This document shows positions 1-45,399 of a stretch of DNA of 45,399 nucleotides, piece by piece. The stretch lies in assembly GCA_012839815.1 (NCBI GenBank), contig DUMQ01000020.1, positions 1 to 45,399 on the forward strand, written 5' to 3'. The position numbers and the translations under genes are program-made. The notes beneath the pieces are model-generated. The model did not search any database and was not told where the DNA came from. It worked only from the letters and a program-made list of their open reading frames with translations. The first letter of the stretch is position 1. The number at the start of each line of letters is the position of its first letter. Source of the stretch: Bacillota bacterium. Its GTDB lineage: Bacteria > Bacillota > SHA-98 > Ch115 > JABLXJ01.

Positions 1-1401
1 GAAAAGGGGTATCACGCTCCCCCGGCTTCCCAGGACATTCCCGAACCTTACGGCAACGAACTTGGTCTTGCTCCTCCAGTTGAGGGTCTGGATCAGGATC
101 TCGGCTGCCCGCTTGCTCGAGCCCATAACGCTTGTAGGGTTTACAGCCTTGTCAGTGGAAATAAGCACAAACCTTTCGGCCCCGTATCTGTCGGCAGCCG
201 ATGCCACGTTCCAGGTGCCGAAGATGTTATTGGTGATGGCTTCGTCGGGGTTCGCCTCCATGAGCGGCACATGCTTATGAGCCGCTGCGTGGAACACCAC
301 CTCCGGCCTGAACCGCTCAAAGACCCGGTCTATCTTATCGTGGTCTCTTATATCGGCGATAATCGGGACCAACTCGAGGTCAGGGTGGTTCGCCCGGAGT
401 TCCATCTCGATCTCGTAGATACTATTCTCTCCATGACCCAAGAGCAGAAGCTCTGCCGGCTTGAACCTTGCCACCTGCCTCGAAAGCTCAGAGCCTATAG
501 ACCCCCCTGCCCCTGTTATGAGCACCCGTTTGCCTCCCAGATACCCTGCGATGCTTTCAAGGTCCACCTTCACCTGTTCACGACGTAGGAGGTCTTCTAT
601 CTGGACATCCCGTATAAACCTCACGCTCACCCTGCCGTCGATGAGCTCATATACCCCCGGGAGGGTTTTTAGACTAACATCCAGCCCCTTACATAAGTCC
701 ACGATCTCCCTGACCACCGTGCCAGGTGCTGAAGGCATGGCTATTATGACCTGTTTGATGGAATAACGCCTTACAATCTGAGGGAGGTCCTTCCTACTTC
801 CCAATATAGGAAGACCCGCCACTCTGTAGCCTACCTTGGCAGGGTCATCATCGATAAACCCGACAGGCTTGTAAGGGAGCTCTCCGTGGGATCGGAGCTC
901 CCGGGCCACCATATTCCCGGCCTCACCGGCGCCTATTATCAGGGTGGGGGAGCCTTTTGGTCCCCGGGCCAGAACCCCGCCCCTCCCCGGCCCAAGGCCC
1001 TTCCTGGACAACAACTCGCGGTAGTAACGCATAACGAACCTGAGCCCACCGACAAGGGCAATATTGAAGACCCACATGAGAAGGGTGACGCTCCGCGGGA
1101 ACCCTGCCCCCTGGAAATAATGAAGGAAAAGCCAGTCAAAGACAGACGCCACGCTACCTGCCTCGACGATGGTCACGAGCTCGTTTACGCTCGCATACCG
1201 CCAGAGCTGGTTATACATCCCGAATATGTAATAGCAGATAAGCCTGATAGATGCCAGGATCGGAAGCCTTCGTATGAAGATCAGGAGGTATTGGTCCGGG
1301 AGGGTGAATTCAAAACGCACAAGAATGGACAAAAGTCCCGCGACCACGATAAGCCCGAGGTCGCACGCTATATGGACGACCGTTTTGACGCTTCGGCTCA
1401 T
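1..1401 (-). CDS. FlaA1/CapD-type nucleotide-sugar 4,6-dehydratase, C-terminus off window
   Basis: Membrane-bound UDP-GlcNAc 4,6-dehydratase/epimerase family (PglF, FlaA1, CapD), first step toward 4-amino-4,6-dideoxy sugars. The frame is open from ATG at 1401 to the window edge, giving 467 residues of an expected 600 or more. The N-terminal third is hydrophobic, as in PglF membrane domains. A first Rossmann-like segment holds LIIGAGEAGNMVAREL; the catalytic domain begins at about residue 291 with RVLITGAGGSIGSEL, followed by HAAAHKHVPLMEANP and then ISTDKAVNPTSVMGSSKRAAE, and the visible end encodes VRFGNVLGSRGSVIPLF. A TAA lies two codons upstream of the ATG, which fixes the start. It follows the DegT aminotransferase by about 100 bp on the same strand, matching the PglF-PglE pairing. 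Exact product stereochemistry cannot be told. Confidence 0.93.
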   Translation of the reverse strand, partial: MSRSVKTVVHIACDLGLIVVAGLLSILVRFEFTLPDQYLLIFIRRLPILASIRLICYYIFGMYNQLWRYASVNELVTIVEAGSVASVFDWLFLHYFQGAGFPRSVTLLMWVFNIALVGGLRFVMRYYRELLSRKGLGPGRGGVLARGPKGSPTLIIGAGEAGNMVARELRSHGELPYKPVGFIDDDPAKVGYRVAGLPILGSRKDLPQIVRRYSIKQVIIAMPSAPGTVVREIVDLCKGLDVSLKTLPGVYELIDGRVSVRFIRDVQIEDLLRREQVKVDLESIAGYLGGKRVLITGAGGSIGSELSRQVARFKPAELLLLGHGENSIYEIEMELRANHPDLELVPIIADIRDHDKIDRVFERFRPEVVFHAAAHKHVPLMEANPDEAITNNIFGTWNVASAADRYGAERFVLISTDKAVNPTSVMGSSKRAAEILIQTLNWRSKTKFVAVRFGNVLGSRGSVIPLF

Positions 1402-1500
1402 GACTTATTCACCCTATCCGGTTCCAGGTTACTTTCTCTTTATTCGCCATGGATCTTAGAATACCTCCAGGCCTGCCATGCCATCCCACAAGTCCCAGAT

Positions 1501-2655
1501 TCATGAAGCCACCTCGAGGGCCTTCTCGAGGACTGCAGCCACGTAGTCTATCTCCTCCTCCGTCAGGTGGTTATGGAACGGGATGGCTATGCTGGTCCGG
1601 CCCAGAAGTTCCGTCACCGGGAAATCTCCCTCCTTAAAGCCGAACCTTTTCCGATAGAAGGGCTGGAGGTGGATGGGGGTAAAGTAGGGGCGGCAACCGA
1701 TCCCAGCTTCCTGCAGGCGGCTCATTACATGCTCCCGTACCTCAGCCTGTCGTTTGGGTGAAGGTTCATTTATGGCCACACGGATCACATATACGAACCA
1801 GCTCATCCGCGTAACTTCAGGGGCGACAAAGGGCAACCGCAACCCCAGGCTACCCGGTATCCTGGAAAGCCTCTCCCTATACATAGCCGCCACCCGCTCG
1901 CGCCTGGCTATGATCTCCTCTATCCTACCCATCTGGGCCAGGCCCAGGGCGGCTGAAAGCTCGTCCATGCGGTAATTATAGCCGAGTTCCTCATGGGAAA
2001 GCCATAGGCCGCTCTCGCCCCGGCCCTGGTTCCGCAGGCTCCGACAGAGACGGGCAACGTCGTCATCGTCAGTTACGATCATCCCACCCTCACCCGTGGT
2101 GATCTGCTTATTCGGATAGAACGCGAACACCGCGGCATCGGAGAATTCACCAGAGCCTGCCTTCTTTCCCTTATATTCAGATCCGATAGCTTCACACGCA
2201 TCCTCTATGACCACAAGTCCATGCCTTCGAGCGATCTCCCGGATCCTATCCAGCCGCGCCGGCTGGCCGAAGGCATCCACCGGGAGGATGGCCCTGGTGC
2301 GCGGCGTAATAGCGGCCTCGATAAGCTCCGGGTCGATGTTACCCGTATCCGCTTCTACATCAACAAAGACCGGCTTTGCCCTCTCGTAGAGGATACAGTT
2401 ACTCGAGGCAATAAAACTGAACGGCGTGGTTATAACCTCGTCACCCTCCCCAATATCATAAGTCCGAACCAGAAGATGGAGCCCGCTTGTGCCGCTGTTT
2501 ACCGCAATTGCGTGCTTTCTCCCCACGTACTCTGCCACAGCACGCTCAAACTGGAGCATCTTTGGACCGAGGGCAAGAAATGGGGAACGAATCACCTCAT
2601 TTACTGCGGTGATTTCCTTGTCCGTAATGTCTGGGCGTGAAAGATGTACTTGCAT
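1501..2655 (-). CDS. DegT/DnrJ/EryC1/StrS-family sugar aminotransferase (PglE-like)
   Basis: PLP-dependent aminotransferase that would aminate the 4-keto sugar nucleotide made by the neighbouring dehydratase. It has 384 residues, the normal family length. Visible hallmarks are SGTSGL (residues 54-59, cofactor phosphate), EDACEAIGSEY with the PLP-binding Asp at about 152, and FYPNKQITTGEGG with the Schiff-base Lys at about 183. The C-terminal HLQPFYRKRFG and IPFHNHL segments are also typical. Cytoplasmic. It lies between the HAD/ATP-grasp pair and the FlaA1-like gene on the same strand. Family assignment is firm; the substrate is inferred from the neighbours. Confidence 0.93.
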   Translation of the reverse strand: MQVHLSRPDITDKEITAVNEVIRSPFLALGPKMLQFERAVAEYVGRKHAIAVNSGTSGLHLLVRTYDIGEGDEVITTPFSFIASSNCILYERAKPVFVDVEADTGNIDPELIEAAITPRTRAILPVDAFGQPARLDRIREIARRHGLVVIEDACEAIGSEYKGKKAGSGEFSDAAVFAFYPNKQITTGEGGMIVTDDDDVARLCRSLRNQGRGESGLWLSHEELGYNYRMDELSAALGLAQMGRIEEIIARRERVAAMYRERLSRIPGSLGLRLPFVAPEVTRMSWFVYVIRVAINEPSPKRQAEVREHVMSRLQEAGIGCRPYFTPIHLQPFYRKRFGFKEGDFPVTELLGRTSIAIPFHNHLTEEEIDYVAAVLEKALEVAS

Positions 2656-2692
2656 AAGGTAGTGCCTCCTTAAGCAGCGGTGCCTTGCGGGA

Positions 2693-2930
2693 TTACTTAA
2701 CCCTAACCTCCAAGCCGTGGCTTAACTCTATCCGCACATAGGTGTAAACATTCCCGGTCGAAGTGTTGAAATAGGCCCCGTTGGACGAGACATCAAGGAG
2801 ACCGGGGTATTCTTCCTTAGGGACATCAAGGTACTGGTGTACCCCACCTTTGTTGAACTCAATCTCTAGGACCGCCGCTCCTCATCACATCCAACTCAAT
2901 AGAAATTGCTCAAGGTAGTTGTCTGGGAGT
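2693..2930 (-). pseudogene. Remnant of a KTSC-domain protein
   Basis: Reading the minus strand upstream from TAA at 2693 gives VLEIEFNKGGVHQYLDVPKE and then EYPGLLDVSSNGAYFN, a good match to the small KTSC domain (usually about 60-70 residues). The N-terminal half sits in another frame: SNFY, a TGA, then VGCDEERRS, which corresponds to the usual SSNI-x-SVGYD start of the domain. No start codon is visible, so at least one nonsense change and one frameshift have broken it. KTSC proteins have no firm function. It lies in the 310-bp gap between the HAD gene and the aminotransferase and probably has no role in the sugar pathway. Confidence 0.7.
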
Positions 2931-2966
2931 TACACTGAAGTCCCTCCGCAAGAAACCTGCAAACAC

Positions 2967-3794
2967 TTAACGCAAGTTATCACCCGTGCATATCATTACC
3001 AGTTCAGTCAAGCTTTCCACCTCGTAGGTCGGGACTCTGACAGTTGTGTTTTTTCTCTGGGTTAAATCATCTCTAACTCTCTCTCCAACGGCGAGGTCTT
3101 TCCCTGTTAGTTCGTAGTAAACTCCGTCTTTCCTTCTTACCCAAACAGTCTTCATGCCGAGAGCCGCAGGCCCTGCAAAGTCCTTCGCAGGGTTATCGCC
3201 TACATAGCAACTCCGTTCAGGTTTTACTCCAAAGTAGCCCAGAGCTATCTCAAAAGCCCTGGTTGACGGTTTCCAATACACCCTCCCGGGAGCAAGTTTA
3301 TCGGTGCATATAACCAGCTCAATGATACCGGCCAACCCTAACGCTTCTACCTTACGTTCCTGAACCTCCCAATACCCATCCGTAATCAACCCTATACGGA
3401 TCCCGAGATTTCTTAGGCTCTCAAGGGTCACGGCAGCGTCCTCGTAAAGCTGAATCTCAGGGGGATGCGCACGATAGCATTCAATCATGCGCCGCGAAAG
3501 CTCCAATGGATCAGAGCAGGGATATTCACGAGCCCCTGCCAATTCCTGAGCAAGCAGGTCGAAAACATGCCTTCTGTCAACGTGGTAGAATTCCTCCATC
3601 TTAGCCAACAGATATGCCGGCGGCAAACTGGCGGTAGCAAACGCCCTGCTTACAGCTCCAAACCCACTCCGCACGAAGTCTATCTCAGGATAAAGAGTAT
3701 CGTCAAGATCAAATATCACGAGGTCTATTAAAAGATCCTTTCTTTGGGTGTCGACCGCAGTATCTATAGCCTCGACACTATGCATCTCACTCAT
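2967..3794 (-). CDS. HAD-superfamily hydrolase (subclass IA phosphatase)
   Basis: Predicted cytoplasmic phosphatase of the haloacid dehalogenase superfamily, 275 residues. Motif I is FDLDDTLYP (nucleophile Asp at about 29, acid/base Asp at 31), motif II lies in IGLITDG, motif III Lys is in WKPSTRAF, and motif IV is YVGDNPAKDF. A helical cap lies between motifs I and II. Its ATG overlaps the ATP-grasp stop as ATGA (3791-3794), so the two are translationally coupled and probably work together, for example on a phosphorylated or acyl-phosphate intermediate of glycan decoration. The first 20 residues before the core are poorly conserved in type, so a slightly later start is possible. Confidence 0.85.
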   Translation of the reverse strand: MSEMHSVEAIDTAVDTQRKDLLIDLVIFDLDDTLYPEIDFVRSGFGAVSRAFATASLPPAYLLAKMEEFYHVDRRHVFDLLAQELAGAREYPCSDPLELSRRMIECYRAHPPEIQLYEDAAVTLESLRNLGIRIGLITDGYWEVQERKVEALGLAGIIELVICTDKLAPGRVYWKPSTRAFEIALGYFGVKPERSCYVGDNPAKDFAGPAALGMKTVWVRRKDGVYYELTGKDLAVGERVRDDLTQRKNTTVRVPTYEVESLTELVMICTGDNLR

Positions 3795-4798
3795 TCACGT
3801 GATCCTCCTGGACCACCAACACCTGAGAGCCGATCCATGGAAACGAAGAATGCATCGTCAAAACGACACATTACTAGACCGCGCTGGTAACGCCCAAGCC
3901 TAGGCTCAGGGCTCGTCCCCTGTATGAGCATTAAGATAAGTTCTGGAAACCCGGCCCCGGCAGCATCGGCAAGCGGATAACCCCCGCCGAACCTCGGGTT
4001 TATCTCGGTAAACACGGGTCCCTTTTCGGTTACGAAGCACTGAACATTTATGGCACCGAAAGGCTTAAAATGCCGTCCGATTTCCAGAATGAACTCCCGA
4101 AATGGTGCGTCATCCACAGTTATACCGCGTTCGACCTCGCCACCCCTCACCTTTAGTCGCTTTCTCGGAACAGCAGATAGGATATTCCCCTTCCCATCAC
4201 CCAGGATGTCTATAGTTACCTCTTCCCCTCTCAGGAATTCCTGTACGATTAGATCCCTGTACCTTGCAAGGTAGAACTCAAGCTCAGCTTCGTCTGTGCA
4301 TAGGGTGACACCCTGGCTGCTCGACCCGTGGCGTGGCTTTACAACCATGGGAAACTGAAGTCTTTCCCTTTTCGTAAGACTATTCAAGACCTCTTCACGG
4401 GAAAATGTTCTAGCGGTCGGGATACCCACGGAAGAAAAGAACGCTGTCGTAGCTAGCTTATCGTTACCTATTGCTACAGCCTCCGGCGCACAAACCACGG
4501 TGACCGCCCCAATTGCTGCAAGGTCGTCTTTATGACAGGCTAAAACGGGAAGTTCCGGGTCAATAAGGGGTATAACAGCAGAAATACTCTTGCATTTGCA
4601 GATCTCGATAACCCGCGATATGTAATCGGGGGACGACACCCTGGGTACAAGGAACCCCTTATCGGCTTCAAACAATGCTGGTGCAGTGGGGTCCATATCA
4701 GCTGCGAGGATACTCCCGCCGCCGGATGCCTGGAGTGCCCGGCGAAAGCTCCTGAGTAAAGATACCCGCCTCCCGGCTGAGGTAAATAGAATATTCAT
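3791..4798 (-). CDS. ATP-grasp domain protein (carbamoyl-phosphate-synthase-like ligase)
   Basis: An ATP-dependent carboxylate-amine or carboxylate-thiol ligase by family. With the start at 4798 it has 335 residues and begins MNILFTSAGRR, a usual N-terminus for ATP-grasp proteins of polysaccharide loci. Visible parts are the N-terminal Rossmann-like preATP-grasp fold, VIPLIDPELPVLA, the ATP-binding VVKPRHGSSSQGV, the adenine hinge LIVQEFLRGEEVTIDILGD, and the metal-binding end FTEINPRFGGGYP. An upstream in-frame ATG at 4879 would overlap the previous gene by 50 bp and adds unlikely sequence. It may add an amino acid or other acyl group to the amino sugar; that substrate is inference. Confidence 0.87.
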   Translation of the reverse strand: MNILFTSAGRRVSLLRSFRRALQASGGGSILAADMDPTAPALFEADKGFLVPRVSSPDYISRVIEICKCKSISAVIPLIDPELPVLACHKDDLAAIGAVTVVCAPEAVAIGNDKLATTAFFSSVGIPTARTFSREEVLNSLTKRERLQFPMVVKPRHGSSSQGVTLCTDEAELEFYLARYRDLIVQEFLRGEEVTIDILGDGKGNILSAVPRKRLKVRGGEVERGITVDDAPFREFILEIGRHFKPFGAINVQCFVTEKGPVFTEINPRFGGGYPLADAAGAGFPELILMLIQGTSPEPRLGRYQRGLVMCRFDDAFFVSMDRLSGVGGPGGSRE

Positions 4799-4829
4799 CC
4801 CGATTTGCTCGACTCCCTTCGCAGTGTCT

Positions 4830-5435
4830 TCATCTTCCCGCACCTCTGAACTCCGGCATGGTAGCATGCCCCTCAGCACTTATGCCCTCCCGCTTTATCA
4901 CCTTGACCAGGGTAAGCCAGAGGATCTTAAGATCAAGAAAGAGGCTCCAGTTGTCTACATACCAGACATCAAGCTTGAATTTCTCCTCCCAGGTCAGGGC
5001 ATTGCGGCCGTTTACCTGCGCCCATCCTGTAATGCCAGGTTTGACTTCGTGGCGCCGCGCCTGCTCGGGGGTGTAGCGGTCAAGGTATTCCATCAAGAGC
5101 GGTCTTGGGCCGACCAGGCTCATCTCTCCGTGTAGCACGTTGAGCAATTCCGGTAGCTCATCAAGACTGGTGCTGCGAAGAAACCTGCCTAGCAGGGTGA
5201 TACGCTCTTCATCGGGAAGGAGAACTCCTTTCTTGTCACGTGCGTTAGTCATGGTGCGGAACTTAAGCATGACAAAAGGCTTGCCGTGAAGGCCAGGTCG
5301 TATCTGGCGAAAAAATACCGGTGATCCCATGGTCAAGCAAACAAGAAGTGCGATGATTAGGAGAAGAGGAAGCAACAGTATTAGTAATATCAAGGAAATG
5401 GCTATGTCAATCCCGCGTTTTATCCAATAATTCAT
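4830..5435 (-). CDS. PglC-type polyprenyl-phosphate phosphoglycosyl transferase
   Basis: Bacterial sugar transferase of the monotopic type: it moves a phospho-sugar from UDP-sugar to undecaprenyl phosphate, starting glycan assembly at the cytoplasmic membrane face. It has 201 residues, the small PglC size. One hydrophobic re-entrant helix spans residues 10-33, followed by LKFRTM, the catalytic Asp-Glu pair in STSLDELPEL (92-93), MSLVGPRPLL, and KPGITGWAQVNGRN. The ATG at 5435 is preceded by GGGATGAG. It sits next to the ATP-grasp, HAD, aminotransferase and dehydratase genes, which suggests that its sugar is an N-acylated 4-amino-dideoxy hexose. Confidence 0.94.
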   Translation of the reverse strand: MNYWIKRGIDIAISLILLILLLPLLLIIALLVCLTMGSPVFFRQIRPGLHGKPFVMLKFRTMTNARDKKGVLLPDEERITLLGRFLRSTSLDELPELLNVLHGEMSLVGPRPLLMEYLDRYTPEQARRHEVKPGITGWAQVNGRNALTWEEKFKLDVWYVDNWSLFLDLKILWLTLVKVIKREGISAEGHATMPEFRGAGR

Positions 5436-5580
5436 GTCTCATCCCATCCTAAAATCTGCCCTCTCCTCGGAAGCCATCTTTATAAAAACGGGTAAATCGG
5501 TTATAGGAGTTTGAACCTATGGACCCGGTCACCTCAATGTTCTTCCACAAACACCAGGATTCTGAACTTCCTTACCTCCT

Positions 5581-5611
5581 ATTGTAACATCACTCCCTTT
5601 TTATGGGACAA
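5581..5611 (-). promoter_or_regulatory. Possible sigma-A promoter ahead of the phosphoglycosyl transferase gene
   Basis: On the minus strand TTGTCC (5611-5606) and TACAAT (5586-5581) are separated by 19 bp, longer than the 17-bp optimum. It lies in the 185-bp gap after the GT4 gene that ends at 5621 and would start a separate transcript for the five downstream genes. Seen by eye only; weak. Confidence 0.25.
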
Positions 5612-5620
5612 GGCCATTCT

Positions 5621-6757
5621 CTAACTTCCGCGGTGTACAAGAAGAACTTCGTTGTAAACCTTTAAAGTCTCCTCCACCATCTTCCTTTGTGAGAAGTTCC
5701 TGCGTGCGCTCTCGCTTGCCGCAGCCGAAACATTTCTTCGGAGATTCTCGTCCCTTATAAGCCGCAAGAAAACGTCGGCAAGTGCCTTATGGTCCTCAAA
5801 AGGTATAATGAATCCGTTCATCCCATCCTTGATTTGGTCTGCGGCCCCTGCCGCCGGGGTACGAATCGGAATTACCCCACACATCATCGCCTCAACCACC
5901 ACTAGCGCAAAGCCTTCCTTTCGACTCGGCAAAGCAAGGGCGTCTGATGCCCACAACACAGTCCGGCTGTCAATATATCCAGGGAATCGTACCTGGTCTC
6001 CTACTCCTGCGTCTGTTGCGAGCTTCTCTAGTTCCTGGCGCCGTGAGCCTTCTCCTGCCATAACCGCGATCGCCTTGACGCCCATGGTGCGAAGTCCCCT
6101 CAGCGCACGGATCAACACGTCATGTCCTTTCACTGGCTCAAGGCGACCGATTAACGAAATGACGGGACTATTGAGGCCAACTCCTAACATTGCCCGTGCA
6201 TTACGTCTTTCTGAAGCTGTCGGAGGGCGAAAGTAAGTCTCGTCGACGCCATTATGAATCACGCGTACCCTATCGCTAGAAACACCGAAAGACTTGATTA
6301 GGTACTCCTTAGTTTCAGAACTAATCGCTATCGCAGTAGATCCCCAGAATGAACCTAGGCGATACAGGGGTCCAGAAGGAATCCCTTCCAAATGCAAAGT
6401 TGATACAAAGGGAATCCCGTATGAGTAATGGATATATTGAGCGTACGGACTTGTAGACCGGAAATGTACATGCACGATATCGGGACGGAAATCGGCCACT
6501 ACTCTACGGATCGCTCTTAGACTAGCTATGGCGTTGCGCACATTCCGCAGACTTATCCTCTGGTCTGGAAACGGGACCTGGTAGTGTTGTATCCCATGAG
6601 AAGAAAACCATTCTGGGCCGTGGGTGTGTATGCCGACACGCCCGCCGCTCGCTACCGCGACCTGTACTCCACGGGCTAGAAGTCCCTGCCCCAGTGTCAT
6701 CATATGGGTGGTAACGCCACCGGAATCAAGGATACGGATCAGGAACAAGACGCGCAC
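5621..6757 (-). CDS. GT4-family glycosyltransferase
   Basis: Retaining GT-B glycosyltransferase that would extend the lipid-linked glycan at the cytoplasmic membrane. The start chosen is GTG at 6757, giving VRVLFLIRILDSGGVTTHM with GGGAG nine bases upstream; an ATG at 6847 adds 30 unlikely residues. The N-terminal acceptor domain carries the DSGGVTTHM loop and DIVHVHFRS. The C-terminal donor domain starts at SLIGRLEPVKGHDVLIRAL and includes ALPSRKEGFALVVVEAMMCG, the EX7E region that contacts the nucleotide sugar. Sugar specificity is not readable. Confidence 0.9.
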   Translation of the reverse strand: MRVLFLIRILDSGGVTTHMMTLGQGLLARGVQVAVASGGRVGIHTHGPEWFSSHGIQHYQVPFPDQRISLRNVRNAIASLRAIRRVVADFRPDIVHVHFRSTSPYAQYIHYSYGIPFVSTLHLEGIPSGPLYRLGSFWGSTAIAISSETKEYLIKSFGVSSDRVRVIHNGVDETYFRPPTASERRNARAMLGVGLNSPVISLIGRLEPVKGHDVLIRALRGLRTMGVKAIAVMAGEGSRRQELEKLATDAGVGDQVRFPGYIDSRTVLWASDALALPSRKEGFALVVVEAMMCGVIPIRTPAAGAADQIKDGMNGFIIPFEDHKALADVFLRLIRDENLRRNVSAAASESARRNFSQRKMVEETLKVYNEVLLVHRGS

Positions 6758-6977
6758 AAATGTCAACTCCCGTTCGACATTAAGTGGTTTTTCAGTGATA
6801 TGCTGGATCGTAAGGCGCCGGGAGACTCCAAGGCCTAAGTTTTTCATCCCGCCATGCTTTCTGGGTGCCCTACCTTATCCGCCAGAGTGCCAACCTCACA
6901 AAGGTTTCATCTCGACGTAGCCCTCGGGGACGATGATACCCAGGCCATGAACTCCGTAGAGAATAAGGGTTCAAGGG

Positions 6978-8093
6978 TCATAGATACCGTTGATAGATAT
7001 CCCACATCTCCTGCAATATTCTATCTAGAGAATACTCCTGGATCATCTCACGCCCCGCCATCCCCATTCTCTGAGCTAAGTCTTTATCAACTAGAAGCCG
7101 AATCAATGCCTTAGCTAATGATTTTGGATCCCCTAAGGGAACCAGGAATCCATTTACCCCGTCTCTTACCAAATCACAGTTACCTCGGACACTGGTAGCC
7201 ACGGTGGGTTTCCCTGCTGCCATAGCCTCCATAATCGAGCGGGGAAGTCCTTCACGCTTAGATACCTGAGTGACAACATTTGCTAGTGAAAGAAGCTTCG
7301 GAATGTCTGTACGGTAGCCAAGAAAATGGACCGAACCTGAAAGACCGTTCCCGGATACCCTCTCCTTAAGTTGCCCTTCGCACTCCCCTTGGCCCGCAAA
7401 CAACAATTTCGCCCTTGGGACCTCTGCGATCACATATTTCCAAGCATCTATCAATAAAGCTTGGTTCTTATTGGGAGTGAACTCGCCTACACAAAGGACT
7501 ATAGGGGATCCCGGGCAGATCTCAAACCCGATATCTATCTTATTGTCGCGAGTATTGTCAGTATTATCGGGGCCATAATAATCCAGGTCTACGCCGACTC
7601 CACGGACAAAAAATAGGTTTCTACCTTCTATAAAACCAAGTCTGCGCGCAGCTTCTAGGTCCTCCCTATTTATCGCAATTAACCCGGCGGTCCAGCGCGC
7701 CGCCAAACGCTCCATGGTCCCATAAATCAGATGGTTCTTGAGAGGAGCCCCTTTATAGAAATGAAATCCGTGAACGGTGTATAACACAGGTACGTTCATG
7801 TTCCTGGCTGCAAGGCGGACAAGAAAGGCAGCGACAGGTGTATGAACATGAATTAGATCATAACATCGTTCCTGAAGAAGCTTCTTAATTGTCTTAAATG
7901 CTGCCATGTTCCCTTTGGAATATGGAGAGCGTGAGAAGGGGACTGCCCAAACGTAGTGCAATCCATTTAATGGTGTATCAGGATAGCAAGCAACCTCAAC
8001 TTCATATCCCTTCTCCTCAAGGAGATTGATAAAAGGGAGGTGAAAAGCTTTAATATGACTTGCTACAGTAGCAACAAATAGAATCCTCTTCAT
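6978..8093 (-). CDS. GT4-family glycosyltransferase (EpsD-like)
   Basis: GT-B glycosyltransferase of 371 residues. It begins MKRILFVATVASHIKAFHLP, typical of exopolysaccharide glycosyltransferases of the EpsD type, and has YDLIHVHTPVAAFLVRLAA and LYTVHGFHFYKGAP in the acceptor domain. The donor domain starts at VLCVGEFTPNKNQALLIDAW and ends with VSKREGLPRSIMEAMAAG, the EX7E signature. It is preceded on the same strand by a short ORF and another GT4, and followed by a third; the spacing (about 220 bp to the next) is loose for one operon but the strand and content are constant. The sugar it transfers is unknown. Confidence 0.91.
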   Translation of the reverse strand: MKRILFVATVASHIKAFHLPFINLLEEKGYEVEVACYPDTPLNGLHYVWAVPFSRSPYSKGNMAAFKTIKKLLQERCYDLIHVHTPVAAFLVRLAARNMNVPVLYTVHGFHFYKGAPLKNHLIYGTMERLAARWTAGLIAINREDLEAARRLGFIEGRNLFFVRGVGVDLDYYGPDNTDNTRDNKIDIGFEICPGSPIVLCVGEFTPNKNQALLIDAWKYVIAEVPRAKLLFAGQGECEGQLKERVSGNGLSGSVHFLGYRTDIPKLLSLANVVTQVSKREGLPRSIMEAMAAGKPTVATSVRGNCDLVRDGVNGFLVPLGDPKSLAKALIRLLVDKDLAQRMGMAGREMIQEYSLDRILQEMWDIYQRYL

Positions 8094-8105
8094 AAACCAA
8101 TGCTC

Positions 8106-8324
8106 CTATAAAGCCATCCATAAATGCTCCTTACGTCGTCGTGGAGCTATGAACCACGCCAGGGCAGAAAGCAATAATCGGGTCCTTGCTACAGTCAAAT
8201 CCGCCATGAAGCCTAGATCCCGGAAATGCTCAGCAAAGAGGACGAGAAAGGCCCTCGCCATTCCGGCTACGATGGTGGAAAAAGGCAGTCGAGTCTGCAT
8301 CTGCTTTCTTAATATAGGCCCCAT
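8106..8324 (-). CDS. Small hypothetical protein, possibly a gene remnant
   Basis: A 72-residue ORF whose ATG (8324-8322) overlaps the TAA of the upstream glycosyltransferase, a coupling arrangement that favours translation. The protein is basic, with a hydrophobic stretch (STIVAGMARAFLVLFAEHF) and a second hydrophobic helix followed by APRRRKEH. I recognise no family. The sequence resembles the basic amphipathic tail of some membrane-associated glycosyl- or methyltransferases, so it could be the tail of a truncated gene. It fills the whole gap between two GT4 genes. Confidence 0.4.
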   Translation of the reverse strand: MGPILRKQMQTRLPFSTIVAGMARAFLVLFAEHFRDLGFMADLTVARTRLLLSALAWFIAPRRRKEHLWMAL

Positions 8325-9388
8325 TAACGCGAGACTAACTTTCCGCCAACGACCTCATTATATATTTCTAAGAGTTTTGGAGCCACTGCCTGTAACGAAT
8401 AGAACTGCTCCACAAGGCGTCTACCTTCTTGGCCTAATCGGCTCCGTATCGCTACATCACTCTCCAATTGATCTAGTCTCTCTTCCCATTCTTCTTGTTT
8501 GCAAGCGAGGAAACCGTTCACCCCATCCTTTACAATATCCCTATTTACTCCGACGGGGCTCGCAACTACTGGTAGACCCGAGGCCATGTACTGGATCAAT
8601 TTTAGACCACATTTCCCCCGGGAAAAGGCATCGTCAGTTAGAGGCATGATGCCCACATCCATCGAGAGAAGTTGTTCCGTTTCAGTTTCCTCCCTCCATT
8701 CCACATTCTCAACCGCGACGCCCGGCAAACCAAAAGTGGGAGGTGCTCCTACGCACCTCAGGACGAGACTCTTTCTCTTGCTCAGCCTCGCGAGTGCACC
8801 TTGAACCTCCCGAAGATACATGAGGGTTTTCGGAGTGCCAATCCAGCCTACAACAAATGGATCGCTTCTCCTGTGCTCCTTAATGGTCTGGTACCTAGCA
8901 AGATCTACTGCGGTAGGGAGAATATACACATTCTTGTTTAACACCCGAGCATAATCTGCAAGGTAAGGGTTCCCCACAATTACCGCAGTGCTGCAACGAA
9001 TAACCCGGTCAATTTTATCGCGAAGCAGAAGTTTTTCTTGGTAGTTTACATAAACTGCATCATCATAGTCTGTAATCAACTTATGACCCTGCCCAACCAG
9101 GCCCTCCTCAATCCATGGAGGAAGGTATGGGAAAAGTTCCTTCTCCACAACAAGAAGGTCAAACCGTCGTGCGTGCAAAACATCAACTAAGCGTCGCCAA
9201 AAACTCACCGCCACATCGAAGCCTATGCGCGTGCCGTGCCCATATATCCTTCTTAAATATGAATCGCCCAATAAAGGTGACACTCTTACCTCAACGCCCT
9301 GGCTCTCAAGCCATGGCAAGAATTGATATATGCGATATCGGCTGCTCGCGCCAAGTCGTGTATACTTTGTCAGAAACAAGATTCTCAT
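8324..9388 (-). CDS. GT4-family glycosyltransferase
   Basis: Glycosyltransferase of 354 residues with the N-terminus MRILFLTKYTRLGASSRYRI, which is common in GT4 enzymes of Bacillota surface-glycan loci. The acceptor domain holds FDLLVVEKELFPYLP and a DYDDAVY acidic segment. The donor domain contains FVVGWIGTPKTL, GIMPLTDDAFSRGKCGLKLI and QYMASGLPVVASPVG, with the EX7E motif replaced by the FSRGKCGLKLIQ variant seen in this subgroup. Its start overlaps the end of the upstream GT2 gene by four bases (ATGA, 9385-9388), so the two are coupled. Confidence 0.9.
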   Translation of the reverse strand: MRILFLTKYTRLGASSRYRIYQFLPWLESQGVEVRVSPLLGDSYLRRIYGHGTRIGFDVAVSFWRRLVDVLHARRFDLLVVEKELFPYLPPWIEEGLVGQGHKLITDYDDAVYVNYQEKLLLRDKIDRVIRCSTAVIVGNPYLADYARVLNKNVYILPTAVDLARYQTIKEHRRSDPFVVGWIGTPKTLMYLREVQGALARLSKRKSLVLRCVGAPPTFGLPGVAVENVEWREETETEQLLSMDVGIMPLTDDAFSRGKCGLKLIQYMASGLPVVASPVGVNRDIVKDGVNGFLACKQEEWEERLDQLESDVAIRSRLGQEGRRLVEQFYSLQAVAPKLLEIYNEVVGGKLVSR

Positions 9389-10353
9389 TTACGTTGCTCC
9401 TCCTCGGCGGGTTTGACGGGAGACCCCGCTAGCCAACGCCATAAAAGGATAAAAGCCCGAAGTGTATCATGCAACTCCTGTTTGGAACCATACAAAACGG
9501 CAAGAAAGATACGAGCAACAGGTTCGATAAACAGCGTAGCTAAGGTCACTAACACCGTGCCCCCAAAGCTAAAGTGTTTGCGGGCATACTGAATTCGGCT
9601 ACGAAGAGAGTAGAACAGTCGAGTGGCAGGTATCCGGTCGGAGGTCCCACAGCCCCTATGGAATGCTCGGCTCGATGCTAAGTACACACTCTCCCACCCG
9701 ATATCATGGGCGCGAAGCGAGAAATCTAAATCCTCGAAGTAGACGAAAAATCGTTCGTCAAATCCTCCTAGCTTCTCAAATAAAGACCTACGCACTAGAA
9801 AGAAAGCCCCCATCACTTGGTCTACGACTCTAGTTTCACCATGGTCCCATTCGATCATAAAGTGACTGGGAAAAACACGTGGCAATAACTGGCTAAGGCC
9901 GCATGCTTTGGCAATAAACCGTCCAGGTGTGGGAAAGCGGGCGCACGTCCGCGCGACCTTGCCCGTGTCGTCGATAAGCTGAATCCCACAAATGCCAACG
10001 CGCCCATTCTCTGGCCGTTCCATGAACTCAAGAGGTACCGAAAGAGAGTTAGTAGACAAGCGCACATCTGGGTTTAGAAACAGCAGATAGTCCGCCCTAC
10101 TCCCTTGCGCACCCTGATTACACGCCGCCCCGAATCCGCGGTTCTCCTGATTACGGATGATCTCTAGAGGCAGCTCGATGTCTTCCAGGCCGGAGAGAGA
10201 GCCATCCGTCGAATCGTTGTCCACGACAACAACACGCGGTAGCACAATCCCTGTCATCTCAGCCGCAACAATAGATTGCAGACATTCGCGTAATTGCTCG
10301 CCAGCATTCCAGTTAACGATGATTATATCTAGTGAAGGACTCAGCTTAACCAC
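9385..10353 (-). CDS. GT2-family glycosyltransferase (rhamnosyltransferase-like)
   Basis: Inverting GT-A glycosyltransferase of 322 residues. Visible are SLDIIIVNWNAGEQLRECL, the nucleotide-binding VVVDNDSTDGS, FLNPDVRL (metal-site equivalent), MGAFFLVRRSLFEKLGGF and FVYFEDLDFSLRAHDIGW. This pattern is typical of the subgroup that includes rhamnosyltransferases, which fits the rml genes upstream. A hydrophobic segment near the C-terminus (GGTVLVTLATLFIEPVARI) may anchor it at the membrane. Coupled by ATGA overlap to the next GT4. The rhamnose assignment is inference from context. Confidence 0.9.
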   Translation of the reverse strand: MVKLSPSLDIIIVNWNAGEQLRECLQSIVAAEMTGIVLPRVVVVDNDSTDGSLSGLEDIELPLEIIRNQENRGFGAACNQGAQGSRADYLLFLNPDVRLSTNSLSVPLEFMERPENGRVGICGIQLIDDTGKVARTCARFPTPGRFIAKACGLSQLLPRVFPSHFMIEWDHGETRVVDQVMGAFFLVRRSLFEKLGGFDERFFVYFEDLDFSLRAHDIGWESVYLASSRAFHRGCGTSDRIPATRLFYSLRSRIQYARKHFSFGGTVLVTLATLFIEPVARIFLAVLYGSKQELHDTLRAFILLWRWLAGSPVKPAEEEQRK

Positions 10354-10421
10354 CCGGCTTTCTCAAACACACTCCCAGCAATAATGGTAGTTTGGAAGCC
10401 CCGCCAAACCACATATAACCC

Positions 10422-11690
10422 CTATGACTGCTGACAAACAACGTTTGACGGCTTTGGCTTAACGGGCAGTCGACCATAACGTCCCCAGGAAAGTGGCCAA
10501 TGGTAAAGTAAAAAAGTATAAAGCACCGCCTGAATCCAATAGCTCAGCGAAATAAAGAAACCTTCAGCGGCACAACTGACCATTAAGGACCAGAACATTA
10601 CTCCATACAGAATTACTGCTTGCGGGTTGCCACGGGCTGCAGCCTGATAGAGCCGGGCCGTGATATTACCCAAGATAAACATGATAATACCGACCCCAAC
10701 CCATCCATAATCGAGAAAATAGGAAAAATAGATGGTGTAAACATTTGTCGGAGCTGGGGTCATAGTGTATTGGGGAATAACACGTGGTAGGTCAAAATGT
10801 GCCCCTAGGGCGTTGGCAACCGCGAAAAAAAACCTAAGGGTAGTTATCCTCGGTCCTTGGAAACTCCAGGGATCACGAACGACCTTGTCAAAGGCAACTA
10901 ACCCGCCCAAAGCGTACACTTGGAGGCTCCTAAGCACACCAGCCAGGTTCTCTGTGACCGTGGCGTTTACATTACCACCTTTGCCAAGCACGACGGCCGC
11001 TCCGGCAAAGGCCGGCAAGAACGCCGCTATTCCAGCAAGCAAGGGTTTTAGGGTAACCCTTCGAGAGCGCATCCAAGAGATACCTATCAAGCCAAAAATC
11101 AAAGCGTAAAGTCCGACTCGTGCGACCGTCAAAAGGTCATAGATAAACGCCAGGACTATGATGGCGAAGGTAAGGGTCCTTCCGGTTCGGGAGCCGTCAT
11201 TCTCATAAAAGGCAATCAGAGCTAAGAACCTGGCCAACGCGATCAAATAGCCGAATACACCAAGACCTTCTCCGTAAGCGATCTGATAGCGCACCCCTAC
11301 CCAAAAATTCGTAAAATCTGATTCGGCACTCAGTCGCTGTAATCGGTGCCAGTAAAATGGGAAAGCCAGTGTCAGAAGGATCAGACCGATGCCAAGCATC
11401 CTACGCACAAAAGCTCGTCGCGAGGGCGACAAGATCGGTCGCGGATCCGATCTGTCCCTCCACAATACTAGGGCAATGAATCCTCCCATGCTGAATGCGG
11501 TCGCCCCAAGCAAGTATACTAACATGGTCTCAGGAGATATGGTATAAAACACGTCACCAGAGACCGCTAATGCGAATAATAGTCCTGACCATAGAGCTGC
11601 GAAAACTGCCGGTGGATATAAGAAGGATCTTGCGATACAGGCATTTATGCAGGCAAGCATAGCCAGCATAATCGCGAAAACAACGATCAT
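10422..11690 (-). CDS. Polytopic membrane protein, Wzy/O-antigen-polymerase-like
   Basis: A 422-residue integral membrane protein with about ten hydrophobic segments spread over its length, starting MIVVFAIMLAMLACINACIA. A larger hydrophilic stretch lies at about residues 240-310 (VLGKGGNVNATVTENLAGVL through YTMTPAPTN), as in the periplasmic or external loop of oligosaccharide repeat-unit polymerases. It is flanked by GT2 genes on both sides and overlaps the upstream one by four bases (11687-11690). Such proteins join undecaprenyl-linked repeat units outside the membrane. Primary sequence conservation in this class is poor, so the call rests on topology and context. Confidence 0.75.
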   Translation of the reverse strand: MIVVFAIMLAMLACINACIARSFLYPPAVFAALWSGLLFALAVSGDVFYTISPETMLVYLLGATAFSMGGFIALVLWRDRSDPRPILSPSRRAFVRRMLGIGLILLTLAFPFYWHRLQRLSAESDFTNFWVGVRYQIAYGEGLGVFGYLIALARFLALIAFYENDGSRTGRTLTFAIIVLAFIYDLLTVARVGLYALIFGLIGISWMRSRRVTLKPLLAGIAAFLPAFAGAAVVLGKGGNVNATVTENLAGVLRSLQVYALGGLVAFDKVVRDPWSFQGPRITTLRFFFAVANALGAHFDLPRVIPQYTMTPAPTNVYTIYFSYFLDYGWVGVGIIMFILGNITARLYQAAARGNPQAVILYGVMFWSLMVSCAAEGFFISLSYWIQAVLYTFLLYHWPLSWGRYGRLPVKPKPSNVVCQQS

Positions 11691-12622
11691 TTTGAATCCC
11701 TACCAATAAGACGCCTATTAATGCAATTAATGCGCCATCGCTCGAAAGAGGCAAGACCAAGCATGCTCAATGCCAGCAACACAGTCCCTTCTATCCGGTC
11801 TTGAAGGGATATGGATTGATGCATTAAACGCAGATATATCCGCCATACATCCCTCCGAGATCCAGCAACACCGTAGCGGAAAAGTGCTTTCTTCAAATAT
11901 CGAGTAACCACAGAAGGTTCATGCTCGAGAATATCAGCATGATTCTGGAGAACGCGCTCATAAGATCTGGCAATGTCAAGGGACCTTGCAATCAGACTGT
12001 CAGCATTCGATAAATTGTCAGATTGACGATGAACAATGCTCAAGGGTTGATTAACCATTAGGTATTTCCACGCCTTCGACACCTCGTTTAAGAACACGTG
12101 TTCACAACCTTTGAGGTCCGCAGGAAGACGGAATTGGTCAAATACCTCGCGTCGATACATAAATATCTTATCACCGCCGTACAAAGCACCACCACATACC
12201 AGGTCGTATTCATTGAGGACATGACCATCTGGCAATTGGCATATCTGGCGACCGGTATCGGCCACTGTACATGCAAAAGCCGCGACGCCAACACCAGGGT
12301 CGGCACCATCCATAACCTCAACCATTCGCCCTAAGCTTCCCTCATATAACTCGTCATCACTGTCTAGAAACACAACATAACGGCCACGGGCAGCCGATAC
12401 CCCAGCATTCCGTGCTGCATTCACCCCAGAGTTCTTGGGAAGCGCAATGTAGACGATACGAGGGTCGTTCAAGTCCGCAATGACCCTGTTTGTGTCATCT
12501 GTCGAACCATCATCCACAACGATCCATTCAAAGCCAACTTGCTGATTGGCCAAGCTGGCCCATACGCGCGGCAAAAGATGCCCCCGATTATAGGAAGGGG
12601 TTACAACACTCACGTCAATCAT
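11687..12622 (-). CDS. GT2-family glycosyltransferase
   Basis: GT-A glycosyltransferase. The start is placed at ATG 12622 (MIDVSVVTPSYNRGHLLPRV) with GAGGG seven bases upstream; the ATG at 12691 would overlap rmlD and adds 23 non-family residues. The catalytic core shows IVVDDGSTDDTNRVI, ARNAGVSAARGRYVVFLDSD (DSDD metal site at 360-ish bp into the gene) and a receptor-like C-terminal helical region. It follows rmlD by 25 bp and overlaps the polymerase gene, so it belongs to the same transcript. Acceptor and donor are unknown; rhamnose is possible given the neighbours. Confidence 0.9.
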   Translation of the reverse strand: MIDVSVVTPSYNRGHLLPRVWASLANQQVGFEWIVVDDGSTDDTNRVIADLNDPRIVYIALPKNSGVNAARNAGVSAARGRYVVFLDSDDELYEGSLGRMVEVMDGADPGVGVAAFACTVADTGRQICQLPDGHVLNEYDLVCGGALYGGDKIFMYRREVFDQFRLPADLKGCEHVFLNEVSKAWKYLMVNQPLSIVHRQSDNLSNADSLIARSLDIARSYERVLQNHADILEHEPSVVTRYLKKALFRYGVAGSRRDVWRIYLRLMHQSISLQDRIEGTVLLALSMLGLASFERWRINCINRRLIGRDSK

Positions 12623-12647
12623 ATTAATGCCCTCGCCCAATGAGCTC

Positions 12648-13523
12648 TCACCAGTTTCTCTCCGAGTTCTGAGTGCGCTTTGGTTGGGCATTCAGTAGAT
12701 AAATGAACAAAGATTCTTTCCAAGTTGGGGGTTTATAACCCACCTCATTTTCGAGCGGGAAGGCACTTAGTACGGAATTTCTCGGTCGATCCGCAGGCCG
12801 TGGGAAATCGCGGGTGCTTACAGGCTCCAATGCAACCGAAACGCTAGCTATCTTGAAAACCTCCCTAGCAAATTCATACCAAGTCGTCGCCCCCTGATTT
12901 GTCACATGATAAATCCCATAGCACCCGCTCTCCACCAGATCCGCGCACGCCTTCGCCAGATCCACGGTATACGTCGGGCACCCCCGCTGGTCATTCACCA
13001 CCCGTATTGGCTCCCCGCGCTTAGCAAGCTCCAGCATGGTCGTGACGAAATTCCTCCCGCCCTTCCCAAAAAGCCAGCTTGTCCTCACTATAAAGTAGCG
13101 ATGCATAAGGGAGCGGACGTAGTTTTCGCCCCAGAGTTTGCTCTTGCCATAGGCATTTATCGGGTTCGGGGCATCCCAAATCTCATACGGGCCTTCTTTC
13201 TCGCCATCGAATACGTAGTCCGTGCTAATGTGTAGTAACACCGCACCCGTAGCCCCACAAGCAAGCGCCAGGTTTCGAGGGCCAAGACCGTTTACCCTCA
13301 TTGCAACCTCGGGCTCAGACTCCGCCTTGTCCACATTGGTATACGCCGCGCAGTTTACCACAACATCCGGCCTGAGAGCCTCAATGACCTTCCGTACGGC
13401 ATGTATATCAGTAATGTCTAGCGCCTTATGGTCGGCCGCATGGATCTCATAATCCCGCCTTTGAAACTCAGCAACCATATCCTGGCCAAGCATCCCCTTG
13501 GCACCGGTAATAAGTACCTTCAT
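12648..13523 (-). CDS. rmlD: dTDP-4-dehydrorhamnose reductase
   Basis: Last step of dTDP-L-rhamnose synthesis: NAD(P)H-dependent reduction of dTDP-6-deoxy-L-lyxo-4-hexulose. The start is ATG 13523 (MKVLITGAKGMLGQDM) with AGGAG upstream; an ATG at 13580 would overlap rmlC. It has about 291 residues, normal for RmlD. Visible are the GAKGMLGQ Rossmann glycine motif, ISTDYVFDGEKEGPY, and the YGKSKLWGE active-site Tyr-Lys pair, with RTSWLFG and the C-terminal RPADRPRNSVL. It follows rmlC by 31 bp and precedes a GT2 gene, within a four-gene rml operon. Confidence 0.95.
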   Translation of the reverse strand: MKVLITGAKGMLGQDMVAEFQRRDYEIHAADHKALDITDIHAVRKVIEALRPDVVVNCAAYTNVDKAESEPEVAMRVNGLGPRNLALACGATGAVLLHISTDYVFDGEKEGPYEIWDAPNPINAYGKSKLWGENYVRSLMHRYFIVRTSWLFGKGGRNFVTTMLELAKRGEPIRVVNDQRGCPTYTVDLAKACADLVESGCYGIYHVTNQGATTWYEFAREVFKIASVSVALEPVSTRDFPRPADRPRNSVLSAFPLENEVGYKPPTWKESLFIYLLNAQPKRTQNSERNW

Positions 13524-13554
13524 GCTGAACTCGTCTCCTACCCCACCTGGCTCC

Positions 13555-14010
13555 TTATCGCATCTTCGTAGTCCAGTCAAACCCTATGCTCCGGTCATCA
13601 TAAGGTAAACGCTTCTCATCGGGGTTATCCCGGTTATATGACTGAGTAGTAAAGTAGATTATAATTGCCGGCTTCTCCCCCAGGGTCCTGTACCCGTGTG
13701 CCACGCCTCTAGGGATTAGGAGAAGAATGGGATTATCCTCACCCATATAAAACACGTTCGTTTCTCGATATGTACTTGAGTCTTCACGGAGGTCATGAAG
13801 CACCACCTGTGCATTCCCCACCGGGAAAAACCAGAGGTCATCCTGGTATTCATGATAGTGGAAAGCCTTTATCACACCCGGGTAGGTCTTCGACATCGAA
13901 GCCTGGCCGAACCGCTCAAGCAGCCCATCATCATCCCGGAGTATCTCCTGAAAGAACCCCCGGTCGTCAGGATGCCTTACGAGATTCTTTACTTTAACCC
14001 CTTCGATCAT
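13555..14010 (-). CDS. rmlC: dTDP-4-dehydrorhamnose 3,5-epimerase family protein
   Basis: Cupin-fold epimerase, 151 residues, of the short RmlC type. The N-terminus GVKVKNLVRHPDDRGFFQEI is the family start; the catalytic region reads KAFHYHEYQDDLWFFPVG, in place of the textbook GLHYQ form, and is followed by PILLLIPRGVAHGYRTLG, a conserved RmlC stretch. It lies between rmlA and rmlD, so it is the only candidate for the epimerisation step here. The divergent active site means a related 3- or 5-epimerase activity cannot be fully excluded, but the four-gene context makes rhamnose by far the best reading. Confidence 0.88.
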   Translation of the reverse strand: MIEGVKVKNLVRHPDDRGFFQEILRDDDGLLERFGQASMSKTYPGVIKAFHYHEYQDDLWFFPVGNAQVVLHDLREDSSTYRETNVFYMGEDNPILLLIPRGVAHGYRTLGEKPAIIIYFTTQSYNRDNPDEKRLPYDDRSIGFDWTTKMR

Positions 14011-14111
14011 CTATGCTGACCCCCGCATCTCATGAATAGATGGATTCCGCGTTTCATTCAGGCTCCGTCTACAAACCCAGGATCCTCATCCCTGCGAAAG
14101 TTCTCTGCTCT

Positions 14112-15179
14112 TCAAACTGCAAGCTGAGAGTCATCTCCGAGAAATAGCCTCAATGCCTGTCGTCCGTCATTCGCCCTGCTTACCTTCACATTCCTTCCAA
14201 TGAGACTATCCTCGATGCGCCCGACGTCATAGAGCCTGCAATCCTCAAGTACTACCGAATGCTCAATTGTCACGTTGCGAAGCTCGCTGCGGTCACCTAT
14301 GGCGGTAAACGGCCCGATGAAACAGTCTTCTATGGTTACTCCTTCTCCGATCACCACGGGCCCGCGGATGATGCTCCTTATGACCCTCGCACTCTTGGCC
14401 ACTTCCGCCCTCCCATTAACCTGGCTCTCGGGGCATACCTCCCCTTCTATACGTCTGGAGGCGAACTCATCGAGCACAACACGGTTTGCCTCGAGGATAT
14501 CATCCTTCTTCCCGGTATCTAGCCACCATCCTTCCAGGATCCTGGCATCCACCCTGGCTCCCATGTTTAGAAGCTCCTGAATGGCATCAGTGATCTCCAA
14601 TTCCCCACGCCAGGAGGGGTTGATCCGGGAGATAGCCTCATGGATACAACCTGAGAAGAGATAAACCCCTACCAGCGCAAGATTGCTCGGCGGCTCCTTG
14701 GGTTTCTCAATGAGCCTTACCACGCGGTTTTCCTCGTCGAGCACAGCTACGCCGAACTGCCTTGGGTCAGGAACCTCCTTGAGGAGGATCGTAGCTTCCC
14801 CTCCATTTTTCTTGAACTCCTCCACAAGGCCCGTCACGCCGCCTTGTATCAGGTTATCCCCTAAGAACATCACAAACCTCTCATCCCCCAGGAAGTCCCG
14901 GGCGGTCCTTACCGCATGAGCAAGCCCAGCAGGCTTGTCCTGGAGTATGTAGGTTATCTTAACTCCCCATCTGGAGCCGTCACCCACTGCAGCCTTCACG
15001 CTCTCGCCGGTCTCCGGGCATATGATGATGCCGATGTCCTCTATCCCCGCCTCCACTACCTGGTCGATCACGAAGAAGAGTATCGGCTTATTAGCCACCG
15101 GCAAGAGCTGCTTTGCGGTTGTGTATGTGAGCGGCCGTAACCTTGTTCCCCTACCGCCTGAAAGGATGAGGGCCTTCAT
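14112..15179 (-). CDS. rmlA: Glucose-1-phosphate thymidylyltransferase, long form
   Basis: Makes dTDP-glucose from dTTP and glucose-1-phosphate. The start is ATG 15179 ([20 protein letters not shown]) with GGGAG upstream; a longer frame to 15281 adds 34 residues of no family character. It has about 355 residues, the long RmlA form, with an N-terminal nucleotidyltransferase ([11 protein letters not shown] signature, [26 protein letters not shown]) and a C-terminal hexapeptide-repeat helix ([20 protein letters not shown], then [15 protein letters not shown]). This form is common in Bacillota and archaea. It lies 109 bp after rmlB. Confidence 0.94.
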
Positions 15180-15287
15180 GCCAGACCATCTCCCGCTCCG
15201 GACTACATACCGGGATACACCCCAGCAACTACATGACAAGCCATGACAAGCCAGCCCACCGTTAAGCGTCAAACGACGCACACGCTA

Positions 15288-16334
15288 TCATTTACCCTTT
15301 GGCGAAGCCGTTACTGAGGCGCTTCTTCGACTGTAGACCTTTTCGTAGTAGTTCTTATACTCCCCCGCTTTTATCCTGCGCCACCAGGTCTCATTATCCC
15401 GGTACCAGCGGACAAGCTCAGGAAGCGCATCTAGCAGCCGGTATCTGGGCTTCCATCCCAATTCCTTCGAAATCTTAGTAGCGTCAATCGCATATCGCCT
15501 GTCGTGGCCCGGCCTGTCAGGCACAAAGGTTATAAGGGATTCCGGTTTGCCCAGGACTCCGAGGACTGCCCTTACCACGTCCAGGTTTTTCATCTCACAA
15601 CTTGCACCGATATTGTAGACCTCTCCCGCCTGCCCTCCCTGTATAACAAGATCTATAGCTCTGCAATGGTCCTCCACGTGGATCCAATCTCTGACGTTCT
15701 GACCGTCCCCATATACAGGGAGGGGCTTATCCTCCAGGGCGTTTGTTATCATAAGCGGTATGAGCTTCTCTGGAAACTGGTAAGGCCCGTAGTTATTCGA
15801 ACACCGGGTTACAATGGTAGGAAGCCCGTATGTCCTGCAGTATGCCCTCACCATCATATCGGCTGCAGCTTTGCTTGCTGCATAAGGGCTATTTGGCTGC
15901 AGCAGGCTTTCCTCAATAAATGGCGGATCCCCAGGCCCAAGCGACCCGTAAACCTCGTCAGTCGAAACCTGAACGAACTTGGATATCCCATGATGCCTTG
16001 CAGCCTCGAGGAGAACCTGCGTGCCCTTGATGTTAGTGTCAATAAACGGCGCGGGGTCAAGGATGCTCCGGTCCACGTGCGATTCCGCCGCAAAATTTAC
16101 CACCACGTCAAAATGATTCTCCTTGAATAAGCTATCTACTACCTGTCGATCGGCGATGTCACCTTTAACGAAGGAGTAGCGCGAATCCCCTTCGATATCT
16201 CGAAGATTTTCGAGATTCCCGGCATAAGTGAGCTTGTCCAGATTGGTGATATACCAATCCGCGTGAACCTGCAGAGCATGCCTTATAAAATTGCTCCCGA
16301 TAAACCCTGCCCCGCCCGTAACCAGGACCCTCAT
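15288..16334 (-). CDS. rmlB: dTDP-glucose 4,6-dehydratase
   Basis: Second step of dTDP-L-rhamnose synthesis, an extended short-chain dehydrogenase of about 348 residues. Visible are MRVLVTGGAGFIGSNFIRHA (NAD-binding glycine motif), VNFAAESHVDRSI, QVSTDEVYGSLG (catalytic Asp-Glu), YAASKAAADMM (Tyr-x3-Lys) and RCSNNYGPYQFPEKLIPL. Two starts are possible: ATG 16346 lies only one base after AGGGAG, so the ATG at 16334, 13 bases after it and at the usual family N-terminus, is preferred. First gene of the rmlBACD order on the minus strand. Confidence 0.95.
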   Translation of the reverse strand: MRVLVTGGAGFIGSNFIRHALQVHADWYITNLDKLTYAGNLENLRDIEGDSRYSFVKGDIADRQVVDSLFKENHFDVVVNFAAESHVDRSILDPAPFIDTNIKGTQVLLEAARHHGISKFVQVSTDEVYGSLGPGDPPFIEESLLQPNSPYAASKAAADMMVRAYCRTYGLPTIVTRCSNNYGPYQFPEKLIPLMITNALEDKPLPVYGDGQNVRDWIHVEDHCRAIDLVIQGGQAGEVYNIGASCEMKNLDVVRAVLGVLGKPESLITFVPDRPGHDRRYAIDATKISKELGWKPRYRLLDALPELVRWYRDNETWWRRIKAGEYKNYYEKVYSRRSASVTASPKGK

Positions 16335-16346
16335 AAAGTACTTCAT

Positions 16347-16735
16347 ACTCCCTGGGGAAACACATTGTTACCCATTTTTTCTTAACTACCTGGGTATTGA
16401 CCCCACTCCTGGACTGGAACTTTCACTTTCAGGACGCTATAATTAAGCAGGCATATCAATTCCGCAATTTACCTCGCCTGAACCGTCCCCAAGCTAGCCC
16501 ATTATAGACTACACGATACTCCGTGACAGAATGCCAGCCATCAGCGCTGGTATTTAGGTCGTTAACTTTCGACAGTTTTCTTCCAAATCCTGGATAAAAT
16601 CCATGCCCGATACGTCTATTTCGCCAGATACCATCGGAATTCCTGCCTGTACATGTACATCGGTTCATGCCAAAATTCAACATAATCTGAGTCCACCCTA
16701 AGACTAACCTCCACCAATCCATGCCGGAAATCTGG
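16347..16735. other. Gene gap with an unassigned minus-strand reading frame
   Basis: About 390 bp between rmlB and the helicase stop. A minus-strand frame ending at 16456 reads, in its last third, SADGWHSVTEYRVVYNGLA followed by WGRFRRGKLRN, which has the look of a real protein end. Its upstream part merely overlaps the helicase gene in another frame, so no complete gene can be defined and I recognise no family. A minus-strand promoter for rmlB must lie here, but I see no convincing -35/-10 pair. Confidence 0.3.
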
Positions 16736-19400
16736 TCAGCATATGGCAATATAGTCGCAACCCCTGCACCAGTCTCCGCGCCGGGGCGCAAACTCGTTGC
16801 CGCGTATCCCATGAATCCACCGGCAGATCTCCTCCCGGAATCGATCCAGCTCCTGCGGGTCCTCCTTGACTGGTATGACGGTCCCGTCCTCAGAGTCGAG
16901 GTCGTGGATCGCAAGGCGGACGGGATTCCAGCCGAGCCTCCGGGCCGCCTCGGCGTATAACCGCAACTGGTTCTGATGCTGGGGAAGCGGCGGCCGGTTC
17001 TCTGCCGTCTTGATGTCTATGATTTCGACAGCGTCCTGTTCTCCTTTTCCTCCTGCTTTGAGTATAAGGTCGATCCTTCCCCTGAGCCGGGCGGCGCCGT
17101 CCAGCGGGATTTCGAAGCGGCGCTCCACATCCAGCGTTCTCACCAGACCTGGCCCATGCCTCCCTGCATAGCTGGTCAACCGCCTGAGAAGCGCATCAAA
17201 CATAGCCTGGTGCTGCCTGGCACTGGCAAACGGGAGATAAAAGCAATCCCGGAGAATCGAGATCGGGTCGCCGGCCCCCGGGGTAAAACCATTTCTGGCC
17301 CTCCGGGCCATTTCGCACACCACGTGATGGGCCACCTTGCCGAAGCCCAACGCTGGCGCGATTGGCGGCGCGAAACCGCATACATACCGGAGATGATACT
17401 TGCGGGGGCACTCACCGTAAACCAGGAGTTGAGTGCAGTCCACGGTGCAGGTGTTCCGCTCGCCGGCCCCGGATCTGATAACCTGCAGCCCGATCTCGCC
17501 GAGACGGCGAAACTCCCCCCTTATTCCCTGGTTTGCTACCAGCTCCCGAAGGAAAGGCGATAGATATGCCCTCCTGGCCTGGCGCTCCTGGTACTCCTTA
17601 AAGCAGCTCAGCACCAGCAGCTCCTTCGCGCGCGTCATAGCCACGTAAAACAGGCGACGCTCATCCTCGAGCCGCCCCTCGTAGCGTTCCTTATCAAAAA
17701 GCCGGGCACCGGGATCCTCCGGGATGTACCACCTCTTCTCCCGCCCCGTGCGCGCAGAGGGGAAGCGCCCATCTACAAGACATGGCACGAACACTACGGG
17801 AAACTCCAGGCCCTTCGCCTGGTGGATCGTCATGATGTTAACCGACCCGGCGTCTGGCTCGCCCCCTCCGGGTGTCTCCTCTATCGCCTGGGAGGCGAAT
17901 CTCTCGAGGAATGCCCTCAGGCGGCCAAGGAAGACCTGACCCGGCACAGGCTTCGCACCTCCGGGGGCGCCTCCCGGGGCAAACGGCCGGACCGCGGTCA
18001 AAGTTCCCCCGGCATCGCCCGCGCGGGCATCGTCCGCTCGGGCCTCCAGGATCAGGCTCTCTTCGGCGACTTCGAGTTGGGCTTTGGGACCTGGCCCTCC
18101 CAGCCACTCGAGTCCCGCGTCACCCGCGGGTAGGCTGCGCCTTATAGCGTGTTCAAAATCTACGAGTAAAGATGACATGTTCCCCAGGACGCGCTCCTGC
18201 CGTGCCCTGTCGGGGCCACAGGGAAGGCCCAGAACCGATAGAACCTCCATATAGGTTTGCGCGAGATCACTCACCCCTCCGGCTCCCGCGACGAGCCTCT
18301 CCCCCATCTCCTGGATACGGGAAACTATCCTGGCCGCTTCTTGCCAGCTTTTCCCTGTGAGACACCCCACCTCCTCGATGAGTTCCTCCGGCCGGACCCG
18401 CTCTTCCTCATCGTTGGGCCACCAGGTACCCCCGGCCCATAGCACGAAAACATGAGCAACAAGCCTCATTTCAGGCCGGTCCAGTAACGATACCTTCCCC
18501 ACGATTGAAGCCGGGATGCCTGCCTTGCTCAGGGCGTCCACCAGCGGCCTGGAGGATGTGCGCACCGACCTGCAGAGGATAGCTATGTCCCCGGGCTTAT
18601 AACCATCCCGGAGCAGGCCTTTTATCCTCCAGACGATCCCCGCGGCCTCGTCGTCCGGGTCACGGGCCATCAACACCTCAATAGATGAACCAGCATCAGG
18701 GCGGGTAGGAACTATCCTCTTATCCACCCTCGGACTTATTGTCTCAGCAAATGCCGCGGAGACTCTCACAATCGAGGGAGAGCTTCGATGGTTCTCGTCC
18801 AGGGTTTTTACCGGGCCGCCATGTCGCCGGGAGAAGCCCACGAAAAGGGAGACATCTCCCCCTCTCCACTGGTAGATGGCCTGGTCATCATCGCCCACCA
18901 CGGTGAGGTTCGCTCCCAATTCCTTCAAGCATTCAAGCAGGGCTTCCTGCGCCCTGTTTAGATCCTGGTACTCATCCACGAGCACCTCACGTACCCGTCC
19001 CTCGAGACCGGCCCGCAGGGGGCCCCCGGGCCTCAGCCCCTCCACAGCCCTCAGGATTATCTGGTCAAACGAGAGAAGACGCATAGCCTCAGCCAGTTTC
19101 TCATACCTGTCAACCGCGGCCGCAAACTGCGGGGCCCGCTTCCAGAGCTCGCTCATTGGGATGGCTTCGCTGTAAACTGCCGAAAGGTTCTCGATGAAAG
19201 TATCAACCGCCGCCTTAACTGAAACCCTTGTCCCGGGCCATGTTGCTTCAAAGAGGTCGACGATCCCCAGCCGCCTTGCAAACCTGTGCAGCAGCGCCCA
19301 TTCCCTCTCCTCAGTCAGGACATCGTACAGCTCATACTCACCCGAGCCCCTGAGGAGATCAAGGCAGTAACTATGAATGGTGCCGGCAAAAAGCCCGGAC
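16736..19400 (-). pseudogene. UvrD-type helicase with C-terminal PD-(D/E)XK nuclease, N-terminus lost
   Basis: Superfamily 1 helicase fused to a Cas4/AddB-like nuclease. Family similarity begins at about 19393 with GLFAGTIHSYCLDLL (motif Ib/Ic). Then come motif II VLVDEYQDLN, motif III VVGDDDQAIYQWRG, motif IV LDENHRSSPSIV, motif V VNIMTIHQAKGLEFPVVFVP and motif VI DERRLFYVAMTRAKELLVLS. The C-terminus has GECPRKYHLRY, the nuclease core EIIDIKTAE, QLRLYAEAARR, and WCRGCDYIAIC, whose cysteines could hold an Fe-S cluster. The Q-motif and Walker A (motif I), normally about 80-100 residues upstream, are absent. Upstream the frame (open to 19666) is only a shadow of the Ski2-like gene. Without motif I it cannot be an active ATPase by itself. 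Confidence 0.8.
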
Positions 19401-21615
19401 GAGGACGGGGGAGCTTTATCTTCTTCAAGGGTGTCTCGCCGACCCAGTCGTTTACGGCCCTGAGCCACTTCTCCCTCTTGGTCTCGTCGCCAAAGAAGTC
19501 CTCGGTGACCCAGGAGGCCACATCTGAGGGTGATGGGGTTCCAGCGTAATTCAGCACCCTGTCCCTGGCTATCCTCGAGAGGAGCAAATCCAGCCCCGAA
19601 TTGGCCGCTATCGCGCCGACGCCGGTTGCCCTGAAACCGCCGGGGACCCGTTCGATGAGCCCCCATGCGGCGAGGATATCCATCGCCACCTTGATCTTTG
19701 TCCCTAGGTCCAGAGTCTTTCGAAACCGGTGGGCGGAGGCGTAAAGCGCGCGATTTCTGGTCTCTTCGTCCACGATGCCGGTATCGTCAAAGAGGAGTGT
19801 ATATATTGCGCAGGCAAGATGTTTGCAGGTTTCCCTGCGACGCCATTTGCTCTTGGCAGGACAACTGCACTCCTCGCCGGCGATTGTAAGGCTGAAGTTG
19901 TAGATTTTATCGCCAGATACAACTGAGCCGGCCACCCCGTCTGACACCGGCCATGCCCGCTCCAGGCGGATGGATCCGTTCACCTTGGAGAAGGACGGGA
20001 TATCCTCCATGATATCAACCTGGAGCGGTCTGTCAAAGGATATCGCCTGGGGTTCAAGATGATACCAGAGGCTCTCGCGCACAGCCTCTGCTGTGTCTTC
20101 AAGGGTCGCTTCCCCTCTATCTGATATCACCGCCAGCAGGAAACGCATGAACGAGTCAAAGGAATCGGGAAGGCGGCTCCTCACCGGATTGCCTTTGGCC
20201 TCGCGTATGGCTAGCTCCAGCTGGGATAGTTCGTCCTCGTCAAGGAGGTCCGGTTCAACCGGGGCAACGCCCAAGCCCGCCTCCACCTGACCTGGCCTGC
20301 CGGCGCGCCCCAGCATGTTCAGGAGTTCCCCCGTGGATAGAACCACCCGCCTCGGGCGTCCACGGATGAACTCCATCCTGTATACGTCTCTCACTACGAC
20401 CAGGCGCGCGGGTAGGTTAACCCCTGCCGCGAGCGTAGGAGTGCATGAGATGACTTTGAGGTGACGATTGCGAAACGCTGCTTCCACGCAGAGGCGCGCG
20501 TCTCTCGAAAGACCTGCATGATGGTAGGCTACCCCGGCCGAGAGGAGTTTGAGGAGATCTTCAGCCTCCTCTTCGTCGCCGGCCGCATGCGCTGCCGTAT
20601 CGGAGAGGGCGCGGATATCATCCTCAGTCAGGAAACCGGCAACCAGGGCCTGCAGGTCCGAAGCAACCTTCTGGGAAGCAGCTTTGGAGTTGCAGAAGAT
20701 GATGGCCTGTTCACCCTTTTCCAGAGCCCGGGCTACCTCTGCCTTGAGGCGTTCTCCAATGTCTTTCTCGACTTCGCAGCGGAATTCCACCTCCACCGTC
20801 CGGTCCTGAGCGGAACCGAGAATCAAGGGAACCCCCAGCCAATCCGCAAGTTCCTGCGGATTTGACACGACGGCGGAAAGTGCACAGATGGAGGTGGGCC
20901 TCTTCCACGTCTTCAGCCTCACGAGCAGGCTCTCCAGCGCCGGGCCGCGGCTCTCGTCCGCCAGCAGGTGGACTTCATCCAGGACGACCCTCCCGAGCCT
21001 GAGGTCCTGGGACGGGAGGAGAGCAGAGAATCGCTCGAAGGTCGAGACCAGGATATCCGTCTCTCCGGGATAGAATGGGTCCCTGTGGTCGCCGGTGGAA
21101 ATCTTGACGCGGGCCGTCGCTCCTCTTTGATCAAGCTCCCGCAAAAGGGATTCGTAGATCTCGGCCGCCAGCGCCCTGTAAGGGACGAGGTAAGCATGCA
21201 CGCCCGGCTCCCCGCGCAAAACCGCCTCCTCCAGTATCGCACGGCCGATGTAGCTTTTCCCGGTGCCGGTCGGGGCGACGATCAGGCAATTGCCCGTGGT
21301 TATAACCCCTGCCGCACTGGCCTTCTCATAGAGAGGGAAAAGAGGGAACTTATGGCAAATATTAGAAGAGTGAGTCAATAGCTGGCCCGGCCGCGGGCCC
21401 CGGCCTGACTGCGGGCCTGGCGGCCGGTCCTCAGAGCTACTTTGTAATCCTGGCTCAACCGGCAACCGGTCCTCTTTCTGTCTTTGCCTTTGTCTCTGCC
21501 TCTGTCTTTGTCTCAGAAGATTCTGAATGGTATGCAACGCGTTGATTATGACGCTAGCTACACTTATGACGCCGACTGCTCCTCGCGCTGAACGTATGGC
21601 GCCGCTGTTTATCAT
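19385..21615 (-). CDS. Ski2/Hel308-like DEAD/DEAH helicase with SWIM zinc finger, C-terminus altered
   Basis: Superfamily 2 helicase. Walker A is APTGTGKS (residues 114-121), motif II DEVH (213-216), motif III SAVVSNP, then VAYHHAGLS, SCTPTLAAGVNLPARLVVV and the motif VI region NMLGRAGRPGQ. A SWIM zinc finger (CSCPAKSKWRRRETCKH) sits at about residues 578-600, inside the C-terminal domains. The N-terminal 90 residues contain a run of Arg-Gln dipeptides from a hexamer DNA repeat, and the true start may be later than 21615. The family frame fades at LKKIKLPRPRPGF (about 19400), where it meets the UvrD remnant in the -1 frame; the open frame itself continues to a stop at 19315. Probably a DNA repair or unwinding enzyme, now truncated. 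Confidence 0.75.
21471..21515. repeat. Hexamer-type simple repeat (TTTGTC/TCTGCC)
   Basis: A run of near-identical six-base units such as TTTGCC, TTTGTC, TCTGCC and TCTGTC lies in the 5' part of the Ski2-like gene, where on the minus strand it encodes the alternating Arg-Gln tract. The low complexity suggests replication slippage rather than a folded domain. Confidence 0.75.
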
Positions 21616-21627
21616 GAGTATCCTTCC

Positions 21628-22842
21628 CTACTCGGAATCAGTTGGCCCGTTCCCCTGCTTTTCCCCCGCTCGCTTCAAAACCTCGGATAGCTTCTTGAGG
21701 CTCCCGCTTTTTCTCTTATCGGCGATGAGCACAACGTCGTCGGTATTCACGATGACGAGGTCGTCCACACCAAAGGCGACGAGCATCTTGTCGCCCGAGG
21801 AGTTCTCGACGATGTTGCCGCTCGCGTCTACGAGCACGGCGCGGCCCTGGACGACGTTCCCATTCTCATCGTGGTCGCGGATGCGTTCAAGAGCCGTCCA
21901 CGTCCCGACGTCGTCCCAGCCAAAGTCGGCTGGGACAACCAGGATGTTATCGGCCTTTTCGAGCACCGCATAGTCGATCGAGGTCTTATCGAGTTCGAGA
22001 AATATCTCACGCACGCGCTCCAGCCCGTGGAGCCCCAGCCCAGTGAGAAGCCCCTCGATGGTGCGGAGCCCCCCGGCGATGCCGGGTGCATGCCTCTCCA
22101 GCGCGGCGCGGATGGTCGTGACCTGCCACGCGAACATCCCGGCGTTCCACAGGTGCCTCCCGCCGCGGATGAACTCGAGCGCCTTTCGCAGGTCGGGTTT
22201 CTCGGTAAACCTCTTTACCCGGAAAGCCCGCTCGGCCCCGCTTCCGCTCTCACCCTCGCCACCGCCCGGGCTCCCACCGCCTGGGCCTTGGCCTTGGCCC
22301 GAGCCGGGCTTGCCCTGTGCAAGATGTTCACCACTGCACTCGGCGAGATACTCATCGCCGTACTCTATGTAGCCGTAGCCCTCCTCCGGGCGGGTCGGCT
22401 TGATACCGACCGTCACGAGGTACTCCCCGGTAGCCGCGACATGCGCTGCATAGCGCAAGGTCGCGACGAACCTGTCTTCGTCGAGTATCACATGGTCGCT
22501 GGGGATGACCACCATGACGGCCTCGGGCACGCGCCGCTCGACCCAGAGCACCGCGTATCCGATCGCCGGGGCCGTGTCCCTGGCGGCAGGCTCGATTATG
22601 AGGTTATCAAAGGGGAGGTCGGGCAGCTGCTCGCGCACCAGGTCAACATAGTCCGGTCCCGTAACCACGAAGACAGCGCCCGGGCCCCCAGCCAGGCGGC
22701 TGGCCCTGCGAAAAGCCTGCTGGAGCAGGGTGCCTTCACCCCAGAGGGCGAGAAATTGCTTGGGCCGAGAGGCCGTGCTCTTGGGCCAGAACCTCTCGCC
22801 CTTCCCTCCCGCCATAATCACCGCAACGCATCGTTTCAGCAA
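21628..22842 (-). CDS. manC: Mannose-1-phosphate guanylyltransferase with low-complexity insert
   Basis: Makes GDP-mannose from GTP and mannose-1-phosphate, a precursor for surface glycans. The 404 residues begin with the nucleotidyltransferase signature VIMAGGKGERFWP, followed by SRPKQFLAL, IIEPAARDTAPAIG, VVIPSDHVI and RFTEKPD (212-217), and end with the conserved WDDVGTWTAL and VAFGVDDLVIVNTDDVVLI. There is no C-terminal isomerase domain, so this is the short monofunctional form. Residues about 168-206 form a Gly/Ser/Gln-rich insert (GSGQGQGPGGGSPGGG and more) that the family lacks, just before VKRFTEKPD. It lies on the polysaccharide strand but is separated from rmlB by the helicase locus. 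Confidence 0.93.
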   Translation of the reverse strand: MLKRCVAVIMAGGKGERFWPKSTASRPKQFLALWGEGTLLQQAFRRASRLAGGPGAVFVVTGPDYVDLVREQLPDLPFDNLIIEPAARDTAPAIGYAVLWVERRVPEAVMVVIPSDHVILDEDRFVATLRYAAHVAATGEYLVTVGIKPTRPEEGYGYIEYGDEYLAECSGEHLAQGKPGSGQGQGPGGGSPGGGEGESGSGAERAFRVKRFTEKPDLRKALEFIRGGRHLWNAGMFAWQVTTIRAALERHAPGIAGGLRTIEGLLTGLGLHGLERVREIFLELDKTSIDYAVLEKADNILVVPADFGWDDVGTWTALERIRDHDENGNVVQGRAVLVDASGNIVENSSGDKMLVAFGVDDLVIVNTDDVVLIADKRKSGSLKKLSEVLKRAGEKQGNGPTDSE

Positions 22843-23170
22843 AAAATGACTTCACCCGTTTCTTCAAGGGCTCTCATGCCAATATCTAAACACAGGAAAG
22901 AGCTTTCCTCTTCCCTGTTTCCTCCATTTCCTTATCGGGGCCCCTGCTTTTAGTCCCCTGCTTCCCTATTTAGCCAGGAGCCAGTTACAGTTAGATTAGC
23001 AGGGGCCAGCAAGATTCGACATAAGGTTTTGGCTTACATGCGAGGATATTCTATGCAAATCCGCAAAATCCTTCTCTTGCCTCCATAACGAATCCAAGTT
23101 CCAGCACCTATATCAGGCAACTGGCATCCTTTTGTATTTTCTTTGGCACTTTATGTCAAAACCTTAGTAA
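22843..23170. other. Intergenic region upstream of manC
   Basis: No gene seen. An imperfect palindrome AGGAAAG-AG-CTTTCCT (22894-22909) lies about 50 bp upstream of the manC start and could be an operator or leader hairpin. No convincing promoter or riboswitch was found. Confidence 0.35.
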
Positions 23171-23560
23171 TCAAGAGTCCAGGCCTGGACCATGGCCCGG
23201 GCCTGGACAATGCATATCATGATAAAAACAATCGCATGAAGCATGAAATAGGTCGGGCGAAGGTGGCGGAAATATCGTAAGCGGGCTGCCTTTTTCGTCA
23301 AGCAAGGCGCAATTCCAGCTTGCAACGGCGATAGCAAGCAGACTATCGTACGCCTTCCGGGTTTTGGCAGACTTCATATACGGTTGAACGAATTCAAGCA
23401 GTACCTCCGACATCTTCTCCATGCCTTCGGGCCTGGGCACAACCTTCTGTCCTTTTAAGAGATCCCTTGAACGGAGTGGTTCGAGCAGTTCCCGTTCTAT
23501 GTCAGCATGATCATGCTGACGATGCATTTTACGCTTCCCTGATTTTGATTTTCCAGACAC
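23171..23560 (-). CDS. Conserved-looking hypothetical protein
   Basis: A 129-residue protein starting at GTG 23560, with GGAGGG seven bases upstream. The first 20 residues are basic; the middle reads LLEPLRSRDLLKGQKVVPRP and EGMEKMSEVLLEFVQPYMKS, then AIAVASWNCALLDEKGSP. The last 25 residues are rich in Cys, His, Gly and Pro (CDCFYHDMHCPGPGHGPG). I have seen this L-x-PLR and KMSEVL-x-F-x-PY pattern in uncharacterised bacterial proteins but can give no function. The stop lies in a 14-bp perfect palindrome (23177-23190), GTCCAGGCCTGGAC, that may act in termination. It follows the lone MNT gene by about 200 bp on the same strand. Confidence 0.7.
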   Translation of the reverse strand: MSGKSKSGKRKMHRQHDHADIERELLEPLRSRDLLKGQKVVPRPEGMEKMSEVLLEFVQPYMKSAKTRKAYDSLLAIAVASWNCALLDEKGSPLTIFPPPSPDLFHASCDCFYHDMHCPGPGHGPGLDS

Positions 23561-23578
23561 GATGATACCCTCCGCCTC

Positions 23579-23610
23579 CTTAATTAACGATCCTTAATTA
23601 AACGATCCTG
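23579..23610. repeat. Short direct repeat upstream of the hypothetical gene
   Basis: TTAATTAACGATCC is followed at once by TTAATTAAACGATCC. The pair sits just upstream of the ribosome-binding site of the GTG-started gene at 23560 and may be a duplicated binding site or slippage product. Confidence 0.6.
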
Positions 23611-23757
23611 GATATATTCTTCCCCGGCATGGTCAGGTCAACGACATCTTAGAAGGAGGCAACAGCTCTTGATGTGCGGATGACCCATGCTACCGGAGAG
23701 ACACGAGTCCCTGCTCCTCAAAATGCTCATCGAAGCGACAGCATATCGTAATAGATC

Positions 23758-24084
23758 CTAAGCCGGATAAATGGTCTGGCCGGTGCGCAAAATCTCAAGA
23801 AGCAACGGCGAGGGCGCTTTCAGGTCCGCAGGCGCAAATGGATGTGGTTCGATGGAAGGCTCGAGATTCTCAAAGATGATGGTCCGGTACAATAGCTTTC
23901 GATCCTCCCATGGGTTCCGCCCAAATGCAGGGGAGATGACTGCTACGTCAATGTCACTTTCCGGTTGCGGAGTACCTTTTACATACGAACCGAATAAAAT
24001 GACCCGTTCAACCGGTAGGGTCTTTTGAAGTGCTTTCACGAATCTATCAACGATAGCTGCTACCTCAGCTTTTGATCTAGCCAT
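23758..24084 (-). CDS. MNT-type nucleotidyltransferase domain protein
   Basis: A 108-residue minimal nucleotidyltransferase of the DNA polymerase beta superfamily. The signature GSYVKGTPQPESDIDVAVIS has Gly-Ser at 32-33 and the catalytic Asp pair at 44 and 46; a third acidic residue may be Glu in SIEPHPF at about 77. ATG 24084 follows AGGAGG by seven bases. MNT proteins commonly pair with HEPN toxins and neutralise them by adding AMP. No HEPN gene is adjacent, and the next gene on the strand, the 129-residue hypothetical, does not look like HEPN. Confidence 0.88.
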   Translation of the reverse strand: MARSKAEVAAIVDRFVKALQKTLPVERVILFGSYVKGTPQPESDIDVAVISPAFGRNPWEDRKLLYRTIIFENLEPSIEPHPFAPADLKAPSPLLLEILRTGQTIYPA

Positions 24085-24555
24085 ACGAGTACCTCCTTTG
24101 TTTTTTCAAAGAGTGCATGGAATCTCTCGGGCGGATTCTCTGCTCTCTATCCCTTTCAGGCATCAAATCTCATTCTCATTATACCAAAATGAACGGCATT
24201 CCACCCCGCAAATTCGTGGCCTCAGGCGCTTCTTTCTATGAGAATGCTGTCACCTCGCAGGCACCGCGGATAGCCGCTGCCGTCACAACGTTCATGATGG
24301 GACCAGACCGCATATTGGGTATATGCCTATATGACGTGCATGTAATTTTTGTAAGTAATGTGGTAAGCAGGTTGCCACCTTTACGGCGCGGGATGGTAAC
24401 GTGATGGTGAGAAGATCAGTTTAACAAAAACGAGAGGAGTTTTCAATCTGACAGCGTATAAGTATATATAGAAACCGATTTAAATTCCAACACAATAAAT
24501 TTGGAATTTTTAGATCCAAGCGTATGGGGCATCTTGGAATGAACGACCCGAATGC
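24085..24555. other. Gene-free stretch before the inverted repeat
   Basis: About 470 bp with no supported gene. It contains one full and one partial copy of the dyad repeat at 24360-24400 (listed separately). The remainder is AT-richer sequence without visible structure. Confidence 0.4.
24360..24400. repeat. Short copy of the GTGGTAA dyad repeat
   Basis: GTGGTAAG-CAGG-TTGCCACC (24360-24379) is followed by TTTACGGCGCGGG and then a second left arm ATGGTAAC (24393-24400), 33 bp after the first. The dyad, the GC-rich linker and the spacing match the arrays at 42.9-43.25 and 44.8-45.2 kb, so this is a dispersed repeat family. Confidence 0.8.
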
Positions 24556-24756
24556 GCTAAGTGTAAGTTCGGAGATTACTGACGTTTTTCCAGGGGTTGC
24601 CGGTGCTTGCGTGACGGGGCCTTTTGAAATTTGGCAAGGCCCTCGCGCCAAATTTTAACGGAGGCGCGCCGCAAGCGCGCCGTCCCCGGAACGCAAGCAC
24701 CGGCAACCCCTGGGACGTGCTGGTAAACTGGCAAAATTAAGGAACCTACACTTAGC
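24556..24756. repeat. 201-bp nested inverted repeat, MITE-like
   Basis: Outer arms GCTAAGTGTAAGTTC (24556-24570) and its inverse (24742-24756) match at 14 of 15 bases. Inner arms of 22 bp (24590-24611 and 24692-24713), beginning CCAGGGGTTGCCGG, match perfectly. In the centre are two smaller hairpins: AAATTTGGC with GCCAAATTT, and GGCGCGCC with its partner after GCAA. No ORF with family similarity lies inside. The layout fits a miniature inverted-repeat transposable element, though I see no clear target-site duplication; a large cruciform or transcription-stopping hairpin is the alternative. Confidence 0.7.
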
Positions 24757-24892
24757 TCTAGGGCTTGGAGAATTCCCGACCTCTCCACGGTATAAGGAAT
24801 ATAAGTATAAGAAAAAGAATAGCACCCCGAACGTGTAACAGTCGAGAATCGACTTCACTAGAACGGCGCATAACGGATTGGGGAGGTAACAG

Positions 24893-26455
24893 ATGGGCGA
24901 AGTTCTAGTTTTGATGGAGGGAATAGAAAAAACCTTTCCGGGCGTCCATGCACTCAGTCAATGTCAGTTTGAGCTACGCGCTGGTGAAGTACATGCCCTG
25001 GTTGGGGAGAATGGTGCCGGCAAATCTACACTGGTGAAAGTGCTCACTGGCGTGTACACGAAAGATGCAGGCCGCATCTTTTACAAGGGGAAGGAAGTTG
25101 AGATTCCGAACCCAAGAGTGGCACAAGAATTAGGTATCAGCATCATCCATCAAGAGCTGAATCTGATGCCCCATCTAACTGTGGCGCAGAACATCTTCAT
25201 CGGCCGCGAACCGCGCAGAGGTATCAGATTCCTACTAAATGAAAAGGAGATCAACCAAAAGACCAAACAGCTGCTTGACATGATACACCTTGATTTGGAC
25301 CCGCGCACCAAGGTTGCGGATCTCACCGTCGCCAAGCAGCAGATGGTCGAAATCGCCAAGGCGCTGTCATACAATTCAGAAGTGCTGATCATGGACGAGC
25401 CAACGTCAGCGCTGAGTGATGCGGAAACACAAGAGCTCTTTCGGATTATCCGCCAGCTCCGGGATAAGGGGGTGGGAATCATTTATATTTCCCACCGTCT
25501 GGAAGAGCTGAAGCAGATTTCTGACCGCGTCACCGTCATGCGTGACGGCCGCTATATCGATACAGTTCGAACCCAGGATGTAACCATCGACAAGATTATA
25601 AGCATGATGGTGGGCCGGGAGATCTATGAGACTTCCCGCGCAAATCCGGAAAATGCAAGCCAGGAGGTCGTGCTCGAGGTAAAGAACTTGAACCGGGGCC
25701 GTGTGATCAAGAATGTGAGCTTCAACCTGAAAAGAGGCGAAATCCTCGGCTTTGCGGGATTGATGGGTGCCGGGCGTACAGAAGTGGCGCGTGCAATTTT
25801 CGGTGCAGACCCCATCGATTCCGGCGAAATCTATGTAAAGGGTAAGAAGGTTGATATCAAGAGCCCCCGCGATGCCGTCAAGTGCGGCATCGGATATCTC
25901 TCTGAGGACCGTAAGCGCTACGGCCTGATGCTGGGTATGGATGTAGAAACCAATATCGTGCTCGCTACCATCGAGAAATTCCTGGGTTTCCTGGGGTGGG
26001 TAAACAAGGCCAGGGTCCGCGCTGAGGCGCAATCGCACGTGGATGAGCTCAGGATCAAGACGCCGGGCTTGCAACAGAAGGTGAAGTATCTTTCGGGGGG
26101 CAATCAGCAAAAGGTGGTCATCGGCAAGTGGCTGGCCCGAGATTGCGAAATCTTGATATTCGATGAGCCCACGCGAGGTATCGATGTGGGTGCCAAGAGC
26201 GAGATTTACAAGCTACTTAATGATCTGGCGGAAAGTGGCAAGTCGATCATCATGATTTCCTCGGAATTGCCTGAGATTCTACGTATGAGCCACCGCATCG
26301 CCGTGATGTGTGAAGGCCGCATAACAGGTGAGCTAAGTGCCTCAGAGGCCACGCAGGAACGTATCATGCAATACGCCACCATGCGCGAGAATCGCGAGAA
26401 TGATGCACGATATTCGTCCGTTTCCGTTCCAGATGCTACTGCATTGGGGGGCTAG
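24893..26455 (+). CDS. Sugar ABC transporter ATP-binding protein (RbsA/MglA-like)
   Basis: Energy-coupling subunit of a CUT2-type importer, 520 residues with two ABC domains, as is usual for this family. In the first are [12 protein letters not shown] (Walker A, about 39-50), the degenerate signature [13 protein letters not shown] and [12 protein letters not shown] (Walker B). The second, starting at about 258, has [17 protein letters not shown] as the degenerate Walker [17 protein letters not shown] and [27 protein letters not shown] lies six bases before the ATG. It is the first gene of an ATPase-permease-binding protein operon. Substrate probably a monosaccharide, not further defined. Confidence 0.95.
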
Positions 26456-26461
26456 AATGAT

Positions 26462-27481
26462 ATGGAGAGTAGACCTGTGACCGTAAAAGACAAGGCAATA
26501 TTGGAAGATAGGGCTAAAGATAAGGCAGTATTAAGAAGATCTCTGTTTCGCTCTGATGCCACGCAGAAAATTCTGGCCTTCGCAAGCCTTATAGTGATGT
26601 TTGTCGTGTTTTCGTTGGCGTCGCCGAATTTCGCCAAATTCAACAATATAATTGGTATCTTGCTTGCTACTGCTGTTAACGGCGTGCTGGCTGTGGGTGT
26701 TACTTTTGTGATCATCACCGGCGGCATTGATCTGTCGGTGGGCACGGTTATGACGTTTGCATCGGTAATGACAGGTGTGTTCATCACATTCTGGAAGCTG
26801 CCCATTATCATCGGCGTACTCGGGGGAGTGGCTGCAGGCGCGTTATGTGGTTTCATCAATGGCTCGATAACAGCCAAGATGAAAATCCCGCCTTTCATTG
26901 CTACTCTGGGCATGATGATGATTGCAAAGGGGCTTTCCCTTGTTATTTCCGGTACGAGACCCATTTATTTCATCGATACGCCCGTTTTCAGCAAGATTGC
27001 CATGGGTTCCGTCTTGGGGATTCCCAACGCTGTGCTGGTCTTTTTTGGCGCAGCCATAATCGCAAGTCTCATCCTGACAAAGACGGTGTTGGGAAGGTAC
27101 ACTTTCGCCCTCGGCAGTAACGAAGAAGCTGCCCGCCTCTCCGGTATAAACGTTGATGCCTGGAAGATTGCCATCTACACCCTGGGCGGCATATTTAGCG
27201 GCCTGGCTGGTGTCATGATGGCATCCCGTCTTAACTCTGCACAGCCGGCTCTAGGTCAGGGTTACGAGCTGGAAGCCATTGCCGCAGTTGTTATTGGCGG
27301 CACATCCCTCAGCGGCGGTGAGGGCACTATACTAGGGACGGTAATCGGCGCATTCATCATGAGCGTACTGACAAACGGTTTGCGCATCCTATCAATCCCG
27401 CAAGAATGGCAGACGGTGGTCATCGGTGTTATTGTCATAGCGGCCGTGTATGCGGACATCATCCGCCGTCGGGGGCAGTAA
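26462..27481 (+). CDS. Sugar ABC transporter permease (RbsC-like)
   Basis: Membrane channel subunit of the CUT2 importer, 339 residues with about nine or ten hydrophobic helices. Typical stretches are GVTFVIITGGIDLSVGTVM, the coupling-loop region GSNEEAARLSGINVDAWKI and EAIAAVVIGGTSLSGGEGTI, all strongly conserved in RbsC, XylH and MglC relatives. It starts six bases after the ATPase stop and is followed by the binding protein at 27598. The N-terminal 35 residues are charged and cytoplasmic. Confidence 0.95.
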   Translation: MESRPVTVKDKAILEDRAKDKAVLRRSLFRSDATQKILAFASLIVMFVVFSLASPNFAKFNNIIGILLATAVNGVLAVGVTFVIITGGIDLSVGTVMTFASVMTGVFITFWKLPIIIGVLGGVAAGALCGFINGSITAKMKIPPFIATLGMMMIAKGLSLVISGTRPIYFIDTPVFSKIAMGSVLGIPNAVLVFFGAAIIASLILTKTVLGRYTFALGSNEEAARLSGINVDAWKIAIYTLGGIFSGLAGVMMASRLNSAQPALGQGYELEAIAAVVIGGTSLSGGEGTILGTVIGAFIMSVLTNGLRILSIPQEWQTVVIGVIVIAAVYADIIRRRGQ

Positions 27482-27597
27482 GGCTTAACAGTAACAGTAA
27501 TGCGCAGAATGCGTGGGAGGTGATGATGGCTGGCTATGATCCAATCCTGGAATCCAACATCGGGAATATAGAATAGAACTAGGGAGGGAATGTTATT

Positions 27598-28554
27598 ATG
27601 AAAAAAGCTACAGCCATTCTTGCCACCGTGGTGATCCTGGCGCTTATCTTGACGCTCTTTGGCGGTATGGTGCAGGCGAAGGAAAGAATCTATATTCCTC
27701 TTATCTCTAAGGGATTCCAGCATCAGTTCTGGCAGGCGGTCAAATTAGGTGCTGAAAAAGCTGCAAAAGAATTTGATGTAGACATCACCTTTGAGGGGCC
27801 GGAAAGTGAGTCCCAGGTCGACAAGCAGATCGATATGCTCCAGGCCGCTCTCAGCAAGAAACCCAAAGCCATCGCTTTGGCCGCCCTGGATAGTAAGGCG
27901 GTTATTCCCCTGCTCGAGCAGGCTAAGGCCGCCGGCATCCCCGTCATTGGATTTGACTCCGGCGTAGACAGTGATATTCCAGTTACTACCGCTGCTACCA
28001 ACAACGTTGCCGCCGCCGCACTTGCCGCCGATAAGATGGCTGAGCTTATCGGTTACCAGGGTGAGGTTGCAGTTATCGTGCATGATCAGACCAGCCGCAC
28101 CGGCATCGATCGCCGCGATGGTTTCGTAAATCGCATCAAACAGAAATATCCGAAGATCAAGATCGTCGATATACAGTATGGCGGCGGTGACCACCTCAAA
28201 TCAACCGACCTTGCAAAGGCAATCATCATGGCCCACCCGAATCTCAAGGGCTTCTTCGGTGCCAACGAAGGCTCTGCCATCGGCGTGATCAATGCTGTAA
28301 CCGAAATGAATATGAAGGGTAAGATTGTCGTCATAGGCTATGATTCCGGTAAGCAGCAGATAGCTGCCATCCGTTCGGGGTTGATGGCCGGCGCTATAAC
28401 CCAGAACCCTATCGGCATCGGTTATGAGGCTGTCAAGGCTGCCGTCATGGCCATAAAAGGGCAGAAGCTGCCAAAAGTCATCGATACCGGATTCTTCTGG
28501 TATGACAAGACCAACATCGACTCCCCCCAGATCAAGCCTCTGTTGTACGACTAA
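27598..28554 (+). CDS. Periplasmic-type sugar-binding protein (RbsB-like)
   Basis: Extracytoplasmic substrate-binding protein of the CUT2 importer, 318 residues. A signal peptide (MKKATAILATVVILALIL, ending near MVQAKE) is followed by the mature fold beginning ERIYIPLISKGFQHQFWQA. Conserved segments are DMLQAALSKKPKAIALAALD, IPVIGFDSGVD, HDQTSRTGIDRRDGF and GFFGANEGSAIGVINA. No lipobox Cys is clear, which in a Gram-positive raises the question of how it is retained. The ribosome-binding site is AGGGAGGG. Its last codons and stop are part of an 18-bp tandem duplication (28538-28573), and a strong terminator follows. Confidence 0.94.
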   Translation: MKKATAILATVVILALILTLFGGMVQAKERIYIPLISKGFQHQFWQAVKLGAEKAAKEFDVDITFEGPESESQVDKQIDMLQAALSKKPKAIALAALDSKAVIPLLEQAKAAGIPVIGFDSGVDSDIPVTTAATNNVAAAALAADKMAELIGYQGEVAVIVHDQTSRTGIDRRDGFVNRIKQKYPKIKIVDIQYGGGDHLKSTDLAKAIIMAHPNLKGFFGANEGSAIGVINAVTEMNMKGKIVVIGYDSGKQQIAAIRSGLMAGAITQNPIGIGYEAVKAAVMAIKGQKLPKVIDTGFFWYDKTNIDSPQIKPLLYD

Positions 28555-28573
28555 TCTCTGCTGTACGACTAAT
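28538..28573. repeat. 18-bp tandem duplication over the stop codon
   Basis: CTCTGTTGTACGACTAAT (28538-28555) is followed by the same sequence with one change, C for T (28556-28573). The copy repeats the last codons and TAA of the binding-protein gene, so the protein itself is unaffected. Confidence 0.85.
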
Positions 28574-28606
28574 ATCATCCAACCCCGAGCAAAAAAATGA
28601 GCAAGA

Positions 28607-28645
28607 AAAGAGGCTGCCCGGAGCAATAAGGGCAGCCTCTTTTTG
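28607..28645 (+). terminator. Rho-independent terminator after the CUT2 operon
   Basis: A perfect 13-bp stem, AAAGAGGCTGCCC (28607-28619) pairing with GGGCAGCCTCTTT (28630-28642), encloses a 10-base loop and ends in a T run. It closes the ATPase-permease-binding protein operon and separates it from the LacI gene. The A run on the other side could make it work in both directions. Confidence 0.93.
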
Positions 28646-28758
28646 GATGTCCTTGCGGGACTTCTCAATTAACTTGGTCACCCCAAAATGTTATGAAAAT
28701 TTATGACTTTTTGGAAGGAATAACTGGTCCTATGTAGAATAAGTCTATAGTAAATCAA

Positions 28759-28787
28759 TTGGTTTCATGATAATCGATATTTATATC
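28759..28787 (+). promoter_or_regulatory. Candidate sigma-A promoter for the LacI gene
   Basis: TTGGTT (28759-28764) and TATATC (28782-28787) are 17 bp apart, about 80 bp before the LacI start. A second candidate, TTGGAA (28711-28716) with TAGAAT 18 bp later (28735-28740), lies farther upstream. Both are by eye. Confidence 0.4.
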
Positions 28788-28821
28788 CATATATATAACA
28801 ATAGGTGCACGAATCTCCAAA

Positions 28822-28835
28822 TTAAAACGTTTTTC
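28822..28835. promoter_or_regulatory. Likely LacI-family operator
   Basis: A perfect palindrome AAAACGTTTT (28824-28833) with the central CG that LacI/GalR proteins favour lies about 30 bp before the LacI start and just downstream of the candidate promoter. This placement suits autoregulation and control of the following catabolic genes. No equally good copy was found before 24893 or 32647. Confidence 0.6.
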
Positions 28836-28865
28836 CTATAGATATAGTTCATGTGGTGAAAACAT

Positions 28866-29927
28866 ATGCCAAGTATCGAAGATGTAGCAAAGCTAGCAAG
28901 GGTTTCCCCAGCTACTGTATCTAACGTTTTGAACCAGACGAGGCCAGTCCGTGAGGATACTCGAAAGAGAGTCCTTGAGGCTGTGAAGCGCCTGAATTAC
29001 CGTCCCAATGAAATTGCGCGTAGTCTCAAGAGAAAGAAGACCAAATCCGTAGGGGTTATAGTCCCGTCCATCTCAAACCCATTTTACCCTTCCATCGTGC
29101 GAGGAATTGAGGAGCTTCTCGCTACAAGAGGTTATTCTATTCTCCTTTACAATACGGATCGTGAACGCACGAAGGAATTAAAGGCGATAGAGACGTTTTT
29201 TGAGAAGCAAGTCGACGGGGTGGTATTTGCGAGCGCTTCGCTAGCCATAAACACCTCATATATTACTACCCTTCGAAACAATGGGGTCGCCGTGGTAGCC
29301 TTTGACCAACGGCTCGATGATCCTGGCGTCGACGTGGTCACCGTCGACAATGTTCAGGGCGGCTATATTGGGGCGAGATATCTTATCGAACTGGGTCACT
29401 CACGTATAGCGTTTGTGAGCGGCCCTCTCAGCCGGTTGACTCGAAGGCACCGGTTTGACGGCTATAAAAAGGCTCTAAGCGAGTGCGGGGTGATCTTGAA
29501 TGAGTATCTGCTTCGGATCAGTGTAAATGAAGAAGAGATAGCTAATGGAAACTATGAATTTGAAAATGGGTATCTACAGACCTTGTCGCTCTTGAAACTT
29601 CCACAGCATAAGAGGCCCACAGCGATCTTTGCTATTAACGATCTCACGGCTATAGGGTGTCTAAAGGCCCTTCAAGAAAGTGGGATCGATGTTCCCGGGG
29701 AGATATCGCTCGTAGGATATGATGATATACCTCTTGCAGGTTTTGTCACGCCGGGGTTGACTACCATAGTACAGCCTAAATACGAGATGGGTCGTATCGC
29801 GGCGCAACTGCTTCTTGAGAGGATGGAGGGTAATTATCTGGAGGGCGAGGGCAGGATTAGGGTCTTGGAGCCACGGCTGTCTATCAGGCAATCAACTGCG
29901 CGCGCAGCCTCTCATGCAAGTTTATGA
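28866..29927 (+). CDS. LacI-family transcriptional regulator
   Basis: DNA-binding repressor of 353 residues. The N-terminal helix-turn-helix and hinge read SIEDVAKLARVSPATVSNVL and RLNYRPNEIARSLKRKKTKS. The effector-binding domain begins VGVIVPSISNPFYPSIVRGI and ends with the conserved GYDDIPLAGFVTPGLTTI. It is downstream of a candidate promoter and operator, and its stop is at the start of the isomerase frame. It most likely senses a sugar handled by the isomerase, UroD-like and transaldolase genes that follow, and possibly controls the upstream CUT2 operon. Confidence 0.95.
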   Translation: MPSIEDVAKLARVSPATVSNVLNQTRPVREDTRKRVLEAVKRLNYRPNEIARSLKRKKTKSVGVIVPSISNPFYPSIVRGIEELLATRGYSILLYNTDRERTKELKAIETFFEKQVDGVVFASASLAINTSYITTLRNNGVAVVAFDQRLDDPGVDVVTVDNVQGGYIGARYLIELGHSRIAFVSGPLSRLTRRHRFDGYKKALSECGVILNEYLLRISVNEEEIANGNYEFENGYLQTLSLLKLPQHKRPTAIFAINDLTAIGCLKALQESGIDVPGEISLVGYDDIPLAGFVTPGLTTIVQPKYEMGRIAAQLLLERMEGNYLEGEGRIRVLEPRLSIRQSTARAASHASL

Positions 29928-30013
29928 GTCTATGCCATTTCAGCCTCGTGCGGGAGTATATACAGGATATTCATGCGAGCGTAAATAATCTCGAAAGGGA
30001 TGAAGTTCAGATA

Positions 30014-31423
30014 ATGATTAAACCACGAATCGCCTTGATTTCTTTCGCAGAATCACGAGAGGACATGTTTGAAAAGCGGCGCCACATGTTCGAGGAAGAA
30101 ATCCATAAAGTGAGGAGCCGGCTCTCGCTGGAACATGAGGTTGCTTATCATGGTAAGGTGAATAGCTGGGACACGGTTGACGAAGCTATTAGGGGGGTAC
30201 GAGCGAGCGACGTCGACGTAGCGATTCTTCACCTGCCTATATGGAGCTTTCCGGCGTTAGTCATTTCATGCGCGAGATTGCTTGATGTTCCAGTGCTTCT
30301 CCTGGCGAACGCCCGGGAAGAAACCTCCAGCATAGGTGGGATGCTAGGGGCTGGCGGTGGCCTTGATATGGCCGGCATCCCCCATAAACGAGTTGTTTGC
30401 AACGGCCCCGAAGATAGAGATGCCATCCAGAAGGTAAATGATTTCTGCCGCGCGGCAACTGTGCTTCATAGGTTGCGCGGTCAGAGGTTTGGCTGCTTCG
30501 GGGGCCGGAGTCTAGGCATCTATACTACGGCGGCTAGCCTGGCTACATGGCAAAGGGTATTTGGGGTAGACATAGAACATCTCGACCAGCTTATGATCCA
30601 GCGCGAAGCTGAGAGAATCCCAGATGTCGACGTTGAGCCATATCTTTCTTGGTTTTCAGAAAATGTAAACTGCATCTTGTCCGACGGCATGCCCGAATGG
30701 CGAGAGGCACTCAAGAGACAAATCCGCTCCTATGTTGCAACGAGGCGTCTTATTAAACAAAACAGGCTAGATTTCGTTGGCATCAAGTGCCAGCGAGAGC
30801 TTAGCGACGGTTACGTCCTTCAGTGTTTGAACGTGGCAATGTTGAATGATCCTTATGACCCCGCCCATCCCGCTGACCCTATAGAGCCCACTGTATGCGC
30901 TTGTGAGGCGGATCACGACGGTGCCCTCACTATGCAGATATTAAAGATGATATCAGGTGGCCAGCCGACCAGTCTAATGGATATTCGCCTTAGATCGGCG
31001 GAGGGCCTTCTAGTCTTGGCTAACTGTGGTGCCGCCGCTAGTTTCTTCGCCGCAAGGTCAACTGAAGCAAAAGATAATTGGGGTAGGGTCACTCTCATGC
31101 CCAATGTCTTTGGCTTCGCAGGCGGCTTCACAACACAGTACATCTATGCCCCAGGAAAGGTGACGCTGGCTCGATTATGCCAGAAGGACGGACGATATTG
31201 GATGGCGATTATGGTGGGTAATCTTGTCCTCCCCGAAAGGGGCGAGGTGCCAGGGGTCGTCAAACCCTGGCCTCACGCATTTTTCGAGGCCAACCTGGAC
31301 TTTGAAGAACTATGGGAAACCTATGGTGCTAATCATATTCACGTTGTTTATGGGGATCATGTAGGTGCCCTAGAAGATTTTTGCAGGCTGCTGGGCATCG
31401 AGGCGAGAGTTTACACGCGGTGA
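30014..31423 (+). CDS. L-fucose/L-arabinose isomerase-family protein
   Basis: A ketol-isomerase-like protein of about 469 residues. The start is placed at ATG 30014 (MIKPRIALISFAESREDMF), which matches the family N-terminus; the frame is open to an ATG at 29924 that overlaps the LacI stop and cannot be excluded on coupling grounds. Family signs are DVAILHLPIWSFPALV, the region IKCQRELSDGYVLQ with a candidate metal-binding Glu, CACEADHDGALTMQILKMIS with acidic ligands, and HIHVVYGDHVGALEDFCRLL near the end. It is the first enzyme gene after the regulator. Which sugar it converts is unknown. Confidence 0.85.
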   Translation: MIKPRIALISFAESREDMFEKRRHMFEEEIHKVRSRLSLEHEVAYHGKVNSWDTVDEAIRGVRASDVDVAILHLPIWSFPALVISCARLLDVPVLLLANAREETSSIGGMLGAGGGLDMAGIPHKRVVCNGPEDRDAIQKVNDFCRAATVLHRLRGQRFGCFGGRSLGIYTTAASLATWQRVFGVDIEHLDQLMIQREAERIPDVDVEPYLSWFSENVNCILSDGMPEWREALKRQIRSYVATRRLIKQNRLDFVGIKCQRELSDGYVLQCLNVAMLNDPYDPAHPADPIEPTVCACEADHDGALTMQILKMISGGQPTSLMDIRLRSAEGLLVLANCGAAASFFAARSTEAKDNWGRVTLMPNVFGFAGGFTTQYIYAPGKVTLARLCQKDGRYWMAIMVGNLVLPERGEVPGVVKPWPHAFFEANLDFEELWETYGANHIHVVYGDHVGALEDFCRLLGIEARVYTR

Positions 31424-31524
31424 CCGGATGACGGGATATTCTTGGGCACCGGTGAGCGACCCGGGAGGGATATGCGTTCCGGGAAGCGTCCTGGAAAGCA
31501 AGGCAATATAGTGGAGGGGTATGG

Positions 31525-32565
31525 ATGACTAGAAAGGAACGGGTAATCAGGACCATAAAGCGCGAGCCGGTAGACCGGTTGCCGGTGAATCTGGAGTTTA
31601 CTGTCCCGTTGGCGGAAAGCTTTGTCGCCAGGTTTAAGCTAGATCAGGACTCACTATTTGAGGTTTTGGATAGCCATATTATCTATGCTTATCTTTCCGA
31701 CGAGGTTGACCGCAAGGGAGATATAATCATAGACAACTGGGGAGTTGGTTATGACGCTCGTGAGGGTGCGGCCATCAGGATCCACCCCTTATCGGATAGG
31801 CTTGCATTGAGAAATTATGAGTTCCCCGACCCATGCGAGAAACGACTCATGGAGGGACCCATGGCTACCATAGCAAGATACGGCCGTGATTATTTCGTAG
31901 CTTCATACCAGCGCTGGTTGCTATTTGAGAGGGCATGCTGGTTGCGCGGGGTGGAGAATTTTCTTATGGATATGATAGTTGATCGCCCATTTGCTGAATG
32001 GCTTCTCGATAGGATTACTGAATACCAAGTCGAGGTAGCCCGCAGGTACGTTGCGGCAGGTGTAGACTGCGGTCGCACCGGAGATGATTGGGGTAGTCAG
32101 CTCGGCATGATGTTTTCTCCTGATTTGTGGCGCGAGCTTATCAAGCCACGTCTCAAGAAGGTATGGGATGTTTACCATGATGCTGGCCTACCAGTGATAC
32201 ATCATAGCTGTGGGGATATTCGACCAATCATCCCGGATTTGATTGAATTGGGTCTAGATGTCCTCCATCCCGTGCAGGCCATCATGCCTCGGAAAGAGTT
32301 GAAGCGAGATTTTGGAGCCAGGCTGATCTTATATGGTGGGATTGATACTCAGCATACTATCCCATTTGGTACCCCCGAGGATGTGCGTCGAGAAACGATT
32401 GAGTGTATAGATATCCTGGGGGCTGGTGGCGGGTATATCGTGGGTTTGGGTCATACTTTGACCTCCGAGACCCCGCTGGCTAATGTCAGTGCTCTAATAG
32501 GTGCGGTGCGGGAAAGATTGGGTCTTGCTCAGGATGAGCGATTAATAGCTATGGGAGGGGGGTGA
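31525..32565 (+). CDS. UroD/MtaA-like protein of a sugar operon
   Basis: A 346-residue TIM-barrel protein of the uroporphyrinogen decarboxylase superfamily (COG0407 type). It starts MTRKERVIRTIKREPVDRLP, the hallmark N-terminus, and contains TGDDWGSQLGMMFSPDLWRE, the HxC zinc-type motif in VIHHSCGDIRPIIPDLIELG, LHPVQ and LYGGIDTQHTIPFGTPEDV. True UroD works in haem synthesis, but no haem gene is near; members with the HxC motif include corrinoid methyltransferases such as MtaA. Position between an isomerase and an ABC importer points to a sugar-linked role, unknown at present. GTGGAGGGG lies upstream of the ATG. Confidence 0.87.
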   Translation: MTRKERVIRTIKREPVDRLPVNLEFTVPLAESFVARFKLDQDSLFEVLDSHIIYAYLSDEVDRKGDIIIDNWGVGYDAREGAAIRIHPLSDRLALRNYEFPDPCEKRLMEGPMATIARYGRDYFVASYQRWLLFERACWLRGVENFLMDMIVDRPFAEWLLDRITEYQVEVARRYVAAGVDCGRTGDDWGSQLGMMFSPDLWRELIKPRLKKVWDVYHDAGLPVIHHSCGDIRPIIPDLIELGLDVLHPVQAIMPRKELKRDFGARLILYGGIDTQHTIPFGTPEDVRRETIECIDILGAGGGYIVGLGHTLTSETPLANVSALIGAVRERLGLAQDERLIAMGGG

Positions 32566-32646
32566 TGAATCAGGAAAGGCAGAAAGGCAAAGGGTAGGCC
32601 ATTGATGACCTAATCTGCTTTACTACTCTAAGGGAGGGAAACCCGA

Positions 32647-33966
32647 ATGAAATCAGGTAGATCGTTTCCCGTGATTACGGTCGCAGCTTGCATAATAATG
32701 TTGATCTTGAGTTCTCTCGTGTGTGCAGCGCCCTCGAAGAAACTTACTTTATGGACAGGATACCCTGAAATGGAACCATTTTTTAAGGCTGCCGCCAAGT
32801 GGTATAACGAATTGCACCCGGACGTTACTATTGAGGTTGCTTCGTTCCCTTTGCGGGAAGTAGAGCGGAAGTATGCTGTGAGTTTGCCGACGCGCACCGG
32901 GCCGGACATCGCTGAGTGTCACCTCTACATAGCTCAGATGCACATAGAAAATGGCAGCATACCCCCCAATGATAAGAAGCTCGATAGCTTCTTGAAGAGC
33001 GGAGTATATAACCCTCTCATGGTTTCGGAGAGCACATGGCGCGGTAAGACCTATGGCTTACCGATACTTTTCAGCCTGGATAGCATGCTTTGGAATGTGG
33101 CTATGTTCCATGAGGCAGGGTTTAAGGCCGGCCCTAAGGATTGGGACGAAATGATAAGCATGGCCAGGAAGCTAACTCGATATGACTCCGCTGGCCGGGT
33201 GATACGAAGCGGTCTTGACCTGCGCTTATTTGGAGCTGGAAGTGGAGTGGCAGCGAAGTGGTGGTACTTCTTAAAATCGGCGGGCGGTTCCCTCTTCGAG
33301 GAGGTAAGAGAAGGGAAATATAAAGCCGGCTATGACAACGAGGCTGGGTTTGATACAACTAAGCTGTATGTTGATGGTGTTCACAAATATAAATTTACCT
33401 CCCATGAGATAAAACACGATGTAGAGGCATTTGCAAACGAAGTCTCCGCCATGTTCGTCCGCGAGGCATGGGTCGTAGGGTATATGAGAAAGAATGCCCC
33501 AAAGGTCAAGTTTGATGTTTCTCCCATGCCGGCTTACAAGAAGACCAATGCCTTATATTTCTGGACAAATCTTTATGTAACCAGCAGCTCGAAGTACCCG
33601 GATATAGCTCGTGACTTCCTGATGTTCGTTGCTAATGGGCCTAAGCTTAAAGAACTCGAGAACATCATGTATAACGAGGTTGGCTGGATGCCCCCGAGAA
33701 ACGATGTTCTTAAACGCCACCCCGATATTTATGAAAAGATCCCGCAATATAAGTACTTTAGTATCGTTCCAGACAACTATGAACTATACCCGTACCCGAG
33801 ACTCTCAGTTACAGATGAGGCGTTTACTAAACTCGCTGAGAGGCTGGTTAAGATCTATCAAGACAAAAAATTCGTTGATAATCCTGATGCCTTGCGCACG
33901 GCTATCCATGAGGCAGCAAATGAAACCAATGAAGTGCTAAAAGAAGCAGGTCTATATGCCAAATAA
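32647..33966 (+). CDS. ABC transporter sugar-binding protein (CUT1 type)
   Basis: Extracytoplasmic solute-binding protein of family 1, 439 residues. A signal peptide (about residues 1-28, ending LSSLVCAAPSKK, with a non-canonical Cys) is followed by KLTLWTGYPEMEPFFKAAAK, GPDIAECHLY, WRGKTYGLPILFSLDSMLWN and VSAMFVREAWVVGYM. The family usually binds oligosaccharides. GGGAGGG lies before the ATG. It is followed by two permease genes; no ATPase is encoded, as is common for CUT1 systems in Bacillota, which share an MsmX/UgpC-type ATPase. Confidence 0.93.
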   Translation: MKSGRSFPVITVAACIIMLILSSLVCAAPSKKLTLWTGYPEMEPFFKAAAKWYNELHPDVTIEVASFPLREVERKYAVSLPTRTGPDIAECHLYIAQMHIENGSIPPNDKKLDSFLKSGVYNPLMVSESTWRGKTYGLPILFSLDSMLWNVAMFHEAGFKAGPKDWDEMISMARKLTRYDSAGRVIRSGLDLRLFGAGSGVAAKWWYFLKSAGGSLFEEVREGKYKAGYDNEAGFDTTKLYVDGVHKYKFTSHEIKHDVEAFANEVSAMFVREAWVVGYMRKNAPKVKFDVSPMPAYKKTNALYFWTNLYVTSSSKYPDIARDFLMFVANGPKLKELENIMYNEVGWMPPRNDVLKRHPDIYEKIPQYKYFSIVPDNYELYPYPRLSVTDEAFTKLAERLVKIYQDKKFVDNPDALRTAIHEAANETNEVLKEAGLYAK

Positions 33967-34091
33967 GCAGGCCTGACAGCGAGGACTGGCCGGTATCCTC
34001 TCATTTGAGAGCTTGAAGCCGGGTTGATGGAAAAAGATAATGCGTCCAGGGTTGCCGTCAAGACCTTCTTTCCTTGGCGGTAACCCGCCCC

Positions 34092-34130
34092 GCATAAATA
34101 TTAGTCTCACCAGCATAAATATTAGTCTCA
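34092..34130. repeat. 18-bp direct repeat before the first permease
   Basis: GCATAAATATTAGTCTCA occurs at 34092-34109 and again at 34113-34130, three bases apart. It lies between the binding-protein gene and the permease ribosome-binding site and could be a duplicated operator or a slippage product. Confidence 0.8.
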
Positions 34131-34141
34131 AAGGAGCAAGA

Positions 34142-35068
34142 ATGAGCATGGAACGGGTACGACGGAATATGCGAGTGCCCATAACCAGGCGCCTCGTGTG
34201 GCCGCAAGTATTCTACTGTATCGTGGTTCTAGTCCCGGTTACGATTCTTTATTTAGTGATACGAATCATTCCTATCATTCAGACTATCTGGATGAGCTTT
34301 CATAAGTGGGATCTTGTGAGACCCCTTCATCCGTTCATCGGGCTTGATAATTACGTTAAACTCTTCAATGATCGACTCTTCCTCGACGCCCTCCGCAATA
34401 CTACGGTCTTTGCTATAGTGTCAGTTATCGTAACGTTGGCAATTGCTCTTATGATAGCGCTGATGTTGGAAAAGAGTATGAAATGGAAGATAGATGCAGT
34501 CTATAAAATGTTGTTTTTCCTCCCCGTGGTCCCGACCCTTGTTCCAGTCTCAGTAGTCTGGAAATGGATTTATGATCCTACTTATGGGTTGCTAAACTAC
34601 CTAGTCGGCATATTCGGCATCAAACCTCAGGGCTGGCTTATCAATCCCAAGCTTGCCCTGTGGTCAATCATCCTGATGAGCGTATGGAAAGGTATCGGCT
34701 ATTATATGATCCTCTTTCTTGTCGGCCTCAAGGAGATTTCATTGGAACTCTACGAAGCCGCCAGTATCGACGGGGCTGGCACCTTGCAACGAATTAGGTA
34801 TGTCACCCTTCCACTGCTGCGTCCCATAATACTCTTCAATCTCGTCATCGCTACCATGACGGCCTATAATGTGTTTGCCCTGGTTTATGTCATGACCATG
34901 GGAGAGCAGGGAGCGCCGGCAAACCCTGTACGCGTGATCGTCTTTGATATGTACGAGAATGGCTTCCGGTACCTTAAGATGGGATATGCATCTGCAGAGG
35001 CTACGATCTTATTGATTATTGTCTCCATCCTGACCTTTTTGGAGTTTCGTTCCGTACGCTCTCGATAG
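34142..35068 (+). CDS. Sugar ABC transporter permease (MalF/UgpA-like)
   Basis: Membrane subunit of the CUT1 importer, 308 residues with six main hydrophobic helices. The start is ATG 34142, eight bases after AAAGGAG; a longer frame to 34040 would run through the direct repeats. The EAA loop that docks on the ATPase reads EAASIDGAGTLQRIRYVTLP, and a typical N-terminal part is PIIQTIWMSFHKWDL. The next permease follows after 158 bp. Confidence 0.93.
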   Translation: MSMERVRRNMRVPITRRLVWPQVFYCIVVLVPVTILYLVIRIIPIIQTIWMSFHKWDLVRPLHPFIGLDNYVKLFNDRLFLDALRNTTVFAIVSVIVTLAIALMIALMLEKSMKWKIDAVYKMLFFLPVVPTLVPVSVVWKWIYDPTYGLLNYLVGIFGIKPQGWLINPKLALWSIILMSVWKGIGYYMILFLVGLKEISLELYEAASIDGAGTLQRIRYVTLPLLRPIILFNLVIATMTAYNVFALVYVMTMGEQGAPANPVRVIVFDMYENGFRYLKMGYASAEATILLIIVSILTFLEFRSVRSR

Positions 35069-35226
35069 TCGCCGAATTCCATGCCCATCGTTGCAACGCT
35101 GTTATGCTAACCACCCAGTGGGTACTACACGGGGCTCCATATGGTCCTCTGGTTTTAGTCCCATAAGATCCTTTACGTATACTAAATCAACTGATCAAGA
35201 GGTGGCTTGGGAGGGAATTTCAAATC

Positions 35227-36072
35227 GTGATGAACAGGCGAAATACCAGAGCGGTAAACTCGGCCGGTGTAATATGTAAGCATACAATATTGGTGGTAGG
35301 GGCTCTGATCTCCATATTCCCCTTTATCTGGATGGTACTAACAGCCTTCAAACCTGAACCAGAGACATTGCTGTGGCCTCCACGAGTACTTCCAATGGAA
35401 CCGACCTGGCAAAACTTTATCAACATATTCACCCGATGGCCGTTTCATCGCTTCTTTCTAAATTCTTTCATTTTCGCCGGGGTATCGACGCTTACAATTC
35501 TTCTTACATCTTCTGCCGCCGGGTATGCTTTCGCCAAGATCCGGTTCTGGGGGCGAGATCTACTCTTCTTTATCTTTCTCGCTACCATGATTCTTCCCTT
35601 TGAAACCTATATGATCCCCGTATACCTCCTTGTCAACAAGCTTGGATGGATCAATACATACCAGGGACTGATCCTTCCATTCGTCATAATGAGTTTTGGC
35701 TTGTTTCTAATGCGACAGACAATACAATCGATCCCTGACGAGTTGATTGATGCCGCACGGGTCGATGGGTGTTCAGAATTCCGCATATACAGAGATTTGA
35801 TCTTGCCACTCAGCAAGGGATCGCTTTCAGCGCTGGCGATCTACGCCTTCGTCTCCGTCTATGGCTTCTTCACATGGCCCTTAGTAGTTACGACTACCCA
35901 AGACATGTACACGACAGAGCTCGGCCTCGCTATGTTTCAGAAGGCTTTTTTCACAGAATATGCCCTTTCCATGGCAGGTGCCGCTGTGACGTCACTACCC
36001 CTCATCTTTCTATTCTTGTTCTTCCAGCGGAATATAATCACTGGTATCACTCTTACGGGACTGAAGGGATGA
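35227..36072 (+). CDS. Sugar ABC transporter permease (MalG/UgpE-like)
   Basis: Second membrane subunit of the CUT1 importer, 281 residues with six hydrophobic helices. GTG 35227 is preferred over the adjacent ATG 35230 because GGGAGGG lies 11 bases upstream. Typical pieces are ISIFPFIWMVLTAFKPEPET and the EAA loop DAARVDGCSEFRIYRDLILP. It ends IITGITLTGLKG, the usual C-terminus of MalG-like permeases. The UroD-like gene starts eight bases after its stop. Confidence 0.93.
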   Translation: MMNRRNTRAVNSAGVICKHTILVVGALISIFPFIWMVLTAFKPEPETLLWPPRVLPMEPTWQNFINIFTRWPFHRFFLNSFIFAGVSTLTILLTSSAAGYAFAKIRFWGRDLLFFIFLATMILPFETYMIPVYLLVNKLGWINTYQGLILPFVIMSFGLFLMRQTIQSIPDELIDAARVDGCSEFRIYRDLILPLSKGSLSALAIYAFVSVYGFFTWPLVVTTTQDMYTTELGLAMFQKAFFTEYALSMAGAAVTSLPLIFLFLFFQRNIITGITLTGLKG

Positions 36073-36079
36073 TGTTGGC

Positions 36080-37111
36080 ATGGATGAGATCCGGTGGAAT
36101 CGCTTCAAGGAGGCCGCTCTTGGCAGAGGCAGGGACATCGTTGTGGCTTTGATCGTTGACAGCCCTTGGATCCCAGGCCATTGTGGCATATCGCACTTCG
36201 ATTACTTCCTGTTCCCAGAGCGTTGGTTCGAGGCAAATCTCAGGATATATTCTTCATACCCTGACATAGTCTTCCTCCCGGGTTTCTGGGTTGAATACGG
36301 AATGGCAACCGAGCCATCCGCTTTTGGTTGCAGGATTACCTGGTGGGAGAACAACACGCCATCGGTGAGCCCTGTGATCCACAATATGGCTGATCTCGAC
36401 CGTCTCCGGGTACCCAAGCCTGAGGCGGATGGACTGATGCCATTTGTTTTGCACTGGTATAGGTGGGCCCAGGGTTTATTAATGGAACGAAATATGTCCA
36501 TAAAGATGGTGGCGGCCCGCGGTCCTCTCGCGCTGGCGGCGCACCTGAGAGGGATGACGGAGTTCCTGACGGATTTAAAGATAGAACCAGCTGGCGTGAA
36601 GAGACTTCTTGAGATAACCACTTCTACGGTGATCGAGTGGCTTAAGGCCCAGGCCGAGACCCTGGGGACCGTAGAAGGAATAATGGTGCTTGATGATATA
36701 GTTGGTTTTCTGTCGCGCCAGGACTACATAGAATTTGCTCATCCATACCTGAGGGAGATTTTCGATTCATTTCCTGATATGGTGAAGGTGTACCATAATG
36801 ACGCCAACATCAGACCTTTCATGGATAAGCTCGCTGAGACAGGCTTAGATGTTCTGAACTTTGGTTACAACCTGGGGATAGATGAGCTAGCGAGGGTGGT
36901 AGGTGAAAAGATATGCATCATGGGTAACATACCCCCTCTCAGTGTCCTGGCGCAGGGCCGGCCCGAGGATGTTAAACACGTCGCTGCCAAGTGCCTGGAG
37001 AGCGTATCGAATGTCGGTATCCGGAGATTTATACTATCCGCTGGCGGCGGAGTATCTCCTGGTACACCGCAAGAGAATATAAGTGCCATAGCATGTTCCG
37101 GGTCATTGTAA
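36080..37111 (+). CDS. Second UroD-like protein
   Basis: A 343-residue TIM-barrel protein of the uroporphyrinogen decarboxylase superfamily, divergent from the one at 31525. The HxC site is replaced here by VKVYHNDANIRPFMDKLAET, with His-Asn-Asp. The end has GNIPPLSVLAQGRPEDVKHV, FILSAGGGVSPGTPQENI and family-like spacing. The missing Cys suggests a different metal or chemistry from the first copy. It starts eight bases after the permease stop, so it is cotranscribed with the importer. Function unknown; haem synthesis is unlikely. Confidence 0.83.
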   Translation: MDEIRWNRFKEAALGRGRDIVVALIVDSPWIPGHCGISHFDYFLFPERWFEANLRIYSSYPDIVFLPGFWVEYGMATEPSAFGCRITWWENNTPSVSPVIHNMADLDRLRVPKPEADGLMPFVLHWYRWAQGLLMERNMSIKMVAARGPLALAAHLRGMTEFLTDLKIEPAGVKRLLEITTSTVIEWLKAQAETLGTVEGIMVLDDIVGFLSRQDYIEFAHPYLREIFDSFPDMVKVYHNDANIRPFMDKLAETGLDVLNFGYNLGIDELARVVGEKICIMGNIPPLSVLAQGRPEDVKHVAAKCLESVSNVGIRRFILSAGGGVSPGTPQENISAIACSGSL

Positions 37112-37161
37112 AGATCTAGCTGGACCTCTAAGTTTAACATACGGTTGGGAGGGTTATATCG

Positions 37162-38559
37162 ATGCTGGCATCGACATGTTGTCGTGAAGATCCGATGAGG
37201 GATCACCCAGGAATTTCGCCATTGAAGTCGCTATTAGAGTTGACTCCGGAAGAATTCCCTGCCTACATAGAGGTTCTCCGCAAGAAGGTTGTCAATGCAG
37301 GCAATAGGCTTCATGATTTTGCAGAGTTTACCATGGACCTCTGCTCATATCTTGTCCGCTGGAGCCTGCAGAAGCCTGGTGACCCAAAGGCTCTGGCGGA
37401 CGAGGTCATTACCGGTGAAATATCTAAGAATATTGAACTCCTCCGAGAGGCTGGCGCCGAGAATGAAGTGAAGCGGATTGAGGATGCGCGGCGGCGCTTT
37501 GCCAAAAGCAACCTCATAAAGCTATCCCAGGCCTGCGACAGCGGGGCCATAAATACGCGCTGGGGCAATGACTACGCCTCAGGGCTACGCGAGGCCATGC
37601 GCAAGGGCGCGGTCCTAGTAACTACAAACCCCCAGCTCGTTGACCTGGCGAGGAGGGATGATCCTGCTACATGGGATTCTGTCAAGGCGGCGTTGCAGAG
37701 GAGCCGTCCTGGTGCCACAGGCGCCGAGCTTGCGACGGCCATGACCATGCAGGTTGTACTAAAGAATGCGCGTGAGCTCAGGCCCATCTATGAACTGACC
37801 GGAGGGCGCCTGGGGTATGTGAGCCTTCAGGTCAACCCGAAGAATTCCTCCGATTCTGAAGGAATGATAAGGGAGGCGGAGGGTATATATCAGGACCTGA
37901 CCCGTGAACTCGGCGGGCCCCCCAACGTGGTTTTCAAGGTGCCTGCCACGCGGGCTGGTCTGGATGTGGCCAGGGAGCTCACCTCCCAGGGCATCGGGGT
38001 GAATGTAACGGTGAATTTCTCTGTTGCTCAGGAGGTAGCATTCGCTGAAGTCATAGAGGAGGGCAAGGCCCCTGTATCGTTTTTGACCCTGATGGCGGGG
38101 CGGCTAGATGACCCGGTGGCGATTGAACTTGAGGGTCTCGGTGTCTCCGACGCAAAGGAGCTCAGTACATGGGCCGGGGTTGCGGTTGGTCGCAAGGTCT
38201 ATAGATTGCTTTACGATGGCGGCAGGGGGTATAAGAGGTCTTCCCTGCTGATAGCTTCGCTCCGGGGTCCGTGGCACATAGACAGGCTAATCGGGGCTGG
38301 GAGCTCGCTACTCTATATCACCGTGTTTCCTGATAAGGCAGAGCAGTACGACAGGGAGCCGAGGTCGATCTCACCGAGGCTGGGCGAGGACGTGCCGGAG
38401 GAGATAATAAGGAGGCTCAGGAAAAGCGACCTATTCAACAAGGCATATGATGAGGACGGCCTGGAGCCTGCGGATTTTGATAGCTATCCACCTGTGCAGG
38501 CTACCCTTAAATCCTTCGCCAAGGCGTACGACGAATTCGTATTGTATGTTATGTCATGA
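37162..38559 (+). CDS. Transaldolase-family protein, long form
   Basis: A 465-residue protein of the class I aldolase (transaldolase) superfamily. The catalytic-type Lys is in NVVFKVPATRAGLDVARELT, followed by IGVNVTVNFSVAQEVAF and VSFLTLMAGRLDD. It is much longer than fructose-6-phosphate aldolase or TalB: an N-terminal helical domain of about 150 residues precedes the barrel. GGGAGGG lies eight bases before the ATG. As the last gene of the catabolic run it would cleave or transfer a three-carbon unit from a ketose phosphate, but the true substrate cannot be seen. Confidence 0.85.
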   Translation: MLASTCCREDPMRDHPGISPLKSLLELTPEEFPAYIEVLRKKVVNAGNRLHDFAEFTMDLCSYLVRWSLQKPGDPKALADEVITGEISKNIELLREAGAENEVKRIEDARRRFAKSNLIKLSQACDSGAINTRWGNDYASGLREAMRKGAVLVTTNPQLVDLARRDDPATWDSVKAALQRSRPGATGAELATAMTMQVVLKNARELRPIYELTGGRLGYVSLQVNPKNSSDSEGMIREAEGIYQDLTRELGGPPNVVFKVPATRAGLDVARELTSQGIGVNVTVNFSVAQEVAFAEVIEEGKAPVSFLTLMAGRLDDPVAIELEGLGVSDAKELSTWAGVAVGRKVYRLLYDGGRGYKRSSLLIASLRGPWHIDRLIGAGSSLLYITVFPDKAEQYDREPRSISPRLGEDVPEEIIRRLRKSDLFNKAYDEDGLEPADFDSYPPVQATLKSFAKAYDEFVLYVMS

Positions 38560-38950
38560 TGGCGCAAGAAAATAGACCTGTTTTTTCGTTTCGGGTTATG
38601 GATTAAGCTGAAATTCCTCCAGAAAGCGATGTTGGATACCCTTCGCGTTGTATTTCGTTGTATTTCGGGTAAGCACACCCGGCTCACCTAGGAGAGTCCC
38701 AACACCCAAGACCATGGACGGGTAGGTCCTCGTCTGTGCGGTGCGTCTCCGCCTTCTTCTTGCCCCGGAGGGGAACGGCGTTTTCCTAAGCCGCCGGTCC
38801 CTTCCTCCCTTCCTCCCCCTATTGACAATACTCCACATTGAGATATGATAAATGTAAGCATTTTTATCATTGAAATGTTAATAATGTATAGCAGATATGT
38901 CTGCGCTGAACTTCGCCAATTAAAACTCCTCCAATCGGTGGTGATAATTT
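38560..38950. other. Gap between the catabolic region and the ATPase gene
   Basis: About 390 bp without a supported gene. It contains two adjacent copies of GTTGTATTTC (about 38647-38667) and a pyrimidine-rich tract (about 38798-38820). No clean rho-independent terminator for the upstream operon was seen. A good promoter lies at its right end (listed separately). Confidence 0.4.
38822..38849 (+). promoter_or_regulatory. Sigma-A-type promoter for the DUF4143 ATPase
   Basis: A consensus -35 TTGACA (38822-38827) and TATGAT (38844-38849) are separated by 16 bp. The expected transcript would have a leader of about 95 bases before the GTG at 38951. Confidence 0.65.
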
Positions 38951-40378
38951 GTGAGCCTCTGGGAAGAAAACATCGCGGTCATTCGCGAGCAGAACCCGTG
39001 GTGGGTTTCAGGTACAGTACCTGCCGACCTCGCCGGGTCGGTCCGAAGGGTCTACTATGAGACCATCATTGAACATCTTGCAAGCCAGCGTGAGATCCTG
39101 CTCCTCGAGGGGCCGCGCCGGGTGGGTAAAACCACGCTCATCTACCAGACTATAAACCGGCTACTTGCCTCCGTGAAACCCGACCACATACTGTACGTGT
39201 CTGTGGACGACCCCTATCTCAAAAGGGAGACCCTGTTCAAGGACATCCAGGGCTACTTCGAGCACTTCGTCGCCAGGCAAGACCTGCGGAGCGCGCACGA
39301 GACATTCTATGTCTTCCTCGACGAGGTTACAGCCCTCGAGGACTGGGAGCTTTACGTGAAGCGTTACTATGATCTGAAGTTCCCCTTCCGCTTCGTGTGC
39401 ACAAGTTCGGCTGCGGCCTTTCTAAAGAAACGGTCGCGCGAGAGCCTGGCAGGCCGGATATCCGCGATCCAGGTATACCCCTTCTGCCTGTCGGAAACAA
39501 TCAGGCTCCGGGGGATGGGGGAGAACCTGGCGAGAGCGCACGCCCGGCTGCGCGACGTCTGGGCGGCGTTCTACGGGGACCCCCATATTAGGCGGCTCCA
39601 CGCCGACCTGCGAGAGGTGGAGAGGGAGTTCGGAGCGGTCCTCCTGGACGAGCTCCCTACAAGGCTCTATCTTCTCGAGGGTGGGTTTCCGGAGTACATC
39701 CTCGCGCAGTCCGAGCGTTACAAGGATCGCTACTTCCTGGAGAGCGTTGTCGACAGGACACTTTTCCACGACATCGGACCGGTCTTCGGGACAACCGACC
39801 TGCACTTACTTCAGAGGTTATTCCTTTATAGCAATAACCAGAGTGGGGCGCTTATGAATATCTCAGAGGCTTCAAGGAACCTGGGAGCACCCTATTCGAC
39901 GGTAGCCAGTTACCTGCGTTGTCTGAGCGCGGCTGGGCTGCTTTACCTTCTGCCGAAGTTCGCGTCCTCTGTGGAGGCCGAGGCGAAGTCACTGGAGCGC
40001 GTGTACGCCATAGATCCGGGGCTCTACCTTTCGCTTGCCCGCATCCGGCCCGCCGACCTTGACCGCACGGGTGGGTGGGGGCGCCTTGCAGAGATCAGCG
40101 TGTTAGCGGAGTTGAAGCGTCATGACCTGCGCGCTATCCACTACTGGAGGGAAAGGGATCGCGAGGTGGACTTCGTGGTGGAGAGCGGCGGCGCCTTGAT
40201 CGCCATCGAGGTCAAATTCGGGACGGGGCCGCTCGACCTCGACAGGGAGGGTTTTCGCGGCCTCGAGTACTTCACGCGTAGGTTCTCGCCAGCTACCCGT
40301 ATCATCATAAGCCGAGATACATACGAGCTTCACGACGAGCGGACCCTTGTAGTGCCGTTACGGCTGTTCCTGGGTTAG
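38951..40378 (+). CDS. AAA ATPase with C-terminal DUF4143 domain
   Basis: A 475-residue ATPase of the widespread AAA_14/DUF4143 family, of unknown function. GTG 38951 follows GGTGGTGA by six bases. Walker A is GPRRVGKTT (about 54-62), Walker B FYVFLDEVTAL (about 118-128). The DUF4143 part includes AIQVYPFCLSETIRL, a winged-helix-like segment (NISEASRNLGAPYSTVASYL) and the restriction-like core EVDFVVESGGALIAIEVKFG. It converges on the HEPN gene, and the two coding regions overlap by 21 bp at their 3' ends. Such ATPases are common near mobile or defence genes, but a link with the toxin locus is not shown. Confidence 0.93.
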   Translation: MSLWEENIAVIREQNPWWVSGTVPADLAGSVRRVYYETIIEHLASQREILLLEGPRRVGKTTLIYQTINRLLASVKPDHILYVSVDDPYLKRETLFKDIQGYFEHFVARQDLRSAHETFYVFLDEVTALEDWELYVKRYYDLKFPFRFVCTSSAAAFLKKRSRESLAGRISAIQVYPFCLSETIRLRGMGENLARAHARLRDVWAAFYGDPHIRRLHADLREVEREFGAVLLDELPTRLYLLEGGFPEYILAQSERYKDRYFLESVVDRTLFHDIGPVFGTTDLHLLQRLFLYSNNQSGALMNISEASRNLGAPYSTVASYLRCLSAAGLLYLLPKFASSVEAEAKSLERVYAIDPGLYLSLARIRPADLDRTGGWGRLAEISVLAELKRHDLRAIHYWRERDREVDFVVESGGALIAIEVKFGTGPLDLDREGFRGLEYFTRRFSPATRIIISRDTYELHDERTLVVPLRLFLG

Positions 40379-40780
40379 CGACGGAGGACCATCAATAGGA
40401 AGACCATCAATAAACGAGATAATAATCCTCCGGGCCAAGACCAAGGCCTCTCTAGCATCTTCTTCTGAAGGGAGACTCTCTGATAAAGAGCCGGGTAGGG
40501 TGTCGGGGTAATGCGTAGGGATATAGAATCGATCTAGAGAATATAAATCATCCGCAAGACCTGAGATAGCTTCTTCTCCAAGAAGGAAAATCAGATCAGC
40601 CAACTTATGAGTATGTGGAGGCACATTCCCACGCCCTACGAGGAGAGCCCTTAGCACTTTTTCTACACACTGCTGTGAGTGAAGACAGACCTGATTCCAG
40701 AGACCTTCTTTTAGAGCCAACTCTGCCATTCTCAAATCCTGTCTGGCAAGATTAAGCCAGCGAGTCATCTGGTCGTTCAT
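40358..40780 (-). CDS. HEPN-domain protein, putative toxin partner of the fused MNT
   Basis: A 140-residue all-helical HEPN protein (PF05168 type). Family signs are the N-terminal WLNLARQDLRMAELALKEG, the helix WNQVCLHSQQCVEKVLRALL, and THKLADLIFLL followed by RFYIPTHYPD (84-93), the place where relatives have Y-x3-RYPD. The Arg84-x5-His90 spacing with Tyr91 recalls the RX4-6H and adjacent Tyr of HEPN RNases, whose Tyr is AMPylated by MNT partners, but this equivalence is not certain. Its start overlaps the end of the MqsA-MNT gene by 29 bp, which indicates tight coupling. Confidence 0.88.
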   Translation of the reverse strand: MNDQMTRWLNLARQDLRMAELALKEGLWNQVCLHSQQCVEKVLRALLVGRGNVPPHTHKLADLIFLLGEEAISGLADDLYSLDRFYIPTHYPDTLPGSLSESLPSEEDAREALVLARRIIISFIDGLPIDGPPSLTQEQP

Positions 40781-41573
40781 ATACTATCTTTCCCTTTCCT
40801 AAGATCTCTTCCCTTATAAAGGGCCGTTCCCTGACTAAAGTCTCCCATTCTTCCGGTGTATAAACAAGGATATCCATTCCCACTTTAGGATGAAATTGCC
40901 TCATGATCTCTTTGATACGATCTAAAAAGGGTAAAGTGGTATTAGCAATTACAACAAGGTCTAGATCAGACCACTCTTGAACCTTACCTGCAGCTAGAGA
41001 TCCGAAAAGCATAACCTTTCGAGGGTGCATTCGGTTGACGATCTCCCGGATGAATCGCATTAATTCATCACGTAGAAACCTTACACGCTCTTCCGCCGAT
41101 ATACCAATTGTTCCAAAAGAACTAAACGCTTTCTCAACCCTCCTCCTCTCAAGATTCCCCAATTTATTCTTCGCTGCTTTAAAGAGATCATAGGCATATG
41201 ATATGTCTTCGTCGAACCGGCGGAGTTGTTCACTATGGGGAACACTTGGAATCGCTCCGGCCTCATATCTAGCTATTGTGGCAGGGCTCCATCCTAGAAG
41301 AGCTGCCATTCCTCTTTGAGAAAGACCATATCTACCCCTGATCCTCCTGATGTCCTCAGGGCCTGGCAATCCTTTCTGTTCACGGTATCGCGAATAAGCC
41401 AAAGCCAGGTTTTCACTATCCAAGCTCTCATCAAAAATATCAGTTCCACACACATTACATACCTTTACACTCGCCATAATTGTAATAGGCTCACCTTTAA
41501 CCGGGTAGGTTTCCTGGCGCTGTATCTTGATAGACTCCCTCTCCATTTTACACCTGGGACAATAGGCCTTCAT
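40752..41573 (-). CDS. MqsA-like zinc-ribbon/HTH antitoxin fused to an MNT nucleotidyltransferase
   Basis: A single 273-residue frame. Residues 1-45 are a YgiT-type zinc ribbon with Cys5-x2-Cys8 and Cys39-x2-Cys42; residues 72-110 are an XRE-type helix-turn-helix, GLSQRGMAALLGWSPATIAR, as in MqsA; residues 115-170 are a helical linker; residues 180-270 are a nucleotidyltransferase with GSLAAGKVQEWSDLDLVVIA (Gly191-Ser192, Asp203, Asp205) and third Asp in VGMDILVY (234). MqsA normally ends after the HTH at about 130 residues. GGGAGGA lies nine bases before the ATG. The gene starts two bases after the MqsR-like stop and overlaps the HEPN start, so it lies between two toxin types. Probably neutralises both and represses the operon; that is inference. 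Confidence 0.88.
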   Translation of the reverse strand: MKAYCPRCKMERESIKIQRQETYPVKGEPITIMASVKVCNVCGTDIFDESLDSENLALAYSRYREQKGLPGPEDIRRIRGRYGLSQRGMAALLGWSPATIARYEAGAIPSVPHSEQLRRFDEDISYAYDLFKAAKNKLGNLERRRVEKAFSSFGTIGISAEERVRFLRDELMRFIREIVNRMHPRKVMLFGSLAAGKVQEWSDLDLVVIANTTLPFLDRIKEIMRQFHPKVGMDILVYTPEEWETLVRERPFIREEILGKGKIVYERPDDSLA

Positions 41574-41575
41574 AC

Positions 41576-41980
41576 CTAATCATCCTCCCTACACGATGAC
41601 TCTCGGTATGGAAGTGTATATGGCCCGTTAGACTCGTGAAATGACATACACACACAACCACGGTCGCTGTCAACCTTAAGCTTTATATACACCAGAGTAC
41701 CATCAATATCCTTAATAAACTCCCAGACTACTCCTTCCCCCGAGTGATCCGCCAGCGGACCTCTGTCATAATCCCGATATGTGAGGCTCAGGATCTCGTT
41801 CTTCGCAGCGCCGACCGTAAAACCAAGCCTCGCCAAACCGTCGAGATTCGCCTTGCGGGGAATAAAATCAAACCTGCCCGGGGTATTAACTTCAGCCCTG
41901 ACCTGCCGTAGAAACGCGTTTACCTCTTGAATTGAAGCTGCATAATCAAAACCAGTTCGATCGGGTCGAGACACCAACAC
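41576..41980 (-). CDS. MqsR-family toxin (putative mRNA interferase)
   Basis: A 134-residue protein like the MqsR toxins paired with zinc-ribbon/HTH antitoxins in Bacillota. Key stretches are IQEVNAFLRQVRAE, FDFIPRKANLDGLARLGFTV, EILSLTYRDYDRGPLADHSG, VVWEFIKDIDGTLVYIKLKV and MSFHESNGPY. The start is GTG 41980, six bases after GGGAGG; the frame is open upstream to 42241, but that part has no family similarity and no good ribosome-binding site. MqsR cuts mRNA, classically at GC-containing sites. Its stop is two bases before the MqsA-MNT start. Confidence 0.8.
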   Translation of the reverse strand: MLVSRPDRTGFDYAASIQEVNAFLRQVRAEVNTPGRFDFIPRKANLDGLARLGFTVGAAKNEILSLTYRDYDRGPLADHSGEGVVWEFIKDIDGTLVYIKLKVDSDRGCVCMSFHESNGPYTLPYRESSCREDD

Positions 41981-42256
41981 CCCTTCCCTCCCAAAGTATA
42001 TCATTGATCGAGCAAAAATGCTATCACTTAATATCATTTTCTTAAGCAGGATTTTACAGCGGATTACTGGCCATGGCGTCCAAGATTCTAATTCGCTATC
42101 TACATATATTTTCCTTCTAATCCTAAATTTTCCTTCAAAAATGGAGCAAACGCCGACTACTTGGAAATACTTTCCCAAAGCTGCCGGCGTTGCTGAAATA
42201 ATACGCAGAGCGGGTGATGCCGCCTCAAGGGGTCTATCCACACGCTCTATTACGCT
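41981..42256. other. Upstream region of the toxin-antitoxin operon
   Basis: AT-rich 276 bp between the mannosidase remnant and the MqsR-like start, where the operon promoter and any MqsA-type operator should lie. I saw no palindrome of the AACCT/AGGTT kind known for E. coli MqsA and no strong -35/-10 pair. Confidence 0.4.
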
Positions 42257-42847
42257 CTACTGCAACAGAAAAGTGCGTATCTCGTGCTTGGCTAGATGGA
42301 ATCTGAGGATATTTCCCTCGAGCCTTGCCCCGGTCCCGGGACTAGCTGTGGCGGCCGGAACCGGTCGTTCGATGCGGTCCAGCTCTGTAACCTTTGAAAC
42401 ATTAAATCCGAACAAAACCTCAACATCCGCCTCGCGGCCTTCGCTCTCTTCGCTCTCATAGACCCGGATTACCAGACCATTATTATCCTCGGCCCGCTTA
42501 AAAGCGGATATCATCGCATTACTGGAGTTCACCCGCACGAATGACCTGGAGTCCGGGATACTCATAACCTCGGGGCATGTGCGGCACGCCTCAGCGGTCT
42601 CCGAAATCTTGATAGCATCCAACATCTCCCCAGCAAATTCCCCGGCCACCCCAGTTAAGGGAAGCGCCAGGAGGGGGCGATTAACCTCATCGCCGCGTCG
42701 AGGGGTCTCGGCCTCGCGCCAGTCGCCCTCATGCGAGTAGATCGAATACACAAAGTAAGAAGAGATCTTCCATTCATCAAAGTGCAAGACCTCGGTCAGG
42801 GTCCCGACGGGGGTCTCCCAGATATACCTGAGGTTTCTTTCATCCTC
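42257..42847 (-). pseudogene. Chimeric remnant: UroD-like start fused to GH38 alpha-mannosidase C-terminus
   Basis: The frame is open from 43012 to 42257, but its first part is only dyad-array sequence. From about 42847 to 42749 it reads NLRYIWETPVGTLTEVLHFD and EWKISSYFV, the N-terminal region of UroD-like proteins. It then turns without a stop into YSIYSHEGDWREAETPRRGD (from about 42748), SRSFVRVNSSNAMISAFKRA, LVIRVYESEE and the end HLAKHEIRTFLLQ, which is the GH38 beta-domain C-terminus. The junction lies at about 42749. Neither domain is complete; the mannosidase lacks its whole catalytic domain. Probably a deletion product. Confidence 0.75.
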
Positions 42848-42882
42848 CAGCGGCTCGTGACCTTTACCCTTTGTGCGTCGGA

Positions 42883-43250
42883 CTGGTGACTTTCTTACCA
42901 CTTTGCACGCCCAGCTGGTAAGTTGGTTACCACTTCCTCGCCACCCCACCATGCCCCACCGGTGATGGTGGTAAGAATCTTGCCACCCCGCGGCGGAGGA
43001 GTGGTAACTCATTTACCACTACCAGCCTTATCATGGTAACTTTTTTACCGATCTAACGTGTTTACCGGCCGGGGGTGGCAATTATATTACCACCCCGCGC
43101 CGCGAGGGTGGTAACTTTCTTACTACTTCGCCACGCTCACCGGCTGAAGGTGACAAGATACTTGCCGCCACACCCCGCAAAGATGACCACCTGCTTATCA
43201 CCTGGCCCACACCTCGCCCGCACGGCCCGAAGATGGCAAGTTACATGACC
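42883..43250. repeat. Array A of the GTGGTAA dyad repeat, about 10 copies
   Basis: Copies follow GTGGYAANNNNNTTRCCAC with changes. Left arms start at about 42883, 42915, 42968, 43001, 43033, 43075, 43108, 43150, 43183 and 43233, so the steps are 32, 53, 33, 32, 42, 33, 42, 33 and 50 bp. The best copies are GTGGTAACTCATTTACCAC (43001) and GTGGCAATTATATTACCAC (43075). Between dyads lie GC-rich linkers often containing CCGCG. The array fills the space between the UroD/GH38 chimera and a second GH38 remnant. Confidence 0.85.
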
Positions 43251-43349
43251 TACAAGATCTACATGCGCCCGCTCTTTTGCAGCCCCCAATGATGTTCTCC
43301 TGCAAAACTCAAGTATGGTTGGGACCAACATAAGGTTATACAAGGTATA

Positions 43350-43430
43350 AGATTTAGGTTTTGGTTTCGATCAAGGTTTAGGTTTCGGTCAAAGTCAAGG
43401 TCAAGATTTAGGTTTCGGTCAAGGTTAAGA
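43350..43430. repeat. Simple repeat with GGTTTCGGTCAA units
   Basis: About 80 bp composed of variants of GATTTAGGTTTCGGTCAAGG in direct order, three incomplete copies. It lies just downstream of the second mannosidase remnant and looks like slippage-derived low-complexity DNA. Confidence 0.7.
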
Positions 43431-43582
43431 AGCTTCACAAAACTCTACCATGAACGTCCTGATCTCATATCTCATAGGGTTTGATGAGGAATTTGAGTTT
43501 GTTGCCGCTGAACTCCACAGGCGCCTCTTCCCGCTCCATCAGGTTGCACTCCCGTGCAGCCTTGATGGGAAATCCGAAGCTC
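43425..43582 (-). pseudogene. C-terminal remnant of a second GH38 alpha-mannosidase
   Basis: In the frame one base off the longer ORF above, the minus strand reads LSFGFPIKAARECNLMEREE, APVEFSGNKLKFLIKPYE and then, after a frameshift, IRTFMVEFCEAS and TAA at 43425. This is the end of a GH38 mannosidase, with KPYEIRTF as the last conserved strand. The frameshift is due to a 7-bp tandem duplication, ATCTCAT twice at 43462-43475 on the plus strand; removing one copy restores KPYEIRTFMVEF. The upstream joint at 43582 follows a catalytic-domain fragment directly, so most of the middle of the gene is missing. Confidence 0.7.
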
Positions 43583-44818
43583 AGGTGTGGTGATGAAGTG
43601 CGTCAGGACCTCCGTGCCATCCATGCCACGCCACATGAAGGTATCGTATTCCGGCCGGTTGTATTGATTCCAGCTGATCTTCGTGGTCATGAAGTATTCA
43701 AGCCCGCTCTTCTTGATTATCTGCGGGAGGGCCCAGCTATACCCGAATACGTCAGGAAGCCAGAGCACCTTGCACTCCCTCCCGAATTCCTGCCGGAAAA
43801 ACCTGGTCCCAAACAGGAGCTGGCGCACCAGCGACTCGCCCGAGGTCACGTTGCAATCGGCCTCGACCCACATGCCCCATGTAGGCTTCCACTGCCCCGA
43901 GGCCACCTTTTCCTTTATAAGGTTACATTGGTGAACCTCCTCCAGCTCCCTGCACAATCTCAAAAACGTAACGGCCACACGTTCGTTCAACGTGATAACC
44001 GCGGTCGGTCTTACTTCTTTCAAGTAGCTGATGCACCCGTCTATGTCGCTATCCGATCCACCTGTCAGGAGGAATGGCAATTCTGCCACCTGCACATACC
44101 ACGGGTATGAATCGAAGACCAGGCTCGGATCATATGGGATACCCGCTAGCTTGAGGGCGTGTCTGTAGCCCCGCAGGCGGTCAGCGACCGAGGTCGTTGA
44201 CAAGTTGGAGGTTGCGACGAAGCCGATGCGGCGGTGCCCAAGGCTTAGGAGATACCGGGTTGCCGCGAATGCCCCACCGAAGTTATCCGATGCCACAGCG
44301 CAGGCGTTTGAACCAACAAGATAGCGGTCCACCAGGACTATGGGGTATCCGGTTTCGGTAAGGGTGCGCACAAGGGCCTGAGCCTTGCTGCCGTCTGCGG
44401 GCCAGAGGGCAATGCCGCCCACGTCATCCTTGGTTAGCCTGTTAAGGATATCGAGCTCATTGTCGGGATCGTTGGCGGAGTTTATCGTAAAAATAGTAAA
44501 TCCGCGGCTCCTCGCTACCTGCTCGATACCGGATGCTATATCACCTACATACTCTGTGTGGAGGCTACTGGCGACCACGGGGGCGATAAAGGCTATATTC
44601 GGCCTCCGGCTACGAGCTCCGGCACCGGCTGGCTTGTGGGCAGCCTCCTTGCCAGAATCGCTGGCGGAATCGCTGCCCCCATCATGTCCAGCCCCGCTTG
44701 CGCCCGCCGCGCCTGCGGATTCGGATTTACGCGTAGCGCGCACTCGGTCCCGGTCCCGGTCGCGACCGGGACCGGCAAGAAAGTTACCATCAGGCCGTGC
44801 GGGTGAAGTGGTAAGCAA
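43583..44818 (-). pseudogene. Chimeric remnant: LacI-type effector domain fused to GH38 catalytic fragment
   Basis: One open frame (43472-44818) joins unrelated pieces. Residues 1-16 are encoded by dyad-array DNA; 17-70 are low-complexity (GRDRDRDRVR, Gly/Ala/Ser-rich). Residues 71-290 are a LacI/GalR effector-binding domain (NIAFIAPVVASSLHTEYVGD, VLVDRYLVGSNACAVASDNF, LGHRRIGFVATSN, VITLNERVAVTFLRLCRE) with no DNA-binding domain. From about 292 to 412 it is GH38: IKEKVASGQWKP, MWVEADCNVTSGESLVRQLL and VLWLPDVFGYSWALPQIIKK, including the nucleophile Asp. The His-Asp zinc N-terminus of GH38 and the end of LacI are missing. The last 36 residues are out of frame. Confidence 0.75.
44741..44766. 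repeat. Hexamer repeat GGTCCC
   Basis: CGGTCCCGGTCCCGGTCG and a partly palindromic continuation (GCGACCGGGACCGG) encode the Arg-Asp run at the start of the chimeric regulator frame. Low-complexity DNA of the same style as at 21471 and 43350. Confidence 0.7.
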
Positions 44819-45196
44819 GTTGCCATTTTACGCCGCGGGGTGGTAAGATACTCACCATCCTCGACCTGTAGGCGCGGCAGAGTGGCAAAAAAGTTACCAG
44901 GATAAGGCGAGTAATGGAAAATAACTTGCCACCCTTACGGCGCGGGGTGATAAGCTATTTACCACCATCATCGGCGGGTCACGGGAGGGTGGTAAAAAAG
45001 TTGCCAGGATAGTCGCCAAGCTGAAAAATAGCTTACCACTTTACCGCGCGAAGTGGCAAAATACTTACCAGTCCGACGCGCAAGTGGTAACTAATTTACC
45101 ACCTTGGCGCGCGGAGCGGTAAAGGATTTACCAGCTCGACACGTAAGTGGCAAGCAACTTGCCACATCACCATGAGAAGTGGAAAGATACTTACCA
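44772..45196. repeat. Array B of the GTGGTAA dyad repeat, about 13 copies
   Basis: Left arms start at about 44772, 44808, 44840, 44882, 44914, 44947, 44989, 45020, 45053, 45084, 45116, 45147 and 45179, giving steps of 36, 32, 42, 32, 33, 42, 31, 33, 31, 32, 31 and 32 bp. The best copies are GTGGTAACTAATTTACCAC (45084) and GTGGCAAGCAACTTGCCAC (45147). Linkers carry TTACGGCGCGG or CGCGCG in several units. Its left end runs into the start of the regulator remnant. Not CRISPR: the arms vary and linkers resemble one another. Confidence 0.88.
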
Positions 45197-45399
45197 TCGA
45201 AAGACGAGGACGCGTTGCGTATTCTGCGCTGCGTATTCTTAGAATGGGCTGCCTGTGCTTCTGCGTATTCTTAGCCCATTTTCCGCAGTAGGGGCAGGTT
45301 TAATTAGGAATTCATTGTGGCCATTTTTTACGTGGCTACGGTTGAGGTGGTCGATATTCACCGATCAGAAGCCCGAGCTTTTGCAGGGTTCGGTAATGA
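45197..45399. other. Window end: short repeats, no supported gene
   Basis: GCGTATTCT occurs three times (45217-45274), with AATGGGCT and AGCCCATT forming an 8-bp inverted repeat around the last copy. A minus-strand frame at the very edge reads HYRTLQKLGLLIGEYRPPQP before a stop and could be the end of a gene beyond the window; no family recognised. Confidence 0.35.

Follow-up and report, generated by a model that had tools for sequence, protein, structure and literature searches.

On the minus strand of the window (the whole stretch of DNA analysed, 45,399 nucleotides), two open reading frames, 19315-21615 and 16736-19666, overlap and are mutually out of register. Do they represent a natural arrangement, possibly read as one protein, or what is left of two genes that were once whole? 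A first, sequence-only reading had described a Ski2-like helicase running into a UvrD-nuclease devoid of Walker A. It had attributed this to a deletion that joined two helicase genes and shifted the reading frame, a fusion protein made by slippage being considered less likely. Pfam and the alignment with relatives bore out this description.

Two helicase frames and their joint

The upstream frame, hereafter Hel308-like, matched the DEAD and Helicase_C families, and the downstream frame matched UvrD-helicase (PF00580), UvrD_C (PF13361) and PDDEXK_1 (PF12705), all in one frame. The PF00580 match started at profile position 74 of 271, positions 1-73 being absent, while the matches of the four intact relatives that were scanned started at positions 1-3. 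Alignment with relatives revealed that the first 80-102 residues were missing from the UvrD of the window, including Walker A, which was present in eight out of eight intact relatives; the TFTEKAA motif was missing as well. DEYQD, GDDDQAIYQWRGG, TIHQAKGLEFP and VAMTRAK were retained, as were the nuclease residues RGRID and DIKTAE and the C-terminal cysteines. The earlier claim that motif I was gone and that the later motifs and the nuclease were preserved thus held. As listed, the UvrD ORF starts at an ATG at 19666, placed within the upstream gene.

After its helicase core, the Hel308-like protein carries a SWIM-like CxC...CKH motif. As had been suspected, its tail is short: the window copy ends before the HhH-like segment of its relatives, and a foreign tail of ~30 residues, beyond 19408, closes the ORF. 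At the other end, the first ~92 residues (21340-21615, minus strand), with an RQRQRQ run, were matched by nothing in relatives. Where this ORF truly starts is uncertain, possibly near residue 80.

Position of the two frames and of their joint in the window
Feature	Position	Strand	Remarks
Hel308/Ski2-like helicase ORF	19315..21615	-	766 aa; family similarity from ~21339 down to 19408
UvrD helicase without its N-terminus, with Cas4-like PD-(D/E)XK nuclease	16736..19411	-	UvrD family similarity and Pfam
Probable deletion joint, Hel308-like ...KKIKLP meeting UvrD PPSSSGLF...	19407..19413	-	Alignment with relatives
Run of five T	19388..19392	-	Inside UvrD-family sequence; not the site of the frame change

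The register changes within five consecutive C (19407-19411), the frames being offset by one base. Similarity to the Hel308 family ends at KKIKLP (19408) and similarity to the UvrD family begins at PPSSSGLFAGT (19411), where relatives read LPPSSAGLFAGT or MPPSAAGLFVGT. The joint is more than a chance meeting of two frames, since residue-level matches to relatives were found on both of its flanks and the UvrD body, 884 residues long, is free of stops. The sequence-only reading was right about the two registers but not about the switch, which it had put at the T-run, itself misplaced at 19395-19400. It had also extended the Ski2 character too far, up to ...RPRPGF, and had started the UvrD character too late, at FAGT. 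Slippage at the T-run was ruled out because UvrD similarity already begins upstream of it, the change of register in the C-run lying about six codons before.

The gene pair in other bacteria

In a collection holding one genome per species (84,980 species), 72 loci with a UvrD relative were found, and all of them were searched for a Hel308-like protein. A Hel308-like gene lay directly upstream of UvrD in seven (L047-L053). As L051 and L052 represent one contig assigned to two bins, six of these loci are distinct. At another of the 72, L117, a weak Hel308-like match stood some kilobases off, on the other side. Within the phylum, strong Hel308-like matches occurred in 5 of 398 genomes, namely the own genome (G000), G009, G014, G157 and G319. 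Among 31 genomes searched around G319, two had a Hel308-like match, G319 itself (a single-contig genome) and G409, and both carry the pair.

At each of the eight distinct loci that carry the pair, the two genes follow one another in the order seen in the window but are separate. Everywhere, 677-1324 nt stand between the points that meet in the window (753 in L047, 719 in L048, 689 in L049, 748 in L050, 1324 in L051, 677 in L053, 725 in L140 and 700 in L143). What lies between them is the HhH-like end of the Hel308-like gene, then the stop/start junction, then the beginning of UvrD, which carries Walker A. For six of the loci this segment was measured in residues: the Hel308-like end contributes 143-159 (358 in L051) and the UvrD start 80-102. 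The HhH-like segment that closes the intact Hel308-like proteins shows LGRAR..LY or a close variant of it. An overlap of 4 nt between the two genes is seen in L048, L049 and L053, and the genes of the remaining loci are no more than ~60 nt apart. The relatives with separate full-length genes that the sequence-only reading had proposed to look for do exist, and they carry the missing 677-1324 nt.

The window joint was found neither in these eight loci nor in the class fragments examined (see below). A stable natural arrangement was rejected because no relative was found with the same joint, and a programmed frameshift would have the joint and frame change conserved, which was not the case in the relatives examined. 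Separate genes with the segment between them in eight out of eight distinct loci are, in turn, what is expected for a fusion made by deletion.

Several of these loci showed features of their own. The Hel308-like gene of L047 (2140-4529) is frameshifted in or near the SWIM-like segment, and that of L048 is cut by the contig end. In G157 (L141, reverse strand), the Hel308-like gene is spread over three frames, with shifts in or near the SWIM-like segment and near the start, and no UvrD partner neighboured it in the 14 kb read. The identical 14,255-base contig of L051 and L052 was binned as candidate division KSB1 and as Phycisphaerae, which makes its host uncertain.

The class comprises 17 genomes, the own one included. 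The whole pair was found in none of the 16 others, and five of them (G004, G005, G006, G009 and G014) hold only fragments of it, ~50-88% identical. In G006, a Hel308-like piece adjoins UvrD pieces near stretches resembling the sugar-nucleotide genes that flank the window pair. Since 5 of 16 class genomes hold nothing but fragments, the pair seems to be coming apart in this lineage. More generally, it seems to be often lost, given these fragments and the frameshifted Hel308-like genes of L047 and G157. G006 in fact holds several scattered Hel308-like and UvrD fragments, on its contigs 83 (L031), 96 (L033) and 126 (L124), and Hel308-like and UvrD pieces adjoin in two places.

A probable deletion and its alternatives

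It is probable that a single deletion of roughly 700 bp broke and fused neighbouring helicase genes that other bacteria keep whole. The ancestor would have carried, next to each other and in one direction, a gene for a Hel308/Ski2-like helicase with SWIM-like and HhH-like parts and, after it, one for a UvrD-Cas4-like helicase-nuclease. We infer that one event took away the last part of the former and the first part of the latter, the ends being joined out of frame in the C-run, presumably at short or no homology. The predicted products would be a Hel308-like protein with the foreign tail in place of its HhH-like end, and a UvrD frame with neither ATP-binding loop nor start of its own, hence with no active UvrD motor. 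In the window genome, the function of the pair is thus probably lost. No repeat accounts for the deletion, since the words common to the two joint points are no longer than expected by chance in the eight relatives, whose sequence may differ from the ancestral sequence of this strain. The proposal of a deletion leaving a frameshift, made at the outset, is supported by the eight loci that have the segment and by the lack of any with the joint.

Could the missing piece have moved? A query made of the lost Hel308-like end, taken from L047, gave no match in G000, and none in the five class relatives tested with it. The same query matched four out of four control genomes with the pair, L047's own included. 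The UvrD start matched at four places in G000: the stub at the joint and three other long frames, of UvrD type. The Hel308-like body and the UvrD body occur once each in G000. Relocation within the genome was rejected, as the piece was not found there.

The two bodies show little erosion. In a comparison of nine sequences, 187 columns are invariant among the eight UvrD bodies other than that of the window, which differs at 2 of them; the other sequences, counted likewise, differ at 7-19 of 192-204 columns. For the Hel308-like body (eight sequences, L048 being omitted since only its end is present), the values are 4 of 161 family-invariant columns and, for the others, 1-13 of 158-170. Both counts are lenient on sequences that have close relatives among those compared, and are only a rough sign. 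The UvrD frame contains no stop, where shuffled DNA of equal composition gives 29.6. Neither body has any, and the joint itself is the sole sign of decay. This suggests that the event was recent, that the assembly is wrong or that the remnants are still useful; by its sequence, the event looks recent.

A wrong assembly would mean that both genes are whole in the organism and that the contig was misjoined or collapsed here. The genome is indeed a draft of 163 contigs, the gene bodies are otherwise undamaged, and a second fusion-like ORF lies on the same contig (43472-44818). However, the genome is rated 99.71% complete, and none of its other contigs carries the missing Hel308-like end, which a misjoin would usually leave there. 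Moreover, no long repeat is common to the two joint points in relatives, and class relatives show comparable breakage. We consider such an artefact unlikely. The second ORF (minus strand, 448 aa, TTG start) has a LacI-type sugar-binding domain at residues 82-292 and part of a GH38 alpha-mannosidase at residues 296-414 (profile 62-180 of 270). It looks like another fusion made by deletion, here in one frame, and no second copy of the joined form was found in the own genome.

Useful remnants would imply a fusion protein made by slippage or restart, or a UvrD without its N-terminus kept as a nuclease beside the Hel308-like motor. Both bodies are conserved and open, and the nuclease residues and C-terminal cysteines are in place. 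Yet the joint is in no relative found, and the run at the joint has only five bases (C), a length at which slippage is weak. The start at 19666 is inside the upstream gene, no ribosome-binding sequence is evident in the 18 nt before it, and Walker A is kept by all eight intact members. A functional product seems very improbable. Slippage had been ranked second from the start, and rightly so: the frame change sits at the joint, is conserved in no relative found, and the product would still be without Walker A. A real and recent deletion, in a gene pair that the lineage is losing, is the best reading.

The intact pair and known systems

The joint itself represents ordinary gene loss, and the intact pair is the more interesting object. 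For annotation, the joint is a warning that two ORFs resembling a divergent helicase pair can be parts of broken genes. A Hel308-like gene next to a UvrD-Cas4 gene, overlapping or closely spaced in distant bacteria, is a candidate repair or defence unit, and the two proteins perhaps play a joint role in one of these processes. They would most likely act together on DNA, the UvrD protein unwinding and cutting and the Hel308-like protein serving as a second motor. The pair looks little studied, and a limited literature search found no description of it. One tentative reading is that it constitutes an undescribed two-motor helicase-nuclease unit, patchily distributed over several phyla and lost here by repeated deletions. 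Possibly, then, a SWIM-bearing Hel308-like helicase is closely coupled with a UvrD-Cas4-like nuclease, the window being a fresh case of deletion.

Among defence systems, the helicase cores of Gabija GajB and Hachiman HamB match the window proteins in part. Membership was rejected, as the PADLOC matches to HamB and GajB cover the general helicase core; the GajB models (382-725 positions) are shorter than the nuclease-bearing protein of the window. A phage origin was likewise rejected, the best relative on a viral contig, among the best 80 matches listed, being 23% identical over residues 149-941.

Like Hel308, the window protein has an SF2 core of Ski2 type, which matches Hel308 models (E 1e-49 to 1e-78), its best curated models being of this type, and archaeal Hel308 structures such as 2zj2 and 2p6r. 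It scored 203 bits against the curated NCBIfam cut-off of 1200 for NF040935, and intact relatives likewise fell below it (214 and 169 bits). Unlike Hel308, it has a SWIM-like segment after the core, and the window copy also lacks the C-terminal HhH end with its RAR-like motif.

UvrD-Cas4-like (pfam12705) helicase-nuclease fusions are described in PMC5704561, which connects them with defence systems and, by analogy, with recombination. The words Hel308, COG1204, Ski2 and SWIM do not occur in that paper. As in these fusions, a UvrD-type SF1 helicase is followed in the window by a PDDEXK_1 (PF12705) nuclease with C-terminal cysteines, in one frame. In contrast to them, the window copy has no N-terminus and no Walker A, and thus no working SF1 motor. 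The intact relatives differ in their company: their partner is a Hel308-like gene, whereas the neighbours named in PMC5704561 include type III R-M and Dcm/Vsr.
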